A stretch of 64,000 nt of DNA from positions 434,001 through 498,000 of the forward strand of contig NZ_CANMRL010000001.1 in NCBI RefSeq assembly GCF_947500255.1, given 5' to 3'. The stretch is from an uncultured Psychroserpens sp. Lineage in GTDB: Bacteria > Bacteroidota > Bacteroidia > Flavobacteriales > Flavobacteriaceae. The translations under genes and the position numbers were made by a program. Positions 1 to 64,000 of this stretch are shown piece after piece (the first letter of the stretch is position 1; every line of letters begins with the position of its first letter). A model generated the notes under the pieces. The model saw only the letters and a program-made list of their open reading frames with translations. It did not search any database and was not told the origin of the DNA.

Positions 1-979
1 CGGCATATAATTTTAGGGTCATCACTGTACAAGCAGCTAATCCTGCACTTAGAAAATCATAAGGTGAGGGCCCAAAATCATCACCGCCAACACTATCAGG
101 TTCATCAGCAATAAAATTGTGCTTTGACGTTTGAATTGTAGTTGTAAAATTATCGTTTCTCAAATTTAAATGTGCCACCAACTGTTCTCCTCCTGTATCA
201 AGCATCTTATTTTCCTTAGGTTCAAAGTAACGCTGCACCCAACTGCCTATAATATCTCCAGCATATAAGCTATCTCGAGTATTAGACAGTAAATGATCTG
301 CATCATCAAGGGTCACAAAACTCTTTGGATGATGTGCATTATGATATAATTGCTCGGCATTTTTTATACCTACAATTGTATCGATTGGCGAATGTAAAAT
401 AAGTAGTGGTTTTCTAAGAGATTTTACTATTGCTGGTAAATCTGTTTTATCAAAATCTGAAACGAAATCTTCGTCTATTTTGAAAGGTCTACCACCAATA
501 TTAACTTCTACTTTACCCTTTTGCTTTATATCTTCGATACCATGAGAAAACAAATGTTTAACATGATTTACTGTGGCTGGAGCACCAATTGTTGCTACTG
601 CCTTGATATTATTCAATTTTGAAGCGGCGACTAAAACAGCTGCTCCACCAAGAGAGTGTCCTACAAGTAAAGCTGGAGCTTCGTAGTTTTCTGTTAGATA
701 ATCATTAACAGCTATGAGGTCATCAACATTTGCAGAAAAATGACTGTCTGCAAATTCACCTTCACTACGTCCCAGCCCTGTGAAATCAAATCTTACCACG
801 CCAAAACCGTGATTAGTTAGTGACCGACTAATATTTTTGACAGCACTTAATGTACTGCTACAGGTAAAACAATGTGCGAAAATGGCAAAATAACTTGGCT
901 TTTGATTAGCAGGCAATTCTAAATATGCCTGAAGTTTATGACCTTTATTGTTTTCTATTTTTAATCTCTCGTTACTCAT
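1..979 (-). CDS. Bifunctional alpha/beta hydrolase-OsmC family protein (3' end off window)
   Basis: Read directly on the minus strand from an ATG at 979; the frame stays open to the window edge, so the C-terminus is missing. Residues 1-250 form an alpha/beta hydrolase with the nucleophile elbow GHSLGG (Ser109), a later SPID aspartate and a DADH histidine. From about residue 265 an OsmC-like domain begins ([18 protein letters not shown]), including the peroxidatic-type Cys of OsmC/Ohr proteins. Such fusions are known in Bacteroidota and are usually linked to organic peroxide or thiol stress; the substrate is unknown. It is the last gene of the minus-strand redox cluster, 10 bp after msrA. Confidence 0.9.
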
Positions 980-989
980 AATTATGCAT

Positions 990-1517
990 TTACAGTGTTG
1001 CTTCCAACTTTAAATGATCTAACTTATCACAGTTAACTTTGTTGGTATAATTAGTTAATAATAGTTTCAATTTAGGGTTAATAAACGTTTTACAAAACGG
1101 TTTTTCGGGGTTTTTAAAATAGTAATTAGTAATCTCTTCTCTTGAGGTTTTAAATGTATTGAAATCTAAAACAAGGGTAATTAATTCATCTTTATGTTGC
1201 TTGTTCAAAGCACTTAAAATATGTTTGGATTTTGCTTTTACAACTTCTGAAAATGTATAAATTGCCGAACGATATTTATCGCGCATAGAGTGGTTCTTGG
1301 TACTCTTATGTGTTAATACATGAATTTCTATTAGCAGCTCAAGACTAACCTCTTTTGGATTATACGTCACTAGAACACCTTCAGAAAAACTTGCAAATTC
1401 ATTAGTGGATGCGATATAACCTTGTTCTACAGAAATGACTCCTTTTAACGATTGAAATACAGCTTCTGTACACCAATGACAACCGCCTCCAAATCCTATT
1501 TTATCTTCACTATTCAT
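990..1517 (-). CDS. msrA: Divergent peptide methionine sulfoxide reductase MsrA-like protein
   Basis: MsrA reduces methionine-S-sulfoxide using a catalytic Cys in a GCFW(G/C) motif. Here the motif is [12 protein letters not shown], so Cys13 and the following Glu are present but Phe is replaced by His. The later THKSTKN and KYRSAIY segments match the usual HDPT and QYRSAIY blocks. Two Cys in the C-terminal third (in PFCKTF and NCDKLD) could act in resolution. I start at 1517 (MNSEDKIG): this ATG overlaps the TGA of the upstream DUF427 gene by one base, a coupled arrangement; the longer frame to 1544 would run into DUF427. The protein is diverged, so activity is likely but not certain. Confidence 0.82.
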
Positions 1518-1798
1518 CAATCTGTAACCTCTACACCTCTCCAAAAAGCTACATGCCCTTTTATCGATTTGGCTAATTGAGATACTTCTGGATAATACCA
1601 GGCGGCATCTCTATTTTCTTTTCCATCGACTTCTAAAGTGTAATAAGACGCTTCACCTTTCCATGCACATGTGGTATGTGTATCACTTGGTTTAAAAAAC
1701 TCCTTTTTAATACTTTCGTGTGGAAAATAATGGTTGTTTTCTATAACAACTGTGTCATTACTTTCTGCTATAATTTGATTATTCCAAATGGCTTTCAT
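1517..1798 (-). CDS. DUF427 domain-containing protein
   Basis: A 93-residue protein spanning one complete DUF427 domain: KAIWN start, IAES, HYFPHES, CAWKGEASYY, AWYYPEV and the final GHVAFW. These are the conserved blocks of the family. Its biochemical role is not established. It is sandwiched between aldo/keto reductase (7 bp upstream) and msrA (one-base overlap), so it is co-expressed with redox-repair genes. No signal peptide or membrane segment is visible. Confidence 0.9.
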   Translation of the reverse strand: MKAIWNNQIIAESNDTVVIENNHYFPHESIKKEFFKPSDTHTTCAWKGEASYYTLEVDGKENRDAAWYYPEVSQLAKSIKGHVAFWRGVEVTD

Positions 1799-1805
1799 AA
1801 TTATT

Positions 1806-2762
1806 TTAATTCCAATTTAATTGTTTTCGTTCGTTCCAGTAGTTAGTCGTATTAACAGCAAAATCCTTAAGCCGTTCTATATCATTTTCAGATAATTTAA
1901 ATGATGTCACCTTTGCATTGGATTCTAAATGCGTAACATTTGAGGCTCCACTTAAAACAATACTATCTTTTATTGTCTGCTGACAAAATTTTAAAGCAAC
2001 AGCATCAATTCCCACGTTATATTTTTCTGATAATTCTTCCAAAACAGTATAGAGTTTGTTATAATTTTGGAATCTTTCATTTCTAAACAAACGACCATTG
2101 GCTATAGCTTCTTTAATAATAACCGTTTTATTTTGACCCATTAATTCTGAGTGCAATTCGTACAAGCTTTGGTCTAAAATATTATAAGTGACTTGAAAAG
2201 CATCAAATAATTGTTCATTAGCCACAGAAACATCCAAGGCCTTTTTAATCACTTCAATTTGATTAGCTCCACTAGTTGTAATAGCTATGTCAATGCTAAA
2301 TTCATTTTTCAAAAATGCCAGCCGATTTAGAATGGCATCATTCTCTAGCACACCAGTTTCAAATGTTGCCGAATGGATTTGATATACCTTCAAATTTGGG
2401 ATGAGTACTTTTGACGTTTCCCATTGTTCATTCAATTTCTTCAAACTGTGTTCTTTCACTTCATGAATCGCAGCATCTGGATTAAAATTAGCCACATAAG
2501 TATAACCCCATTTTGTAGCTATTTTAATTTTTGGATCTGTTTTAGTTTTCAACCAATCGATAAGTAACTGCTCAGCTAAGCCATATCCTGGAGCTGTGTC
2601 AAAATAGCGAATTCCTAAATTATAAGCTCGCTCAAGCACAGCATAGCCTTGAGTTTTAAAGGCTTCTAAATCACCATCAAAATAATGTCCTTGGCGAATA
2701 TTAATATACTGTGGTCTGCCAATTGCTGCTGTCCCAAACCCTAATGTTTTGTTTTCATTCAT
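1806..2762 (-). CDS. Aldo/keto reductase family oxidoreductase
   Basis: NAD(P)H-dependent carbonyl reductase fold (TIM barrel), 318 residues, normal family length. The catalytic tetrad is visible: Asp55 and Tyr60 (RYFDTAPGYG), Lys84 (IATKWGY) and His130 (YQIHSAT). The substrate cannot be read from sequence; the short form with few loops resembles the YhdN/L-galactose dehydrogenase-like group. Its start overlaps the end of the small upstream gene by 4 bp (ATGA), indicating one transcript with selO. Confidence 0.92.
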   Translation of the reverse strand: MNENKTLGFGTAAIGRPQYINIRQGHYFDGDLEAFKTQGYAVLERAYNLGIRYFDTAPGYGLAEQLLIDWLKTKTDPKIKIATKWGYTYVANFNPDAAIHEVKEHSLKKLNEQWETSKVLIPNLKVYQIHSATFETGVLENDAILNRLAFLKNEFSIDIAITTSGANQIEVIKKALDVSVANEQLFDAFQVTYNILDQSLYELHSELMGQNKTVIIKEAIANGRLFRNERFQNYNKLYTVLEELSEKYNVGIDAVALKFCQQTIKDSIVLSGASNVTHLESNAKVTSFKLSENDIERLKDFAVNTTNYWNERKQLNWN

Positions 2763-3010
2763 AGGATAATCATATTATTTAAGAATTGAAGGACTTTCTC
2801 ATCAGGCATCTCACAGGGTTTTAGTAATTCTTTATCTGATGTTATGTAGTAATTTAAACTGATAAAATCATTCCCAGCTAATTCTTCAGCATATATTTTT
2901 ATACTTTTTCCTTTATTGAAATCTGTTCTTGTGATTCCGTATTTTTTATCCTGAAATATAACTTCACTATACCCTTTTGGCAGTAACATAATGCGTTTTA
3001 AAATTGACAT
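2759..3010 (-). CDS. Small hypothetical protein in the selO operon
   Basis: An 83-residue protein I do not recognise with certainty. It is soluble and mixed alpha/beta, with a core reading KGYSEVIFQDKKYGITR and a single Cys in LLKPCEMPDE. Its ATG overlaps the selO stop codon (TAATG) and its own stop overlaps the aldo/keto reductase start, so it sits exactly between two real genes in a coupled chain, which makes it very likely a real gene. An internal Met eight residues in (2989) is an alternative start. Similarity of operon position suggests a redox-related role, but this is inference. Confidence 0.72.
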   Translation of the reverse strand: MSILKRIMLLPKGYSEVIFQDKKYGITRTDFNKGKSIKIYAEELAGNDFISLNYYITSDKELLKPCEMPDEKVLQFLNNMIIL

Positions 3011-4572
3011 TACGAACTACATGATAACATGGAACATCCTACTTTATGTCTTGCCCAATCTGGTCTTTTGGCAAACCATTTTTCATATTCAGGTTGCTCA
3101 TCGTAAGGTTTCTTCAAAAGCTGAAACAATTCCTCTATCAAGTTATAATTGTCTTTATTGGCATCATCAATTGCCAATTGCGCCATATAATTTCTGAGTA
3201 CATACTTAGGATTTACAGTATTCATTTTTGATTGCCTTTTAGTATTAGAAAGTAATTCCTTATCCAATCTAAAATCATACCTCTCAAACCAATCTCGCCA
3301 TTGTTGCGCAATTGTATCAGACACCTCATTAGGTATATAAAAAGCCTCTTTTACTATATCCAGCCCTCTTTTTGCATCGCCTTTTTTGAAGCGACCTAAA
3401 AGTCTAAAAAACAATGTCATATCTGTTTCTGTTAATAACAAGACGTCTTCCAAAGCTTGCACTAACATATGGTCTTTGTCGTCATTTAGTTCTAAACCCA
3501 ATTTGGTTTTCATCATCACTAAAGAGTTCTTTTCAAAATCTGTTTTATAGCTTTCTAAAACAGCTTCCAACGGCTCTACGTCTTCAATTAATGGATATAA
3601 GGCATTAGCCAACTGGTATAAATTCCAGAGACCTATGTTAGGCTGGTTACCATAACGATAGCGTTTATGCTGCCTATCGGTTGTATTTGGTGTCCAACCA
3701 AAATCAAAACCTTCTAACCAACCATAAGGCCCATAATCTATAGTTAATCCAAGAATAGACATATTATCAGTGTTCATTACACCATGTACAAACCCTACAC
3801 GCTGCCAATGAATAATCATCTCAAGTGTACGCTGAGAAACTTCAGCAAAAAATTTGATGTATACCTCTTTTGAGGGTGTTCCCAAATGCGTAAAGTGTTG
3901 CTGTATTGTGTAATCTACTAACTGTTTAAGAGTTTTATGATCTTGTCGTGCAGCAAATATTTCAAAACTTCCAAAGCGCAAAAATGAAGGCGAAATACGC
4001 GATACAATAGCGCCTTTTTCATATGCCGAATTACCATCATATAGCATATCTCTTAAGACCTCATCACCAGACAATGCTAAGGACAAAGCTCGTGTTGTAG
4101 GAACGCCAAGATGAAACATCGCTTCACTACATAAATATTCACGAATAGACGATCTTAAAACAGCTAGTCCGTCTGCAGTTCTAGAATATGGTGTTTCACC
4201 TGCGCCTTTAAGTTGAACTGTCCATTGTTTTTTATTATGCTCAACTTCAAACAAATTTATTGCTCTTCCATCGCCTAGTTGTCCTGCCCAATTACCAAAT
4301 TGGTGACCGCCATAACACATCGCATAAGGTTTCGTATTAGGTAATACCTCGTTACCTGTAAATACTTTGGTAAAAGTGTCTGTTGAAACGTCAGTTTCAG
4401 ATAGTCCTAATGCTTCAGCCATGTCTTTAGAAACATGTAGCATTTTTGGTGCATTGGTTTTCTTTGGTGTGACATAAGAAAAGCAAGCTTCCTTTACTTG
4501 ACGTCTAGTATTTTCTGAAATAGGATCAGCCGGTAATTCTCGAATAAATGTATGTTTTAGATTTAATTTCAT
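3010..4572 (-). CDS. selO: Protein adenylyltransferase SelO (YdiU/UPF0061 family)
   Basis: SelO is a pseudokinase that transfers AMP from ATP to protein Ser/Thr/Tyr residues and is linked to redox homeostasis. The characteristic segments are present: YGGHQFGNWAGQLGDGRA, VQLKGAGETPYSRTADG (Lys binding ATP), RSSIREYLCSEAM, VHGVMNTDNMS and IDYGPYGWLE. The C-terminus ends in LSCSS, with Cys third from the end, the position of selenocysteine in eukaryotic SelO. I prefer the start at 4572 (MKLNLKHTF), which fits the usual family N-terminus; the frame can extend to 4623. It is the promoter-proximal gene of the redox operon. Confidence 0.95.
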   Translation of the reverse strand: MKLNLKHTFIRELPADPISENTRRQVKEACFSYVTPKKTNAPKMLHVSKDMAEALGLSETDVSTDTFTKVFTGNEVLPNTKPYAMCYGGHQFGNWAGQLGDGRAINLFEVEHNKKQWTVQLKGAGETPYSRTADGLAVLRSSIREYLCSEAMFHLGVPTTRALSLALSGDEVLRDMLYDGNSAYEKGAIVSRISPSFLRFGSFEIFAARQDHKTLKQLVDYTIQQHFTHLGTPSKEVYIKFFAEVSQRTLEMIIHWQRVGFVHGVMNTDNMSILGLTIDYGPYGWLEGFDFGWTPNTTDRQHKRYRYGNQPNIGLWNLYQLANALYPLIEDVEPLEAVLESYKTDFEKNSLVMMKTKLGLELNDDKDHMLVQALEDVLLLTETDMTLFFRLLGRFKKGDAKRGLDIVKEAFYIPNEVSDTIAQQWRDWFERYDFRLDKELLSNTKRQSKMNTVNPKYVLRNYMAQLAIDDANKDNYNLIEELFQLLKKPYDEQPEYEKWFAKRPDWARHKVGCSMLSCSS

Positions 4573-4744
4573 TAAAATTGAACTAATTGATAGTCTGTTT
4601 TTTAAAATAAATTTTAAAGTCACATAATTTACAAATAATTTAGTCGTTATCCCTTGAAAAAATTACAGATTTTTTGATCTGTGTGGATGAAAGCATTTTA
4701 ATAATTTTCGACAAATCTCGTTGTAAAATAGTCATTAATTAAAG

Positions 4745-4762
4745 TTTAGTATTTTTACTAAA
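4745..4762. promoter_or_regulatory. 7-4-7 inverted repeat upstream of the HD-PycTM gene
   Basis: TTTAGTA and TACTAAA form a perfect inverted repeat with a TTTT loop, ending 16 bp before the ATG at 4779. It lies where a core promoter or operator would be expected. The function is unknown; the sequence is AT-rich, so it could be chance. Confidence 0.3.
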
Positions 4763-4778
4763 TAAACTAACACTCTTT

Positions 4779-5981
4779 ATGGAAACCCTAGTTCTTGAAG
4801 CTGAAAAATATGTTACAGGTTATTTAAATGATAATTTAGATCCTAAATTTGTTTATCACAACCTCGCACATACACAACGTGTGGTAGAAAAAGTTAAAGA
4901 ACTTACAGATACTAGTAGTCTTAGTGACAATGAAAAGCATATTTTATTGATTGCAGCGTGGTTTCATGATACTGGTTTTACGAAAGTAATTGAAGGTCAT
5001 GAAAAAGAGAGTGTAAAAATTGCTTCTGATTTTTTAAAATCAAAACAAGTTGAAGAAGACACTATCAAAGCGGTTGCTAATATCATATTAGCTACTCAAA
5101 TGACCTATGAGCCTAAAAATGAACTAGAAGGCATCATTAGAGATGCAGATTGCGCACATGTGTCCAGTAAAAATTATGATGAATTTGCATCACTACTAAG
5201 AAAAGAATGGGAACTCACTCAAGACAAATTCATATCAAAGCCTGATTGGGTAAATGATAACATTTCATTCTTAACAAATCATACATTTTATACAAACATA
5301 GCTGCCAGTAAATGGGAAAAGCGAAAAGGAAAAAACCTAGCTGGCCTATTACAAAGTCAAAATAAGATTAAGGAAAATACAGAGAAATTAAAGCAAAAAA
5401 AAGCCGAATTAAGCTTTAAAAAACACAAACTAGATTTACCTGAACGTGGTATTGAGACCATGTTTAGAGTTGCACTTCGAAATCACATTACCTTAAGCGA
5501 TATTGCCGATACTAAAGCGAATATTTTACTCTCTGTAAATGCTATTATTATCTCATTAGTATTATCAAATTTAGTCTCTAAACTTGATAACCCATCAAAC
5601 GACTACCTGATTTGGCCTACTGTAATATTTGCTGCGTTTACAGTAGCTTCTATTGTTTTATCAGTATTAGCTACACGACCAAATGTAACTCAGGGAAAAT
5701 TTAATAAAGAAGATGTCGCTAATAAAAAAGTTAATTTATTATTCTTTGGAAACTTCCATAAAATGAAACTTGATGAGTTTGAATGGGCTATGAATGAAAT
5801 GATGCAAGATAGAGATTACTTATACAGTTCTCTAACTAAAGATTTATACTTTTTAGGTCTAGTTTTAAACAGAAAATATAGTTTATTACGTCAAACCTAC
5901 ACTGTTTTTATGATAGGTATAGTAGTAAGTGTTATTGCTTTTGCTATTGCTTTTCAATCTTCTGGAGCAGTGATTCCATAA
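4779..5981 (+). CDS. HD phosphohydrolase domain fused to a Pycsar-effector transmembrane domain (PycTM/DUF5706)
   Basis: Residues 1-190 form an HD domain with metal ligands visible at His31 (NLAHTQRV), His63-Asp64 (WFHDTGF), His74 and Asp124 (RDADCAH). A charged coiled segment (195-215) leads to a C-terminal domain with the PycTM hallmark SDIADTKANILL and predicted membrane helices at about 249-266, 278-298 and 374-394. PycTM domains act as membrane-disrupting effectors in cyclic-pyrimidine (Pycsar) antiphage systems. HD-PycTM fusions occur widely in Flavobacteria without a known role. No pyrimidine cyclase gene is next to it, so it is either an orphan effector or a housekeeping membrane phosphohydrolase. 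Convergent with the GAF gene, 15 bp apart. Confidence 0.85.
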   Translation: METLVLEAEKYVTGYLNDNLDPKFVYHNLAHTQRVVEKVKELTDTSSLSDNEKHILLIAAWFHDTGFTKVIEGHEKESVKIASDFLKSKQVEEDTIKAVANIILATQMTYEPKNELEGIIRDADCAHVSSKNYDEFASLLRKEWELTQDKFISKPDWVNDNISFLTNHTFYTNIAASKWEKRKGKNLAGLLQSQNKIKENTEKLKQKKAELSFKKHKLDLPERGIETMFRVALRNHITLSDIADTKANILLSVNAIIISLVLSNLVSKLDNPSNDYLIWPTVIFAAFTVASIVLSVLATRPNVTQGKFNKEDVANKKVNLLFFGNFHKMKLDEFEWAMNEMMQDRDYLYSSLTKDLYFLGLVLNRKYSLLRQTYTVFMIGIVVSVIAFAIAFQSSGAVIP

Positions 5982-5996
5982 ACTTAAGAAGTACAC

Positions 5997-8372
5997 TTAG
6001 GCATTAATTTCCTTCATTAAATCGTCATAGGTATAGAACAATTTATCATCTTCATTTTTGTGATATAATACACTTACTCGTAAGGCTTTTAAGCCTGTAA
6101 CTGCTTGTAAATCCTGAAGTTCAACAATTTCAACATCATCATCTAAATACTTTTTAGACTGTAAGAATTTAATATACCTTAAATATTCTCTTTCGTCTTG
6201 TTTTTGAGAATAAACGATACTTATCTTACCTTTTTGAGTGACACGCTCAGTAGTACCTTTGATATAAGCTTTATCCACACGTTTTTTTACAATTTCATAT
6301 CTAGCATTGTAAGTGCCATCAACATCAAATTGCTTTTCATCCATTCTAAAACTAATAGATAAAGGCTGGTTAAACACTAGAACCATAGAAGCAACATCTA
6401 GTTTTACTGGAAAATCAGATTGCATTAAATAAAAGGCATTTTCCATTTCACACATGACTTGTAATTGCCACAATCTCAAATTATATAAATAGATTGGGTT
6501 AAAGCTATCTTCTTTAGTAATAGACTCACCAATATACATGTTGTGCTCAACACCGTCAGTTTTGAAGCGTTCGAAATAATGAGGATACATAGCCTGTGCT
6601 TCTAGTTGCTTTTTATCTAAAAGCGCAGCCATCTCTTTATTTATTAAAGTAATTGTATCGTCGTAATTTTTTCTATGCTTATATAAGACATCTACTTTAT
6701 CGTCAATACTGTCAAAGTAAGCGTTTACTTGATCTGTTAAAACACCATCTCTTCTTAAATGATCTAATAAAGGATCTATATCTTTTCTTATAAATGCAGA
6801 AATTTGTTGCTCACTATCGACTTGAAAATGCGAATTCAAACCTTCTAAATAATCATTTATTTGATATAGAAATTGCTCATAAATTGGTAAGTTTTCAATT
6901 TCAAGAGCATTAATTATTATAGCCTTTATAGCATTTAGTTGAATTGTCAAATCTTGTTGAGTAGCCGAATTTCTTGCATCGGATGAACCTTTAATGTCTA
7001 TTTGTCCATACAACGGATAAACATTTTCAAAAGCTATTTTATTAAAACTAGGCTCTTTACCATTTAATTGATCCTTAATAAAGTTTCTGGCCTCCTTAAC
7101 AAATCGCCAGTTAACACTTGGGTGAATCGAAGTACATTCTTGCTGAATAATAGCTTCAATTAAGTTTTCTTCTTCACTTTTAGAGCGTTCAACTGCTGAT
7201 ACAATAAAAGGCATTACATCAACTAGTTTATTAGCATTAATGCTATTTAAAACTTTAGGCTGGTCTGAAACAATTTCCAGAATTCCCATTAACCCTTCTT
7301 CGTTAGCTATAGGCGCTAAAATCGCACTTTTAATGTTTTGATCTTTAAGTGTTTTGTATTGAGGAGCTTTACCTTCAGATAATTTATAATATTTTTCTAC
7401 ATCAGAAATAGCGTAAAACTTTTTCTCTTTTAATAACGTTTGATATGAGTCACTGCAAAGCGCACTAGAACACTTATTAGAATCTAAATTATTTAGTAAA
7501 AAGCTATTCATTGCCACACCATAGACCTTCTCAAAATCATCCTCTTCTTCATTATAAATAGAAAAACCTACTTTAATATCTTTAAGTCCTAAGAGTGATC
7601 TAAAGATTTCTTGAAAATCTTCCATAAAACCTTCATCTTTTCGCTTATCCTCACCAATTAATGTGGTTTTAATATTTGAAATAGATTGGTCATCTGTAAC
7701 ATTGAAAATATTAGAAATTACAAAACCCTTAAACGTATAACTATTAGGAGGGAATTTTTCCTTCCATAATTCCATGTTGTCAAAATTGTCTAGCAATTCG
7801 TCAACATCTTCTTGTGTTATTTTTGGGGCATTATCTGCTGGAATAATCTCTGTAAAATCTGCATTGTACAATATCTTATAGAACTGCATAATTCCATTAG
7901 CATCAGGAATTTCATAATAGAATGGTCGCTTGAAGTTAATACTGTGACCGTAACAAAACGCTAAAATGATAGTACATGCAATAATATACTTATCATCCTT
8001 TGGCATATTTTTAATTTCTAATTCAAAATCGTCACCAGCAGTTTCAATAATACTTTTGAAACGCTCAGAAGAGTTAAAAATGAGGTTATGAAAAGGAACA
8101 GAAGCTGTTTTGATTTCATTTTTTGTCAAAACTGGGCTAAAAGAGTCTTGTAGTATAATACTAATCTCTTTCTCTCTTTCCTTCAGAATTTTAGGATCAC
8201 TAAACCCATCGCGCAAAACAGGGTGAGCATCAGCTGTTTTCAAGACACGTCTAGCCTTAGCAGCAATGAATTCGTCTTCACTTTTTGCTAATTCCTCATA
8301 GTGCTTGAGTAGTTTACTAAAACTTACTTTAAGCTCAAAAGGAGATTCTATATTCTCGTTAATGTCACTCAT
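5997..8372 (-). CDS. GAF-domain protein of unknown function
   Basis: A cytoplasmic protein of 791 residues with no signal peptide or membrane helix. A GAF-like segment lies at roughly residues 230-400 (including ESGKAPQY-type and AILAPIANEEGLMGILEIVS blocks). The long C-terminal half is helical and not recognised, with no kinase, cyclase or GGDEF motif. I start at 8372 (MSDINEN): a TAACTTTG promoter element ends only two bases before the upstream ATG at 8390, so transcription must begin at or after that codon. Large GAF proteins like this are common in Flavobacteriaceae and uncharacterised. Confidence 0.8.
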   Translation of the reverse strand: MSDINENIESPFELKVSFSKLLKHYEELAKSEDEFIAAKARRVLKTADAHPVLRDGFSDPKILKEREKEISIILQDSFSPVLTKNEIKTASVPFHNLIFNSSERFKSIIETAGDDFELEIKNMPKDDKYIIACTIILAFCYGHSINFKRPFYYEIPDANGIMQFYKILYNADFTEIIPADNAPKITQEDVDELLDNFDNMELWKEKFPPNSYTFKGFVISNIFNVTDDQSISNIKTTLIGEDKRKDEGFMEDFQEIFRSLLGLKDIKVGFSIYNEEEDDFEKVYGVAMNSFLLNNLDSNKCSSALCSDSYQTLLKEKKFYAISDVEKYYKLSEGKAPQYKTLKDQNIKSAILAPIANEEGLMGILEIVSDQPKVLNSINANKLVDVMPFIVSAVERSKSEEENLIEAIIQQECTSIHPSVNWRFVKEARNFIKDQLNGKEPSFNKIAFENVYPLYGQIDIKGSSDARNSATQQDLTIQLNAIKAIIINALEIENLPIYEQFLYQINDYLEGLNSHFQVDSEQQISAFIRKDIDPLLDHLRRDGVLTDQVNAYFDSIDDKVDVLYKHRKNYDDTITLINKEMAALLDKKQLEAQAMYPHYFERFKTDGVEHNMYIGESITKEDSFNPIYLYNLRLWQLQVMCEMENAFYLMQSDFPVKLDVASMVLVFNQPLSISFRMDEKQFDVDGTYNARYEIVKKRVDKAYIKGTTERVTQKGKISIVYSQKQDEREYLRYIKFLQSKKYLDDDVEIVELQDLQAVTGLKALRVSVLYHKNEDDKLFYTYDDLMKEINA

Positions 8373-8391
8373 ACCAACGTTTTGTTGCATG

Positions 8392-8399
8392 CAAAGTTA
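8392..8399 (-). promoter_or_regulatory. Bacteroidota -7 promoter element (TAACTTTG) of the GAF gene
   Basis: TAACTTTG matches the TAnnTTTG consensus of the Bacteroidota primary sigma factor. It sits 20 bp upstream of the ATG at 8372 and decides against the in-frame ATG at 8390. No convincing -33 TTTG is seen. Confidence 0.55.
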
Positions 8400-8552
8400 C
8401 AAATTAATAGTTTAATTCTTATTAATAAGACTTTCTAAGTGTCAGAATGTTACAAGAAATTATGTTAAAAATGTAAGAAATTTAATCGATTAAAAATGGT
8501 ACTTAACTATAAGCTAGCTCAAAGAAACGCTTATCAATAAAAAAATATAGCA

Positions 8553-10670
8553 CTATTTTTTTATAATACTTATGGCTACACCTCCACCTTGGGCTAATCT
8601 TAATTTTAATTGAGATGATTTATGTATTACTAGCGTTTCAATATCTATAGCTAATGGATTTTTGTCCCAATGTGCATCTTTTCCATCTTTATAAATCGTA
8701 GCTATATACTCTTGATCATCATCTAAAAAATCAAAATCTACATCCAATTCTCGAGCATTTTCATCAGTAATACTGCCTAAAAACCAGTTGCCCGTTTCAC
8801 GTTCTTTCCTTGCAATGGTCACGTAATCTCCTACTTCACCATTCAACACTTTTGTGTCTTCCCAATCAACACCTACATCTTTAATAAATTGCAATGGTTT
8901 AGGGTTTGCTTCATAATGCTCTACCAAATCGGCAGCCATTTGAATTGGGCTATAAATTACAACGTATAATGCCAATTGCTGTGCTAAGGTTGTATTGACC
9001 TGATTTTCTGTTTTGTATTCGTTAAACTTAATATTAAAAATTCCCGGTGTGAAATCTATTGGACCAGCTAGCATTCTAGTGAAAGCTACAATTGGCAAAT
9101 GCTCTGGAGGGTTTCCTCCATCTTGAGCCCATGCATTAAATTCTTGCCCACGAAGACCTTCTCTCGAAATGGTATTAGGATATGTTCGTCTCAATCCTGT
9201 TGCCTTGATTGGTTCGTGAGCATTGATAGCCACTTTATACTTTGCAGCTTTTTCAACTGTATTGTTATAATGGTTTACCATATACTGTCCATGATGATAT
9301 TCTCCTTTCGGAAGGATTTTTCCAACATATCCAGTTTTAACAGAATGTATACCATAGTTCTGCATCAAAGCAAAAGCAGCATCTTGTTGTTTTGTATACG
9401 TTTCGGTAGCAGCAGAAGATTCATGGTGCATTATGATATCAACACCTTTCTCTTTTCCGTAGCGAACTACTTCATCGATATCATAATCGGGATATGTTGT
9501 TACAAAATCAAAAACACCTTCCCGATCTTCAAAACCGATCCAACGTTCCCAACCTGTATTCCAACCTTCAACTAAAACACCTTTGATATTATTTTTTGCT
9601 GAAAAATCTATAAATCGCTTTACATTTTCGGTAGTAGCGCCATGTCTCCCATGTGCCTTTCCTGTATCGGTCCATTTTCCATCAACCATCTCCATACCAT
9701 AGTCCCATGACGATTTCCCTAAATGCATTTCCCACCAAACACCTGTATATTTCATTGGCTTAAACCAAGATACATCTCCTAATTTATTAGGTTCATTCAG
9801 ATTTACAATAAGGTTAGATGCTATTAAATCTGGCGCATTATCTGTAATTTGTATAGTTCTCCAAGGTGTATGGAATGGTAAACTACGTTTTACTTTATAG
9901 CTTGTATTTTCTGAACCTACAAGGTGACTTTCAAGGCTTAAATTGGTCGTATCTACTTTTAAGGTCATACCCGAATAGTCTACCAGAGTTGCTTCATGAA
10001 AGCTGAGATGAATACCATCTTCACCAACCATAGTCACAGGCGTATTAACAGCATTTTCTGGTATATACGTTTGAGCCAAATTAACATGTCCTACATATTT
10101 TAAAGCATTAATTTCTGAAAGTTTAGTCGTACTATACAAATGTTCGTAAATATCCCAATCTCCAGGAGTCCAGAAGGTATTGTAGTCCTGTGTTAAGTTA
10201 AATTGTGTACGTTCTTCGGTGATTTCAACATCTTTGAGTCTTGCTTGTTCAGGAAACTCATAACGAAAGCCAATACCGTCGTCATAGACTCTAAATATAA
10301 TATTAAGAAAACGTTCTGGCGATACTTTTTCTTGAAGCATCACTTTTAATTCTCTATAATTATTAACAACATCCTTTTGTTCTCCCCAAGGCATTGACCA
10401 AGTCTCAACATTAGTCTTTGTTTCAGAGTTTTTAACACTAAAGTTCTTATGAAATGCAGGCGCATCTTTAAACTCGAAACCTAGAAAAGAGGTGTCGATC
10501 ACAACCTTGTTTTCTCGAGTAACGACATAAAAAGGAGCTCCTTCTTTGGTGACATTAAATGTTAACTTCAATACTCCATTTGATGATACCGCCTCAAATA
10601 CGTGCTTGTCATCAGAAGAATTACAAGACACTAAAAATAGCGCTAATAGTAATATAATTAAACCTCTCAT
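8553..10670 (-). CDS. susB: GH97 alpha-glucosidase, SusB-like lipoprotein
   Basis: Glycoside hydrolase family 97 enzymes release glucose from the non-reducing end of alpha-glucans. The 705-residue protein carries a lipoprotein signal (LFLVSC, Cys at 16). The inverting-type residues of SusB are conserved: Glu417 (IMHHESS) and Glu486 (NAHEPIK) as base residues and Glu510 (RGQEFNAW) as acid, plus the GH97 landmarks GVWWEMHLG and VKTGYVG. The SSDD stretch just after the lipidated Cys resembles a flavobacterial surface-export signal, so it may face outward rather than the periplasm. It is the last gene of the nine-gene alpha-glucan operon, 8 bp after the GH13 gene. Confidence 0.94.
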   Translation of the reverse strand: MRGLIILLLALFLVSCNSSDDKHVFEAVSSNGVLKLTFNVTKEGAPFYVVTRENKVVIDTSFLGFEFKDAPAFHKNFSVKNSETKTNVETWSMPWGEQKDVVNNYRELKVMLQEKVSPERFLNIIFRVYDDGIGFRYEFPEQARLKDVEITEERTQFNLTQDYNTFWTPGDWDIYEHLYSTTKLSEINALKYVGHVNLAQTYIPENAVNTPVTMVGEDGIHLSFHEATLVDYSGMTLKVDTTNLSLESHLVGSENTSYKVKRSLPFHTPWRTIQITDNAPDLIASNLIVNLNEPNKLGDVSWFKPMKYTGVWWEMHLGKSSWDYGMEMVDGKWTDTGKAHGRHGATTENVKRFIDFSAKNNIKGVLVEGWNTGWERWIGFEDREGVFDFVTTYPDYDIDEVVRYGKEKGVDIIMHHESSAATETYTKQQDAAFALMQNYGIHSVKTGYVGKILPKGEYHHGQYMVNHYNNTVEKAAKYKVAINAHEPIKATGLRRTYPNTISREGLRGQEFNAWAQDGGNPPEHLPIVAFTRMLAGPIDFTPGIFNIKFNEYKTENQVNTTLAQQLALYVVIYSPIQMAADLVEHYEANPKPLQFIKDVGVDWEDTKVLNGEVGDYVTIARKERETGNWFLGSITDENARELDVDFDFLDDDQEYIATIYKDGKDAHWDKNPLAIDIETLVIHKSSQLKLRLAQGGGVAISIIKK

Positions 10671-10678
10671 AATTCTAA

Positions 10679-12337
10679 TTATTTTTGTTCTAAAAGTACA
10701 GTATAGAACTCAGAACTGAATTCTGCTTTTCCATTTGACACTACTATATCTTCATTTGAATATGCATCATGAATAGTTTCTCCATCTTTAAAAAACTTAG
10801 ATACATCTATCGATTTTTCGCCTTTAGCTAAATTTAAACCTATGACGACCAGATCTTTATAATCTTCATTGGTATAACTTCTATAAAAAGTATATGGTTC
10901 TTGAGTAATCATTTGATGAGTTCCTGCACCAATAGAAGGATGATTAGCTCTAAACTGACCAAGTTTCTGCCAATGCTCCAACACTTTATTGGTCTTTACA
11001 TCACTTTCAATAGCGTCCCAGTTCATCATAGAACGTAAAGTAGCATCTCCCACTGTGCCTTCAACAACTAAACTTCTAGCAGATTCATCTCCATAATACA
11101 CTTGGGATGTTCCTGGAGTTAGTAATAACATTGTTGCGGTTTGATAAGGCTTTTCTCTCGTTGGGTCAAATGGTTGTCCGTCGTCATGTGAACTTAAATA
11201 ATTTAAGACACCATAACCCTTCAATTTTGTATTTAATTCATTTGAATAACGTTTAAAAACATCTTCTTCAGACTGTTGAGCAACATTCCATTTGAGTTCA
11301 AAATTAATAAGACTTGTAAAGGCTTCATCAAAATAGTTCACTTTTTTATCGCCAAAATCAAACGCCTTTCCAGATGAGATTCCGTAGTTATACACTTCAC
11401 CAACTAAATAAAAATCGTTGTCATCTAAAACCTTATCCTGATTGTTCTTCTTAAATTCTGAAAATGCATAATCGCATTCTTTTTTAAATTCTTGCCATAC
11501 AAATTCTTCGGTGTGTTTCACAGTATCAACTCTATAACCATCAATACCAAATTCGGTAATATAGTCAGTTAACCATTTCATAATATAAAAACGTGGTGCT
11601 CTAGGGTAACCTGTTCTTTCAAAAAATGCGTCTAATTCGGCAACCTCATCTTCATAACGTCCTTCCGTTTTCCATTTCTCAACTAATTGAGGTGGTAAAT
11701 CAACGGCTTCATCACTTTCGGTCTTAATATCTGGCAAGTTCTTTACTAACGTACAAGTAATCGTATTTTCATAGTTACTGTATTTACATTGTGGTTCGGT
11801 TCGTACCCAATCACTCGGCCAAACTGGATCCTTTTCAGTAACAGGTCCTGTATGATTAATTACAGCATCTAAAAGAATTCGAATCCCTTTGGCATGTGCA
11901 ACCTCAACAAGTTGTTTTAAATCTTTTTTTGTTCCATAATTGGGATCAATAGCTGTCCAATCTTTTGTCCAATAGCCATGAAATCCATAAGTAACGCCAG
12001 TACCTTCATCTGTTCCTCCATGAATTTGCTCAACTATTGGTGTCATCCAAATCGCATTAATTCCAAGATCTGTAAAGTAGCCTTCTTCGATTTTTTGAGT
12101 AATCCCTTTAATATCTCCACCTTTAAAACCGCGTAATTTCCCCGTTTCTTTGGTTCTATCAAAATTTACGTCGTTAGATGTATCACCATTATTGAAGCGA
12201 TCTGTTAATAGAAAATAAAGATTAGCACCTTCCCAAACGAAAGGGGTTTCTTGTTGTTCTACAATGGTTTGCTTTTTTGCTTCTTGGCAAGATACCAGCA
12301 TTAAAAGGCTGTATGTTATTATAAAAATATGTTTCAT
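10679..12337 (-). CDS. GH13 alpha-amylase family lipoprotein
   Basis: A 552-residue alpha-amylase family enzyme with lipoprotein signal peptide (LLMLVSC). The (beta/alpha)8 catalytic domain shows Asp271 (GYRVDTVKH, nucleophile), Glu314 (LVGEVYN, acid/base) and Asp385 (SSHDDG, transition-state stabiliser). The N-terminal FLLTDRFNNGD and GFKGGDIKGI blocks resemble cyclomaltodextrinase/periplasmic amylase groups. The residues after Cys (QEAKKQ) lack an acidic export signal, so a periplasmic location is likely. It probably trims imported maltodextrins. Operon gaps are 3 bp upstream and 8 bp downstream. Confidence 0.93.
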   Translation of the reverse strand: MKHIFIITYSLLMLVSCQEAKKQTIVEQQETPFVWEGANLYFLLTDRFNNGDTSNDVNFDRTKETGKLRGFKGGDIKGITQKIEEGYFTDLGINAIWMTPIVEQIHGGTDEGTGVTYGFHGYWTKDWTAIDPNYGTKKDLKQLVEVAHAKGIRILLDAVINHTGPVTEKDPVWPSDWVRTEPQCKYSNYENTITCTLVKNLPDIKTESDEAVDLPPQLVEKWKTEGRYEDEVAELDAFFERTGYPRAPRFYIMKWLTDYITEFGIDGYRVDTVKHTEEFVWQEFKKECDYAFSEFKKNNQDKVLDDNDFYLVGEVYNYGISSGKAFDFGDKKVNYFDEAFTSLINFELKWNVAQQSEEDVFKRYSNELNTKLKGYGVLNYLSSHDDGQPFDPTREKPYQTATMLLLTPGTSQVYYGDESARSLVVEGTVGDATLRSMMNWDAIESDVKTNKVLEHWQKLGQFRANHPSIGAGTHQMITQEPYTFYRSYTNEDYKDLVVIGLNLAKGEKSIDVSKFFKDGETIHDAYSNEDIVVSNGKAEFSSEFYTVLLEQK

Positions 12338-12340
12338 AAA

Positions 12341-13774
12341 CTAGTCTGTTAATATTTTATATTCCCAAGGCTGAAATGTTAATTCGTCACCCGTTTTAAG
12401 TTCTACTTCACTATTGGTCATGTAATCTTTAAAAGAACCGCTTGTTGTATTTTTCATGGTTTGTACTTCATTAGAAAAATTACCTATGAATCTAACTTTT
12501 TGCTTCCCTTTTTTTCTTACCATATCCAATATATGTTTATTATCACTTTTCAGGTTCACGAATGCAGCGGCATCTTTCCCACCATGCAATGCGGTATTGG
12601 TTGTTTTTAAAACTGCTAATTTTTCTAATAAGCCCCAAGTCTTTCCTTTGGTTTTAGGGATAGAGTCTTTCTCAAAAAACTTCAGTCTATGGGCTAAGTC
12701 ATACTCTTGTCCTGTGTAAATTAATGGCATTCCTTTTTGCATATAACTAAAAACTGTCATAAGTTCTGAAGCATCTCCCATACGCTCCTTAATGGTTCCA
12801 TTCCATGAGTTTTCGTCATGGTTAGTAACGAAATTCATTAAGATATCATCGGTTTGATAATCTTTAAATATCTTAGTAGAGTAGGCATCAAAATCACTTA
12901 AATTTTTCTCGCCTTTTGCTAGTGCATTCATTAGGTGATGGCCATCCCAAGCATAAGCCATATCAAACAAGTCGCCTTTTAGCAATTCTGGTTCCCAAGC
13001 TTCGGCTAGCATAAAAATATCTTTTTGTTTACGAAGTTGAGGAATAGTCTCTTTCCAAAAATCAAAAGGTACAGAACCAGCAACATCACATCTAAATCCG
13101 TCAACACCTTCTTCAGTTATCCAATAACTCATATCTTCAACCATTTCTTTTCGCATCGATTTGTTGTCGTAGTTTAAATCGGCAACATCTGTCCAATCTG
13201 TTCCTTCAGGATGTACGACTTCACTTTTATCGTTTTGCGTATAATATTCTGGATTCGTTTTTAACCAAGTATGATCCCAACCTGTATGGTTTGGCACCCA
13301 ATCTAAAATGACATACATCCCATTATCATGAGCTGTGCTCACTAATTCTCTAAAATCTTCTATAGTTCCAAACTCAGGATTAATCTTAGTGAAATCTGAA
13401 ACTGCATAATAACTTCCTAGATATTTTGCCTGTTCATTTTCTGGGAAGTCTGAAGCAAACTTGCTATCTGCTCCGCCTGTCGCTTTTCGTTTTGTTTCTG
13501 AAATTGGAAAAACAGGCATCAGCCAAATAATTTTTACACCTAGTTTTTTTAAATCAGGAATATCTTTGGTGAATTCATCAAACGATCCTTCTGGAGAATA
13601 CTGACGAATATTAGCCTCATAAATAATAGCACTTTCTAATACATCATCAGAAATTGGTGCTAAAATTTCTTTTGGTTCGGTTTCATTTACAACAACAGTA
13701 CTATTGTCTTTTTTATCTGTCTTACAAGACCAGAGCAATAGTGTAATTAGCATTATGGTTAGTATGTTTTTCAT
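12341..13774 (-). CDS. GH13 alpha-amylase family lipoprotein
   Basis: A 477-residue alpha-amylase family enzyme with lipoprotein signal (LLLWSC). Catalytic residues: Asp230 (GFRCDVAGS), Glu258 (MLAEAWE) and Asp320 (TNHDENS). The short domain B, small C-terminal beta domain and IYEANIRQYSPEG opening are like the Bacteroidota GH13 group often found in maltose loci. It is paralogous to, but clearly different from, the neighbouring 552-residue enzyme, suggesting distinct chain-length or linkage preferences. Gap 4 bp from the GH31 gene, 3 bp to the next GH13. Confidence 0.92.
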   Translation of the reverse strand: MKNILTIMLITLLLWSCKTDKKDNSTVVVNETEPKEILAPISDDVLESAIIYEANIRQYSPEGSFDEFTKDIPDLKKLGVKIIWLMPVFPISETKRKATGGADSKFASDFPENEQAKYLGSYYAVSDFTKINPEFGTIEDFRELVSTAHDNGMYVILDWVPNHTGWDHTWLKTNPEYYTQNDKSEVVHPEGTDWTDVADLNYDNKSMRKEMVEDMSYWITEEGVDGFRCDVAGSVPFDFWKETIPQLRKQKDIFMLAEAWEPELLKGDLFDMAYAWDGHHLMNALAKGEKNLSDFDAYSTKIFKDYQTDDILMNFVTNHDENSWNGTIKERMGDASELMTVFSYMQKGMPLIYTGQEYDLAHRLKFFEKDSIPKTKGKTWGLLEKLAVLKTTNTALHGGKDAAAFVNLKSDNKHILDMVRKKGKQKVRFIGNFSNEVQTMKNTTSGSFKDYMTNSEVELKTGDELTFQPWEYKILTD

Positions 13775-13778
13775 TGGA

Positions 13779-16223
13779 TTATCTTTTGAGTTTTATTTTG
13801 ATATTGATGTCTTCCTGTGTTGTATCCCATTCTATGGGAATTGTTATTACCTTATTTTCTGAGTCCCATTCTAGGTTCTTTTCGCCTTCAATTTTGATAT
13901 ATCTTGGCTTTTGTTTTAGATCAACTTTAAATTTATTACCATTAATTTTTACATATCTAGGTTGGTTTTGAATATTCCTAATCATCAAGTCAATCGCTTT
14001 ACTATCCATATTTAAATTCGTTCCAGAATCTAGGTTAAATTGAAATTCAAGATTGCGACCTTTATACTTTGCATTAAACTCTAATATCTGAAACTCTCCT
14101 TTAATAAATGTATTAATCGTTTGACCATCATCGTTATAGAGTTTTCGCATACTTTGAGTTATAGATTCATGATAATAATAATTTAAATACAAAATGGGAT
14201 TATTATTACTTCGAGTATTAGACATAGGTTCATACATTGGAATAAAAGCACCAGCTCTCACAAATGTGGGTATCGAATTTTCTTTAGTTGCAATGGTTTT
14301 TGTTTGTCCGCCTTCAAATTTTTCATCAGTATAAAAATCAAACCATGTGGTATGCTTCGGAAAATAGACCTCTTTTTCTTTTTGTCCAGCCTTTAAAATT
14401 GGAGCCACTAACATATCATTTCCCCATAAGTAAGCGTCTGAGTATGTAAACAAATCCAAATTATTTGGTTCTTCGAAGAATAATGGTCGCATTAGAGGTG
14501 CTCCTGTTTGATGATTTTCATACATCAAGTTGTAGTTATATGGGAGCATTTTATAACGTAGCTCAATAGCTTCTTTAGCTAAAACTTTGACTTTTTCACT
14601 CCTAAACACAGGCTCACTAGCCACTTCTTCTTGTGCATGGGGACGATAAATTGGTTGAAATACACCATACTGCAACCATCTTACATACAGCTCATCATCA
14701 AGATTGGCACCAGCAAATCCGCCTAGATCACTATGCATATAGGCTAAACCTTGCATTCCCATTTGGAGTGCAATTTCGGGCTGACTTTGTAATCCGCCCC
14801 AAGTTCTATTGACATCTCCCGACCATGGTACCATTCCATAACGTTGCGACCCAGAATAACCAGCGCGCATTAAAATAAAAGGTCGTTTATCTGGATTGGC
14901 TTCTAAGCTAGATTCATATACTAATTTTGCCCAATCATGACCGTAGATATTATGAACCTCATCAGCAGTACCAGTGGCATGTTGCACCCAACCTGGATGC
15001 ACTTCAGGTTCGCCAAGGTCTCCCCAAAATCCGTTGACACCTAATCGAGATAGGTCTTTGTAAATGTTTTTGAACCAAGCATTTCCCTTACTACTATAAA
15101 TATCTATGATACCTGTGTTTCCAAAATAGAAATTATAGGTTGCTGGATGTCCTATAGAATCTTTAGCTAAAATATCTTTTGTAACCGCCTCGTCCCAACG
15201 ATTAGAAGTCGTGAGGATAAAAGGCTCAGTAATAAGGATAGTTTCTACATTTCTAGCTTTTAAATCGTCCACCATTTGCTTGGGATTTGGAAAAGAGTCT
15301 CTATCAAAAGCTAGGTTTCCCATAGTACCTTTAATTTCTTTTCCAAACCAATATAAATCTAGAATGATAGCATCAACAGGAATATTTTCTTCTTTAAACT
15401 TATCAATGGTTTCAATCACTTCTTTTTGAGAATGGTATCCAAATCGACTTGAGAAATTTCCTAAAGCCCAACGTGGTAACATAGGTTGCTTTCCTGTTAG
15501 ATTTGTATAATTATCAACAATATCATACCAAGACTCACCAACAATAACCTGATAGGTCTTACGTCCAGAAATGGTTTCATATGTGAGTGTATTATCACGT
15601 TTACTATCTAGATCTAAAAAGCCTATTGGCGCATTATCAAAATGAACCATGTATTTGTTAGACGAAATTACTATAGGCAATGTGTAGTTCATCAACTCAG
15701 ATCGTGTTTCATAACCATAGTGCGCACGATTGTACAACTGTAATCTATTACCACGACGATTCATACCCAAAGCTCTTGCTCCACCACCATATAACACTTC
15801 ATCTTTGGTAAGTTGAAATTGAATAGTTTCCAAGCTATCAGTTTTTATATAACCTCCTTTTTCAGAAATAACATGCTTGTTTTTGAAGAAATACGATATT
15901 TGAAAAGGTGATTTCTTGACGGTTACGTAAAGCCCATTAGTTTTTAACAACACATCCTCACCGCGTTCTGATATTTGAACGTTAGACGCTTTTGATTTTA
16001 AAACAACAGCATGAGAGTTTTCATTTAACGATTCACCGGTTGGAACAAAGGTAGTTTCTATAATTTCTGATGATAAAGGCTTGATCATATAGTAACCATC
16101 ATTCACCTCAATTTTCAAATTAGAACCTTTAATTTCTGCACCTTTAAAAATACGATTCGGGTTTTGAGAAAATCCGATCGTAAAACAACAAATGGTACTT
16201 ATTAAAAATAAAACATTCTTCAT
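13779..16223 (-). CDS. GH31 alpha-glucosidase, secreted
   Basis: An 814-residue GH31 retaining alpha-glucosidase/alpha-xylosidase family member with a Sec signal peptide (cleavage after about residue 19, GFSQ). The nucleophile region is FWGDLGEPE (Asp402) and the acid/base is WSGDVNRTW (Asp470). N-terminal galactose-mutarotase-like domain and C-terminal beta domains are present; the length is normal. There is no lipobox, so it is probably soluble in the periplasm. In a maltodextrin locus the expected substrate is alpha-1,4 or alpha-1,6 oligoglucosides. Its ATG directly follows the esterase stop codon with no gap. Confidence 0.94.
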   Translation of the reverse strand: MKNVLFLISTICCFTIGFSQNPNRIFKGAEIKGSNLKIEVNDGYYMIKPLSSEIIETTFVPTGESLNENSHAVVLKSKASNVQISERGEDVLLKTNGLYVTVKKSPFQISYFFKNKHVISEKGGYIKTDSLETIQFQLTKDEVLYGGGARALGMNRRGNRLQLYNRAHYGYETRSELMNYTLPIVISSNKYMVHFDNAPIGFLDLDSKRDNTLTYETISGRKTYQVIVGESWYDIVDNYTNLTGKQPMLPRWALGNFSSRFGYHSQKEVIETIDKFKEENIPVDAIILDLYWFGKEIKGTMGNLAFDRDSFPNPKQMVDDLKARNVETILITEPFILTTSNRWDEAVTKDILAKDSIGHPATYNFYFGNTGIIDIYSSKGNAWFKNIYKDLSRLGVNGFWGDLGEPEVHPGWVQHATGTADEVHNIYGHDWAKLVYESSLEANPDKRPFILMRAGYSGSQRYGMVPWSGDVNRTWGGLQSQPEIALQMGMQGLAYMHSDLGGFAGANLDDELYVRWLQYGVFQPIYRPHAQEEVASEPVFRSEKVKVLAKEAIELRYKMLPYNYNLMYENHQTGAPLMRPLFFEEPNNLDLFTYSDAYLWGNDMLVAPILKAGQKEKEVYFPKHTTWFDFYTDEKFEGGQTKTIATKENSIPTFVRAGAFIPMYEPMSNTRSNNNPILYLNYYYHESITQSMRKLYNDDGQTINTFIKGEFQILEFNAKYKGRNLEFQFNLDSGTNLNMDSKAIDLMIRNIQNQPRYVKINGNKFKVDLKQKPRYIKIEGEKNLEWDSENKVITIPIEWDTTQEDINIKIKLKR

Positions 16224-17180
16224 TTAATTGGCTAATAAAAATAATAATGGTTGATCTAATCGTTTGTTCCATGAACTTTCAGAATGATCTGTTCCTTCAA
16301 AAAATAAGTTTTTAGAATTTGTTTCTGTATATCCTTTTTGCTTTAAAATCTTATCTACACGAGGTGCAAATTTTGGATAAAATTGGTCTAAGGTTTTATT
16401 TCCATAATCGAAATACAGCTTGTGGGTTTTTGAGGATGGTAAATGGTCTTCCATATATTTAAATATAGCCTCAGGATAAGGGTTGTTAGGCATTGGCATT
16501 GCGCCAACCCAATGTGTTGAAATACATCCTGCTGCTCCAAAAGTATCTGGATATTCAGAAATAGCATACATCGACATTAAGCCACCCATACTTGAACCTG
16601 CCACAACCGTATGCTCTTTTTCAGGCAGAGTTGAATAGGTTCTATCAATGACTGGTTTTAATTCTTCAACAAGAAATTTTAGATAATTATCACCATTTAA
16701 CTTCACGTCAAAATTGTTCTTTTTTGCCATGGCAATTAAAGAATCTCGTGTTGTTTCGTTGATATACTCAAATGACTTTTCAGGAAATAAATCCAGCCAT
16801 CTTATTTGTGGAATATTATGAATACCTACAACGATAAAATCTTTGGTTTTTTTGTTATTCATTAGTTTTGAAGCCCAATCATCAACTTTCCATTCTTGCT
16901 TGTTCCAAGTGGTTGTAGAATCAAATAAATTTTGTCCATCATGCATATACAATACAGCATATGACTTCTTTTTGGTATAATTTTTTGGCAACCAAACATC
17001 AACAGGTCTTGGTTTAATATACTGTGATGGAAAAGCTTCAACACGATGCAAAGTCCCTTCATAAAGCACGGCTTCTTTTAGTTGCTTAAATACAATATCA
17101 TCTGCATTAGAGCTGTTTTTACTTTGAGATTGACCATCAAAAGACCATAATATCAAAACCATTAGAATATATCGTTTCAT
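16224..17180 (-). CDS. Putative esterase (alpha/beta hydrolase, esterase D/CE1-like)
   Basis: A 318-residue secreted esterase-family protein. It has a signal peptide, the oxyanion-side block YMHDGQNLFD, the nucleophile elbow AGSSMGG (Ser197), and the terminal GTDHSESSW histidine. This fold includes feruloyl and acetyl-xylan esterases and trehalose mycolyltransferase-like proteins. Its place inside an alpha-glucan operon, one base after susA-like GH13 and flush with GH31, suggests it removes acyl groups from substrate or product sugars, but no substrate can be assigned. Confidence 0.88.
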   Translation of the reverse strand: MKRYILMVLILWSFDGQSQSKNSSNADDIVFKQLKEAVLYEGTLHRVEAFPSQYIKPRPVDVWLPKNYTKKKSYAVLYMHDGQNLFDSTTTWNKQEWKVDDWASKLMNNKKTKDFIVVGIHNIPQIRWLDLFPEKSFEYINETTRDSLIAMAKKNNFDVKLNGDNYLKFLVEELKPVIDRTYSTLPEKEHTVVAGSSMGGLMSMYAISEYPDTFGAAGCISTHWVGAMPMPNNPYPEAIFKYMEDHLPSSKTHKLYFDYGNKTLDQFYPKFAPRVDKILKQKGYTETNSKNLFFEGTDHSESSWNKRLDQPLLFLLAN

Positions 17181-17181
17181 A

Positions 17182-19152
17182 CTATTCTGTTTTAGTTGTT
17201 AGCAATAATGGACCTTTAACAGATAAGTCTATGGCATCATTCCAATCAAAGGTTTCACCTGTAATAATGTTTGTTAATGTTTTTCCGTCAAGACCAATTT
17301 CAGTATAACGTTTTAGATCAATAGTAATTGGCTCATCATTTTTATTAATAATCAAAACTACCGTTTCATCGCCAAGAGTTCTAAATAAGAAATACGTGCC
17401 CATAAATGGTGAGAAATGAACAGTTTTGCCATCATGAATAGCTTTACTTTTCTTTCTATAATTAAGAAGTTTTGTCATAAATGATTGCATTCCTTTTTGC
17501 TCTATTGACAAACCTTCTCCTGTAAAAGCACTTACGGTATCACCTTGCCAACCTCCAGGATAATCTGTACGAATTAAACCATGGTCTCCAGGAATTTCAA
17601 AATCATCCATTAAGATTTCGGTCCCATAATACATTTGCAAAATTCTAGGCATCATGGCATAGGTTGCAACTGCCATTTTTGTATTAGCAACATCTCCTTT
17701 TAACTGAGTGAAAATGCGACTCATATCATGGTTGCCAGGAAATATCATAATACTCTTAGGATTAGCATAATGAAAATCATTAGCTAATCCTTCATAAATT
17801 TTCACAAGACCTTTATCCCAAGACTCTTCTTCATTAAGTGCTTCTACAACTTTAGCTTGCATTGCAAAATCCATTGTAGATTTTAAATTAGAGTCGTAGC
17901 CATCTCTATTATTCGCACCTTCTTGCCAATACCCAATGAGTAATGGATTGTAACTCCATTCTTCTCCAACAATATTGAAATTAGGATACTCTGTCATAAT
18001 AGCTCCAGCCCAATCACTCATAAAATCTTTATCAGGATACGGATAAGTATCTTGTCGAATACCATCTAATTGAGCAGTTTCGATCCACCAGATACTGTTT
18101 TGGATAATATATGTTGCTAAGAATGGGTTACGTTGATTTAAATCTGGCATAGTCGCCACAAACCACCCATCAGAGTTTCCATCTTTGTCATGCTGAGAAG
18201 CATAAATGTCTTGATTGGCAGTACGTCTATGATTAGAATGCGTTGTGGTTTTCCAATCCCAATTATTCTTATTCTTTTCGTAGTTATCTTGAAGGTTTAA
18301 CCAATCTTTAAATGGTAGATCTTTCATCCACCAGTGTTCTAATCCGCAATGATTTGCCACCTGATCCATGATAAGTTTCATTCCTCTTTCTTTTGCTTTT
18401 TGAGATAAGGTTTGATAGTCTTCTATAGTTCCGAAACGCGGATCAATTTTATACAAGTCTGTAATGGCATAACCATGATACGATCCTTCTTTCATATCAT
18501 TAATTAGCATAGGTTGCGACCAAATTGCCGTAAATCCAAGATCATGAATATAGTCGAGATGGTTTAAGATACCTTCTATATCACCTCCATGACGTGCATA
18601 ACTGTTGTTTCTATCGATTGTTTGCTCTAGCAGCTGTTCTTGCCCTTCCATGGCAGCTGGCGAGTCATTGTTTGGGTTTGCATTTACAAAACGATCAGGC
18701 GTTATAAGATAAATAGCATCACTACTATCAAATCCTATAAAATCTTCGGCTGGCTTTAATCGATTTTTCAATTGATAAGTGTGGATCAATTCATCACCAC
18801 TTCCATTTTTAAATTTTATATTAAAGGTTCCTGCAGAAGCGGTTTCAGAAATCAATAGATCAATAAATAAGTAATTATTACTATTATCACCTTTACTTAC
18901 TTTTTCTATAGATACTCCTTTATAGGAAATACTTGGTGTATACTCTGCAATATTATTATGCTTGACCAATAACTGTAATTTGTCATTTTCAAAACCAATC
19001 CACCAGTTAGGTGGTTCGATACGTTCAATATCATTTTTATCAATAAGTTCTAATGAATTCCCATTAACAACATCATTAGTTGAAGATTGGTCTTTACAGG
19101 ACACACTTAAAGCAATGATACATGAGAAAAATAAATACATCTGTTTTTTCAT
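17182..19152 (-). CDS. susA: SusA-like neopullulanase/cyclomaltodextrinase, GH13 lipoprotein
   Basis: A 656-residue lipoprotein (IIALSVSC) with an N-terminal cyclomaltodextrinase-type beta domain (residues about 38-130, beginning PPNWWIGFENDKLQLL), a GH13 barrel and a C-terminal beta domain. Catalytic residues: Asp368 (GIRQDTYPY), Glu397 (IVGEEWSYN) and Asp476 (PGNHDMSR). This architecture is that of SusA from the Bacteroides starch system, a periplasmic enzyme cutting maltooligosaccharides and cyclodextrins. It is the fourth gene of the operon, 31 bp after the phosphorylase. Confidence 0.93.
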   Translation of the reverse strand: MKKQMYLFFSCIIALSVSCKDQSSTNDVVNGNSLELIDKNDIERIEPPNWWIGFENDKLQLLVKHNNIAEYTPSISYKGVSIEKVSKGDNSNNYLFIDLLISETASAGTFNIKFKNGSGDELIHTYQLKNRLKPAEDFIGFDSSDAIYLITPDRFVNANPNNDSPAAMEGQEQLLEQTIDRNNSYARHGGDIEGILNHLDYIHDLGFTAIWSQPMLINDMKEGSYHGYAITDLYKIDPRFGTIEDYQTLSQKAKERGMKLIMDQVANHCGLEHWWMKDLPFKDWLNLQDNYEKNKNNWDWKTTTHSNHRRTANQDIYASQHDKDGNSDGWFVATMPDLNQRNPFLATYIIQNSIWWIETAQLDGIRQDTYPYPDKDFMSDWAGAIMTEYPNFNIVGEEWSYNPLLIGYWQEGANNRDGYDSNLKSTMDFAMQAKVVEALNEEESWDKGLVKIYEGLANDFHYANPKSIMIFPGNHDMSRIFTQLKGDVANTKMAVATYAMMPRILQMYYGTEILMDDFEIPGDHGLIRTDYPGGWQGDTVSAFTGEGLSIEQKGMQSFMTKLLNYRKKSKAIHDGKTVHFSPFMGTYFLFRTLGDETVVLIINKNDEPITIDLKRYTEIGLDGKTLTNIITGETFDWNDAIDLSVKGPLLLTTKTE

Positions 19153-19183
19153 AATTATACTAGTTTAAATGTGTCGTTGTATG

Positions 19184-21490
19184 TTACACGGTTACTAAAT
19201 TATTTGGGCTTATGGTCACTGTTTTACCATTAACCATAATATCTAAATCGTTATGCCCTTCAAGTTCAAAATGTGTATGCCCTTTACAGGCATTAATTTT
19301 TATGATTTGATTTCTAAAGTTCACTTTAAAGGAATATCCTTCCCATTGCTCTGGAATTTTAGGCTCAAATGATAATGTATTATTAACGACTCTCATTCCT
19401 CCAAAACCTTCAACAATACTCATCCATGTACCTGCCATTGATGTAATATGTAAACCTTCTTCTACTTCTTTATTATAATCATCCAAATCCAAACGCGATG
19501 TTCTCAAGTAGAACTCATAAGCCTGTTCCATACGACCCAATTTAGCAGCTTGAATACTGTGTACGCATGGTGACAATGAGCTTTCGTGAACTGTAAAAGG
19601 TTCGTAAAAATCAAAATGACGCTCCAATTCTTCGGTAGAAAATTGATCTTCAAAAAAGTAGAATCCTTGTAAAATATCGGCTTGCTTAATATATGGAGAA
19701 CGTAAAATCCTGTCCCATGACCATTTCTGATTAATAGGACGTTGCGATACGTCTAAATCTGAAACCGTTATCAATTCTTTATCTAGGAAGCCATCTTGCT
19801 GTAAATAAACATTTTTTTCTTCTGAAAATGGAAAGTACATATTATCTGCAACGTTTTTCCATTGCGATAATTCTGCTTTTGACAGCTTGACTTTATTCAT
19901 TATTCTGGTATAATCAGAACCATACTCAGCTTCAATCTTATTGATATTTTCTAAGGTATAGTCAATACACCATTTAGCAATATAGTTTGTATACCAATTG
20001 TTATTAACGTTGTTCTCATATTCATTTGGACCAGTCACACCTAGAATAACGTAGTGTTGTTTTGCTTCAGAAAATGTAGCACGCTGTTGCCAAAACCTTG
20101 CAATACCAATTAATACTTCTAGACCTTTTTGAGGTATATAACTATAATCTCCAGTATAGCGATGGTAATTAAAAATGGCGAATGCAATGGCTCCATTTCG
20201 ATGAATCTCTTCAAAGGTAATTTCCCACTCATTATGACATTCTTCACCATTCATAGTTACCATAGGATATAATGCAGCACCATTAGTAAATCCTAATTTT
20301 TCTGCATTTTCAATGGCTTTCTGTAAGTGATTGTAACGATATTCTAATAAGCTTTTTGCTACATTCTGATCTTTAGTGGCCATGTAAAAAGGAATACAAT
20401 AAGCTTCGGTATCCCAATAGGTGCTTCCACCATACTTTTCTCCAGTAAATCCTTTCGGACCAATATTTAATCGTGCATCTTTACCAAGATAGGTTTGGTT
20501 TAACTGAAAAATATTAAATCGTATACCTTGTTGAGCAGCAACATCACCTTCGATAGTAATATCTGCCATATCCCAAATTTTAGCCCAAGCTGTCTTTTGT
20601 TGTTCTAGAAGTGTATCAAATCCAATTTCAGAGACCGTGTTTAGGGTTTTCTTCGCTATTGAAATTAATTCATTCTTGTCATGATTTCTGTCGGTAGTAT
20701 ATCCACCAAACTTAGTAAGTGTAATTGTATCCCCTTTAGACACCTGATTTTTGTAAGTAAAATCAATTCTATCAATAGTATCATTTATAGTTTTATCCTG
20801 TTTTAGGATCTTACCATTTAATGATACTTGAGTTTGCATAGAAGTACACACATAAAAATGCGTTTTCATGGTTTTAGACACAATAAATGCTTGCTCTTTT
20901 TCGTGATTCACACTTAAGACATCCCAAAACTTATCATCCCAATTTGAATCTTCATTGGTAATACCGTTATCTAGATATGGTGAAAAATCAATCTGGGCAT
21001 CATTATTAATAGGTGTCACATTATATGCAATAGCACCTATTTCATCAACGTCCAAACTTAAAAATCGTTTAGTCTCTACTTTAACTTGAATAAAATTTTG
21101 GAGTGTAGCTGTAAAACTTCTTGACAGCCAACCTTCTTTCATGTTTAATTCTCTTCGGAAATCGTCTACCTTATTACAATTGGCTAAATCTAAAACTTCA
21201 CCATTTACAGTAACATTAATTCCTATCCAGTTTGGTGCATTTAATACCTTAGCAAAATATTCTGGATAGCCATTTTTCCACCAACCTACTCTTGTTTTAT
21301 CTGGATAGTAAACGCCTGCGACATAACTTCCTTGAAATGTAGCTCCAGAATAATGTTCTTCAAAATTAGCACGTTGCCCCATTGCTCCATTACCCAAGCT
21401 CATCAAGCTTTCTGATGACTTAACACGGTCGACATCAAATCCCTCCTCTATGATTGACCAGTTATCTGGTTGTATATAATTGTTATTCAT
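19184..21490 (-). CDS. GH65 family phosphorylase, probable maltose phosphorylase
   Basis: A 768-residue cytoplasmic protein (no signal peptide) of the GH65 inverting disaccharide phosphorylases. The family signature NGEECHNEWEITFEEIHR is complete, with the catalytic acid region at Glu421-Glu423, as is the C-terminal LHITSMAGTW block. It is directly followed by beta-phosphoglucomutase, as expected for an enzyme producing beta-glucose-1-phosphate. Maltose is the likely substrate given the locus; kojibiose, nigerose or trehalose phosphorylases share the fold and cannot be excluded from sequence alone. Confidence 0.93.
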   Translation of the reverse strand: MNNNYIQPDNWSIIEEGFDVDRVKSSESLMSLGNGAMGQRANFEEHYSGATFQGSYVAGVYYPDKTRVGWWKNGYPEYFAKVLNAPNWIGINVTVNGEVLDLANCNKVDDFRRELNMKEGWLSRSFTATLQNFIQVKVETKRFLSLDVDEIGAIAYNVTPINNDAQIDFSPYLDNGITNEDSNWDDKFWDVLSVNHEKEQAFIVSKTMKTHFYVCTSMQTQVSLNGKILKQDKTINDTIDRIDFTYKNQVSKGDTITLTKFGGYTTDRNHDKNELISIAKKTLNTVSEIGFDTLLEQQKTAWAKIWDMADITIEGDVAAQQGIRFNIFQLNQTYLGKDARLNIGPKGFTGEKYGGSTYWDTEAYCIPFYMATKDQNVAKSLLEYRYNHLQKAIENAEKLGFTNGAALYPMVTMNGEECHNEWEITFEEIHRNGAIAFAIFNYHRYTGDYSYIPQKGLEVLIGIARFWQQRATFSEAKQHYVILGVTGPNEYENNVNNNWYTNYIAKWCIDYTLENINKIEAEYGSDYTRIMNKVKLSKAELSQWKNVADNMYFPFSEEKNVYLQQDGFLDKELITVSDLDVSQRPINQKWSWDRILRSPYIKQADILQGFYFFEDQFSTEELERHFDFYEPFTVHESSLSPCVHSIQAAKLGRMEQAYEFYLRTSRLDLDDYNKEVEEGLHITSMAGTWMSIVEGFGGMRVVNNTLSFEPKIPEQWEGYSFKVNFRNQIIKINACKGHTHFELEGHNDLDIMVNGKTVTISPNNLVTV

Positions 21491-21507
21491 TTTCTTTTAC
21501 AAATCAA

Positions 21508-22200
21508 TTATTGATTGATACTTTTTTTTGATTGTTTTTCGATTTTTCCAGAAATAATGTCTGTTATAAAGGCTTTAGACATCTTGGTAAAATCTTTAAA
21601 TACATAATCTGCCTCATGCAGCACACTATTTTCACCTATCCCAATAGATATCATACCGGCTGTATTTGCTGCTTGAATTCCAGCAACAGAATCCTCAAAT
21701 ACAATACAATTTTCAGGCTCAATATTTAATAGTTTTGCACCTATTAGAAATACCTCAGGATCTGGTTTTGCTTTAGATACATCGTTACCATCTACAACAG
21801 ATTGGAACTTGTCTAAAAGGTCTACTTTAGTTAGAATTGATCTTGCATTTTTACTTGCCGAACCTAAAGCTATTCCTTGCTGTTTTTCAACAAGAAAATT
21901 TAAAGTTTCGGTGACATCAGGCAAAATCTCTGAGTCGTCCATAGTATTAATATAACTCAGATAATTGTCATTTTTCAAACCCATGAGTCTCATGAATTCA
22001 TCTTGTGAAAGGGATGTATTTCCCCATTCTAATATTTTTTCTAATGAACGTACTCTGCTAACGCCTTTAAGTTGTTCATTTTGTACTTCGGAAAAATCTA
22101 TACCAATACTATTGGCTAATTTTTTCCAAGCTAAAAAGTGATACTTTGCTGTATCAACAATAACACCATCTAGGTCAAATATGAATCCTTTTTTATTCAT
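21508..22200 (-). CDS. pgmB: Beta-phosphoglucomutase
   Basis: HAD-superfamily enzyme converting beta-D-glucose-1-phosphate to glucose-6-phosphate. Residues seen: nucleophile Asp9 and general acid/base Asp11 (FDLDGVIVDTA), cap-domain LKGVSRVRSLE, Ser in GSASKNA, Lys in KAKPDPEVF and acidic loop FEDSVAGI. It is 230 residues long, typical. Placed between the maltose transporter (2 bp) and the phosphorylase (17 bp), it completes the cytoplasmic arm of maltose use. Confidence 0.96.
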   Translation of the reverse strand: MNKKGFIFDLDGVIVDTAKYHFLAWKKLANSIGIDFSEVQNEQLKGVSRVRSLEKILEWGNTSLSQDEFMRLMGLKNDNYLSYINTMDDSEILPDVTETLNFLVEKQQGIALGSASKNARSILTKVDLLDKFQSVVDGNDVSKAKPDPEVFLIGAKLLNIEPENCIVFEDSVAGIQAANTAGMISIGIGENSVLHEADYVFKDFTKMSKAFITDIISGKIEKQSKKSINQ

Positions 22201-22202
22201 TT

Positions 22203-23576
22203 TTACAATTCTTCAGTTTGGTATGTAATTGCATTTTTATTTGTAATTAATAAGTTACAGAATCCGGCAATTACTAAACTGACTCCTGCAACAGTCATAG
22301 CGTTTATAGCTTCATCTCCTAAAAGCCCTGAAACAAAATTAATCCCTCCTAAAGCTGCGATTATCTGGGGAATTACAATAAACATGTTAAAAATTCCCAT
22401 AATAACACCCATTTTCTTTGGATCTACAGAACTAGAGAGCATCGCATAAGGCATAGACAGAATACTTCCCCAGGCAAAACCAATTAAGGCAAAACACCAT
22501 TTTAAATTTTCGGGAGATGTGTAATTCATTAACAAAAATCCTAATCCACCTAACATCAACGACCCCATGTGAACATACTTTCTGTTAATACGCCGTCTAG
22601 AAGTATAAAATGTTAATATTAAAGCAAATGCCATTGATGACAAACCATAAACTCCCATCGCAGATCCTACGGCATTTGAAGACTCTTGAAAGGCCGTATT
22701 TACTAAATTAAACGCCTCTGCTTGAGCTGGAATATCCATATTGTACTCACTCTTTACTGGTGCAGGAGTTTTAAAAACATGCTCTGTTAATGCTGGATTA
22801 GCTAAACTCCACATCGTAAAAAAGGCAAACCATGAAAAAAATTGGATCAATCCAAGTTTCTTCATTGTTAATGGCATATTTCCTATGTTATTTAAAATAT
22901 CAGGAATGAATTGATTTTTCTTTTCTTTTTCTCTTTTAAATTCTTCCATATCCTCAGGAGGATATTCGGAAGTAGTGAAAATAGTATATAATATACTTAA
23001 TAAAAACACGAAGCCCCCAATAGCAAAAGCTACTTTAACAGACATAGGCACAACACCTGACGCCGCAGAATTACTCACTCCAAGTTTAGAGACCATCCAC
23101 GGTAAGTTACTAGCAACCCATGTCCCAATTCCAATTATCAGAGTTTGTACAACAAATCCGTAAGAACGTTGAGACTTAGGTAATTTATCTGCTACAAGCG
23201 CTCTAAAAGGCTCCATAGAAATATTTATTGAAGCATCAAGTATCCACAAAAATCCAGCTGCCACCCACAATGCTGGCGAGTGAGGAACAAAAAATAAAGC
23301 TAGTGAACTTAATATAGCACCAATAAGGAAGTAAGGTCTTCTTCGACCAAGTTTAGGGTGCCACGTTCGATCACTTAAATAACCAATAATAGGTTGTACA
23401 AGCAAACCTGTAAGAGGCGCTGCAATCCATAATAATGGTATAGCATCCTTTTCAGCTCCTAGTGTTTGAAAGATACGAGACATAAAGCCTCCTTGTAATG
23501 CAAATCCGAATTGTATCCCTAAGAAACCGAAACTCATGTTCCAGATTTCCCAAAAACCAAGCGTGCGCTTTTTCAT
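22203..23576 (-). CDS. MFS transporter, SLC45/GPH-like maltose (or maltooligosaccharide) importer
   Basis: A 457-residue protein with about 12 hydrophobic helices. The loop motif SDRTWHPKLGRRRPY is typical of the sucrose/maltose proton-symporter group (SLC45/GPH-like). First gene of the minus-strand alpha-glucan operon, next to phosphorylase and pgmB, so it probably carries maltose from periplasm to cytoplasm. A probable promoter and a leader inverted repeat lie in the 130 bp upstream. Confidence 0.92.
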   Translation of the reverse strand: MKKRTLGFWEIWNMSFGFLGIQFGFALQGGFMSRIFQTLGAEKDAIPLLWIAAPLTGLLVQPIIGYLSDRTWHPKLGRRRPYFLIGAILSSLALFFVPHSPALWVAAGFLWILDASINISMEPFRALVADKLPKSQRSYGFVVQTLIIGIGTWVASNLPWMVSKLGVSNSAASGVVPMSVKVAFAIGGFVFLLSILYTIFTTSEYPPEDMEEFKREKEKKNQFIPDILNNIGNMPLTMKKLGLIQFFSWFAFFTMWSLANPALTEHVFKTPAPVKSEYNMDIPAQAEAFNLVNTAFQESSNAVGSAMGVYGLSSMAFALILTFYTSRRRINRKYVHMGSLMLGGLGFLLMNYTSPENLKWCFALIGFAWGSILSMPYAMLSSSVDPKKMGVIMGIFNMFIVIPQIIAALGGINFVSGLLGDEAINAMTVAGVSLVIAGFCNLLITNKNAITYQTEEL

Positions 23577-23619
23577 AATAGTATGTTTAAATTAATACTA
23601 TTGACAAGCGATAAAACTT

Positions 23620-23659
23620 ATCAAAACTTAAATGTAGAAGTGAAAATATAAGTTTTGAT
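23620..23659 (-). repeat. 11-bp inverted repeat in the leader of the maltose operon
   Basis: Arms ATCAAAACTTA (23620-23630) and TAAGTTTTGAT (23649-23659) are perfectly complementary with an 18-base loop. The element lies between the putative promoter and the MFS start codon, so it could form an mRNA hairpin or be a protein-binding site. The octamer AAAACTTA is also repeated in tandem at 23613-23620 and 23623-23630. Confidence 0.55.
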
Positions 23660-23666
23660 TAGGGTG

Positions 23667-23695
23667 TAAATATAGTAAAGTTTTTATTTAATCAA
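23667..23695 (-). promoter_or_regulatory. Probable promoter of the nine-gene alpha-glucan operon
   Basis: On the minus strand TTG (23695-23693) is followed after 18 bases by TATATTTA (23674-23667), close to the Bacteroidota TTTG-N19-TAnnTTTG arrangement. It is placed about 90 bp before the MFS ATG and downstream of the lacI stop codon. Confidence 0.45.
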
Positions 23696-23706
23696 TGTTA
23701 AATATC

Positions 23707-24759
23707 TTATTTGGTCGATTCTCTTTCGATGAGATTAGTCTCAATAACGACTGTTTCAAAGGTCTCCTCCTCCTCTTCGTTATCTTCGTCCATCTCTAAT
23801 CTGTTAATCAACAAATCGGCAGCTTTTTCGCCGATTTCTTGTCCGTGCTGACTCACAGTCGTAAGGCTTGGTGTAGAATGTTTGGAGAGCACACCATCAG
23901 TAAAACTAACAACTTGTAACGATTTAGGAATTTCTAACCCTAACTTTCTCGCTACTTTGATAGCAGTTACTGCATAAAGCTCATTTACTGCAAAAATACC
24001 ATCAATAGATTTATTGGATTTAAATAATTGCTCAATTTCAGCTTCTAACTTATCCAAATCATCGTCAGACAATAATTTATCTTCAATTTTTAATATCATA
24101 GATGCCTCAGGATGTATTTTATGATCTTCTAAAGCCTCCAAATACCCTTGAGTTCTAAGCTTGCCTACACTAACATAATCTTTTGTAGTAATTATAGCTA
24201 TGTTTTTACAGCCACTAGACACTAGTTTTTCAACCGCTTTTTTTGCACCTTTAACATCATCAACGATAACTTTATCACAAGGGATTTCATTAACAACACG
24301 GTCAAACATTACTATTGGCATACCTTGGTTAATAGTCTCTAAAAAATGATGATAATCTTGTTGTTGCAGTGTTTCCTTTGATATTGATAAAATAAAACCA
24401 TCTATACTGCCATTGGCAAGCATTTGCATGTTAATCACCTCTTTGTCAAAAGATTCATTAGAAAGTCCAACAATAACATTATAACCTCTTTTGTTGGCCA
24501 CAAGTTCAATACCAGTAATCACCTTTGAGAAAAAATAGTGAACAATCTCAGGTATAATAATGCCTATGGTTTTTGTCTTTCTATTCTTCAAACTTAGTGC
24601 AATATTGTTAGGCCTGTAGTTATAGAGTTTTGCAAAAGCTTGAACTTTCTGCCTAGTATCTTCACTTATTTCGACACTATTTCTTAATGCTTTTGATACA
24701 GTTGAAATAGAAACATCTAATTCTTTTGCTATTTGTTTTAAGGTTATTTTTCGTTTCAT
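23707..24759 (-). CDS. LacI-family transcriptional regulator of the alpha-glucan locus
   Basis: A 350-residue LacI/GalR regulator. The N-terminal helix-turn-helix reads LKQIAKELDVSISTVSKALR, followed by the hinge helix region (NNIALSLKNRK) and a periplasmic-binding-protein-like sugar domain (IIPEIVHYFFSKVI, DGIFAVNELYA). The C-terminal tail holds an unusually acidic run (DEDNEEEEE). It lies between the two divergent arms of the locus and is expected to respond to maltose or a derivative. A candidate operator lies at 24948-24961. Confidence 0.95.
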   Translation of the reverse strand: MKRKITLKQIAKELDVSISTVSKALRNSVEISEDTRQKVQAFAKLYNYRPNNIALSLKNRKTKTIGIIIPEIVHYFFSKVITGIELVANKRGYNVIVGLSNESFDKEVINMQMLANGSIDGFILSISKETLQQQDYHHFLETINQGMPIVMFDRVVNEIPCDKVIVDDVKGAKKAVEKLVSSGCKNIAIITTKDYVSVGKLRTQGYLEALEDHKIHPEASMILKIEDKLLSDDDLDKLEAEIEQLFKSNKSIDGIFAVNELYAVTAIKVARKLGLEIPKSLQVVSFTDGVLSKHSTPSLTTVSQHGQEIGEKAADLLINRLEMDEDNEEEEETFETVVIETNLIERESTK

Positions 24760-25073
24760 TCGAGCGATTTACAACAATATTTTTGTTTAATATTTTCGAA
24801 ACAAGATTAAACAATTATTTGCTTTTCTTGCTATATTTACGTATTTTATATTCCGAAGTTGACAATAAAGATATTATTTTATTACAAATTCGATAATTTT
24901 TGAGCATTTTAAGTTAGTTACTGTTAAAATCTAAAAAGTTTTCAACACGAAAACGTTTGCGTTGCCCAAATACAAAGGGATAACAAAAAAAACACCTAAA
25001 TTTTACATAGATTTAACACCAGAAGTGAAAATATAAATCAATTAACTAAAGCAACTAACTTTAAAAATATTTT
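24760..25073. promoter_or_regulatory. Divergent control region between lacI and susC
   Basis: The only stretch above 300 bp without a gene. It contains a LacI-type operator candidate at 24948-24961, a smaller palindrome TTTCGAAA at 24794-24801 that may be an autoregulatory site, and a 16-mer at 25021-25036 that also occurs at 23636-23651. I see no clear TAnnTTTG element for susC. Confidence 0.6.
24948..24961. promoter_or_regulatory. Candidate LacI-family operator (CGAAAACGTTTGCG)
   Basis: A 14-bp near-palindrome with a central CG and core AAACGTTT, one mismatched pair. Central CG palindromes of this kind are typical of LacI/GalR regulators. It lies 112 bp upstream of susC and 189 bp upstream of lacI. 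Confidence 0.55.
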
Positions 25074-27971
25074 ATGAAGACATTTTTAAATAGCTTATTA
25101 GTACTAACATTTTTATTACCGGCAACCCTCTTTAGTCAAACTAAAGTAACTGGTATAGTAACTGATGAAGCTAACGCATTACCGCTTCCAGGAGTAAACA
25201 TTCTTGTAAAAGGAACTACAACTGGAGCATCTACTGACTTTGATGGTAATTATTCAATAACAGTCAGTCAAGGAGATATCTTAGTATTTTCATACTTAGG
25301 ATATAAGACAAAAGAAATCACTTACACAGGACAATCGCCACTTAATGTAGCTTTAGTTCAAGATGCTGGTCAATTAGACGAAGTCGTTCTAATTGGTTAT
25401 GGTTCTACAACCAAGCAGGATGCAACTGGAGCTGTTGAGAAAGTAGGTGACGAAGAATTTAATAGAGGGGCAATTGTTGCGCCCGAACAATTATTAGCTG
25501 GTAAAGCTGCTGGTGTTCGTATCACATCTGGTGGTGGAGCTGCAGGTGAAGGATCTGAAATTAGAATTCGTGGTGGAGCTTCTCTAACTGCCAACAACTC
25601 TCCTCTTATTGTAGTAGACGGTTTACCTTTAGACCAAAGAGGTGTTCAAGGTGTTAGAAATTCATTGAATGCTATAAATCCTGCTGATATTGAGGATTTT
25701 GTGGTTTTAAAGGATGCTTCTGCAACTGCTATTTATGGATCTAGAGCTTCAAATGGTGTAATCTTAATTACGACCAAAAAAGGTAAAACAAACGCACCTT
25801 GGGCTGTAGAGTATGACTTAAAAGCATCATTACAAAGTGTTAATGATTATGTAGATGTGCTTACAGCTGATCAATTTATCGATATTCAAAGTACAAATCC
25901 AGAATTTGATCCTTCATTAAATGGTACTGCTAATACCAATTGGCAAGAAGAAATTTTTACAACTGGTGTAGGTGCTATTCATAACTTAACAGTGTCTAAA
26001 GGATATGAAAATTTCAATTTCAGAGTGAATTTAAATCATGTATCTCAGGAAGGAACATTATTAGGAGATCTTTACGAAAGAAATGCTATTAATACTGCAT
26101 TTGTTCATAGATTTTTAGATAATGACTTGAAGTTAACATTAACAGCCAAAGGAATTAAGGATGAATACAACTTCGCTGACCAAGGATCTATTGGTGGCGC
26201 TATTGCATTTGACCCAACACAATCTATATTTGATCAAGATGGAAACTACACGCAATTAGGAGACCCTTTAGCACCTGTAAATCCATTGTTTTATTTAGAT
26301 AATAATAACTATCAAAATAGAAGTACTACAAAACGTGCTATTGCCAATTTTAATATCGATTACAAATTTTGGTTCTTAGAAGGATTGCGTTTTAATCTTA
26401 ATGCAGGTATAGATTATTCTGAAAATGACGGTGCCGAATTTAGAGTAGCTAACCCTAACAATGCTAATGGTTTTAATACTACAAATTTGTACGGTGGATT
26501 TGACAAAAACAAATCATTAGATTTTTACTTTAATTACAAATCTGATATTCAATCCATCGATACAGACTTAGATGTTACTGTAGGTCATGCTTACCAAGAG
26601 TTTTATAAACTCAATGAAAATACCAGAACAAATTCTGAAGGTGCTTTAGCACCTGTACCAACAATTATTAACAGAAATGCTCTTGAGTCTTATTTTGCTA
26701 GAGCTAGTTTTGATATTTCAGATAAATACTTAGTTTCTTTAAGCTACAGACGTGATGGTTCTTCTAGATTTGGACCAGATAATCGTTGGGGTAATTTCCC
26801 TGGAGCTTCTATTGGATGGAAACTATCAAATGAAGAGTTCCTTGCAGAATCGTTCTTCTCTAACCTGAAACTTAGAGCTGGTTGGGGTGTTACTGGTCAG
26901 CAAGAATTAAATAATAATAACTACGGTTATTTAGGAATTTATTCTCCAGCTGTTAACAACCAAGTATCTGTTCAATTTGGAGATGAATTTGTTCCTACAT
27001 TAAGACCAGATGCTTTTGCTGCAGACCTTAAATGGGAGGAAACTTCACAATATAATGTTGCATTAGACTTTGGATTTTTTGACAATAGACTAACAGGTAC
27101 TATTGATGGATACTATAGAGAAACAACCGATTTATTAGCACAAGTTCCAGTGCCTGCTGGTTCAAACCTGTCGGATCAAGTCACAACTAATATTGGTGAA
27201 ACGGTAAGTAGAGGTTTAGAATTTAGTTTAAATGGTGAGATTATAAAATCTGAAAACCTAAACTGGAATGCTAATTTCAACATTACATTACAAGATAGAG
27301 AGATTACTAAATTGAATTTATCTGATGATCCTGAATTTTCTATCCCAGTTGGAGGTATCTCTGGTGGAACAGGTAATACGATCCAATTATACAAGCCAGG
27401 TTTAGATCCATCGACATTCTTTGTTTTTAGACAAGTATACGATGCTAATGGAAATGCAATAGAAGGTGCTTATGTAGATGTTAATGGTGATAATCAAATT
27501 ACAACTGCAGATAGACAAGCATATAAAAAAGCTACACCTGATGCGTTTATGGGATTCACTAACAATTTCAACTACAAAAACTTTGACCTAAGTTTCACAT
27601 TTAGAGGAAGTTTTGGAAACTATGTTTACAATAATGTGGCTTCAAGTAGAGGAAACTTAGCATCTATTTTAGATGCTGCAGGAAACTATCAGCCAAATGC
27701 ACACCAAAGTGTATTAACTACTGGATTTAGAGATCAGCAATTATTTTCTGATGCTTATATTCAAAGAGCTGACTTCGTAAGATTAGACAACTTATCTATT
27801 GGATACTTGATTCCATTTGAAAAAACACAATTGAGATTATCATTAACTGGAACAAATTTATTTGTGATTACAGAATATGATGGGTTAGATCCTGAAATTT
27901 CTAGTGGTATTGATAATAACTTTTATCCGAGATCTACAAATTATGTACTTGGACTTAATTTTTCTTTCTAA
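25074..27971 (+). CDS. susC: SusC-like TonB-dependent outer-membrane transporter
   Basis: A 965-residue SusC/RagA family receptor. Signal peptide ends near ATLFSQ; a carboxypeptidase-regulatory-like domain follows (VTGIVTDEANALPLPG, about residues 23-100), then the plug (IRIRGGASL, YGSRASNGVILITTKKG) and a beta-barrel ending in the aromatic LGLNFSF. It imports oligosaccharides captured by SusD using TonB energy. First gene of the plus-strand arm, followed by susD after 33 bp. Confidence 0.97.
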   Translation: MKTFLNSLLVLTFLLPATLFSQTKVTGIVTDEANALPLPGVNILVKGTTTGASTDFDGNYSITVSQGDILVFSYLGYKTKEITYTGQSPLNVALVQDAGQLDEVVLIGYGSTTKQDATGAVEKVGDEEFNRGAIVAPEQLLAGKAAGVRITSGGGAAGEGSEIRIRGGASLTANNSPLIVVDGLPLDQRGVQGVRNSLNAINPADIEDFVVLKDASATAIYGSRASNGVILITTKKGKTNAPWAVEYDLKASLQSVNDYVDVLTADQFIDIQSTNPEFDPSLNGTANTNWQEEIFTTGVGAIHNLTVSKGYENFNFRVNLNHVSQEGTLLGDLYERNAINTAFVHRFLDNDLKLTLTAKGIKDEYNFADQGSIGGAIAFDPTQSIFDQDGNYTQLGDPLAPVNPLFYLDNNNYQNRSTTKRAIANFNIDYKFWFLEGLRFNLNAGIDYSENDGAEFRVANPNNANGFNTTNLYGGFDKNKSLDFYFNYKSDIQSIDTDLDVTVGHAYQEFYKLNENTRTNSEGALAPVPTIINRNALESYFARASFDISDKYLVSLSYRRDGSSRFGPDNRWGNFPGASIGWKLSNEEFLAESFFSNLKLRAGWGVTGQQELNNNNYGYLGIYSPAVNNQVSVQFGDEFVPTLRPDAFAADLKWEETSQYNVALDFGFFDNRLTGTIDGYYRETTDLLAQVPVPAGSNLSDQVTTNIGETVSRGLEFSLNGEIIKSENLNWNANFNITLQDREITKLNLSDDPEFSIPVGGISGGTGNTIQLYKPGLDPSTFFVFRQVYDANGNAIEGAYVDVNGDNQITTADRQAYKKATPDAFMGFTNNFNYKNFDLSFTFRGSFGNYVYNNVASSRGNLASILDAAGNYQPNAHQSVLTTGFRDQQLFSDAYIQRADFVRLDNLSIGYLIPFEKTQLRLSLTGTNLFVITEYDGLDPEISSGIDNNFYPRSTNYVLGLNFSF

Positions 27972-28004
27972 AAAAATGATGAATAAATATAAAACTACAA
28001 AGCT

Positions 28005-29606
28005 ATGTTAAAAATGAAAACAATTAGATTAGTCCTAGCTTTATTCGCTATGATTGCAGTATTGCACTCTTGTGAGGATAAACTGGATTTACAACCAGAA
28101 GACGGTCGCCTTATTGGTGATGCCGCCTTTGATGGTCCTGATGCGTACAGACAAGCCTTTGCAAAACTTTATGCAGGTCTTGGGTTAACTGGTCAAAATA
28201 CAACAGGTTCTCCTGATATTGTTTCTGATGATGAAGGTGCTTCGGCATATTTGAGATCTCTTTGGAAAGTTCAAGAATTACCAACTGATGAAGCCGTTAT
28301 TGGATGGAATGATGGTGGTATTAGAAACTTAAACTACCAAACATGGACAGCAGGTAACGAATTTACAAGAGCTGCATACTCTAGATTTATGTATGAAGTC
28401 TCTATCGTTAATAACTTTTTAAGAGAAACAACAGATGCTAAACTAAATGATAGAGGTGTTAGTGCCGAATTGCAAGCTGAAATTCAAGATTATAGAGTAG
28501 AAGCGCGATTTTTAAGAGCCTTAGCTTACTATCACGCTATGGATGTTTTTGGAAATATGCCTTTCGTTACTGAAAATGATAATGTTGGTGCTTTTTTACC
28601 TCAACAAATCCAAAGAGCTGACTTGTTTGATTATATAGAATCTGAATTATTAGCTATAGAGAATGACATTGCTGCACCTAGATCAAATGAATATGGTCGT
28701 GCAGATAGAGCTGCAGTATGGATGGTATTAGCTAAAATGTACCTTAACTCTGAAGTGTATACTGGTACACCAAGATACACAGAGGTTATTACTTATACTA
28801 ACAATATTATTGGAGCTGGATACTCTATTCCTTCTGGACCATATATTAATTCATTCCTTGCCGACAACAATTCTAATGGTGCTCAAGAAGAAGTGATTTT
28901 TACAATTCCATTCGACGGACTTAATTCACAATCATACGGAGGAACAACATTTTTAGTTCACGCTCCTGTTGGAGGTTCAATGCCTGCTAGTGATTTTGGT
29001 ATCAATGGTGGATGGTTCGGAATTAGAACGACACCTACGTTTGTAGAGCAATTCCCAGATGAAGAAAATTCTGCAGATGGACGTGCATTATTCTATACCG
29101 ATGGACAAACTAAAGAAGTTGAAGCAATTGGTCCTTTTACAAGTGGTTATGCTGTTACTAAATGGAGAAACGTCGATGTAAATGGAAACCAAGGAAATGA
29201 CTCAACTGGCGAATTTGTTGATATCGATTTTCCAATGTTTAGACTTGCTGATGTGTACCTAATGTATGCCGAAGCTATGCTTAGAGGTGGTGGTGGAACC
29301 ATGTCTACTGCCGTTGACTATGTTAACGAATTACGTGTGCGTGCCTATGGAGATACTAGTGGAAATATTACGGCAGGTGATTTAACTCTCGATTTTATAC
29401 TAGATGAACGTTCTAGAGAATTATATTGGGAATGTCACCGTAGAACAGATCTTATACGCTATGGTCAATTCTCTACTCAAGGAATATGGGCTTGGAAAGG
29501 TAATGTTCCTAACGGAGCAACTACCGAAGCTTTTAGAGATCTAATGCCTATTCCTGCAAATGATTTAGGAGTAAACACCAATTTAACACAAAACCCAGGA
29601 TACTAA
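28005..29606 (+). CDS. susD: SusD-like outer-membrane glycan-binding lipoprotein
   Basis: A 533-residue RagB/SusD family protein. The lipoprotein Cys lies in AVLHSCEDKLD, followed by acidic residues that fit surface export. TPR-type helical core (EARFLRALAYYHAMDVFGNMP) and C-terminal family block LDFILDERSRELYWE, RRTDLIRYGQF are present. It forms the lid of the SusC pore and binds maltooligosaccharide. ATG codons at 28005 and 28014 are both possible; the latter gives a more usual signal peptide. Confidence 0.96.
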   Translation: MLKMKTIRLVLALFAMIAVLHSCEDKLDLQPEDGRLIGDAAFDGPDAYRQAFAKLYAGLGLTGQNTTGSPDIVSDDEGASAYLRSLWKVQELPTDEAVIGWNDGGIRNLNYQTWTAGNEFTRAAYSRFMYEVSIVNNFLRETTDAKLNDRGVSAELQAEIQDYRVEARFLRALAYYHAMDVFGNMPFVTENDNVGAFLPQQIQRADLFDYIESELLAIENDIAAPRSNEYGRADRAAVWMVLAKMYLNSEVYTGTPRYTEVITYTNNIIGAGYSIPSGPYINSFLADNNSNGAQEEVIFTIPFDGLNSQSYGGTTFLVHAPVGGSMPASDFGINGGWFGIRTTPTFVEQFPDEENSADGRALFYTDGQTKEVEAIGPFTSGYAVTKWRNVDVNGNQGNDSTGEFVDIDFPMFRLADVYLMYAEAMLRGGGGTMSTAVDYVNELRVRAYGDTSGNITAGDLTLDFILDERSRELYWECHRRTDLIRYGQFSTQGIWAWKGNVPNGATTEAFRDLMPIPANDLGVNTNLTQNPGY

Positions 29607-29620
29607 TAACAACAAATAAC

Positions 29621-30805
29621 ATGAAAAAATTATCAATTTTAGGCCTTTTCATCTTTGCCTTATTAAGTTTTAATAGCTGTGAAACAGAAGATGACGTTGT
29701 CTTCATAGCCAATAATAATTCTGATTTAGTTTTCACAAACTCATTTCAGGCTGAATATGTTTTAACACCACAAACTGCAAATAATTTAGGTGAACGTTTT
29801 ACTTGGAACTCGGCAGATGTAGCCGTTCCAACTAACGTATCTTATGAATTACAAAAATCTATAATAGGAGACTTTACTGATGGAGAAGTTATAGCAACAA
29901 CTTCTGGAAATGAGATTGCTATTACCATTGGAGACATGTTGGGGTATGCTGCTCAAGCTGGTTTAGATGCCGATTCTGAAACAGAAGCACCTAATACAGG
30001 ACAAGTATACTTTAGATTACGTTCATTTGTTGGAGATAATGGTGAAGAGAACTTCTCTCCTTCAAGTGCTTTAACTGTTGTACTACCTGAAGAAACTACA
30101 GTATCACCAGCAGTATGTGATTTTGATCAATACTATATGGTTGGAGCTGGTGTGAAATTTACTGGTTGGGACTGGGCTACACCTCAAGAAGCGAAATGTT
30201 CTGGAACTAATGTATATACTGTTAATGTAGATTTAGTAAATAATGTTGATGGTGACGGAAACTTTAGATTCTTTACTGTAGCTACAGACTGGTCTTCTGG
30301 TGTTAACTATCCTGGTTTTATTGCCGATGGATATACAATCGACCCAATGTTTGAAGACGCGATGGATGGTGATAACAATTTCTTATTCACAGGTCCTTCA
30401 GGTAAATATTTCTTAACTATTGATGCTTTAAACAAAACTATTACACTAGATGCTCCTACAGCGCAAGGTACATGTGACCTAGATCAATTGTGGGCAGTAG
30501 GTGCTGGTTTACCAGATGCTGGTTGGGACTGGGGAACTCCAGTACAATTAATGTGTGAAGGTAATGGTGTTTACGAAGGTTGGGTAAATTATACAGCTGA
30601 CGGTGACGCAAACTTTAGATTCTTTACAACAGCTACAGATTGGTCTTCTGGACAAAACTTCCCATTCTTTGCTGATGATGGCTATGTTATCGATTCAAAC
30701 TTTGAAGATGCCATGGATGGTGACAATAATTTCAGATTTACTGGAACAACTGGCCAATACTATACAATAATAGATACAGTTAATAAGACAATTACACTTC
30801 AGTAG
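29621..30805 (+). CDS. susE: SusE-like surface starch-binding lipoprotein with two tandem C-terminal domains
   Basis: A 394-residue lipoprotein (LLSFNSCETEDD, acidic surface-export-like sequence). An N-terminal SusE Ig-like domain (residues about 30-160) precedes two tandem homologous domains, about 165-275 and 285-394. Each begins CD.DQ, contains NFRFFT.ATDWSSG and EDAMDGDNNF.FTG, and ends NKTITL. These are starch-binding modules of the SusE/SusF kind. They bind, rather than cut, alpha-glucan at the surface. Follows susD by 14 bp. Confidence 0.93.
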   Translation: MKKLSILGLFIFALLSFNSCETEDDVVFIANNNSDLVFTNSFQAEYVLTPQTANNLGERFTWNSADVAVPTNVSYELQKSIIGDFTDGEVIATTSGNEIAITIGDMLGYAAQAGLDADSETEAPNTGQVYFRLRSFVGDNGEENFSPSSALTVVLPEETTVSPAVCDFDQYYMVGAGVKFTGWDWATPQEAKCSGTNVYTVNVDLVNNVDGDGNFRFFTVATDWSSGVNYPGFIADGYTIDPMFEDAMDGDNNFLFTGPSGKYFLTIDALNKTITLDAPTAQGTCDLDQLWAVGAGLPDAGWDWGTPVQLMCEGNGVYEGWVNYTADGDANFRFFTTATDWSSGQNFPFFADDGYVIDSNFEDAMDGDNNFRFTGTTGQYYTIIDTVNKTITLQ

Positions 30806-30839
30806 TTCGTTCATATTAAATAGTATTATATAATATGTG

Positions 30840-30870
30840 AAAAGGCTATGTTATAACATAGCCTTTTTTT
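30840..30870 (+). terminator. Perfect palindrome with T-tract between susE and the secreted amylase
   Basis: A 28-bp perfect palindrome (30840-30867, half-site AAAGGCTATGTTA) followed by a run of T. It has the form of a Rho-independent terminator after susE but ends only 16-20 bp before the next ATG at 30887, leaving no room for a separate promoter. It therefore more likely attenuates or protects the transcript. Confidence 0.85.
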
Positions 30871-30886
30871 AAAAAACTCATTTGCT

Positions 30887-33805
30887 ATGAAAAGAAAATT
30901 ATATGTTTTGTTATTACTTTGCTCTTCTTTTTTAAGTGCGCAAGTATCACTTGATGTTGGTGCCATTGAAGTAGATCAACCAGTTACGATAACTGTTGAC
31001 ATCAATAGTACTGATAGTGATTGTAATGGATTAAATAGCCCTGCAAAAGTATATATGCATTCTGGCATAGGTGATAATTCGAATGCCTTTGGATTTAGTG
31101 TTATTGGAAATTGGGGCCAAGATGATGGTGTTGGTGAAATGACCGATAATGGCGATGGAACCTACAGTATTACAATCACGCCACAATCGTATTATGGACT
31201 CGATCAGACGCAAGCCGATAATGCTACCCAAATAGGAATGGTATTTAGAAATCCTGATGGAACTCAAGAGTTGAAAGCCAATGGTTGTAATGACTTTATT
31301 TTTCCTATCGGAAGCGTCTCTATTACCATTACACAGCCATCAAGTTCTGTAGTCATTTTAAATTCTGGAGATGACTTGGCTGTATCTGCAACAATTCAAT
31401 TTCAAGGTGCTACCACAGTTCAAGGTTCATTTGATATTTTTAAGAATGATGAAGTCACTCCAGTAGTTTCTGGTACTTGTGGATTTCCTTCTTGTAATAC
31501 TACAATTCAAAATATTACTGAAAGTGCTATATACAAATTTGTTGGCTCACCACAGAGTTCCTCTGAAACTGGAGAAGCATTCATTGAAGTATATGTTATA
31601 TCTAATGTTACAGAAGAAGCAATGCCTGTTGGTGTCGAAGACGGCATCAATTATGATGCAGATCAAACAAAAGCAACACTTGTATTAACTGCTCCTAAAA
31701 AAGAGTTCATTCAAATTGCAGGAAGTTTTAATAACTATCTTCCAACGAGCGCAGATGTTATGAAGCGTGACCCAAGTACAGGAAAGTATTGGTTAGAACT
31801 TACAGGTTTAACTCCTGGTCAAATTGAAACCTATCAATATTGGGTGTTTGATACAAATCCAGTAGCTGATTCTCCTGCTCTGGTAAAAACTGCTGATCCA
31901 TATTCTACTTTAGTGTTATCTCCTTTTGATGACCCATTTATTCCAGCGTCTTCGTATCCAAACTTACCTGTTTATCCAGATGGACAAGAGCGTGAAGTTA
32001 CTGTTTTACAAACAGGACAAACACCTTACAACTGGCAAGTCACAAACTTTGAAAAACCTAAAGAAGAAGATTTAATTGTATATGAGGTTTTAGTCAGAGA
32101 TTTTGATATCAACAGAAACTATCAAGATTTAATTGACAGAATTGATTATTTCAAAAATTTAAATGTTAATGCCATTCAATTAATGCCAGTTATGGAATTT
32201 GAAGGCAATGAAAGTTGGGGCTACAATACGTCATTTCATATGGCATTAGATAAATACTACGGAACGGAAAACAAGTTTAAAGAATTTATTGATTTATGCC
32301 ATCAAAATGGTATTGCTGTCATTCTTGACTTAGCCATAAATCATGCCTTCGGAAGAAGCCCAATGGTACGTATGTGGATGGATGATCCAGATAATGATGG
32401 TTGGGGAGGACCAAGTAGTGAGAATCCTTACTTCAATCAAACACCTCAACATAGTTACAATGTAGGATCAGATTTTAGCCATACAGAAGAAGAACCAAAC
32501 GACCCTGGTGCTAGTGCAAACCAAACCACAAATCCAATTACCAATAATTATGTAGAACGTGTTTTAAAACATTGGATTGTAGATTTTAAAATAGATGGTA
32601 TCCGTTGGGATTTAACTAAAGGATTTACTCAAAATTGTGAAAACAACGAAGGTTGTACAAACAGCTACCAACAAGATCGTGTTGACATCTTAAAAGCATA
32701 TGCCGATTATTCATGGTCATTAGATCCAGATCATTATGTGATTTTTGAACATTTAGGTCAGGAAAATGAAGAAAAAGAATGGGCAAACTATCGTTTTGAT
32801 GAAGGAAAAGGTATCATGATGTGGGGGAAAATGACCGATCCATATAATCAGCTAACCATGGGCTTTAGCTCTAACTCAAACATTAATGGTATAGGCCATA
32901 AATCACGTTCACAATTTGATGGTCCTCGTGTTATGGGATATCCAGAAAGTCATGATGAAGAACGCTTGATGTACAAAAACATTGAGTTTGGAAACAATAG
33001 TAATGGTTCTCATAATGTGAGAGATTTAAACACAGCGTTATCTAGAATGTCGGCATTAGGTGCAGTTAGCTTAACTGTTCCTGGTCCAAAAATGATTTGG
33101 CACTTTGCTGCTTTAGGTATGGACAATTCGATATTTACATGTCCTGATGGTAGCGTTAATAATCCAAATTGTAAGCTTGATACCAAACCTCAGCCACAAT
33201 GGGCAGAAAACTGGTTAAGTGATCCCAATAGAAATCAAATTTATAATGATTGGGCAAGACTCAATGCATTAAAAATAAACGAACCTGTTTTTGAAGGTGA
33301 TTATACAATTACTTCTGGGAACTTAACTCCAAGAATTGATGTTTTTGACACCTCTCTTCCAACAACAGAATTAAGAAATGTAATTGTTCTTGCTAATTTT
33401 GATGTGGTTGCACAAACTGTAAATACTAGTTTTCCTACTGGTGGAAATTGGTTTGACTTAATGGATGAAACAGGAAATACAACTTACAGTGCTTCAACTG
33501 TAACTATTGCTCCAGGGCAATTCAGAATATTTGGAAATGTGCCAGTAACATTGAGCACTGAAGACTTTGACACAAATAATACATTTAGTATTTATCCAAA
33601 CCCTGTAAACACATCATTTAAAACCAATAAAGCTTTAAACCGCTTGCAAATATTTGACATTACAGGGAAATTAGTGAAATCTTTTAAAGGAGATTTCACA
33701 GAAAATGAAACATATGATATTTCAGATTTAACACAGAGTATCTATCTAGTTAAAATTGAAAATGATAATGGTCAAACATTAACTTCAAAACTTATTAAAC
33801 TTTAA
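30887..33805 (+). CDS. Secreted multidomain GH13 alpha-amylase with T9SS sorting domain
   Basis: A 972-residue extracellular amylase. Order: signal peptide (FLSAQ), two beta-sandwich segments (about 20-240), a CBM48-like module (about 265-350, FIQIAGSFNNYLP), GH13 barrel with Asp575 (DGIRWDLTKG), Glu621 (VIFEHLGQE) and Asp690 (PESHDEER), a beta domain, and a C-terminal type IX sorting domain (about 895-972, FSIYPNPV ... IYLVKIEN). It should start starch breakdown outside the cell, feeding SusCDE. Only 81 bp separate it from susE. Confidence 0.95.
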   Translation: MKRKLYVLLLLCSSFLSAQVSLDVGAIEVDQPVTITVDINSTDSDCNGLNSPAKVYMHSGIGDNSNAFGFSVIGNWGQDDGVGEMTDNGDGTYSITITPQSYYGLDQTQADNATQIGMVFRNPDGTQELKANGCNDFIFPIGSVSITITQPSSSVVILNSGDDLAVSATIQFQGATTVQGSFDIFKNDEVTPVVSGTCGFPSCNTTIQNITESAIYKFVGSPQSSSETGEAFIEVYVISNVTEEAMPVGVEDGINYDADQTKATLVLTAPKKEFIQIAGSFNNYLPTSADVMKRDPSTGKYWLELTGLTPGQIETYQYWVFDTNPVADSPALVKTADPYSTLVLSPFDDPFIPASSYPNLPVYPDGQEREVTVLQTGQTPYNWQVTNFEKPKEEDLIVYEVLVRDFDINRNYQDLIDRIDYFKNLNVNAIQLMPVMEFEGNESWGYNTSFHMALDKYYGTENKFKEFIDLCHQNGIAVILDLAINHAFGRSPMVRMWMDDPDNDGWGGPSSENPYFNQTPQHSYNVGSDFSHTEEEPNDPGASANQTTNPITNNYVERVLKHWIVDFKIDGIRWDLTKGFTQNCENNEGCTNSYQQDRVDILKAYADYSWSLDPDHYVIFEHLGQENEEKEWANYRFDEGKGIMMWGKMTDPYNQLTMGFSSNSNINGIGHKSRSQFDGPRVMGYPESHDEERLMYKNIEFGNNSNGSHNVRDLNTALSRMSALGAVSLTVPGPKMIWHFAALGMDNSIFTCPDGSVNNPNCKLDTKPQPQWAENWLSDPNRNQIYNDWARLNALKINEPVFEGDYTITSGNLTPRIDVFDTSLPTTELRNVIVLANFDVVAQTVNTSFPTGGNWFDLMDETGNTTYSASTVTIAPGQFRIFGNVPVTLSTEDFDTNNTFSIYPNPVNTSFKTNKALNRLQIFDITGKLVKSFKGDFTENETYDISDLTQSIYLVKIENDNGQTLTSKLIKL

Positions 33806-33841
33806 TATTGATTGATTAATTAGTGATTTGAATTAGGTCCG

Positions 33842-33873
33842 AAAACCTCCAAAAAATTTTTGGAGGTTTTTTT
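33842..33873 (+). terminator. Rho-independent terminator after the alpha-glucan locus
   Basis: 14-bp arms (33842-33855 and 33857-33870, core ACCTCC/GGAGGT) separated by one base and followed by T residues. Ends the plus-strand susCDE-amylase transcript. Confidence 0.9.
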
Positions 33874-33960
33874 ATTTTAATAAAAAATATCAACACAGCA
33901 CTTAAATTTATTATATTTAGACTGTAATCATTTCACTATTAGTAATTTAAATCAATTGTC

Positions 33961-34143
33961 ATGACTACTTTTAAATATGATGTTATTGACGGGACTTATC
34001 AATATAGCTCTCAACTTGAAAACTATCTCAATCAACTAGGTAAAAACGGTTGGGAATTGGTTAATTGTCAAATTATAAAAGAAAAGTCTGGATATAGTGA
34101 GTTCATTAAAGTTATTGGGATAATGAAAAAAAGAATTGAATAA
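33961..34143 (+). CDS. Small DUF4177-like protein
   Basis: A 60-residue protein with the DUF4177-type pattern: beta strand YDVIDG, LENYLNQLGKNGWELVN, and a final strand. No signal or membrane segment. Function unknown. It lies alone between the terminator of the starch locus and the tRNA; a TATATTTA element at 33912-33919 could serve as its promoter. Confidence 0.7.
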   Translation: MTTFKYDVIDGTYQYSSQLENYLNQLGKNGWELVNCQIIKEKSGYSEFIKVIGIMKKRIE

Positions 34144-34180
34144 ACCATTTTAACTTTAACTATTCGCATTTCATAAAACA

Positions 34181-34211
34181 ATAAAGCCGACTCAAAATGA
34201 GTCGGCTTTAT
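34181..34211 (-). terminator. Hairpin downstream of tRNA-Leu (bidirectional)
   Basis: 14-bp arms (34181-34194 and 34198-34211, core AAAGCCGACTCA) with an AAA loop, starting 6 bp beyond the tRNA 3' end. Also positioned to end the DUF4177-like transcript. Confidence 0.85.
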
Positions 34212-34217
34212 ACTAAG

Positions 34218-34299
34218 TACAGGTGGCGAGACTCGAACTCGCACACCTCGCGGCACTAGATCCTAAGTCTAGCGTGTCTACCAATTCCACCACACCTGC
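34218..34299 (-). tRNA. tRNA-Leu (anticodon UAG)
   Basis: Minus-strand 82-nt sequence starting GCAGGTGTGG with a D-loop AATTGGTAGA, anticodon loop CTTAGGA (UAG), a long variable arm as in class II tRNAs, T-loop GTTCGAGTC and acceptor end CACCTGTA. CCA is not encoded. The first acceptor pair is G-U. Confidence 0.96.
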
Positions 34300-34419
34300 A
34301 ACTTTCCAATAAATATTGGGATGCAAATATAAACAATAGTTTCAATATTCAAATAACTTTAATTAGGAAAAAATAGCCTTCATTTTTGTACTTTTGAATG
34401 AATTCAAAAAAACATACTC

Positions 34420-35811
34420 ATGCAACATATTCAATCCTATATTGAAGAACATAAAGATCGATTTCTAAATGAACTTATTGAACTCCTAAAAATACCTTCA
34501 GTAAGTGCAGATTCTGCTTATAAAAATGATGTGATCAAAACTGCTGAAGCTATTAAAATTAGCCTTGAAGATGCAGGTTGTGATACTGTGGAGATTTGTG
34601 AAACTGACGGATTTCCTATTGTTTATGGCGAAAAAATGATTGATGAAAATTTGCCTACGGTTTTGGTTTATGGTCATTATGATGTTCAGCCAGCAGATCC
34701 TTTAGAACTCTGGGACTCGCCGCCTTATGAGCCTGTGATTAAAAAAACAGATATACATCCTGATGGTGCTATTTTTGCTCGTGGTGCTTGTGATGATAAA
34801 GGTCAAATGTATATGCATGTAAAAGCTATGGAGTTCATGACATCTACCAATCAACTTCCTTGCAATGTCAAGTTTATGATTGAAGGCGAAGAAGAAGTAG
34901 GAAGTGTCAACCTTTCAACATTTGTTAAAAACAATCAGGAAAAATTAAAAAATGATGTCATCTTAATTTCAGATACTGGAATGATTGCACAAGATGTCCC
35001 TTCTATCACAACTGGTTTAAGAGGTTTAAGTTATGTTGAAGTAGAAGTTACTGGTCCAAATAGAGATTTGCATTCAGGACTATATGGTGGTGCTGTAGCG
35101 AACCCTATTAATATCCTTACTAAAATGATTGCCTCATTGCATGATGAAAATAATCATATTACCATTCCTGGATTTTATGATAAAGTTGAGGAACTTTCCG
35201 AAGAAGAAAGAGCAGAAATGGCTAAAGCACCTTTCTCTTTAGATGATTACAAAAAAGCTTTGGATATTGATGCCGTTTACGGTGAAAAAGGATATACTAC
35301 CAATGAACGTAATTCGATTAGACCTACCTTAGATGTGAATGGTATTTGGGGAGGCTATATTGGTGAAGGTGCTAAAACAGTTATTGCTAGCCAAGCGTTT
35401 GCTAAAATATCAATGCGATTAGTACCACACCAAGATTGGGAAGACATTACAAATCTATTCCAAACTCATTTTGAAAGCATCGCACCAGCTGGTGTGAAAG
35501 TTAAAGTATCTCCTCATCATGGTGGACAAGGCTATGTTACACCTATTGACAGTATTGGATATAAAGCTGCTTCAAAAGCCTACAATGATACTTTTGGAAA
35601 AATACCTATACCACAACGTAGTGGTGGAAGTATCCCAATTGTATCTTTATTTGAACAAGAATTAAAAAGTAAAACTATATTAATGGGCTTTGGTTTAAAT
35701 AGCGATGCCATTCATTCTCCTAATGAGCATTTTGGAGTTTGGAATTATTTTAAGGGTATTGAAACCATCCCTTTGTTTTATAAATATTTCACTGAGTTGA
35801 GTAATTCATAA
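34420..35811 (+). CDS. M20 family dipeptidase
   Basis: A 463-residue cytoplasmic metallopeptidase. Zinc-ligand motifs are clear: His86 and Asp88 (VYGHYDVQPADP), the bridging aspartate (ARGACDDKGQ, about 125), the catalytic glutamate block EGEEEVGS (157-160) and the later SGGSIPIV and HSPNEHFG elements. The dimerisation domain lies between. It hydrolyses dipeptides of broad specificity. A TACTTTTG element at 34389-34396 is the likely -7 box, 24 bp before the ATG. Confidence 0.94.
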   Translation: MQHIQSYIEEHKDRFLNELIELLKIPSVSADSAYKNDVIKTAEAIKISLEDAGCDTVEICETDGFPIVYGEKMIDENLPTVLVYGHYDVQPADPLELWDSPPYEPVIKKTDIHPDGAIFARGACDDKGQMYMHVKAMEFMTSTNQLPCNVKFMIEGEEEVGSVNLSTFVKNNQEKLKNDVILISDTGMIAQDVPSITTGLRGLSYVEVEVTGPNRDLHSGLYGGAVANPINILTKMIASLHDENNHITIPGFYDKVEELSEEERAEMAKAPFSLDDYKKALDIDAVYGEKGYTTNERNSIRPTLDVNGIWGGYIGEGAKTVIASQAFAKISMRLVPHQDWEDITNLFQTHFESIAPAGVKVKVSPHHGGQGYVTPIDSIGYKAASKAYNDTFGKIPIPQRSGGSIPIVSLFEQELKSKTILMGFGLNSDAIHSPNEHFGVWNYFKGIETIPLFYKYFTELSNS

Positions 35812-35813
35812 AT

Positions 35814-35850
35814 AAAAAAGCCACCAATACTATTGGTGGCTTTTTTATTT
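35814..35850 (+). terminator. Terminator between M20 dipeptidase and M28 peptidase
   Basis: 16-bp arms (35814-35829 and 35831-35846, core GCCACCAATA) with T and A tracts on the two sides; suitable for both converging genes. Confidence 0.9.
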
Positions 35851-35868
35851 ATGACATGGTTAATGTCA

Positions 35869-37263
35869 TTATTCTTTTACTATTTTATATGTTCCTGTTT
35901 TTTCAGAGGACAACACATTTAAGAAATAAATCCCTTGAGGAATATCTTTAAGATTCAAGCTAGTCAATTCATTTGAAGACATGGTATTTAAAATCAACTT
36001 TCCAGAAAGATCATAGAGATTAATTTGTAAATCTTGATTTCTTATTGTTGATTCTATGTGTAGGTCTGTTTTTACAGGATTTGGAAACACATTGACTTCC
36101 TCTTCAGAAAAAGAGTCTAATCCAAGTGTATTAAAAGATAAGCAATCACTGCGTTCTGTACATGTCCCTGAAATCACTTCTACGGCATAATTACCATTAG
36201 CTGTAGGTGTAAAAGACTGATTTGTTGCTCCAGAAATTGGCATATCAGTATCACAGTCATACCATTGGTAAGATGCAGAGGATTGATTAGATGTTAACAT
36301 GGTCATTGTTTGTGTTACTGTATTATCGACAGCAACTAGGTTACCCTGTGTCACCATATAACCTGTAACTAATTTCACCATTTCATGATAATAAGGAATA
36401 TCTAATGTGGTAAAGCGGTCACCAGACGTATGATAAAAAGGGGTTTCATCATTAGTTTCCCATGACTCACCAACCAAAACAGCAGTAAAAGCATCACTTG
36501 GATCAGTTCCAGCAAACCAAAAACTAGCATGATCACTAGCAGTAGTACCGTTAGGAACCTCAACCACTTCCAAATCAAAAGTGTATGTATTTAAAACTGT
36601 TATAATATCATTTTTCATAGCAATCGAACCAGCAATATCCCTAAAGTCAATATCAAATTGATTATCGCCTGGTTGTCCAGGGTTATCTCCATCATAACCC
36701 ATCATATCCATATTTAAAACACCAAGTATATTATCTCCATTTGCAGCAGCTAAGTCAGCAAAAAAGGCAGAACCTCGAAGTCCAATTTCTTCTTCATCCC
36801 ATAGTGCATATATAATGGTATTGTCTAAACATTGCTTAGATAAGATTCTAGCTATTTCAAGTACAGCTGCAGTCCCTGTGGCGTTATCATCTGCACAATA
36901 ATCATCTACAGTATCATAATGGGCACATACAATATAAATATCATTAGGATTGGTTTTTCCTAATTGAGTGGCTATGATATTACGTCCATTAGTATTGAAC
37001 GTTTGGTCAGTAATTGTTAGATTATCTAGCGCTTCAAATTGTTCTACTAAATAATCTGCAGCTAAATCATTATTAGCTTGTTGTCTATTTAAAATCGTAA
37101 CTGTATTACCATCTACAGTAGTTGTTTGTTCACCAGTAAATTCATTAAGCGTCAGAGTCAATCTAGTGATATCGACCTGATTTATAATATCTTGCACATT
37201 TTGTCCATGGGACAAAATGGAACAAAATAAAATGCAGATTAAGGTTGTTTTAATTGCTTTCAT
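35869..37263 (-). CDS. Secreted M28 family zinc aminopeptidase with T9SS sorting domain
   Basis: I start at 37263 (MKAIKTTLIC), which opens a normal signal peptide ending ILSHGQN; the longer frame to 37344 would add a non-signal extension upstream of the promoter. Metal-binding motifs: AHYDTVDD, DDNATGTAA, WDEEEIGLRGS, NMDMMGYDG and SDHASFW, all typical of M28. An Ig/PKD-like segment (about 325-385) and a C-terminal type IX sorting domain (VNVFPNPVKTDL ... GIYFLNVLS) follow. It is exported to the surface or medium to release amino acids. Divergent from blaI. Confidence 0.94.
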   Translation of the reverse strand: MKAIKTTLICILFCSILSHGQNVQDIINQVDITRLTLTLNEFTGEQTTTVDGNTVTILNRQQANNDLAADYLVEQFEALDNLTITDQTFNTNGRNIIATQLGKTNPNDIYIVCAHYDTVDDYCADDNATGTAAVLEIARILSKQCLDNTIIYALWDEEEIGLRGSAFFADLAAANGDNILGVLNMDMMGYDGDNPGQPGDNQFDIDFRDIAGSIAMKNDIITVLNTYTFDLEVVEVPNGTTASDHASFWFAGTDPSDAFTAVLVGESWETNDETPFYHTSGDRFTTLDIPYYHEMVKLVTGYMVTQGNLVAVDNTVTQTMTMLTSNQSSASYQWYDCDTDMPISGATNQSFTPTANGNYAVEVISGTCTERSDCLSFNTLGLDSFSEEEVNVFPNPVKTDLHIESTIRNQDLQINLYDLSGKLILNTMSSNELTSLNLKDIPQGIYFLNVLSSEKTGTYKIVKE

Positions 37264-37292
37264 TGTGGGCTCTTTTTCTTGTGATTTTGTAT

Positions 37293-37300
37293 CAAATATA
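37293..37300 (-). promoter_or_regulatory. -7 promoter element of the M28 peptidase (TATATTTG)
   Basis: TATATTTG on the minus strand, 29 bp before the ATG at 37263; supports the chosen start because the longer frame would begin upstream of it. Confidence 0.5.
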
Positions 37301-37331
37301 GTGGATTTTGGTAAAATACGGAGTAAAGGCT

Positions 37332-37366
37332 TTTGCAAATTCAATTTTTTATTCTACATTTGTAGA
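37332..37366 (+). promoter_or_regulatory. blaI-type promoter overlapped by a BlaI/MecI operator
   Basis: TTTG at 37332-37335, exactly 19 bp, then TACATTTG at 37355-37362: a textbook Bacteroidota promoter. The palindrome TCTACATTTGTAGA (37353-37366) contains TACAnnTGTA, the known BlaI/MecI operator core, and covers the -7 box. The blaI ATG is at 37390, so repression by its own product is expected. Confidence 0.85.
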
Positions 37367-37389
37367 GTTAATTCTAAAAACGTAGAGCA

Positions 37390-37755
37390 ATGCAATTATC
37401 CAAAACCGAAGAACAACTCATGCAATATCTTTGGAAACTCGAGACCGCTTTCATGAAAGATTTACTAGAATCTTACCCAAATCCAAAGCCAGCTACAACA
37501 ACTGTTGCTACTCTTTTAAAACGAATGATTGGCAAAGGGTTTGTTGCCTATAAACTCTACGGAAAATCACGTGAATACTATCCTTTGGTGAAAAAGAAAG
37601 ACTATTTCTCAAAACATGTAAATGCGCTTATCAAAACATTTTTTAATGATAGTGCATCTCAATTCGCCTCATTTTTCACTAAAGAAACAGACCTAACTAA
37701 AGAAGAATTAGAAGATTTAAAAGCTCTAATTGATAACGAAATAAAAAACAAGTAG
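37390..37755 (+). CDS. BlaI/MecI/CopY family transcriptional repressor
   Basis: A 121-residue winged-helix repressor: EEQLMQYLWKLE, then the recognition region PKPATTTVATLLKRMIGKGFV and wing YKLYGKSREYYPLV. Family members bind TACAnnTGTA sites as dimers and are cleaved when the partner M56 sensor is activated. Only 2 bp separate it from the M56 gene, and a perfect operator sits on its own promoter. In Flavobacteria such pairs are usually not tied to a beta-lactamase, and none is present here. Confidence 0.93.
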   Translation: MQLSKTEEQLMQYLWKLETAFMKDLLESYPNPKPATTTVATLLKRMIGKGFVAYKLYGKSREYYPLVKKKDYFSKHVNALIKTFFNDSASQFASFFTKETDLTKEELEDLKALIDNEIKNK

Positions 37756-37757
37756 TC

Positions 37758-40700
37758 ATGCTCATTTATATATTAAAATTTAGTGCCTGTCTTGCCATTT
37801 TTATGGTCTTCTATAAATTGGTTTTAGAAAAGTCAAGTATCCATTCATTCAAACGGTTTTACTTATTAGCTGCTTTAACTCTTGCATTAATCATTCCATC
37901 TATAACGCTTATAGAATACATTGAGCCAATTACTTCAAACTTTAACACATTTGAACCAATTACATCCTTTGAAGCTACAGAAGTATATGTCGACGATACT
38001 TCAACGAATTACACACCAATTATTTTATGGAGTATTTATGGTCTAGGTGTTATTATTTTTCTACTAAAATTTAGCCTTAATTTATATAAGATCATCTCAA
38101 GAATCAAGAATAATCCAAAGTATAAATCGGAACGTTTTATCAATGTACTTGTTACCAATTTGATGATTCCACATACATTTTTCAGTTATATCTTTTTAAA
38201 TAAATACAAATTTGAGCATAAAGAAATACCTAAAGAAGTATTACTACACGAACAAACACATGCCAAACAAAAACACAGTATAGATGTACTCATTATCGAG
38301 TTTTTACAAATAGTGTTTTGGTTTAACCCACTTATCTATCTGTTAAAACAAGACGTCAAGCTCAACCATGAGTTTTTAGCAGATCGTGCCGTTTTAAATA
38401 ACGGAATACAACCTTCGGCTTATCAAAATATCATATTGGCTTTCTCATCAAAAGCTTCTGATCAGCAATTGGCAAATGCCATAAATTATTCATCCATCAA
38501 AAAACGATTTACAGTTATGAAAACAAAAACATCAAAAACATCAATCTGGCTAAGAAGCTTATTTCTTTTGCCACTATTAGCAATTTTATTATACAGTTTC
38601 ACTAATAGAGAACAAATTGTAAGAGAAGACAACTCACCTACTGAAAATACTATTTTAGAAACTTCTTCAGAAGGTGTTCCAGATGCATTAATGAAAGAAT
38701 ACAATGAATTCATTATCAAATTCAATACAACTCATGTAATAGATTATTCTAAATACGAAAGAATTGTATCCATTTACAATTTAATGTCTGATAAACAAAA
38801 GGCCTCTGTAGAACCATACCCTAAAGTCCCAAATGTTGATCTTTCAAAAACTAAAGCTAAAGTGCCTAGCAAAGCACAATTTGAATCTTGGAAAAACGAG
38901 AAAGAATTTGCCATTTGGATTGATGGGGTACATGTATCCAATGATAAGCTAAATTCTTACAAGGTAGATGATATTGCTCATTATACAGGTAGTTTTGTAC
39001 ATAAAAATGCACGAAGTGAAAAATTTCCTCAGCAACATCAATTTAGTCTATACACAAAAGAAGGCTTTAAAAGTACTTATCAAGAATCTAAGATTAAAAA
39101 ATACCATGTGCTTACTGAAAAATATGCTAAGGCTATTGAAGTATTCTTGAAAGGTGACAGGCTTGATAACTCCGATTTATTGATTTTAAAAGATCGTTGT
39201 CTTAGGTTATATGATTCTTTTTCAAAAGAAGACATTAAAAAGTATAATATTTTACCGCCTCCGCCTCCGCCTGCCAAAAGACAATCGCAACAAGGTGCTA
39301 CGCCAGAACAAGTAGCTGAGTACAATAAAATGGCAAAATTTCTAAATGATAAGAGCATAAAAAATCGAATTATAAAACTTAAGGATTATAAAAAGTTAGA
39401 ACGCATTTATAAACTCATGACTAAAGCACAAAGAGCAAATGCCGAACCTTTTCCAAAATTACCTCAAGCACCACCGCCACCGCCACCTCCTGTAAAGAAA
39501 AAAACAGGGAATGGACCGAGTGCAGATGAATATGCAGATGTTCCACCACCGCCTCCTATTCCTGAAAATGCAACTCCCGAACAACGCAAAAAAATGCAGG
39601 ACGCTGCGGACAACTATTGGAGAAAACAAAAAGCCGACATTAAAACCGGGTTTATAAAAATTAATGGTCATACGAATTACTACGTCTCTATTAATGGGCT
39701 TACTAAATATTACAACAGACAAGGTTTCGAAATATCTAAAAACGGTAAAGTCATAAGCAAAACACAAGTAAATGCTTCAGAGGTTATTCCTAATCAATAT
39801 GTAACTAAAGTGTACACTAATGATATTCTAGTCGCTGAATTCAAGGACAATAATCCTAGTTTAAAAGGAGAACTTAATATTCCGCCGCCGCCACCTCCAA
39901 AATCTCCATTAGATCATATCATAGATATGGCAAAACAAGATGCTATTTTCTATTTCAACGGAAAAAAAATCACATCAGACAAGGCAATTCAAATCTTAAA
40001 AAAAGACACATCTATTCATATCCAAACCATTAAGGATGAAGCTAATATTCCAACAATACTACTTTCTAAAAAACCTACTATAAACAACAAAGTAGGTCTT
40101 CAAAAACCTACACCAGCAACTATTGTAGATCATATCAAAGTGATGAATCGACATGGTGCACGCTTTTATCTAGAAAACAAAGAGATGACATATAAAGACG
40201 CTTTAGCCTATGTAAAAAAACATAAAGATGCTGATGTATCGACTTCCTTAGAATCCAATGTTGTAAAGATCTCGCCTAAAACCCTTAACATGGAGTCTCC
40301 TTTAGTATTTGTAATTGCTATGTCAAAAAAGAATGCTAAGTTCTTTTATAAAGACAAAGAGATTACTTCAAATAAGGCAATTTCATTGGTTAAAAGAAAA
40401 GGTGGTCTTCTAAAAATTGATGCTAAAAATGTCGACTCTAAACAACCTTCGGTTTTCATAACTGAAAAAGGACCTCTTTTGGGTATTAAAGGGAACAATC
40501 AACTCTTAGTAATGATTAATGGTAAAACGCCAGTAAATGGTCAGATAACTTTATCAAAAAAGGAGTTTAAAGATTTAAAATTAACAATGAAAAAACTAAA
40601 AGTGAAGAGCTTTAAGTTTAAAGTGCCAGGAAAAAGAACAGAGTCAATTTCTGGTAACGTTTTGAACGACAAATCAAAATCATATGTAGAAGCAATGGAC

Positions 40701-40781
40701 GAAGGAAGCGCTGTACAGTTTTTTGACATCAAAAGTAATAATGGCATAAAGCTAAAACCCATAGTAGTCACCATCAAATAA
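37758..40781 (+). CDS. M56 (BlaR1-like) membrane peptidase with proline-rich linkers and tandem C-terminal repeats
   Basis: A 1007-residue BlaR1-type protein. N-terminal membrane helices (about 3-20, 33-50, 88-108) frame the zinc peptidase with HEQTH at 164-168 and the later NHEFLADRAV. A fourth helix near 260-280 leads to a long outer part. That part has four polyproline stretches (near residues 499, 571, 595 and 709) and three homologous repeats of about 55 residues (about 718-770, 790-840, 847-905), each with a pattern like FYxxxKExTxxxAIxLVKK. No penicillin-binding domain is seen. The input signal is unknown. Confidence 0.88.
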   Translation: MLIYILKFSACLAIFMVFYKLVLEKSSIHSFKRFYLLAALTLALIIPSITLIEYIEPITSNFNTFEPITSFEATEVYVDDTSTNYTPIILWSIYGLGVIIFLLKFSLNLYKIISRIKNNPKYKSERFINVLVTNLMIPHTFFSYIFLNKYKFEHKEIPKEVLLHEQTHAKQKHSIDVLIIEFLQIVFWFNPLIYLLKQDVKLNHEFLADRAVLNNGIQPSAYQNIILAFSSKASDQQLANAINYSSIKKRFTVMKTKTSKTSIWLRSLFLLPLLAILLYSFTNREQIVREDNSPTENTILETSSEGVPDALMKEYNEFIIKFNTTHVIDYSKYERIVSIYNLMSDKQKASVEPYPKVPNVDLSKTKAKVPSKAQFESWKNEKEFAIWIDGVHVSNDKLNSYKVDDIAHYTGSFVHKNARSEKFPQQHQFSLYTKEGFKSTYQESKIKKYHVLTEKYAKAIEVFLKGDRLDNSDLLILKDRCLRLYDSFSKEDIKKYNILPPPPPPAKRQSQQGATPEQVAEYNKMAKFLNDKSIKNRIIKLKDYKKLERIYKLMTKAQRANAEPFPKLPQAPPPPPPPVKKKTGNGPSADEYADVPPPPPIPENATPEQRKKMQDAADNYWRKQKADIKTGFIKINGHTNYYVSINGLTKYYNRQGFEISKNGKVISKTQVNASEVIPNQYVTKVYTNDILVAEFKDNNPSLKGELNIPPPPPPKSPLDHIIDMAKQDAIFYFNGKKITSDKAIQILKKDTSIHIQTIKDEANIPTILLSKKPTINNKVGLQKPTPATIVDHIKVMNRHGARFYLENKEMTYKDALAYVKKHKDADVSTSLESNVVKISPKTLNMESPLVFVIAMSKKNAKFFYKDKEITSNKAISLVKRKGGLLKIDAKNVDSKQPSVFITEKGPLLGIKGNNQLLVMINGKTPVNGQITLSKKEFKDLKLTMKKLKVKSFKFKVPGKRTESISGNVLNDKSKSYVEAMDEGSAVQFFDIKSNNGIKLKPIVVTIK

Positions 40782-40790
40782 TAATACGTT

Positions 40791-40816
40791 AAGCCTCACT
40801 AGTTGAGGCTTTTTTA
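40791..40816 (+). terminator. Terminator after the BlaI/M56 operon
   Basis: Arms AAGCCTCA (40791-40798) and TGAGGCTT (40804-40811), five-base loop, followed by a T run. Confidence 0.88.
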
Positions 40817-40919
40817 TACCCGTAATTTTACGTGATTTTAGTTTTGGGTAAATGGAGTCTAAAAGATTCGTAGATGTATGATTAATTTTCAATTCATAGA
40901 ATTTGAAAATACGTTAATC

Positions 40920-41783
40920 ATGAAATCATCTTACAATCCTAAAGTAAACATTTGCCTGTCTTTGTTATTCTTTTTGTGTCTAACATTAAACCTCACCATG
41001 TGCAAAAAGGCAGAAGATTCCCAACAAAGTATAAATGAGCAAACGGCAACTAAATCTTCTGATTCAACAACTAAAGACGTTAAAACATCAGGTATAGTGC
41101 CAATTACTTCAATACCTATAAAGGAATTAGATTCACTTTTTAGCTTGGCAATGTTAGATGCCCAAAATCCTGAACCTAGTGAGATAAGTCATAATTTGAT
41201 TAATCTTGAAACAAATAAAAACCTTATTGATACAACAATTAACGGCGAACACTATATCAAAATGGTGTCGTGGAAACTAAATCCTGCATGGTATCCTAAA
41301 AAAGGAAAATTTAATAATGGAAATCGAGTTATTTGGGTTACAGCAGCTCCAATTATCAAAGATAGCTGCAGAAGTTTCTATAAAAATCATAAAGATCCTA
41401 ATATGCGTCTCAGACAATTACTCGGTTTACAACCATTTACTCCAGAGACCTTTTTTCTTGAATTATGGGTAAAACCATCAGATATGTTTAGACCTGGACC
41501 AGATAATGAAGTAAATGATAATACATGTGGACTCAACTTACCTAATAACGTAACTCCAGATTATCGAAAATGGTTTAACAATACCAGAGCAACACAATAC
41601 AACGATTGTAAAGACACTCTTTTCAACCAATATGGATATCCTTGGACGCAATTAGGATATACCTATGATTGGAGTCCAGATAATCCAACACACGTAGGCC
41701 TTTCAGAATTTGTTATTAAAGAAAACACCAATATGTTTGTTAGTGGTGAATATCCTAATAGAGTTTATTGCGCTTCAAACTAA
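40920..41783 (+). CDS. Hypothetical lipoprotein
   Basis: I start at 40920 (MKSSYNPK), which gives a proper signal peptide with a lipobox LNLTMC; the frame could extend to 40878. The mature part begins with a Ser/Thr-rich linker (about 30-60), then a globular domain rich in aromatic residues and containing five Cys (for example KDSCRSFY, DNTCGLNL, NDCKDT), possibly disulfide-bonded. Recognisable blocks: VIWVTAAPI, FFLELWVKPSDMFRPG. I do not recognise the family and assign no function. It has its own terminator downstream. Confidence 0.75.
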   Translation: MKSSYNPKVNICLSLLFFLCLTLNLTMCKKAEDSQQSINEQTATKSSDSTTKDVKTSGIVPITSIPIKELDSLFSLAMLDAQNPEPSEISHNLINLETNKNLIDTTINGEHYIKMVSWKLNPAWYPKKGKFNNGNRVIWVTAAPIIKDSCRSFYKNHKDPNMRLRQLLGLQPFTPETFFLELWVKPSDMFRPGPDNEVNDNTCGLNLPNNVTPDYRKWFNNTRATQYNDCKDTLFNQYGYPWTQLGYTYDWSPDNPTHVGLSEFVIKENTNMFVSGEYPNRVYCASN

Positions 41784-41810
41784 AAGGTTACATTTAAAAA
41801 TAAAAGTTCG

Positions 41811-41849
41811 AGATCTTTCAGAATTTATATTACCTGAAAGATCTTTTTC
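41811..41849 (+). terminator. Terminator after the hypothetical lipoprotein
   Basis: 11-bp perfect arms AGATCTTTCAG (41811-41821) and CTGAAAGATCT (41834-41844), 12-base loop, then TTTT. Confidence 0.85.
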
Positions 41850-41916
41850 TGTTAAATAATGTAACAAAGTGATACTTTTAGCGTTCTAATAAGCAATCAA
41901 TCAAAAAACAATCATC

Positions 41917-43017
41917 ATGCTAAAAAAATTCTTTATCATCTGTTCTGGTGCAGATACAGATATTCTCGAAAATTGTGCGATAGGTGAACAAAACAAATAC
42001 GCAGGTATAGGAGCTACTGTATTCTTCACGGCTGTGATGGCTTTTATCGCTTGTAGCTATGCTCTATATACTGTTTTTGATAATCTATATGCAGCCATAG
42101 GTTTTGGGTTTGTTTGGGGATTATTGATTTTCAATCTTGACCGTTTTATCGTTTCAACTATAAAAAAGAGAAATAATATCATTGATGAGATTATTCAAGC
42201 ATCTCCAAGAATAATTCTAGCAGTTATTATTGCTGTTGTTATTTCTAAACCTTTAGAGCTTAAAATCTTTGAAAAAGAAATCAATCAAGTACTTCTAGAG
42301 CAAAAAAATGAATTAACCTTAGCTAATCAAACTCAAATTGCCGAGCAGTATACACCTAATGTAGAAGCCTTAGAAAATAATATCACCACACTGCAGTCTC
42401 AAATAGCAACAAAAGAAGCTGAAGTTAATGCACTTTATGATATTTATATTTCTGAAGCCGAGGGTACAGCTGGAACAGAGTTGTTAGGGAAAGGCCCCGT
42501 TTATAAAGAAAAACGAGAAAAACATGACGCAGCCCTTGCCGAGTTACAACAGTTGAAAGCAGATAACAAAGCCAAAATCATGGCTACAGAGGCGCAAATC
42601 GCTCAACTTAAATCTGATTATGACTCGCAAGTGAGTTCTTCTCAACCCATTATTGATGGGTTTGATGGTCTAATGGCACGCGTTAATGCTTTGGGTGAGT
42701 TACCATGGTTGCCTTCGTTCTTTATTCTTTTGTTATTTCTGGCTATTGAAACATCGCCTATATTCGCTAAATTATTATCTCCAAAAGGAGAATACGATTT
42801 CAAATTGGAAGATGCCGAAACTGCAGTTAAAACTTGGGTACAGCAAAAAGTTAGTGAACGTCAAATCTTATTAAAGACTGACCAGACGCTTAATAATAGA
42901 ATCTATACTGATATAGCTGAAGAAGATGAATTATACGCTTACAAGCGTAAAAAAGCTCGAGAATTAATGCAATTACAAGCAGATGCTTTTTTTAAACATC
43001 AAAAGAATGCCTTATAA
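41917..43017 (+). CDS. DUF4407 membrane protein with coiled coil
   Basis: A 366-residue protein of the DUF4407 family. Hydrophobic helices at about 28-75 (two) and 85-106, a long charged coiled coil (about 120-235, with repeated Q/E/L heptads), another helix near 252-275, and a C-terminal charged tail. The opening FFIICSGADTDILENC is characteristic. Function is unknown. A TACTTTTA element at 41873-41880 is a plausible promoter box. Confidence 0.9.
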   Translation: MLKKFFIICSGADTDILENCAIGEQNKYAGIGATVFFTAVMAFIACSYALYTVFDNLYAAIGFGFVWGLLIFNLDRFIVSTIKKRNNIIDEIIQASPRIILAVIIAVVISKPLELKIFEKEINQVLLEQKNELTLANQTQIAEQYTPNVEALENNITTLQSQIATKEAEVNALYDIYISEAEGTAGTELLGKGPVYKEKREKHDAALAELQQLKADNKAKIMATEAQIAQLKSDYDSQVSSSQPIIDGFDGLMARVNALGELPWLPSFFILLLFLAIETSPIFAKLLSPKGEYDFKLEDAETAVKTWVQQKVSERQILLKTDQTLNNRIYTDIAEEDELYAYKRKKARELMQLQADAFFKHQKNAL

Positions 43018-43050
43018 TTTTAAGTATATTTAGATTTTAAATATATACTT

Positions 43051-43515
43051 ATGAAAAAATACATATACTGTTTTTGTATAGTGACTCTTATGTCTTGTCA
43101 AACTGAAACAAAACAAATCGATGTTGTAGAAGTTTCCGAAGACAATATAGAAGAAACTAAAGCCGCTATTAAAGAGGTAATGACTGCTCAAGAAATTGCT
43201 TGGAATAATCATGACCTTGAAGGTTTTATGCAAGGTTACTGGAGAAGTAATTCATTAAAATTTTATGGTAGTAACGGACTTACCCAAGGCTGGGATAATA
43301 CACTTGCAAATTACAAAAAAGGCTACCCAACACCTGCCGAGAGTGGTACTTTACGATTTGTCATTAATGATATTTCTAAAATAGAAAACGGTAATTATTG
43401 GGTCATGGGAGAATACCATTTAACACGTCCAGTTGGTGATGCTAATGGTGTGTTTATGATTATCTTTAAAAAGATCGATGGACAATGGAAAATCATTGCT
43501 GATATGTCTTGCTAA
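43051..43515 (+). CDS. NTF2-like (DUF4440/SnoaL-type) lipoprotein
   Basis: A 154-residue lipoprotein (LMSCQTE). After a short linker the protein is a single NTF2-like domain: VMTAQEIAWNNHDLEGFMQGYW, a central LTQGWDNTLANYKKGYP, and final strands GVFMIIFKKIDGQWKIIADM. Such domains are often ligand-binding or accessory; no catalytic residues can be assigned. Its stop codon abuts the stop of the converging STAS gene. Confidence 0.85.
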   Translation: MKKYIYCFCIVTLMSCQTETKQIDVVEVSEDNIEETKAAIKEVMTAQEIAWNNHDLEGFMQGYWRSNSLKFYGSNGLTQGWDNTLANYKKGYPTPAESGTLRFVINDISKIENGNYWVMGEYHLTRPVGDANGVFMIIFKKIDGQWKIIADMSC

Positions 43516-43794
43516 TTAAGCTGCTTCTTCAGACTTAAAATGATCGTATAGATTGCTATGACCTAATCCTATGATTGATAAGCGTTTATTTTTAACCAAG
43601 GCTTCATTATGCAATTGAGCTATAGCGCTTACGCCATAACGATCAATACTTGTTAGGTTTTCAATACTTACAGTGATTGTGTTAGCTCTTTCAAAAACAT
43701 TTCTAAACTGTTTTTTAAATACATGAACATTGTGTCTATCCAATGAGCCTTTAACTTTAAAGAAGTTATTTGCGTTTGTAATTTCTAAGTTCAT
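43516..43794 (-). CDS. STAS-domain protein (anti-sigma antagonist-like)
   Basis: A 92-residue single STAS domain. The usual phosphorylation-site region DSSG reads TSIDRYGVSAI here, so the phosphorylatable Ser/Thr is replaced. This suggests a non-phosphorylated partner-binding role rather than the SpoIIAA switch. No sigma factor, kinase or transporter partner is adjacent. Confidence 0.82.
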   Translation of the reverse strand: MNLEITNANNFFKVKGSLDRHNVHVFKKQFRNVFERANTITVSIENLTSIDRYGVSAIAQLHNEALVKNKRLSIIGLGHSNLYDHFKSEEAA

Positions 43795-44073
43795 AATAAT
43801 ACGATTTAAGGTTGTCTTTCTTATTTGCTATCAATCAATATTATTATGTTATAAATATCTAAAATAAAATGCGCGTATTACTATATATTCGATTAAATGT
43901 ATAATTGGTTGGTTTTAGATTATAAACGGACTTTTTTACTCGATAAACAACACATTTTAAATAGATTACAAAAATATTTTTTTAAGATTTTGTAGTGTTT
44001 TTCCTCCTTAAAGCCGCTAATTCTATGTCATTTTAATAGATATTGTTACTTTTATGAAAGAAAACAATTAGTT

Positions 44074-45393
44074 ATGAAGCCATCTCATTTTATATACACT
44101 ATTCTTTTTATAGTAACCTTTTTTAGTTGTAAAACAACACAAAACGTAGCAGTTACTACTCCAATAAAAGAGGTGTCCAATTTTGAAAGATTGGCCTCTA
44201 TCCCTAATATTGTTAGTATTGAGAAAAAGCAACCTACGAGTCACTTTGATGAAAACTATGAAATCTGGTTTGAACAGCCAATAGATCATAACGATCCATC
44301 AAAAGGCACATTTAAGCAACGTGTTTTTCTTGGATTTGAAAATGCTAATCTGCCAGTTATTGTAGAATTAAGAGGTTATGGAATTGGTTCGGAAAGAGCT
44401 GGAGAACTGGCAGCACACTACAAGGCAAATCAACTTACTATTGAACATCGATATTTTAATAATTCACGCCCTGTTACAATAGATTGGAATACTCTAACTA
44501 TTGAAAATGCTGCAAAAGATCAAGCCAATATCATTACCACTATAAGAAATGCCATGTATCCTGACGCTAAATTTATTTCAACTGGTATTTCAAAAGGATG
44601 TCAAACCACGATGGCGCATCGTCGATTTTTTCCAAATAACGTTGATGCGAGCGTTTGCTATGTTGGACCACTCAACTATAAACGTGAAGATCCTCGAGTA
44701 TATGAGTTTTTAAAAACGGTTGCAACCAAAGAGGATAGAAATAAAGTTAAAGCGTTTCAAAATCTATGTTTTGAAAACAGGGCAGCACTTCTTCAACTCA
44801 TGAAAAATGAAGCGCAACAAAAGAGCATGAATTGGGAGTTTGGAGTTGAAAAAGCTATTGATTATACAATTCTTGAATATTCGTTTGCATTTTGGCAGTG
44901 GGGAATTCCGTTAAGTAGTATTCCAGCTTCAGATGTTTCTGTAGCTCAGATATATAAGCACCTCATCGATGTTGTAGGCTATGGCTTTTTTGAACAGAAA
45001 GCGGTTGAAGACTTACAACCTTATTTCTGGGCAGCTTTAACACAACAAGGCATTTATGGCTATGAAACTGCTCCTTTTAAAAACTATTTAAATACCGAAG
45101 AGATCTACAAATTTGATTGGGCTTTTCCAGATGGGATTTCAAAGGCATACGACTTAAAACCAATGCAAGACATTAAATCCTATTTAGATAATTCTGCCGA
45201 AAAGATACTCTTTATCTATGGCGAATATGATGCATGGAGTGCCACAGCGGTCGAATTAAGTGACTCGGCAAAAAATAGAGCACTTTACAAATTTGTTAAG
45301 CCTAAAGGAGATCATAGAACACGTATAAGAAGCTTTTCTCAAAATACTCAACAGTCTATTTATGATATAATAGATGAGTGGGTACAGAACTAA
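44074..45393 (+). CDS. S37/S28-type serine peptidase lipoprotein (prolyl tripeptidyl aminopeptidase-like)
   Basis: A 439-residue lipoprotein (FFSCKTT) with an alpha/beta-hydrolase peptidase fold: N-terminal EIWFEQPIDHNDPSKGTF, RYF oxyanion-side block (EHRYFNNSRP), nucleophile elbow STGISKGCQ (Ser173) followed by MAHRRFFPN, Asp in YGEYDAWSA and His in GDHRTRI. This matches the Streptomyces PS-10 (S37) group, whose members release Pro-containing tripeptides. The Cys replacing the usual second Gly of GxSKGG is unusual. Its stop codon abuts that of the hydroxyproline operon. Confidence 0.85.
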   Translation: MKPSHFIYTILFIVTFFSCKTTQNVAVTTPIKEVSNFERLASIPNIVSIEKKQPTSHFDENYEIWFEQPIDHNDPSKGTFKQRVFLGFENANLPVIVELRGYGIGSERAGELAAHYKANQLTIEHRYFNNSRPVTIDWNTLTIENAAKDQANIITTIRNAMYPDAKFISTGISKGCQTTMAHRRFFPNNVDASVCYVGPLNYKREDPRVYEFLKTVATKEDRNKVKAFQNLCFENRAALLQLMKNEAQQKSMNWEFGVEKAIDYTILEYSFAFWQWGIPLSSIPASDVSVAQIYKHLIDVVGYGFFEQKAVEDLQPYFWAALTQQGIYGYETAPFKNYLNTEEIYKFDWAFPDGISKAYDLKPMQDIKSYLDNSAEKILFIYGEYDAWSATAVELSDSAKNRALYKFVKPKGDHRTRIRSFSQNTQQSIYDIIDEWVQN

Positions 45394-46641
45394 TTAAAAA
45401 CGCCGATCTGGACTAAATAGCGTCACAGGTATTACTGTTTCTTTATCGGCAATAATCTCTGAAACTAACTTACCAGTTGCAGTTGCCATGCTCCAACCCA
45501 TCATAGCATGACCTGTGGCAATTGTCAAATTCTTACATTTTGAAGACTTCCCGATATAAGGCAATCCATCTGGAGATACTGGTCTTAATCCTGAAGCAGC
45601 CTTTTGTTTCTCTTCCGAGTTTAACGTAATTTCAGGGTAATAACGGGTAGCTGCATTTGCAATAGCTTCTACCCTAGCTTTATTTATTGTATGATTTATT
45701 CCAGCTATTTCCATTGTACCAGCAAAACGCGTAAAACCATTCATAGGTGTTACAGCAACCTTCGCTTCGGCCAAAATGGCTGGAACCGATATATTTGTCT
45801 TTCGATTGGTGTTAATACGATACCCTTTTCCTGCTTGAAGCAATAATTTCAATCCTAGTTTTTTGCTCAATAAATACGACCATGATCCTGCAGCTAATAT
45901 AAACTCATCGGCTTTTAAAACTTGTTTATCTGTTATAATAGAATTTATTTTTCCGTTGGAAATATTTAAATCTTGCACCTTTTCATTCTTATAAAACTGA
46001 ACACCCGAATTCTTTAAATATGTTTTCATCTCCTCCATAAATTCATGCGGTGTTGTATGTGAATCACACTTATAATAGGTTGCGCCTTTCACATTCATCG
46101 CTACATTAGGCTCTAAAACTTGTAACTCTTCCAAACTAATAGTTTTTGCTTCTAAACCTTCTTGCTTAGCAATATGAGCCGTTTCAATCTCTTCTTCAAG
46201 CATCGCTTCAGTCTTACAAAGCATTAATAACCCTTTCTTTTCATAATGAAATGAGAACTGTTCGTCACGCTTAATATCATCATATAAGTCTTGACTCAAT
46301 AAGGTGATTGCTTTAATAGCTGGAATTGCTTTAGATACATGGTTGGCACTACATGATTTATTAAAAGCCCATGTCCACTTTATGAAGTCTTGCTCCAATC
46401 TAGGTTTAATGTATAGCGGACTTGACGAATTAAACATCCATTTGAATCCCTTCTTCATGACACCTGGAGCAGACAGAGGAACTATATGACTTGGAGACAA
46501 ATAACCAGCATTAACATAAGAAGCACCAGCATCTAAGTTGGATTGATCAACAATAGTAACTTGATGACCTCCTTTTTGAAGATAATACGCAGAACACAAA
46601 CCTATAATTCCGCCTCCTATAACGATAATGTCTTTACTCAT
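45394..46641 (-). CDS. FAD-dependent D-amino-acid oxidoreductase, probable D-hydroxyproline dehydrogenase
   Basis: A 415-residue DAO-family flavoprotein. N-terminal dinucleotide motif VIGGGIIGLCSAYYLQ, followed by GASYVNAGYLSPSH, and the C-terminal GHAMMGWSMATATGKL typical of DadA-like enzymes. In the operon it follows 4-hydroxyproline 2-epimerase (9 bp), so the expected reaction is oxidation of cis-4-hydroxy-D-proline to 1-pyrroline-4-hydroxy-2-carboxylate. General D-amino-acid dehydrogenase activity is the alternative. Confidence 0.9.
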   Translation of the reverse strand: MSKDIIVIGGGIIGLCSAYYLQKGGHQVTIVDQSNLDAGASYVNAGYLSPSHIVPLSAPGVMKKGFKWMFNSSSPLYIKPRLEQDFIKWTWAFNKSCSANHVSKAIPAIKAITLLSQDLYDDIKRDEQFSFHYEKKGLLMLCKTEAMLEEEIETAHIAKQEGLEAKTISLEELQVLEPNVAMNVKGATYYKCDSHTTPHEFMEEMKTYLKNSGVQFYKNEKVQDLNISNGKINSIITDKQVLKADEFILAAGSWSYLLSKKLGLKLLLQAGKGYRINTNRKTNISVPAILAEAKVAVTPMNGFTRFAGTMEIAGINHTINKARVEAIANAATRYYPEITLNSEEKQKAASGLRPVSPDGLPYIGKSSKCKNLTIATGHAMMGWSMATATGKLVSEIIADKETVIPVTLFSPDRRF

Positions 46642-46650
46642 TTGTTAAAA

Positions 46651-47661
46651 TTAAATCACTTGAAACCCATAAGCATATGGGTCATCTTCAGGGTCAATAG
46701 TTATGGTATTGTATCCAAACACTTTTGCCCAGCCTTGAATACTTGGTATAATTGCTAATGTTCCATCCAATAGTGTTTCTTCTTCAACTCGTCCAATAAA
46801 AGTAGACCCAATATAACTTTCATGAATAAAAGCTTGCCCTATTTTTAATTCACCTTTTGCATACAATTGAGCTAATCGAGCCGATGTTCCAGTACCACAT
46901 GGACTTCTATCAATAGCTTTATCACCATAAAACACAGCATTCCTTCCTGAAGAAGACGCATGTATTGGTTTTCCTGTCCACAACATATGAGTTACATCTC
47001 GAATCGTTTCATTTTCTGGATGTACAAATAGATTAGAGTATTTATCATTTATTCGATCTCTTACTACTTGTGAATATTGAATGATTTGACTAGCCGTAAA
47101 ATCCTGAACTCCAGAAAAACTTTGCTGTGGATCGACAATAGCATAAAAATTCCCGCCATAAGCGACATCAAATGTAATGACTCCTAATTCTGGGCAATCA
47201 ATGGTCAAATCTTGAGCAGCTAAGTAACTTTTCACATTGATGAGTTTAACCCAATCTACTTTATTTCCAGTTTGTTGGTATTCAATATCTACTAAACCTG
47301 CTGGTGCTTCCATTTTAATCTTTCCAGGTGTTTTTGGATGAATCAAACCTTCTTCAATAGCAATTGTAATAGTTCCAATAGTACCATGACCACACATAGG
47401 TAAGCAACCAGATGTTTCAATAAATAAGATGGCGAAATCATTCTCTGAATTATGAGGTGGATATAGAATACTCCCACTCATCATATCATGACCTCTAGGT
47501 TCAAACATCAATCCTTTTCTAATCCAATCATAATCTTTTAAAAAATGTTGACGTTTTTCACTCATAGAGTTTCCCTCCAGCTTCGGACCACCTTCTTTGA
47601 TCACTCTAACAGGGTTTCCGCAGGTATGTGCATCAATACATATAAATTTGGATTTACTCAT
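46651..47661 (-). CDS. 4-hydroxyproline 2-epimerase (proline racemase family)
   Basis: A 336-residue member of the proline racemase family with two catalytic cysteines: Cys90 (LPMCGHGTIG) and Cys255 (RSPCGTGTSA). Two Cys mark racemase/epimerase rather than the Cys-Thr dehydratases. Converts trans-4-hydroxy-L-proline to cis-4-hydroxy-D-proline. I start at 47661 (MSKSKFICID); an ATG at 47676 is possible. The start overlaps the DUF885 gene by 8 bp. Confidence 0.93.
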   Translation of the reverse strand: MSKSKFICIDAHTCGNPVRVIKEGGPKLEGNSMSEKRQHFLKDYDWIRKGLMFEPRGHDMMSGSILYPPHNSENDFAILFIETSGCLPMCGHGTIGTITIAIEEGLIHPKTPGKIKMEAPAGLVDIEYQQTGNKVDWVKLINVKSYLAAQDLTIDCPELGVITFDVAYGGNFYAIVDPQQSFSGVQDFTASQIIQYSQVVRDRINDKYSNLFVHPENETIRDVTHMLWTGKPIHASSSGRNAVFYGDKAIDRSPCGTGTSARLAQLYAKGELKIGQAFIHESYIGSTFIGRVEEETLLDGTLAIIPSIQGWAKVFGYNTITIDPEDDPYAYGFQVI

Positions 47662-49384
47662 TTTTTTGTTTTTCAATATAATGATTCACCCTATTTTCAA
47701 GTATAGAAAGTGTTACAGTGCCTTGCTCTAATATCACTTCATGAAACTCTCTAATATCAAATTTAGCGCCTAATTGTGATTGGGCCTTTTGTCTCAACTC
47801 TCTTATTTTAAGCTCTCCTATTTTGTATGACAATGCTTGTCCTGGCCATGAGATATAGCGATCAGTCTCCGTATTAATCTCATGAAGCGACAAAGCTGTA
47901 TTTGACGACATGTACTCAACTACCTGATCTCTCGTCCATCCTTTCATGTGAATTCCAGTATCTACTACAAGTCGGCAAGCCCGCCACATTTCATAAGTTA
48001 GTTGCCCAAACTGCTCGTAAGGTGTTGTATACATTCCCATTTCATCGGCTAAATACTCAGAATACAATCCCCAACCCTCACCATACGCAGAGAGGTATAG
48101 GTCTTTTCTAAATTGTGGAATGCTATCACCTAATTCGTTATTTAAACTGCCTTGCAAATGATGTCCAGGAACGGCTTCATGAACTGTAAGTGCTGGTAAG
48201 GTATATAATGTTCTACTAGATAAATCATAAGTATTTACCCAATAGTAACCAGGTTCACTACTTTCTTTTGAAGTTCCAACATAGCGTCCTGAGGTATACT
48301 TAGGTGCAATAGCATCTGGAACTGGTGCTACTCCATAAGGCTTTCTAGGCAATGTTTTAAAAAATCTCGGCAACTGTTCATCTGCACGCTTTGCCATATC
48401 TCTGGCAATTGTTAAAAGTTCATTAGGTGTTTTTGCATAAAACTGTTCATCTGTTCTTAAAAAATGAAAGAAATCTGCAAAACTTCCCTTAAAGTTTAAC
48501 TCTGAAATAATCTGTTCCATTTCAGCTTTTATACGCGCCACTTCTTTTAAACCAATTTGATGAATATCATCTGCGGTATATTGTGTACTTGTTGTATAAA
48601 AATTGATACGATCTTGGTAATAGGCTTTTCCATTTGGTGTTTCAGAAACACCTATAGTTGTTCTTGTATTTGGAAAATATTCTGTCTCAAAAAATGTTTT
48701 AATTCGTTTAAATTCAGGAGTCACTTTTGTTTGGATAACATCTTTTGCAATGTTCAAAACCGAATCCTTTTGACTTTCAGTTAAATCTGGTGGCAAATTT
48801 TTAAAAGGCGAGTAGTAATAACTGTCTTGGTAATTGTCGACAATATGGTCATTATAAGTAGACTCGTAGCCTTTAAAGATAACCAAGGGTTGAGATATTC
48901 CTTTTTCTAAACCTTCACGAAGGTTAACTAGGTTTTGACTAACAAACTCTGGTATCGCTTTTAATTTGTTTATATATTCGATGACTTGCTCATAATTATT
49001 TAAATACCTCACATTATAAGTGAGGTTTGAATGAAATCCTGAATCGGAAAGTAACGGATTTAAGTAGTGTTCGAACTCAAAATAATTAATTCGATCTTCA
49101 AGGATAAATCTTAGCAACTCAGCCGAAATTTGTTCAGTTTCATTTAAGTCGTCTAATTTGATATGGGATAATTCTTGAAGTTTGGTTTTTGCAAACCTTG
49201 CTTCAGACTCAAAATATGCCTTTGTAAAAAGACCCAAAGGATATGCTTTGTCGTCATATCCTTCGTAGTCTTGATAACTATTAATTATTTGGTTTAACTC
49301 TTTTGATGCTGTATTAGACTCTTCTTTTTCACATCCAAAAATCAATAGTAGTATTAGTATACAAATGCCTTTTAAAAATCTCAT
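47654..49384 (-). CDS. DUF885 family lipoprotein, putative metallopeptidase
   Basis: A 576-residue lipoprotein (LLLIFGC). It contains HEAVPGHHLQ (His402-Glu403 and His408), the zinc-peptidase-like signature of DUF885, with a helical surround and a downstream acidic block (SAYGEGWGLYSEYL). DUF885 members are thought to be peptidases, but specificity is not established. Its place between epimerase (8-bp overlap) and dehydrogenase (4-bp overlap) in the hydroxyproline operon suggests it frees hydroxyproline from small peptides in the periplasm; this is inference. Confidence 0.88.
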   Translation of the reverse strand: MRFLKGICILILLLIFGCEKEESNTASKELNQIINSYQDYEGYDDKAYPLGLFTKAYFESEARFAKTKLQELSHIKLDDLNETEQISAELLRFILEDRINYFEFEHYLNPLLSDSGFHSNLTYNVRYLNNYEQVIEYINKLKAIPEFVSQNLVNLREGLEKGISQPLVIFKGYESTYNDHIVDNYQDSYYYSPFKNLPPDLTESQKDSVLNIAKDVIQTKVTPEFKRIKTFFETEYFPNTRTTIGVSETPNGKAYYQDRINFYTTSTQYTADDIHQIGLKEVARIKAEMEQIISELNFKGSFADFFHFLRTDEQFYAKTPNELLTIARDMAKRADEQLPRFFKTLPRKPYGVAPVPDAIAPKYTSGRYVGTSKESSEPGYYWVNTYDLSSRTLYTLPALTVHEAVPGHHLQGSLNNELGDSIPQFRKDLYLSAYGEGWGLYSEYLADEMGMYTTPYEQFGQLTYEMWRACRLVVDTGIHMKGWTRDQVVEYMSSNTALSLHEINTETDRYISWPGQALSYKIGELKIRELRQKAQSQLGAKFDIREFHEVILEQGTVTLSILENRVNHYIEKQKNE

Positions 49385-50964
49385 AGTTTCATGGTCGTTT
49401 GCTGGTTATTTACTAATCTTGAAATACCTAATGGGTTCTCATTCTTGAGTTCATTTGGTAGTAAATCGTTTGGCCAATCTTGATAACTAAATGGTCTTAC
49501 CCATCGTTTTATGGAGTGAATACCTACAGCAGTAAATCGACTATCTGTAGACGAAGGGTATGGACCACCATGAACCATAGATGGACAAACCTCAACACCA
49601 GTTGGAACACCATTATAAATAATACGACCAACTCTATTTTGCAATGCTGAAATCACCTCTGTGTAGTTAGATGCTTCATTATTATCTGCAATGACTGTTC
49701 CTGTGAGTTGCCCTTCTATATTTGAAATCACTTGTTCTAACTGCGTCGTATTCTCACATTGAACTACCATTGAAAATGGTCCAAATACTTCTTGATGTAG
49801 GGTAGGATTTTCAATAAAAGTAGATCCCTTAACGGTTGTAATTGCTTGTCTCGCATAATTGGCTTGTACTTCAGAAGTATAATCAACACTTAGTGTTAAT
49901 TCTGGTTGCGCTAAAGCTTTTTCTTTATTTGATTCATAAGCTCCAATAATATTGGGATGCAACATACAAGTAGGCTCTATCTTTATAATTTCTTCTGAAA
50001 GTTTGGTTATAAAATTTGATAGCGTATCACCTTTGATTCCTAAGATTAAACCAGGATTTGTACAAAACTGCCCAGTACCTAAGGTAATCGAACTAGCATA
50101 AGTTTTTGCTAAGGCTTCACCTCTATTCTTTAAAGCTTCTGGTAGTATCACAACCGGATTTATACTTCCCATTTCGGCAAACACAGGAATAGGTTCTTCT
50201 CGCTGTGCAGCCAAATCATACAAAGCTCGTCCACCTTTTATACTTCCAGTAAAACCGACAGCTTTTATTTCTGGACGCTTTACTAATTGTGCGCCAACTT
50301 CAATACCACTACTATTTAAATTAGAAAACACACCATTTGGCATTCCTGTTTTTTCTGCAGCTTTTATAATTGCTGAAGCCACCAATTCACCGGTTCCAGC
50401 ATGCATAGGATGTGATTTGACAATTACAGGACAACCAGCAGCTAATGCTGCAGCTGTATCACCACCAGCAGTAGAATACGCCAACGGAAAATTACTTGCT
50501 CCAAAGACTACGACAGGACCAAGAGGCACCATCATTTTACGAATATCAGATTTTGGCATCGGTTGTCGTTCTGGTTGAGCTGTATCAATAGACGCTTCAA
50601 CCCAAGATCCTTCGGCAACTAATTCGGCAAAAGCTCGTAACTGTCCGACTGTTCGTCCGCGTTCCCCTTTGGCACGACCTTCTGGCAGACCTGTTTCAGA
50701 ACAATATGTTTGTATTAACTCGTCATCAAGCGCTAAAATTTCATCTGCGATAGCATTTAAGAATTCAGCTTTATCCTTCCCTGAATAGGTCTTAAATCTA
50801 TGAAATGCACGTTCTGCAAGTATACATGCCATTTCAATTTCGGCAGGAGTTGCTTCTATAAACGTATTTTGGTTTTCAGTATTTAATTTTGGGTTAAACG
50901 TTTTATACGTTACATCTCCTTTTGCAGATAGAGCTGTTCCTATATAATTTTTTCCTGTTATCAT
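49381..50964 (-). CDS. Alpha-ketoglutarate semialdehyde dehydrogenase (aldehyde dehydrogenase family)
   Basis: A 527-residue NAD(P)-dependent aldehyde dehydrogenase with nucleophile Cys301 (GTGQFCTNPG), cofactor region VVFGASNFPLAYS and VGFTGSIKGGRA, and Glu in FAEMGSINPV. The variant motif ENLGS-to-AEMGS and PGDTRF-type end are those of 2,5-dioxovalerate dehydrogenases. It makes alpha-ketoglutarate, the last step of hydroxyproline breakdown. Start overlaps the DUF1272 stop by 4 bp. Confidence 0.92.
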   Translation of the reverse strand: MITGKNYIGTALSAKGDVTYKTFNPKLNTENQNTFIEATPAEIEMACILAERAFHRFKTYSGKDKAEFLNAIADEILALDDELIQTYCSETGLPEGRAKGERGRTVGQLRAFAELVAEGSWVEASIDTAQPERQPMPKSDIRKMMVPLGPVVVFGASNFPLAYSTAGGDTAAALAAGCPVIVKSHPMHAGTGELVASAIIKAAEKTGMPNGVFSNLNSSGIEVGAQLVKRPEIKAVGFTGSIKGGRALYDLAAQREEPIPVFAEMGSINPVVILPEALKNRGEALAKTYASSITLGTGQFCTNPGLILGIKGDTLSNFITKLSEEIIKIEPTCMLHPNIIGAYESNKEKALAQPELTLSVDYTSEVQANYARQAITTVKGSTFIENPTLHQEVFGPFSMVVQCENTTQLEQVISNIEGQLTGTVIADNNEASNYTEVISALQNRVGRIIYNGVPTGVEVCPSMVHGGPYPSSTDSRFTAVGIHSIKRWVRPFSYQDWPNDLLPNELKNENPLGISRLVNNQQTTMKL

Positions 50965-51227
50965 CTTTCTTTAATTCGTTTTAAATGCAATACTACATCA
51001 ACGGGTTTATGAATCACTTTTGTAGACACTGGGTATTTTTCTAATAATGATTCGGGACGAATCGGTCGCTTTTCAAATCCACCACCACAATTTGGACAGA
51101 TCTGTTCTAGAACATTGCTAACACAATCTCTACAAAATGTACATTCGAATGTACAAATCATAGCATCCTCTGCATTAAAAGGTAATGCTTTATTACAATG
51201 TTCGCATGTTGGTCTAATCTCCAGCAT
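50961..51227 (-). CDS. DUF1272 zinc-ribbon-like protein
   Basis: An 88-residue protein with clustered cysteines (TCEHC, ICTFECTFCRDC, ICPNCGG) matching DUF1272, a small Cys-rich family with likely zinc binding. Its role is not known. It is translationally embedded in the hydroxyproline operon (1 bp after the deaminase, 4-bp overlap with the dehydrogenase). The basic C-terminal tail (LHLKRIKER) may bind nucleic acid or protein. Confidence 0.9.
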   Translation of the reverse strand: MLEIRPTCEHCNKALPFNAEDAMICTFECTFCRDCVSNVLEQICPNCGGGFEKRPIRPESLLEKYPVSTKVIHKPVDVVLHLKRIKER

Positions 51228-51228
51228 C

Positions 51229-52143
51229 TTATAAATTCTTATAATTTGGCAGTGTTGGTCTGCGCTTCAAACCGTCTTCAATAACGTTTAAAACATGTTG
51301 ACGTTCATCTCCATAAAGTGGCAAACGAGGTGCTCTAACATTTTCGGTTCCAATCCCGGTAGCTACTTCGGCGAGCTTAATATTTTGTACTAATTTAGGG
51401 TTTATATCTAACTCTAACAATGGTAAAAACCATCTATAAATCTCCAACGCTTCTTGAATTCGACCTGCGTTTTGAAGTTCATAAATAGCGACTGTTTCAG
51501 CAGGAAAAGCACATACCAAACCAGCTATCCAGCCATCTGCTCCCATAAGCAGACTCTCCAAAGCTAATGTATCAACGCCTGTCATAATTTTTAGTCGGTC
51601 ACCAAATCGGTTTTTAATTCTAGTGACATTAGAAATATCTCTAGTAGACTCTTTAACCGCTTCGATATTATTGCATTTTAATAATTCATCAAACATATCT
51701 AGCGTCACTTCAATTTTATAATCTACAGGATTATTATACACCATAATTGGTAATGATGTATTATTTGCAACCGCTTTAAAATACTCAACTGTTTCTCTAT
51801 CTCCAGATTTGTAACGCATTGGTGGCAGCATCATTAAACCCTTAGCGCCATCATCTTCAGCTTTTTGAGCTGCATGAATTGCATTTTTGGTTGTTTGCTC
51901 TGCAATATTAATAAGAACAGGAACCTTACCATTAACAATATCTACGGTAGTTCTTGTTAAAATCCTTTTTTCGTCATCACTCAGCGTACTTGCTTCTCCT
52001 AATGTTCCTCCTAAAACAATCCCATGAACACCAGCCTTTAACTGTGCTTCAATATTGTGTTGGAACATCGGTAAATCTAACGTATCAGAATCTGTAAACT
52101 TGGTCGTCACTGCAGGCATGACGCCTTTCCATTGTATACTCAT
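51229..52143 (-). CDS. DapA-family aldolase/deaminase, probable 1-pyrroline-4-hydroxy-2-carboxylate deaminase
   Basis: A 304-residue class I aldolase-fold protein of the DHDPS/NAL superfamily. Schiff-base Lys164 (EAVKESTRD) and Tyr136 (MVYNNPVD) are present, with the opening GVMPAVTTKF. Family members in hydroxyproline operons deaminate 1-pyrroline-4-hydroxy-2-carboxylate to alpha-ketoglutarate semialdehyde. It is the first gene of the operon, divergent from an AraC regulator. Confidence 0.9.
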   Translation of the reverse strand: MSIQWKGVMPAVTTKFTDSDTLDLPMFQHNIEAQLKAGVHGIVLGGTLGEASTLSDDEKRILTRTTVDIVNGKVPVLINIAEQTTKNAIHAAQKAEDDGAKGLMMLPPMRYKSGDRETVEYFKAVANNTSLPIMVYNNPVDYKIEVTLDMFDELLKCNNIEAVKESTRDISNVTRIKNRFGDRLKIMTGVDTLALESLLMGADGWIAGLVCAFPAETVAIYELQNAGRIQEALEIYRWFLPLLELDINPKLVQNIKLAEVATGIGTENVRAPRLPLYGDERQHVLNVIEDGLKRRPTLPNYKNL

Positions 52144-52193
52144 AAATTAACTTGTTTTGATACTGTAAAACTAGTGCACTATTTTCAAAATAA

Positions 52194-52215
52194 ATAATGG
52201 CTATTTATCCATTAT
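52194..52215. promoter_or_regulatory. Inverted repeat in the hydroxyproline control region
   Basis: ATAATGG (52194-52200) and CCATTAT (52209-52215) with an 8-bp spacer, midway between the divergent deaminase and AraC genes. Candidate operator for the AraC protein; unproven. Confidence 0.35.
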
Positions 52216-52271
52216 CAATACTATATTATCTTTAAATTAGTTTTAAGTCAAAAAATAGAATAGTATTTGCA

Positions 52272-52279
52272 TATATTTG
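52272..52279 (+). promoter_or_regulatory. -7 promoter element (TATATTTG) of the AraC regulator
   Basis: TATATTTG, 23 bp before the ATG at 52302, matches TAnnTTTG. Confidence 0.45.
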
Positions 52280-52301
52280 ATAATAATTTGATCGTAAACG
52301 A

Positions 52302-53159
52302 ATGAAAGTTTTACCATTTAAAATTCCGAAACCAGATTTTGACGCACTCATATTTCAGGAGGATAAAGGCCATCTATTTTTTGATAAATTACATCAGCAT
52401 GAAGAAATTCAAGTTAGTTTAATCATTGAAGGGGAAGGCACTTTAATTGTTGGAGACACCATCAATTATTACAAAACAGGAGATGTTTTAGTTATAGGAA
52501 GTCATATCCCTCATGTATTTAAAAGCGACCAGACTTCAAATTTAAAATCGCATATGCTTACTTTATTTTTTACTGAAACCTCTTTTGGAGTTCAGTTTTT
52601 CAATCTTGAAGAACTCAAAGAATTGAAACCTTTCTTTAAACGTTCAAAACACGGATTTAAGGTCTCTTCTCATAAAAAAGTAATTAGCGCATTATTTGAA
52701 CAACTTGAAAGCGCTTCTAAGCTAAAGCGTTTTATTATATTATTAGAACTTCTGCAATTATTGTCAAAGTCTAGTTATACGAGTTTATCGTCTTTCATTT
52801 ATAATAAAATGTATACAGATATAGAAGGACATCGTATGCGAAATGTATTTGAATATACAATGAATCATTTTAATGAAGATATTTCTTTAACGACAATTTC
52901 TGAAGTGGCTAATATGACAAAAAATGCATTTTGCAAATATTTCAAAAAGCGAACAAACAAGACCTATATTACCTTTTTAAACGAATTACGTATTGAGCAC
53001 TCTTGTAAGCTATTATTAGTAAATAAAGACATGCCTATTGTTGAAATAGCTGAAATGACCGGTTTTCGTAATATTTCGAATTTTAATAGGCAATTTAAAT
53101 CTGTAAAAAAGATGAGTCCTTCAGTTTTTAAAGCCCATAAGACCACTACAGTTTTTTAA
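52302..53159 (+). CDS. AraC-family transcriptional regulator
   Basis: A 285-residue regulator with an N-terminal cupin (HQHEEIQVSLIIEGEGT, GDVLVIGSHIPHVF) and a C-terminal double helix-turn-helix (about 185-280; LTTISEVANMTKNAFCKYFKK and IVEIAEMTGFRNISNFNRQFK). Divergent from the hydroxyproline operon and thus its probable activator, sensing hydroxyproline or an intermediate. Overlaps the 3' end of the converging PhnA gene by 14 bp. Confidence 0.93.
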   Translation: MKVLPFKIPKPDFDALIFQEDKGHLFFDKLHQHEEIQVSLIIEGEGTLIVGDTINYYKTGDVLVIGSHIPHVFKSDQTSNLKSHMLTLFFTETSFGVQFFNLEELKELKPFFKRSKHGFKVSSHKKVISALFEQLESASKLKRFIILLELLQLLSKSSYTSLSSFIYNKMYTDIEGHRMRNVFEYTMNHFNEDISLTTISEVANMTKNAFCKYFKKRTNKTYITFLNELRIEHSCKLLLVNKDMPIVEIAEMTGFRNISNFNRQFKSVKKMSPSVFKAHKTTTVF

Positions 53160-53724
53160 CGTATTGTGTAATAATGACAATTTGCTGGCCATCTACTTTT
53201 CCTTCAATATACTCAGCGTTTTCACGGTCTAAACGAATATTTCTAACAGCAGTTCCTTGCTTTGCAACCATACTTGAGCCTTTTACTTTTAGATCTTTGA
53301 TTAAAACAACGGAATCTCCAGACGCTAAGGTAACACCATTTGAATCTCTATGAATAATTTTGTTTTCTTCGTCTTCATGTTCTCCAGTAGCTCTTGCTAA
53401 AGCCAAAGCCTCATCATCTAAATACATCATATCCAACAAATCTTGAGGCCAACCTTCATTACGTAAGCGCTGTAACATACGCCAAGCCATTATTTGTACA
53501 GCCACATGTTCACTCCACATACTATCATTAAGGCATCTCCAATGATTAGGATCCATATCTGTTTTGCCTTCAATTTGATCCAAACATGTAGTACAAACAA
53601 GTACGTCATTAGTTACATTTTCATTCAACGATGGTGGGATTGTATATTGTTTTAAATCTTGATTAGACGCACATAATTCACAGGTATTATTGCTTCGCTC
53701 TCTTAATTCTTTTTCTAAACTCAT
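53146..53724 (-). CDS. PhnA-domain zinc-ribbon protein
   Basis: A 192-residue protein: N-terminal Cys pairs (NTCELCASN and VCTTCLDQ) forming a zinc ribbon, a helical middle with LRNEGWPQDLLDMMYLDDE, and the C-terminal PhnA/YjdM domain (HRDSNGVTLASGDSVVLIKDLKVKGSS, split here for length only in this note). Despite its name the family has no proven phosphonate role. A TACATTTG box at 53747-53754 is its likely promoter. Confidence 0.88.
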   Translation of the reverse strand: MSLEKELRERSNNTCELCASNQDLKQYTIPPSLNENVTNDVLVCTTCLDQIEGKTDMDPNHWRCLNDSMWSEHVAVQIMAWRMLQRLRNEGWPQDLLDMMYLDDEALALARATGEHEDEENKIIHRDSNGVTLASGDSVVLIKDLKVKGSSMVAKQGTAVRNIRLDRENAEYIEGKVDGQQIVIITQYVKKL

Positions 53725-53746
53725 AAAGTTGAAACTTTTAGTATCG

Positions 53747-53754
53747 CAAATGTA
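53747..53754 (-). promoter_or_regulatory. -7 promoter element (TACATTTG) of the PhnA gene
   Basis: Matches TAnnTTTG on the minus strand, 22 bp before the ATG at 53724. Confidence 0.5.
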
Positions 53755-53785
53755 TTGTTTTAATTTTATCTGCTTATTTTTAAGT

Positions 53786-54262
53786 ATGCAAATACCAAAC
53801 GTTAGAAAGGCGACATCAGCAGACTTAGAAACTTTAAAACAATTTAAACTTGGATTAATTCAAGCAGAACTCCCTATGGACGAAACCATTAAGGAAGACA
53901 CGACGAGTTATTATGATCTAAAAGCGTTAATTACTAACGATAATTCAGAACTATTAGTTGCTGATATAGACGGAGAACTTGTTGCTTCTGGCTATGCTCA
54001 AATTATTCCTGACCGACCTTACTTAAAACATGATTTTCAAGGGTATTTAGGTTTTATGTATGTCCCAGAAGAACACCGCGGAAACGGTTATAACAAACTC
54101 GTTTTAAATGCTTTATTGAAATGGTGTAAATCTAGACGTGTATTCGAAATTAAATTAGATGTTTATGACACCAATCTACCAGCTCTTAGAGCCTACGAAA
54201 AAGCAGGCTTTAAAAAACATTTAATAAATATGCGCTTGGATATTAGAGACATTGAGTTATAA
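53786..54262 (+). CDS. GNAT family N-acetyltransferase
   Basis: I start at 53786 (MQIPNVRKA), giving 158 residues and the usual GNAT N-terminus; the frame extending to 53690 would overlap the divergent phnA start. Acetyl-CoA motif A reads VPEEHRGNGYNKLVLNAL, followed by LDVYDTNLPALRAYEKAGF. The acceptor is unknown. Confidence 0.9.
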   Translation: MQIPNVRKATSADLETLKQFKLGLIQAELPMDETIKEDTTSYYDLKALITNDNSELLVADIDGELVASGYAQIIPDRPYLKHDFQGYLGFMYVPEEHRGNGYNKLVLNALLKWCKSRRVFEIKLDVYDTNLPALRAYEKAGFKKHLINMRLDIRDIEL

Positions 54263-54290
54263 AAAACCATCTTTCATTTTTTTATAAAAG

Positions 54291-54785
54291 TTAATATTTA
54301 CCTGAAAGTCGGGATTCTATATATTGATTTTCTAAATTTAGTTGTGTTAAATGGTCTATAACTGAGAAGAGTTTTTGAAACATTGTTTGCTTTACTTCTC
54401 GACTACTCAACACCATAGCATTATAGGTAGCAATAGCGTTTTGATTTTTATTAATGGTTTCAAGAAGCGTCATTAGGTCGCCATTTGTTTCATTCAAAAT
54501 ACTCATACTAATATAACCTATATGATTAAAATTAGTGTGATTGAACATATATCTGGCTCCTGCTTTTATCGCCTGATTATCTGCTTTAAACTTTTTAATA
54601 TTAACAACAGAGACATTGTTACATTGGGCTTTAATTTCCTTTAGAACAAAGTAAGTATCATCCTTGCTGTGATTATTGACTAAACAAAATTCAATACACT
54701 CAGCTTTATTACAATATTTGATAAAAGAGTTAGTGTTAATTTTCTTTTCGTCATTATGGAATATAATTATGATTCCTATTCTCAT
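54291..54785 (-). CDS. Truncated GT2-like protein lacking the DxD motif
   Basis: A 164-residue protein aligning along its length with residues about 138-250 of the upstream REC-GT2 protein: FCLVNNHSKDDT against LCFVNDGSKDNT, and HIGYISMSILNETNGD against YIGFLDADLSTDLADF. The nucleotide-sugar DxD is replaced by SMS and the acceptor half of the GT-A fold is missing, so catalysis is not expected. It lies 17 bp after the REC-GT2 gene in the same operon. It may be a decayed duplicate or a non-catalytic partner. Confidence 0.78.
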   Translation of the reverse strand: MRIGIIIIFHNDEKKINTNSFIKYCNKAECIEFCLVNNHSKDDTYFVLKEIKAQCNNVSVVNIKKFKADNQAIKAGARYMFNHTNFNHIGYISMSILNETNGDLMTLLETINKNQNAIATYNAMVLSSREVKQTMFQKLFSVIDHLTQLNLENQYIESRLSGKY

Positions 54786-54802
54786 TGATTATTATTTAGG
54801 GT

Positions 54803-55987
54803 TTAGGTAATGTTAAATTCTGATGTCTCCAGTATCATTTTATTATGTTTTTTATGTCTATAAACCCATGCAACTTGTGCAAGTTGACCAACAATTTTTA
54901 TAGAATCTTTCATTGATAATTTAGACCCGTCAGCATGAACCCATCTTTTTAGTGGTTGTTCACAGAGCATTTTTCGTGCAGATTTCAATCCAAAATGATG
55001 TGCTACTCTTTTAAAGATTTCAACATCAAAAATCCATCGTGTAATAAATTTATCTTTAAAAGCAATATTGATAACATCTTTACTGAAAATTTTTGCGCCA
55101 CACTGGGTGTCCTTGAATTTCATTGATAAGACTTTTTTAATAATAAAATTGATTGTTAAGCTTATCATTGCTCTGGAACATTCCTTATTAATATTAGCGC
55201 CCATCCTACAAATTCTTGATCCACTAACTACTTTAAAATTTGAGTTTTCGATTGTTTTAACTAAGTCATCAAAATCAGCTAGATCTGTAGATAAATCGGC
55301 ATCTAAAAAACCAATATAATCAAGATCTTCTTTTTGAGCCATGTGAAGCATTCCTAAACGAACAGCTTCTGCTTTTCCTCCATTTTTATCACAATTATAA
55401 ACAGTAATAAAATCTTCTCGTCCTTTTTGCAAATTCCTTAATACTTGTAATGTATTGTCTTTGCTCCCATCATTAACAAAGCATAAATGATATCCTGTAT
55501 TCTTATCTATATAATCTGTAAACTCTTTACTTAATAATCGTTCTTCTTCATTATAACAAGGAATAACAACACCAACACAACGCTCTTGAATTATAGTATT
55601 GCTTTCTTGATACATTTGTTTTAATTCTGGAATACCAATTAATCGTTTTATACGCACACAAATTTCATTTAAGCTTAGTGGCTTTTTCATATAATCATCT
55701 ATTCCTAACTCGAAACCTTCAATAATTGTATGATCTTGAGTGTTTCCTGACAATACCATAATTGGTGTTTGGGACTTTTTATCTTTTCTAATATGTTTTA
55801 CTATATCTAGTCCAGACATACCTGGCATATTAATATCTACAATTACTAAATCTGGTTTAAACGAATTATACAACTTAAGGCCTTTAACCGAATTTGTTTC
55901 AGTTTTTACGTCGTATCCTAATTCTGTTAATCGCTTTTGTAAAGGAAGTAATACTAATTGTTGATCATCTATTGCTAAAACTTTCAT
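54803..55987 (-). CDS. Response-regulator receiver domain fused to a GT2 glycosyltransferase
   Basis: 394 residues. Residues 1-118 form a complete receiver: acidic pair Asp7-Asp8, phospho-acceptor Asp51 (VIVDINMPGMSG), Ser80 and Lys102 (KKPLSL). A 20-residue linker leads to a GT2 domain like dolichyl/polyprenyl-phosphate glycosyltransferases: VVIPCYNEEER, NDGSKDNT, KNGGKAEAV, DAD at 229-231 (FLDADLS) and GSR, QCGAKIF. No DNA-binding output domain and no clear membrane anchor. Phosphorylation of Asp51 would be expected to switch sugar transfer. First of a two-gene minus-strand operon. Confidence 0.93.
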   Translation of the reverse strand: MKVLAIDDQQLVLLPLQKRLTELGYDVKTETNSVKGLKLYNSFKPDLVIVDINMPGMSGLDIVKHIRKDKKSQTPIMVLSGNTQDHTIIEGFELGIDDYMKKPLSLNEICVRIKRLIGIPELKQMYQESNTIIQERCVGVVIPCYNEEERLLSKEFTDYIDKNTGYHLCFVNDGSKDNTLQVLRNLQKGREDFITVYNCDKNGGKAEAVRLGMLHMAQKEDLDYIGFLDADLSTDLADFDDLVKTIENSNFKVVSGSRICRMGANINKECSRAMISLTINFIIKKVLSMKFKDTQCGAKIFSKDVINIAFKDKFITRWIFDVEIFKRVAHHFGLKSARKMLCEQPLKRWVHADGSKLSMKDSIKIVGQLAQVAWVYRHKKHNKMILETSEFNIT

Positions 55988-56015
55988 AATACTATTTTTA
56001 TAGGTTTTCTTGAGT

Positions 56016-56023
56016 CAAAAGTA
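56016..56023 (-). promoter_or_regulatory. -7 promoter element (TACTTTTG) of the REC-GT2 gene
   Basis: TACTTTTG on the minus strand, 28 bp before the ATG at 55987, with TTTG 15 bp further upstream. The 21-bp-spaced repeats start about 50 bp upstream of it, an activator-like position. Confidence 0.5.
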
Positions 56024-56071
56024 GCTTGGTTGATGCCTCAAATTTGTTTAATTAGTTCATGAAACATTTAG

Positions 56072-56114
56072 TGTAGACGAATGGTAGATTGCTGTAGACG
56101 ACTGATAATCGTCT
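56072..56114. promoter_or_regulatory. Two TGTAGACGA direct repeats at 21-bp period plus an inverted AGACGA copy
   Basis: TGTAGACGA at 56072-56080 and 56093-56101 (9-bp repeats, 12-bp spacer) and TCGTCT at 56109-56114 facing the second. A 9-12-9 layout is typical of LytTR-type response regulators. Lies between the divergent REC-GT2 and PTPS-related genes. Confidence 0.6.
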
Positions 56115-56130
56115 GACTATCGATATTATA

Positions 56131-56138
56131 TATATTTA
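56131..56138 (+). promoter_or_regulatory. Possible -7 element (TATATTTA) of the PTPS-related gene
   Basis: TATATTTA, 27 bp before the ATG at 56166; the inverted AGACGA copy falls where its -33 element would be. Confidence 0.35.
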
Positions 56139-56165
56139 CCATATTGAAATAATAATAGTTTTTTA

Positions 56166-59100
56166 ATGAAAGAAATAACAAATAAATATTTGATAGTGGC
56201 TATCCTTTTAGGATTGATATTTCATGGAAGTTCTTTATTCTTTACCTTAGAAACTACCTATGATGCATTAATACATTTATTTTTTGCAGATCATTATACA
56301 AATAGCTGGTTTGAACCTTGGAACTATAAATGGTATACAGGGTTTTCAGTAATGGGTTATCCACCATTAGTACATCAAGCTATTGCGCTATTTTCAATGA
56401 TTGGCGGCTTAAAATTTGGTTTATTTACTGTAACCATAATAAGTATATTACTATTTATTACTGGTGTGTATCGGTTTTCATTATTAATAACTACAAATAG
56501 AACTTCTGCTGGTTATGCTGCTTTACTTGCTGTGTTCTCTTCATCATTTATTGAAACCTTACATATCTTTGGTCAGTTACCAAGCATTATCGGGATTTCT
56601 GTTTTAATGCATGCCTTACCTGAAATATACTCGTGGTTAAAAACTGGTAAATATTGGTATTTAGCTACATCACTATCTCTAATTGCCGTAACAGTAACAT
56701 CACATCATGTAACGCCAATTTTTGGGATGGTATTTTTTATTTTTCCTTTAATAGGAATGTTAATCATGGATCATGCTAGAGAACAGGTTAAATCTATGAA
56801 GGCCATTACATTCAAAGTCTTTCTAAACAGTTTTTCTAAGCTTTTAAAACGTATTATTAAATTTGGAATAGCTTCACTTATAATTATAATTGGATGCATT
56901 TTGCCTTATTGGATAAATTCAAAAAACAACCCGATAACTCAGGTCCCAATTCCACATGGATCTAGAGACAATTTTCTTGAAGTTACTTCTTCAGGATTAG
57001 TGTTCTTTTTAATTCCCTGGGGTATATTACTCTTACTATTACCATATATCTTTTATAGATATTATAGCAAACGTTATTTATTCTTTGGTTTATCCATCAC
57101 TATTTTAACTCTTTTAGGAACTGGAGGAACTACTCCTATTCCAAAATTTTTATTAGGTGAGACTGCGTTTAATATTTTAACTCTAGATCGTTTTACGCTC
57201 TGGGCATCAATAATGGCTTTACCATTATTTGGGGAGTTTACTTTTAGATTTGTTCAGGGCGATTTAAAATCTTTGATTCAATTAAAATTTGGTGCTGTAT
57301 ATCATAGAATTTGTGGAGGTGTTCTTGCTGGTCTTTTTATTTTCATGACTATTTTCACTATGAGCTTAGGCTATTTTAGACCATCACAACCCCAAAAAAT
57401 AAAGATGCAGCCCATAGTCAATTTCTTAAACCAAGATGACCATTACAAATGGCGATTCTTAACACTTGGCTTTGGAGATCAAATGGCCTGGTTAAGTTCT
57501 CAAACTAATGCCATGACTGTTGATGGTAATTATCATTCTGCAAGACGATTACCAGAGTTAACAACCAGACCAATAGAGCGCTTAGAGAATTCAAAATTTA
57601 AAGGTGTTGCTGGAATCGGATCTCTGCAACAGTTTCTAACAACTCCAGAAAAGTATAACCTCAAGTATACTTTTTCTAACGATAAGTTCTATGATCCTAT
57701 CTTATATTTTTGTGGATGGCAACGCCTAAGACAACTGGAAAATGGTATTATGGTTTGGGAGCGTTTAAACGTACCTCCTATCCCATCTGTTTTGCCAAAA
57801 GATGATGTTCCTAAATGGCAAAAAATACTTTGGGGAGTTATTCCTATAACAACAGTATTAATAGCTTTTCTTTTAAATATTCAAATGCTTTTGGTAAACA
57901 CACTTAGAACTAAACCTAAAATAATTCCAGAGTTTTTAAAGTTCAAAAGTAACTACTCAAAATTTTCAAATTCTGTACTTAGAATTTCTCATATTTGGTC
58001 GGTAATCTTGGTCCTAGTTTTTATTTATAATATTTACAATTTTTATATTAAAAATGACGCACAACGACATCCAGAAAATGTCATCTTATCCTACTATGAT
58101 GCCTTAGATTTCAAAGAATTTGAAACGGCTTACCAATTAATCAATCCAGCAAGCAATAAAACGATTGCGCAATATATGCTTGAAGTTTCAGTAACTGATG
58201 GACTCCTTAGTAGCTATGCAAAATTAGATGCTATAGAAACTAAAATTCTAAATCAAAATGATAGTTCTGCAACAGTTAAGGTAAAAACCAACTGGATTAC
58301 TCCACTAGAAAAAATAAATAGAGTTGATTACAAATCATTATCAAAGATAAATGACAAATGGTATTTAGAACCCGATGATATAGATACAGATCTGCCACCT
58401 GATCAACTCTTCTCTAATAATGCTACAGGTTATTTTAATCAAGGTCGAAGAAGAATTACAACAGAACAGACACACCATGAAGATGTATTAAAACAACCTG
58501 TATTGGAAGTGCTTTCAGCCAAACTTGTAAAACTTGATAATTCTTATGCCATAATTGGAGAAATTCAAAATATTGATAATGTCCCAGCTGATGTTATTTT
58601 GAAAGGCACATTATACAATGACTCTAATAAAGTATTAGCCACTTACAACGCTAAATATCATATAAAACACAAATTAATGCCTAAAGAAACCAGTGCATTT
58701 AAAATTAATTTTGAAGGTATTGCTTGGTCTCAAACTCAAGATTCTATCCCAAAGGCATTTAATCCGGATGAGTTTACTCCTGTAGAGTTTGAAGAGCAAC
58801 CTACTAAATTCAATTTGCACGCAGCAGGAAATGTTTCCAGTTCTGATCTCTATAAACGCATAGTCATTAGTGATATTGAAATGAATTCAAAACATATTAA
58901 TGGGACTTTATTCAATAGCGGGATACAAGAAGTGACCATTCCTCAACTATTAGTTACATATTACGATGAGAATAAATCTATAACCTGGGTCGATCATAAA
59001 TTTTTAGAAGAAGGAATAAGACAACAACGAAAACAAGATTTTAACTACAAGCTTATGGACAATACTCCTATTCAAGTAATTACAGATAGAATGGATAATG

Positions 59101-59255
59101 TATTTGTTAATGGACTCCCAAATACATCTATTTCTAACAAAGTAGTTCCTAATAGAATTGAAAATCACATATATACTCAACTACAACCTATTAATCATTC
59201 AGAGTTTAGTTATATTAAAATTGAAACTAATGCTTATATTGGAAACCCAAACTAA
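56166..59255 (+). CDS. Large polytopic membrane protein with PTPS-related domain and NTF2-like/FxLYD-like outer domains
   Basis: 1029 residues. An N-terminal multi-helix region (about 8-425) shows the pattern of the 6-pyruvoyl-tetrahydropterin-synthase-related membrane family (YDALIHLFFADHY, WYTGFSVMGYPPLVHQ), probably a GT-C-like fold using a lipid-linked sugar. A loop domain, two more helices (about 553-575, 607-628), an NTF2-like domain (about 635-741) and an FxLYD-like beta domain (about 780-850) follow. Likely works in export or modification of polysaccharide. Stop and next ATG overlap (TAATG). Confidence 0.82.
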   Translation: MKEITNKYLIVAILLGLIFHGSSLFFTLETTYDALIHLFFADHYTNSWFEPWNYKWYTGFSVMGYPPLVHQAIALFSMIGGLKFGLFTVTIISILLFITGVYRFSLLITTNRTSAGYAALLAVFSSSFIETLHIFGQLPSIIGISVLMHALPEIYSWLKTGKYWYLATSLSLIAVTVTSHHVTPIFGMVFFIFPLIGMLIMDHAREQVKSMKAITFKVFLNSFSKLLKRIIKFGIASLIIIIGCILPYWINSKNNPITQVPIPHGSRDNFLEVTSSGLVFFLIPWGILLLLLPYIFYRYYSKRYLFFGLSITILTLLGTGGTTPIPKFLLGETAFNILTLDRFTLWASIMALPLFGEFTFRFVQGDLKSLIQLKFGAVYHRICGGVLAGLFIFMTIFTMSLGYFRPSQPQKIKMQPIVNFLNQDDHYKWRFLTLGFGDQMAWLSSQTNAMTVDGNYHSARRLPELTTRPIERLENSKFKGVAGIGSLQQFLTTPEKYNLKYTFSNDKFYDPILYFCGWQRLRQLENGIMVWERLNVPPIPSVLPKDDVPKWQKILWGVIPITTVLIAFLLNIQMLLVNTLRTKPKIIPEFLKFKSNYSKFSNSVLRISHIWSVILVLVFIYNIYNFYIKNDAQRHPENVILSYYDALDFKEFETAYQLINPASNKTIAQYMLEVSVTDGLLSSYAKLDAIETKILNQNDSSATVKVKTNWITPLEKINRVDYKSLSKINDKWYLEPDDIDTDLPPDQLFSNNATGYFNQGRRRITTEQTHHEDVLKQPVLEVLSAKLVKLDNSYAIIGEIQNIDNVPADVILKGTLYNDSNKVLATYNAKYHIKHKLMPKETSAFKINFEGIAWSQTQDSIPKAFNPDEFTPVEFEEQPTKFNLHAAGNVSSSDLYKRIVISDIEMNSKHINGTLFNSGIQEVTIPQLLVTYYDENKSITWVDHKFLEEGIRQQRKQDFNYKLMDNTPIQVITDRMDNVFVNGLPNTSISNKVVPNRIENHIYTQLQPINHSEFSYIKIETNAYIGNPN

Positions 59256-60481
59256 TGAGACTTAATTTAATCTACATCCAAGTTATAATACTGTTATGTT
59301 TATCTTCTTTTGCGATAAAAACAGATGCTGTAGACAATGTTAGCGTTACAGACATTCAATTATTGACTCAAAAAAACACGTTTCAAGCTGGTGATACTAT
59401 AACACTTCAGTTTTCTACAACAGAATCGATTACTCCATTAATGTACTGCACTAATAGTTATGGATCAACACTTATAAAACCATCTAATAAAGACAATAAA
59501 CTTTACTATAGACTGCCTCAAAATTTGAGTCATAAAATTGGTTCTTTATATTGGAAACTCTTAAATGACACCACTCATATAAATGGAGAAATCAAAATAA
59601 TACCAAAAACACAAGCGGTTAAAATGGAAACTTATATTGGTCCACCCAGCATTGAAGCAGGTGGAACAGACTACACTATGTTAGTTGTCATTCCAACAGA
59701 TGAATTAGACAATCCTTTACCCGAACATACTAGTGTAACTGCTAAACATCAATTTTTAAATGAGATATCCATAGACAGTATACAGACTAAAAACTTGATT
59801 GCTTACAAAACCATAAATTCTAAGGACGAAAGCGGACGAATGCTTGTATCTTCAGAAAGTGTCAATATCAATTCTAAAGAATTTACAATCAATGTACTTC
59901 CTGCAATACCTAAAAGCTTCACAATTTCAGCAGAACAACCTCACAATTATGCTGATGGAAATCAACAGACTGTTTTTTCAACATCAATTTTAAAAGACAA
60001 ATATGGTAACATCGTTAGTGATGGGACTTTCGTCACATTTTCAATAACAACTAGTGAGGGAACTGTTCTAAAAACTTACGGCACAACAATAAAAGGTATC
60101 GCCCAAGCTAGAATGATACATCCAGATCATCAAGCACAGTGGCACATAAAGGCTTATGTTGCTGGTATGGCTGAAAGCAATACAATTGATTTAAACTTTC
60201 AACAAGTTATCAAAGATTTTAACGTTGAGTTTTCAAAACATAATAGAACAATTACTGTTGGCCCATTACAAAGTTTTATGAATCAAATGATTCCCGATGG
60301 ATTACAAGTGAAGCTATTCATTTATAAAAATAATGAGTTATTAGAACAACTCAACAAAACCTCTGTAGATGGTTATGTTCGTTTTAATCTAAAACCAAAT
60401 ATTGTACAAAATGACAGCTATGATTTTATTATCAAAACTGCAGGTATTGAACAATCCTTTAACACAAAAACGCTATGGTAA
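59255..60481 (+). CDS. Secreted Ig-like domain protein of the polysaccharide cluster
   Basis: 408 residues, signal peptide (LLCLSSFAIKTDA). All-beta; at least three Ig-like segments can be seen: TDIQLLTQKNTFQAGDTITLQF (shown in part), a middle METYIGPPSIEAGG region, and an invasin/Big1-like GNQQTVFSTSILKDKYGNIV block (about 240-315). No catalytic motif. Overlaps the upstream gene by 1 bp and the GH gene by 7 bp, so the three are translated together. It may be a periplasmic scaffold for the polysaccharide machinery. Confidence 0.8.
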   Translation: MRLNLIYIQVIILLCLSSFAIKTDAVDNVSVTDIQLLTQKNTFQAGDTITLQFSTTESITPLMYCTNSYGSTLIKPSNKDNKLYYRLPQNLSHKIGSLYWKLLNDTTHINGEIKIIPKTQAVKMETYIGPPSIEAGGTDYTMLVVIPTDELDNPLPEHTSVTAKHQFLNEISIDSIQTKNLIAYKTINSKDESGRMLVSSESVNINSKEFTINVLPAIPKSFTISAEQPHNYADGNQQTVFSTSILKDKYGNIVSDGTFVTFSITTSEGTVLKTYGTTIKGIAQARMIHPDHQAQWHIKAYVAGMAESNTIDLNFQQVIKDFNVEFSKHNRTITVGPLQSFMNQMIPDGLQVKLFIYKNNELLEQLNKTSVDGYVRFNLKPNIVQNDSYDFIIKTAGIEQSFNTKTLW

Positions 60482-61992
60482 GTTATAATAAGAATATACT
60501 TCGCGTTATTGTAATCGCCTCATACATTATAATTATTACATTAATAATTTATGGTATTAGTGCATTGTTAGCTTATCTTAACACTGGTGCAGATCGCAGT
60601 ACAATACTTCATACTGAAATTCAAAAAATTGATCAATACCTCCCTAAAGTTACCTGGGCACCTCTGTCTAATGAAGGCAGACCAATAGATTCTGAAAATT
60701 TAAATAAGATAGAAAATAATTATTTAGACGCTTGGTATGTCAAACATATTGCCTACAAAACTAATACTACAGCAGGCATCAAAGATTATTATACTGATAG
60801 TGCTAGATTAAATTTATTCAATTTTATTGAACTCAATGCTGCACAAAACATAAGCATAGAATCTACAACACTTGAGCATCATCCATCACTAGAATTTTTT
60901 AGTGAAGATGGTCAATTAGCTGTAATTACAGATAAAGATGTTATTGAATACAAACGTATTTTCCAAAATGAATTATTGGTTTTAGAGACTACTGAAATAT
61001 CTACTTACAAGATTATATTATTACTTGAAGATGGATTTTGGCGCATTAGACATCTCGTAAAGGAATCTACTGAAAATTATGACCCGATAGCAACAGCAAT
61101 TTCAACTAAAAACTTAAACATCCAAGGGATTAATTATTATCCGCAAGCTACACCTTGGGATATGTTTGGGGAAGCATTTTCAGCAGATATTATTACAAAA
61201 GATTTTAAGACGATTAAAGATGCTGGTTTAAATTCCGTTCGCATATTTATTCCATATGAAGACTTTGGGAAAGCAGATGTTGATGCTGAAAAACTAGAAA
61301 AGCTAAAGCACACTTTAGATGCAGCTCAAGCCAATCATCTCGGTGTTGTTGTAACACTTTTTGATTTCTATGGAGATTACTCGATAATAGATTGGACTTT
61401 GAATATGCGGCATGCAGAAACAATTGTAACAGCTCTTAAAGATCATAAAGCCATTGTAGCTTGGGACATTAAAAATGAACCTAACTTAGATTTTAAATCT
61501 CGAGGAAAAGACATGGTAGTTGCTTGGTTAAAAAACATGGTCCAACTGGTAAAATCTAAAGACCAAAACCATCCCGTTACTATTGGTTGGTCAAATACTG
61601 AAAGTGCATCAATATTAAAAGACAAAGTAGACTTTGTGAGCTTTCATTATTATGAAGATCTTGAGCTACTACAAGATGCAATAAAAACTATGAAAGCAGA
61701 AATTCCGAACAAAACAATAGTCCTAGGAGAATTTGGAATGTCTTCTTATAATGGGTTCTGGAAGCCCTTCGGTAATTCTGATGAAGATCAAGCCAATTAC
61801 CATAAAAAAGCCCAAGAGATTATTGCAACTAATAACTTACAATATATGTCTTGGACACTTTATGATTTTGAGAATATACCTAAGAACGTCGTAGGAAAAC
61901 TTCCTTGGCGTAAAGATGCTCAAAAGCAATTTGGCTTTATAGATAAAAATGGAGCAAAAAAGTTAGCATTTAAATATATTTCTGGGCAGTAG
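60475..61992 (+). CDS. Membrane-anchored GH5-like glycoside hydrolase with NTF2-like domain
   Basis: 505 residues. N-terminal membrane anchor (about 8-34), an NTF2-like domain (about 80-200), then a clan GH-A TIM barrel. Acid/base Glu335 (DIKNEPN) and nucleophile Glu419 (VLGEFGMS) are in the expected strands 4 and 7, with SFHYYED before the latter. It resembles GH5/GH2-core proteins that process beta-linked polysaccharides in synthesis loci. Its 3' end overlaps the converging GT4 gene by 23 bp. Confidence 0.85.
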   Translation: MVSYNKNILRVIVIASYIIIITLIIYGISALLAYLNTGADRSTILHTEIQKIDQYLPKVTWAPLSNEGRPIDSENLNKIENNYLDAWYVKHIAYKTNTTAGIKDYYTDSARLNLFNFIELNAAQNISIESTTLEHHPSLEFFSEDGQLAVITDKDVIEYKRIFQNELLVLETTEISTYKIILLLEDGFWRIRHLVKESTENYDPIATAISTKNLNIQGINYYPQATPWDMFGEAFSADIITKDFKTIKDAGLNSVRIFIPYEDFGKADVDAEKLEKLKHTLDAAQANHLGVVVTLFDFYGDYSIIDWTLNMRHAETIVTALKDHKAIVAWDIKNEPNLDFKSRGKDMVVAWLKNMVQLVKSKDQNHPVTIGWSNTESASILKDKVDFVSFHYYEDLELLQDAIKTMKAEIPNKTIVLGEFGMSSYNGFWKPFGNSDEDQANYHKKAQEIIATNNLQYMSWTLYDFENIPKNVVGKLPWRKDAQKQFGFIDKNGAKKLAFKYISGQ

Positions 61993-63202
61993 GTGATTTT
62001 AAATCAGTTCTAGAACATGATATATTGTGAGTCAATATAGCATCAAATGCATTCAAATACATATCTGTAATCTTTGTCATTGGAAAAGCTGTAGCCGCTT
62101 TATAATTTGCTTGTCCGAGAGCCTTTCTGTAATCACTATTAGTAACAATAGACTCTATAGCTACTACTAGACTTTCTAAAGCATTAGGGTCAAAAAATTC
62201 ACCTTGATACCCTTCATCCTTAACCAACAAAGCCAAATCTCCTAAATCTGGCATAACTACAGCTTTTCCGTAGCTTCCAGCCTGATGCAATACACCAGAA
62301 CTTCCAGTTGTTGATGTATAAGGGAATACAACTACTGCACTCTCTTTGAATAATTGAGGGACTTCATCTTCTTCTACATAGCCTGTAAACCTAACTTGTG
62401 GCACATGCTTATAGGTGTCTTGTACTTTTGCTAAATATCCTGGTACATTTGGGTTATCTGTTCCAGCAATTACAATTTCAATATCCAATCCTGTTGAAGC
62501 TCTAACTCGTTCTACAGCTTCTATCATTGATTCCACTTTTTTATAAGTGCCAAACTTACCAAAAGTCATCACTTGTAGAGGACCAGTAGGGATTGAATAG
62601 TTTGGTTCTTCTTCACTAATTTCAAAAGTACCATGTGGAATTAATATGACATTTTCGGCTTTATATTTCTTTTCTAATATATTCACATATTTTTGCATGG
62701 TTACAGCAACAGTATCTGCTTGCAATATTAATCTGGTTAAAGTTGTACCTATAAAACCATAAAGCTTTTGCATAAGTTTATTTGATGTAAATCCTGCAGA
62801 TCCTAGATCTACTTCCTCTAGAATATTATGCAGTAATACGATGTTAGGAATACGTTTCAATTTACAGACCATCGGTAATAGTAACCCTAAAGCTGCTGCA
62901 ATTTTCTTGTCTCCAAATTTCATAAATTGAAGATTGAATAGTACCACATCTGGTTTTGTAGCATTTATAGCTTTAGTCACTGTTAAGATATTAGAGTAGC
63001 TATTAAATGCCCAACAATCTTTAACTGTTATTTTACAGCCATTCTCGGCAAAAGTGATGTCTTTACTTCCTTCTGTTTTATCTGTAAGTAGTATAAGTTC
63101 TTTAATAGATTCTTTTTGTCTGAACTGTTTAACTAAGTGGTATGCATATTCATTTAAAGTTACTTTACTTGGCGGATATGCTGTTACAATTGCTAGTTTC
63201 AT
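61970..63202 (-). CDS. GT4 family glycosyltransferase
   Basis: 410 residues, GT-B fold. N-terminal acceptor domain (IVTAYPPSKVTLNEYAYHLV) and C-terminal donor domain with FGKFGTYKKVESMIEAV, IAGTDNPN, FTGYVEEDEVPQLF and the conserved VVVFPYTSTTGSSGVLHQA block. No membrane anchor. Likely adds a sugar during exopolysaccharide repeat synthesis. Downstream of the flippase gene by 123 bp, with a 21-bp-spaced repeat pair in the gap. Confidence 0.92.
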   Translation of the reverse strand: MKLAIVTAYPPSKVTLNEYAYHLVKQFRQKESIKELILLTDKTEGSKDITFAENGCKITVKDCWAFNSYSNILTVTKAINATKPDVVLFNLQFMKFGDKKIAAALGLLLPMVCKLKRIPNIVLLHNILEEVDLGSAGFTSNKLMQKLYGFIGTTLTRLILQADTVAVTMQKYVNILEKKYKAENVILIPHGTFEISEEEPNYSIPTGPLQVMTFGKFGTYKKVESMIEAVERVRASTGLDIEIVIAGTDNPNVPGYLAKVQDTYKHVPQVRFTGYVEEDEVPQLFKESAVVVFPYTSTTGSSGVLHQAGSYGKAVVMPDLGDLALLVKDEGYQGEFFDPNALESLVVAIESIVTNSDYRKALGQANYKAATAFPMTKITDMYLNAFDAILTHNISCSRTDLKSPTAQKYI

Positions 63203-63276
63203 ATGCTAAATCTTTAATGTTCTTTGTATAAATTATAGTACAAATTTGCATTATAAAACTCAGTAAATTTGACAAC

Positions 63277-63310
63277 TGTAGATAGGATACCTTTATGTGT
63301 AGATGAATGG
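63277..63310. promoter_or_regulatory. Second 21-bp-period TGTAGA direct-repeat pair, upstream of the GT4 gene
   Basis: TGTAGATA starting at 63277 and TGTAGATGAATGG starting at 63298, exactly 21 bp apart. The second copy matches TGTAGACGAATGG at 56072-56084 in 12 of 13 positions. Distance to the GT4 ATG is 75 bp, close to the 85 bp seen at REC-GT2. Confidence 0.6.
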
Positions 63311-63325
63311 AAAAAAGCCTTCGAT

Positions 63326-64000
63326 TTAACTTTTTGACGCTTTCAATTTTGAGTTTGATAAAAAGTATAGAATCTGAATAACAAGTAAACATACCATCGC
63401 TAAGATTTGCATATGTACAACTTGTTCAAGGCTGTCATGAAAGAAGATGACCAAAGCCATTTGGAGCATTCCAAAAAGTCCAGAAAAAACCACTGGAATA
63501 TACATATCTAACGACAGATAGTAATACGCAAAGATATTAGAGATGGCAAATAAACCTGTTGCCAGTGCATATTTCCATAGTAAAGGAGCCATGGCTAAAT
63601 AACTATCTCCAAATAACAGATTAATCGCTGTTTCAGGATATAAAGCACAAATAGTAACTATTACTAGTGCAATCATCGCTATGTATCCAACGTATTTAAA
63701 TAAAATTGGTGCAGTAGCCTTTCCTTCTTTTTTAAGTTGAACTACTGTTGGAAGTAATAGCATAACAAACATCCATGCTAAAAAATACACGATACGACCA
63801 ATAAGCGCTAAAGAGGCATATAGTCCTGCTTCATAGGATTCAAAATAGTGTTTAACCAATAAAATGTCACTATTATTTATAATGATTTGAGTGAGTTCAT
63901 AAAAAGCGGTAATCACAAAAAAACGAGTCACTTGTTTTGATGTAGTAGTTTCAATATCAAATGAGGTTTTAAATCGGAAATATCTAAACCTGAATGGTAT
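63326..64000 (-). CDS. Polysaccharide flippase (Wzx/MATE-like), 5' end off window
   Basis: The minus-strand frame is open to the right edge (first visible residues IPFRFRYFRFKTSFDIETTT), so at least the N-terminal half is missing; the GTG at 63931 is internal, not the start. The visible 225 residues hold about six hydrophobic helices with the pattern of oligosaccharide flippases (NNSDILLVKHYFESYEAG, ARIVYF-like loop, MLLLPTVVQLKKEGK). It would move lipid-linked repeat units across the inner membrane. Precedes the GT4 gene. Confidence 0.87.
   Translation of the reverse strand: MPFRFRYFRFKTSFDIETTTSKQVTRFFVITAFYELTQIIINNSDILLVKHYFESYEAGLYASLALIGRIVYFLAWMFVMLLLPTVVQLKKEGKATAPILFKYVGYIAMIALVIVTICALYPETAINLLFGDSYLAMAPLLWKYALATGLFAISNIFAYYYLSLDMYIPVVFSGLFGMLQMALVIFFHDSLEQVVHMQILAMVCLLVIQILYFLSNSKLKASKS

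Follow-up and report, generated by a model that had tools for sequence, protein, structure and literature searches.

Fusion of a receiver domain to a glycosyltransferase has been described in Methanobacteriaceae, where MTH_548 joins a receiver to a BcsA-like glycosyltransferase (PMC5847659). That account gives the type one or two receivers, a cellulose-synthase-like glycosyltransferase domain (PF13641) and a distribution over three archaeal genera (PMC5847659). REC-GT2, encoded in the 64,000-nucleotide stretch of DNA analysed here (the window), is like the MTH_548 type so described in combining a receiver with a GT2-superfamily domain, in its enzymatic output and in its narrow lineage, but is bacterial, belongs to PF00535 and resembles DPMS and GtrB, a distinction drawn from the published description and Pfam scores. 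REC-GT2 indeed lacks the BcsA-like PF13641 output, that family scoring 19.8 bits on it, below the cut-off of 27. The sequence-only reading had held enzymatic outputs on glycan synthesis to be rare among receivers, which is right in kind but has to be tempered by the published fusions of Methanobacteriaceae (PMC5847659). Receiver-glycosyltransferase fusion as such is already known, and REC-GT2, with its polyprenyl-phosphate-type GT2, is a new variant in bacteria; we found no publication on a bacterial REC-GT2 of the PF00535 type among the papers listed from the open-licence literature, and earlier bacterial cases may exist. As an enzyme, REC-GT2 resembles DPMS, GtrB and ArnC with their ArnT-type partners in its GT-A fold, its DxD motif and a GT-C-fold protein encoded alongside, and is unlike them in having an N-terminal receiver and no transmembrane (TM) helix of its own. 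PorX, which we take to be a receiver with an enzymatic output from the same phylum, Bacteroidota, has an unrelated output domain.

The usual explanation for NO control of matrix polysaccharide is c-di-GMP. H-NOX and NosP pathways of NO sensing with c-di-GMP or quorum-sensing outputs have been published (PMC8738867, PMC12570481), and the surroundings of REC-GT2 resemble them in having an H-NOX next to a histidine kinase and to receivers, with FIST/NosP-like proteins in some clusters; the polysaccharide-related output of the candidate relay likewise recalls NO sensing tied to biofilm elsewhere. Unlike the c-di-GMP pathways in these sources, the candidate relay here would act through a LytTR regulator and a sugar-lipid synthase. 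The genome seems to be without c-di-GMP, since no GGDEF domain was found in it at E 0.001, a control search having matched in 8 of 14 genomes.

REC-GT2 is a single unbroken ORF of 394 aa (54803..55987, minus strand), and a search of its own genome found no second copy among many other receiver matches. Residues about 1-117 (55637..55987, minus strand) form the receiver domain, as assigned by Pfam, D51 conservation and structural match: Response_reg (PF00072) covers residues 3-113 above the cut-off (E 6.5e-26), and model residues 1-119 match receivers in structure comparison. The codon of the phospho-acceptor D51 lies at 55835-55837. In an alignment of 64 sequences (60 full-length loci, 3 second copies and the window protein) D7, D51, S80 and K102 are identical throughout, and D8 in 63. 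REC-GT2 thus has the receiver fold together with the acidic pair, phospho-Asp, Ser/Thr and Lys of response regulators, and the complete receiver that had been read from the sequence, with Asp7/8, Asp51, Ser80 and Lys102, is borne out. A role in anti-phage defence was rejected, the receiver giving just a weak match to SduA (E 0.0018).

The GT2 domain spans residues about 138-380 (54848..55576, minus strand), from Pfam, folds and hydropathy. Glycos_transf_2 (PF00535) matches residues 140-306 above the cut-off (E 7.3e-21, 75.3 bits), and the fold is GT-A with a DxD, the nearest solved structures being DPMS, GtrB and ArnC, in agreement with the polyprenyl-phosphate type proposed earlier. The intact GT2 with its DAD was also read correctly: D229-A230-D231 is in place, and D229 and D231 are invariant in 26 aligned rows. 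By sequence and fold, the architecture and enzyme class of REC-GT2 are firm. C-terminal TM helices of their own are a trait of the GtrB and ArnC type, and eukaryotic DPM1 is without them; since no TM helix is found in REC-GT2 (largest 19-residue Kyte-Doolittle window 1.24), it is at most a soluble, DPM1-like member of the synthases. It probably loads sugar onto membrane lipids for use in surface polysaccharide, with GDP-mannose as a possible donor.

Full-length relatives of REC-GT2 (rows covering residues 1 or 2 to at least 373, counted by hand among the matches listed) stand at at least 60 loci with 51-79% identity, 60 being found among the 80 matches listed, nearly all of these in Flavobacteriaceae. 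In a GT tree of 54 rows, which holds 28 fused rows rather than all and omits the fragment L094:6991, the GT halves of the fusions group together as a single clade (support 98/94). Full-length homologues and a single origin of the fusion therefore exclude the frameshift or assembly join that had been named as a danger, and the fusion is genuine. A search of Bacteroidota, on a sample of 395 genomes, matched 14, of which 12 carry the fusion and 2 have GT2-only matches; the fusion recurs in a narrow range, 11 of the 12 belonging to the same family (own genome included) and 1 to another family of the class. Two REC-GT2 copies share one locus at L025:8001-10393, L052:4215-9173 and L048:4222-9170, and one of the L025 copies has N instead of D8. 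The copies at L048:4222 (in the GT half) and L096:1429 (with two receiver residues lost as well) are damaged, each next to a copy that is intact.

Divergent from REC-GT2, and inside a polysaccharide cassette, lies MEM (56166..59255, plus strand), a GT-C-fold membrane protein of 1029 aa that fold and cassette mark as a probable acceptor-side glycosyltransferase. Its GT-C membrane fold was recognised in a structure model whose confidence is middling (pLDDT 61); a search with Foldseek by itself found nothing below E 0.001, and a PDB sequence search gave no match. The cassette continues, by Pfam, with an Ig-like protein (59255..60481, plus strand; Big_1/invasin D3-like, below cut-off), a glycoside-hydrolase-like protein (60475..61992, plus strand; Glyco_hydro_2_C TIM barrel), a GT4 glycosyltransferase (61970..63202, minus strand) and a polysaccharide flippase (Polysacc_synt; 63326..64000, minus strand, running past the window end to C1:498585), neighbours which uphold the polysaccharide setting suggested at the outset.

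Among 149 genomes of the family, 34 carry the fusion, 38 carry MEM and 31 carry both; 3 fusion genomes are without MEM, and 7 MEM genomes are GT2-only. In all 7 a receiver-less GT2 of 271-282 aa, which shares 43-47% identity with the GT half, adjoins MEM, as a GT2-only gene also does in the gene maps of G536 and L063, and no separate receiver gene was seen directly beside GT2-only in L087-L093. By gene content, the cassette appears to work with a receiver-less GT2 as well, and such cassettes, together with the LytTR-like promoter box described below, complicate the simple post-translational switch proposed in the sequence-only reading, an interpretation that the analysis supports in part. Two Aquimarina genomes, one Saprospiraceae MAG and one Chitinophagales MAG have GT2-only homologues alongside a separate REC-GT2, and in L005 and L006 lone receivers precede the fusion. 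The Chitinophagales MAG has MEM in two adjacent ORFs (L063:1093-4096), either a natural split or a sequence error.

Gene content and what became of the catalytic residues both give good support to the pairing of REC-GT2 with MEM. The residues were followed in each of the 34 fusion genomes, at 21 conserved positions of the GT. Of the 31 genomes that carry both fusion and MEM, 28, including that of the window, have at least one copy with all 21 intact; in two more (G106 and G062) the gene is cut by contig ends and every readable position is intact, and in G123 2 of the 21 are changed, both outside the DxD. Without MEM (absent at E 1e-100), G113 has 13 of 21 positions changed, G117 has 12 changed and 2 gaps, and G077 has 4 changes, among them DAG for DAD. 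As the DxD is intact in 31/31 fusion genomes with MEM and damaged in 3/3 without it, catalytic GT residues are retained where MEM is retained. The five receiver residues are intact in some copy in 34/34 fusion genomes, and G113 and G117 keep D,D,D,S,K despite the damage to their GT. At L094:8142-9275 and L095:8351-9490, in genomes without the GT-C partner, stand receiver pseudo-enzymes that have kept the five receiver residues and lost the catalytic GT motifs.

Following REC-GT2 by 17 bp is miniGT (54291..54785, minus strand), a half GT-A domain of 164 aa without DxD, labelled at 17 of the 60 loci that have the full-length fusion (hand count, among the matches listed) and separated from REC-GT2 by 17-27 bp in 11/11 measured loci. 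Nine pairs of miniGTs give pN of 0.14-0.37 against pS of 0.60-0.88, a ratio that is rough because pS is near saturation in several pairs; since pN lies far below pS in all nine, miniGT is constrained by selection, which, with the steady gap, disfavours a decaying pseudogene. The miniGTs form their own clade in the GT tree (support 100/99; 54 rows) and are 25-37% identical to GT2-only, somewhat above the about 21-29% to the fused GT. Our guess is that miniGT may be a partner or scaffold.

About 17 kb from REC-GT2, an operon on one strand of the same genome (C1:505669-510134) encodes a LytTR regulator, an Hpt-like protein, a PAS-PAS-PAS-GAF kinase, an H-NOX and a lone receiver. The H-NOX carries an HNOB domain by Pfam (E 3e-39) beside the kinase, with H102 and YKSSR at 133 present, corresponding to the haem His and YxSxR that we take to be H-NOX motifs. 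In some other genomes a FIST (NosP-like) protein and a further kinase are encoded as well; clusters at L112:474-6296, L097:12398-18229 and L044:3895-9089 hold H-NOX and FIST, two kinases, one Hpt and LytTR, an arrangement in which two candidate NO sensors would converge on one Hpt. The sensed gas is probably NO, and no flavobacterial H-NOX/polysaccharide relay was recognised among the papers listed from the open-licence literature. The Hpt assignment varies by Pfam, 1 of five tested proteins being above the cut-off, 3 below it (E up to 0.043) and 1 without a match, and a PDB sequence search of Hpt gave no meaningful match.

An orthologue of this Hpt is present in 33/34 fusion genomes against 27/115 others (Fisher p 1.8e-15, relatedness ignored); in 29 fusion genomes it shares the fusion's contig, and in 28 it lies no more than 40 kb away. 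H-NOX is present in 30/34, within 40 kb in 26, and missing from 4, one of which (G123) is 99% complete. Hpt is also present in 7/7 MEM genomes with GT2-only and in 20/108 genomes with neither gene; because it is equally tied to receiver-less cassettes, its linkage is no proof of phosphotransfer to REC-GT2. No Hpt was found at E 1e-8 in the Saprospiraceae and Chitinophagales MAGs with REC-GT2. In the two Aquimarina genomes, REC-GT2 stands away from the cassette and adjoins its own second Hpt copy, with 25 and 36 bp between the stop codons, a position that would speak in favour of direct coupling. REC-GT2 has no adjoining Hpt operon in L057, L058 and L109, and the distance to a kinase-like ORF is at most about 6.5 kb in L058 and 2.5 kb in L109. 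On this genomic evidence, REC-GT2 likely receives phosphate from the H-NOX operon.

The divergent REC-GT2/MEM promoter contains a LytTR-like double box, TAGACGAATGG-N10-TAGACGA (56074..56101, plus strand). LytTR sites are described as two 9-11 nt repeats 11-13 nt apart (PMC4847170), and the double box agrees with this in geometry, at 21 bp start to start. On the reverse complement, CCATTCGTC matches the AlgR box CCGTTCGTC, as given in PMC4064291, in 8/9 positions. A degenerate double box recurs in 15 of the 46 orthologous intergenic regions compared, which come from the window, from 38 loci where REC-GT2 and MEM diverge less than 900 bp apart and from 7 loci of the GT2-only type. Shuffles gave a mean of 0.04 and a maximum of 1, which shows conservation and is not an independent test, because the pattern was drawn from these promoters; the shuffles, like the Fisher tests, ignore relatedness. 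Scanned over spacings of 15-32, the boxes lie 21 bp apart in 15/46 regions and 22 in 2, with none at 15-20 or 23-32; 31 of the 46 promoters, the Maribacter group among them, are without the double box. Since it stands in the REC-GT2 promoter and is common to some orthologues, control is probably transcriptional as well.

Across the own genome (4.0 Mb), 17 sites fit the box at ≤2 mismatches against 4 for a control pattern. Three sites besides the promoter that defines the pattern have ≤1 mismatch. One is at C1:11301; the other two precede the H-NOX operon, at distances of 82 bp and about 0.5 kb from its first gene, the farther one immediately ahead of a 98-aa ORF. Sites with 2 mismatches include one between GT4 and flippase and one before a porin, which fits the first pattern and fails a stricter one. 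L097 and L098 also carry this box ahead of their H-NOX operon, and it is not present in the upstream sequence scanned in L112, L096 and L110. These candidate sites may bind the LytTR protein of the H-NOX operon, and might mark one regulon of relay and cassette.

Starting from the architecture, folds, cassette, common boxes and the linkage and co-occurrence of the Hpt operon, all of which were observed, our preferred reading, at a probability of roughly 0.55, is that REC-GT2 is a phosphorelay-controlled polyprenyl-phosphate sugar synthase feeding MEM and the cassette, with D51 phosphorylated from the Hpt operon and transcription controlled by its LytTR. REC-GT2 would be a response regulator whose output is a synthase of DPMS/GtrB/ArnC type, loading sugar onto polyprenyl phosphate, and MEM, through its GT-C fold, would hand the lipid-borne sugar to a polysaccharide whose assembly and export would fall to GT4, the Wzx-like flippase and the GH-like, Ig-like and TPR outer-membrane proteins. 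D51 would be phosphorylated most likely via the Hpt of the nearby REC/H-NOX/kinase/Hpt/LytTR operon, altering synthase activity or recruiting the synthase to the membrane, and the LytTR regulator would act on cassette transcription through the common double boxes. Phosphotransfer from this Hpt, the identity of the sugar and the sign of regulation are what we infer in this scheme.

The invariant phospho-acceptor residues, and the REC-GT2 genes beside their own Hpt copy in Aquimarina, argue against a receiver that is phosphorylated by some other kinase or is mainly a dimerisation or docking module, with the H-NOX operon acting on the cassette through LytTR only. That account is nevertheless the strongest competitor, unlikely though we hold it to be: 7 MEM genomes swap the fusion for a receiver-less GT2 yet keep the Hpt operon, the double boxes would be a sufficient transcriptional link, three loci have no adjoining Hpt operon (two of them with a kinase-like ORF near), and the genome offers many other receiver matches. 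We find it improbable that REC-GT2 is mainly a regulator whose GT fold serves as a binding module, another enzyme making the sugar donor; the intact receivers on the broken transferases of G113 and G117 would fit, as would the constraint on miniGT, likewise without DxD, but 28 of 31 fusion genomes with MEM keep every GT position in some copy, two more keep all that can be read, and the changes in G123 spare the DxD. A chance fusion, or two genes joined by frameshift or assembly error, has practically no probability given the spread of full-length homologues and their one origin.

If the phosphorelay-controlled synthase is real, a lipid-linked sugar synthase as direct phosphorelay output would explain how gas sensing is linked to surface polysaccharide, and polysaccharide building switched on and off in marine flavobacteria, without c-di-GMP. 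A wider picture, offered tentatively and with odds against it, is that in flavobacteria without c-di-GMP, H-NOX/NosP-like sensors, kinase and Hpt would phosphorylate the synthase receiver and thereby adjust, within seconds, how much lipid-linked sugar is supplied, parallel to LytTR transcription of the cassette; receiver-bearing and unregulated synthases would be alternatives in evolution, and once the cassette is lost the receiver would live on, attached to a dead transferase, in signalling or phosphate buffering. Natural controls exist in cassettes with and without the receiver and in receivers kept on catalytically broken GTs. New here are the receiver-less cassettes, the co-occurrence with the H-NOX/Hpt operon, the common double box and a DxD whose fate tracks MEM.

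Small STAS-domain proteins, one assigned by Pfam and the remainder by BLAST, stand by the flippase or REC-GT2 at L087:17063-17678, L110:17344-17965 and L031:7540-7815, and are possibly another control layer of the cassette. Between porin and signalling operon, L085:16594-18831 encodes a secreted type IX (Por_Secre_tail) protein with DUF6923, and L044 and L110 have large secreted-looking proteins in the matching position.
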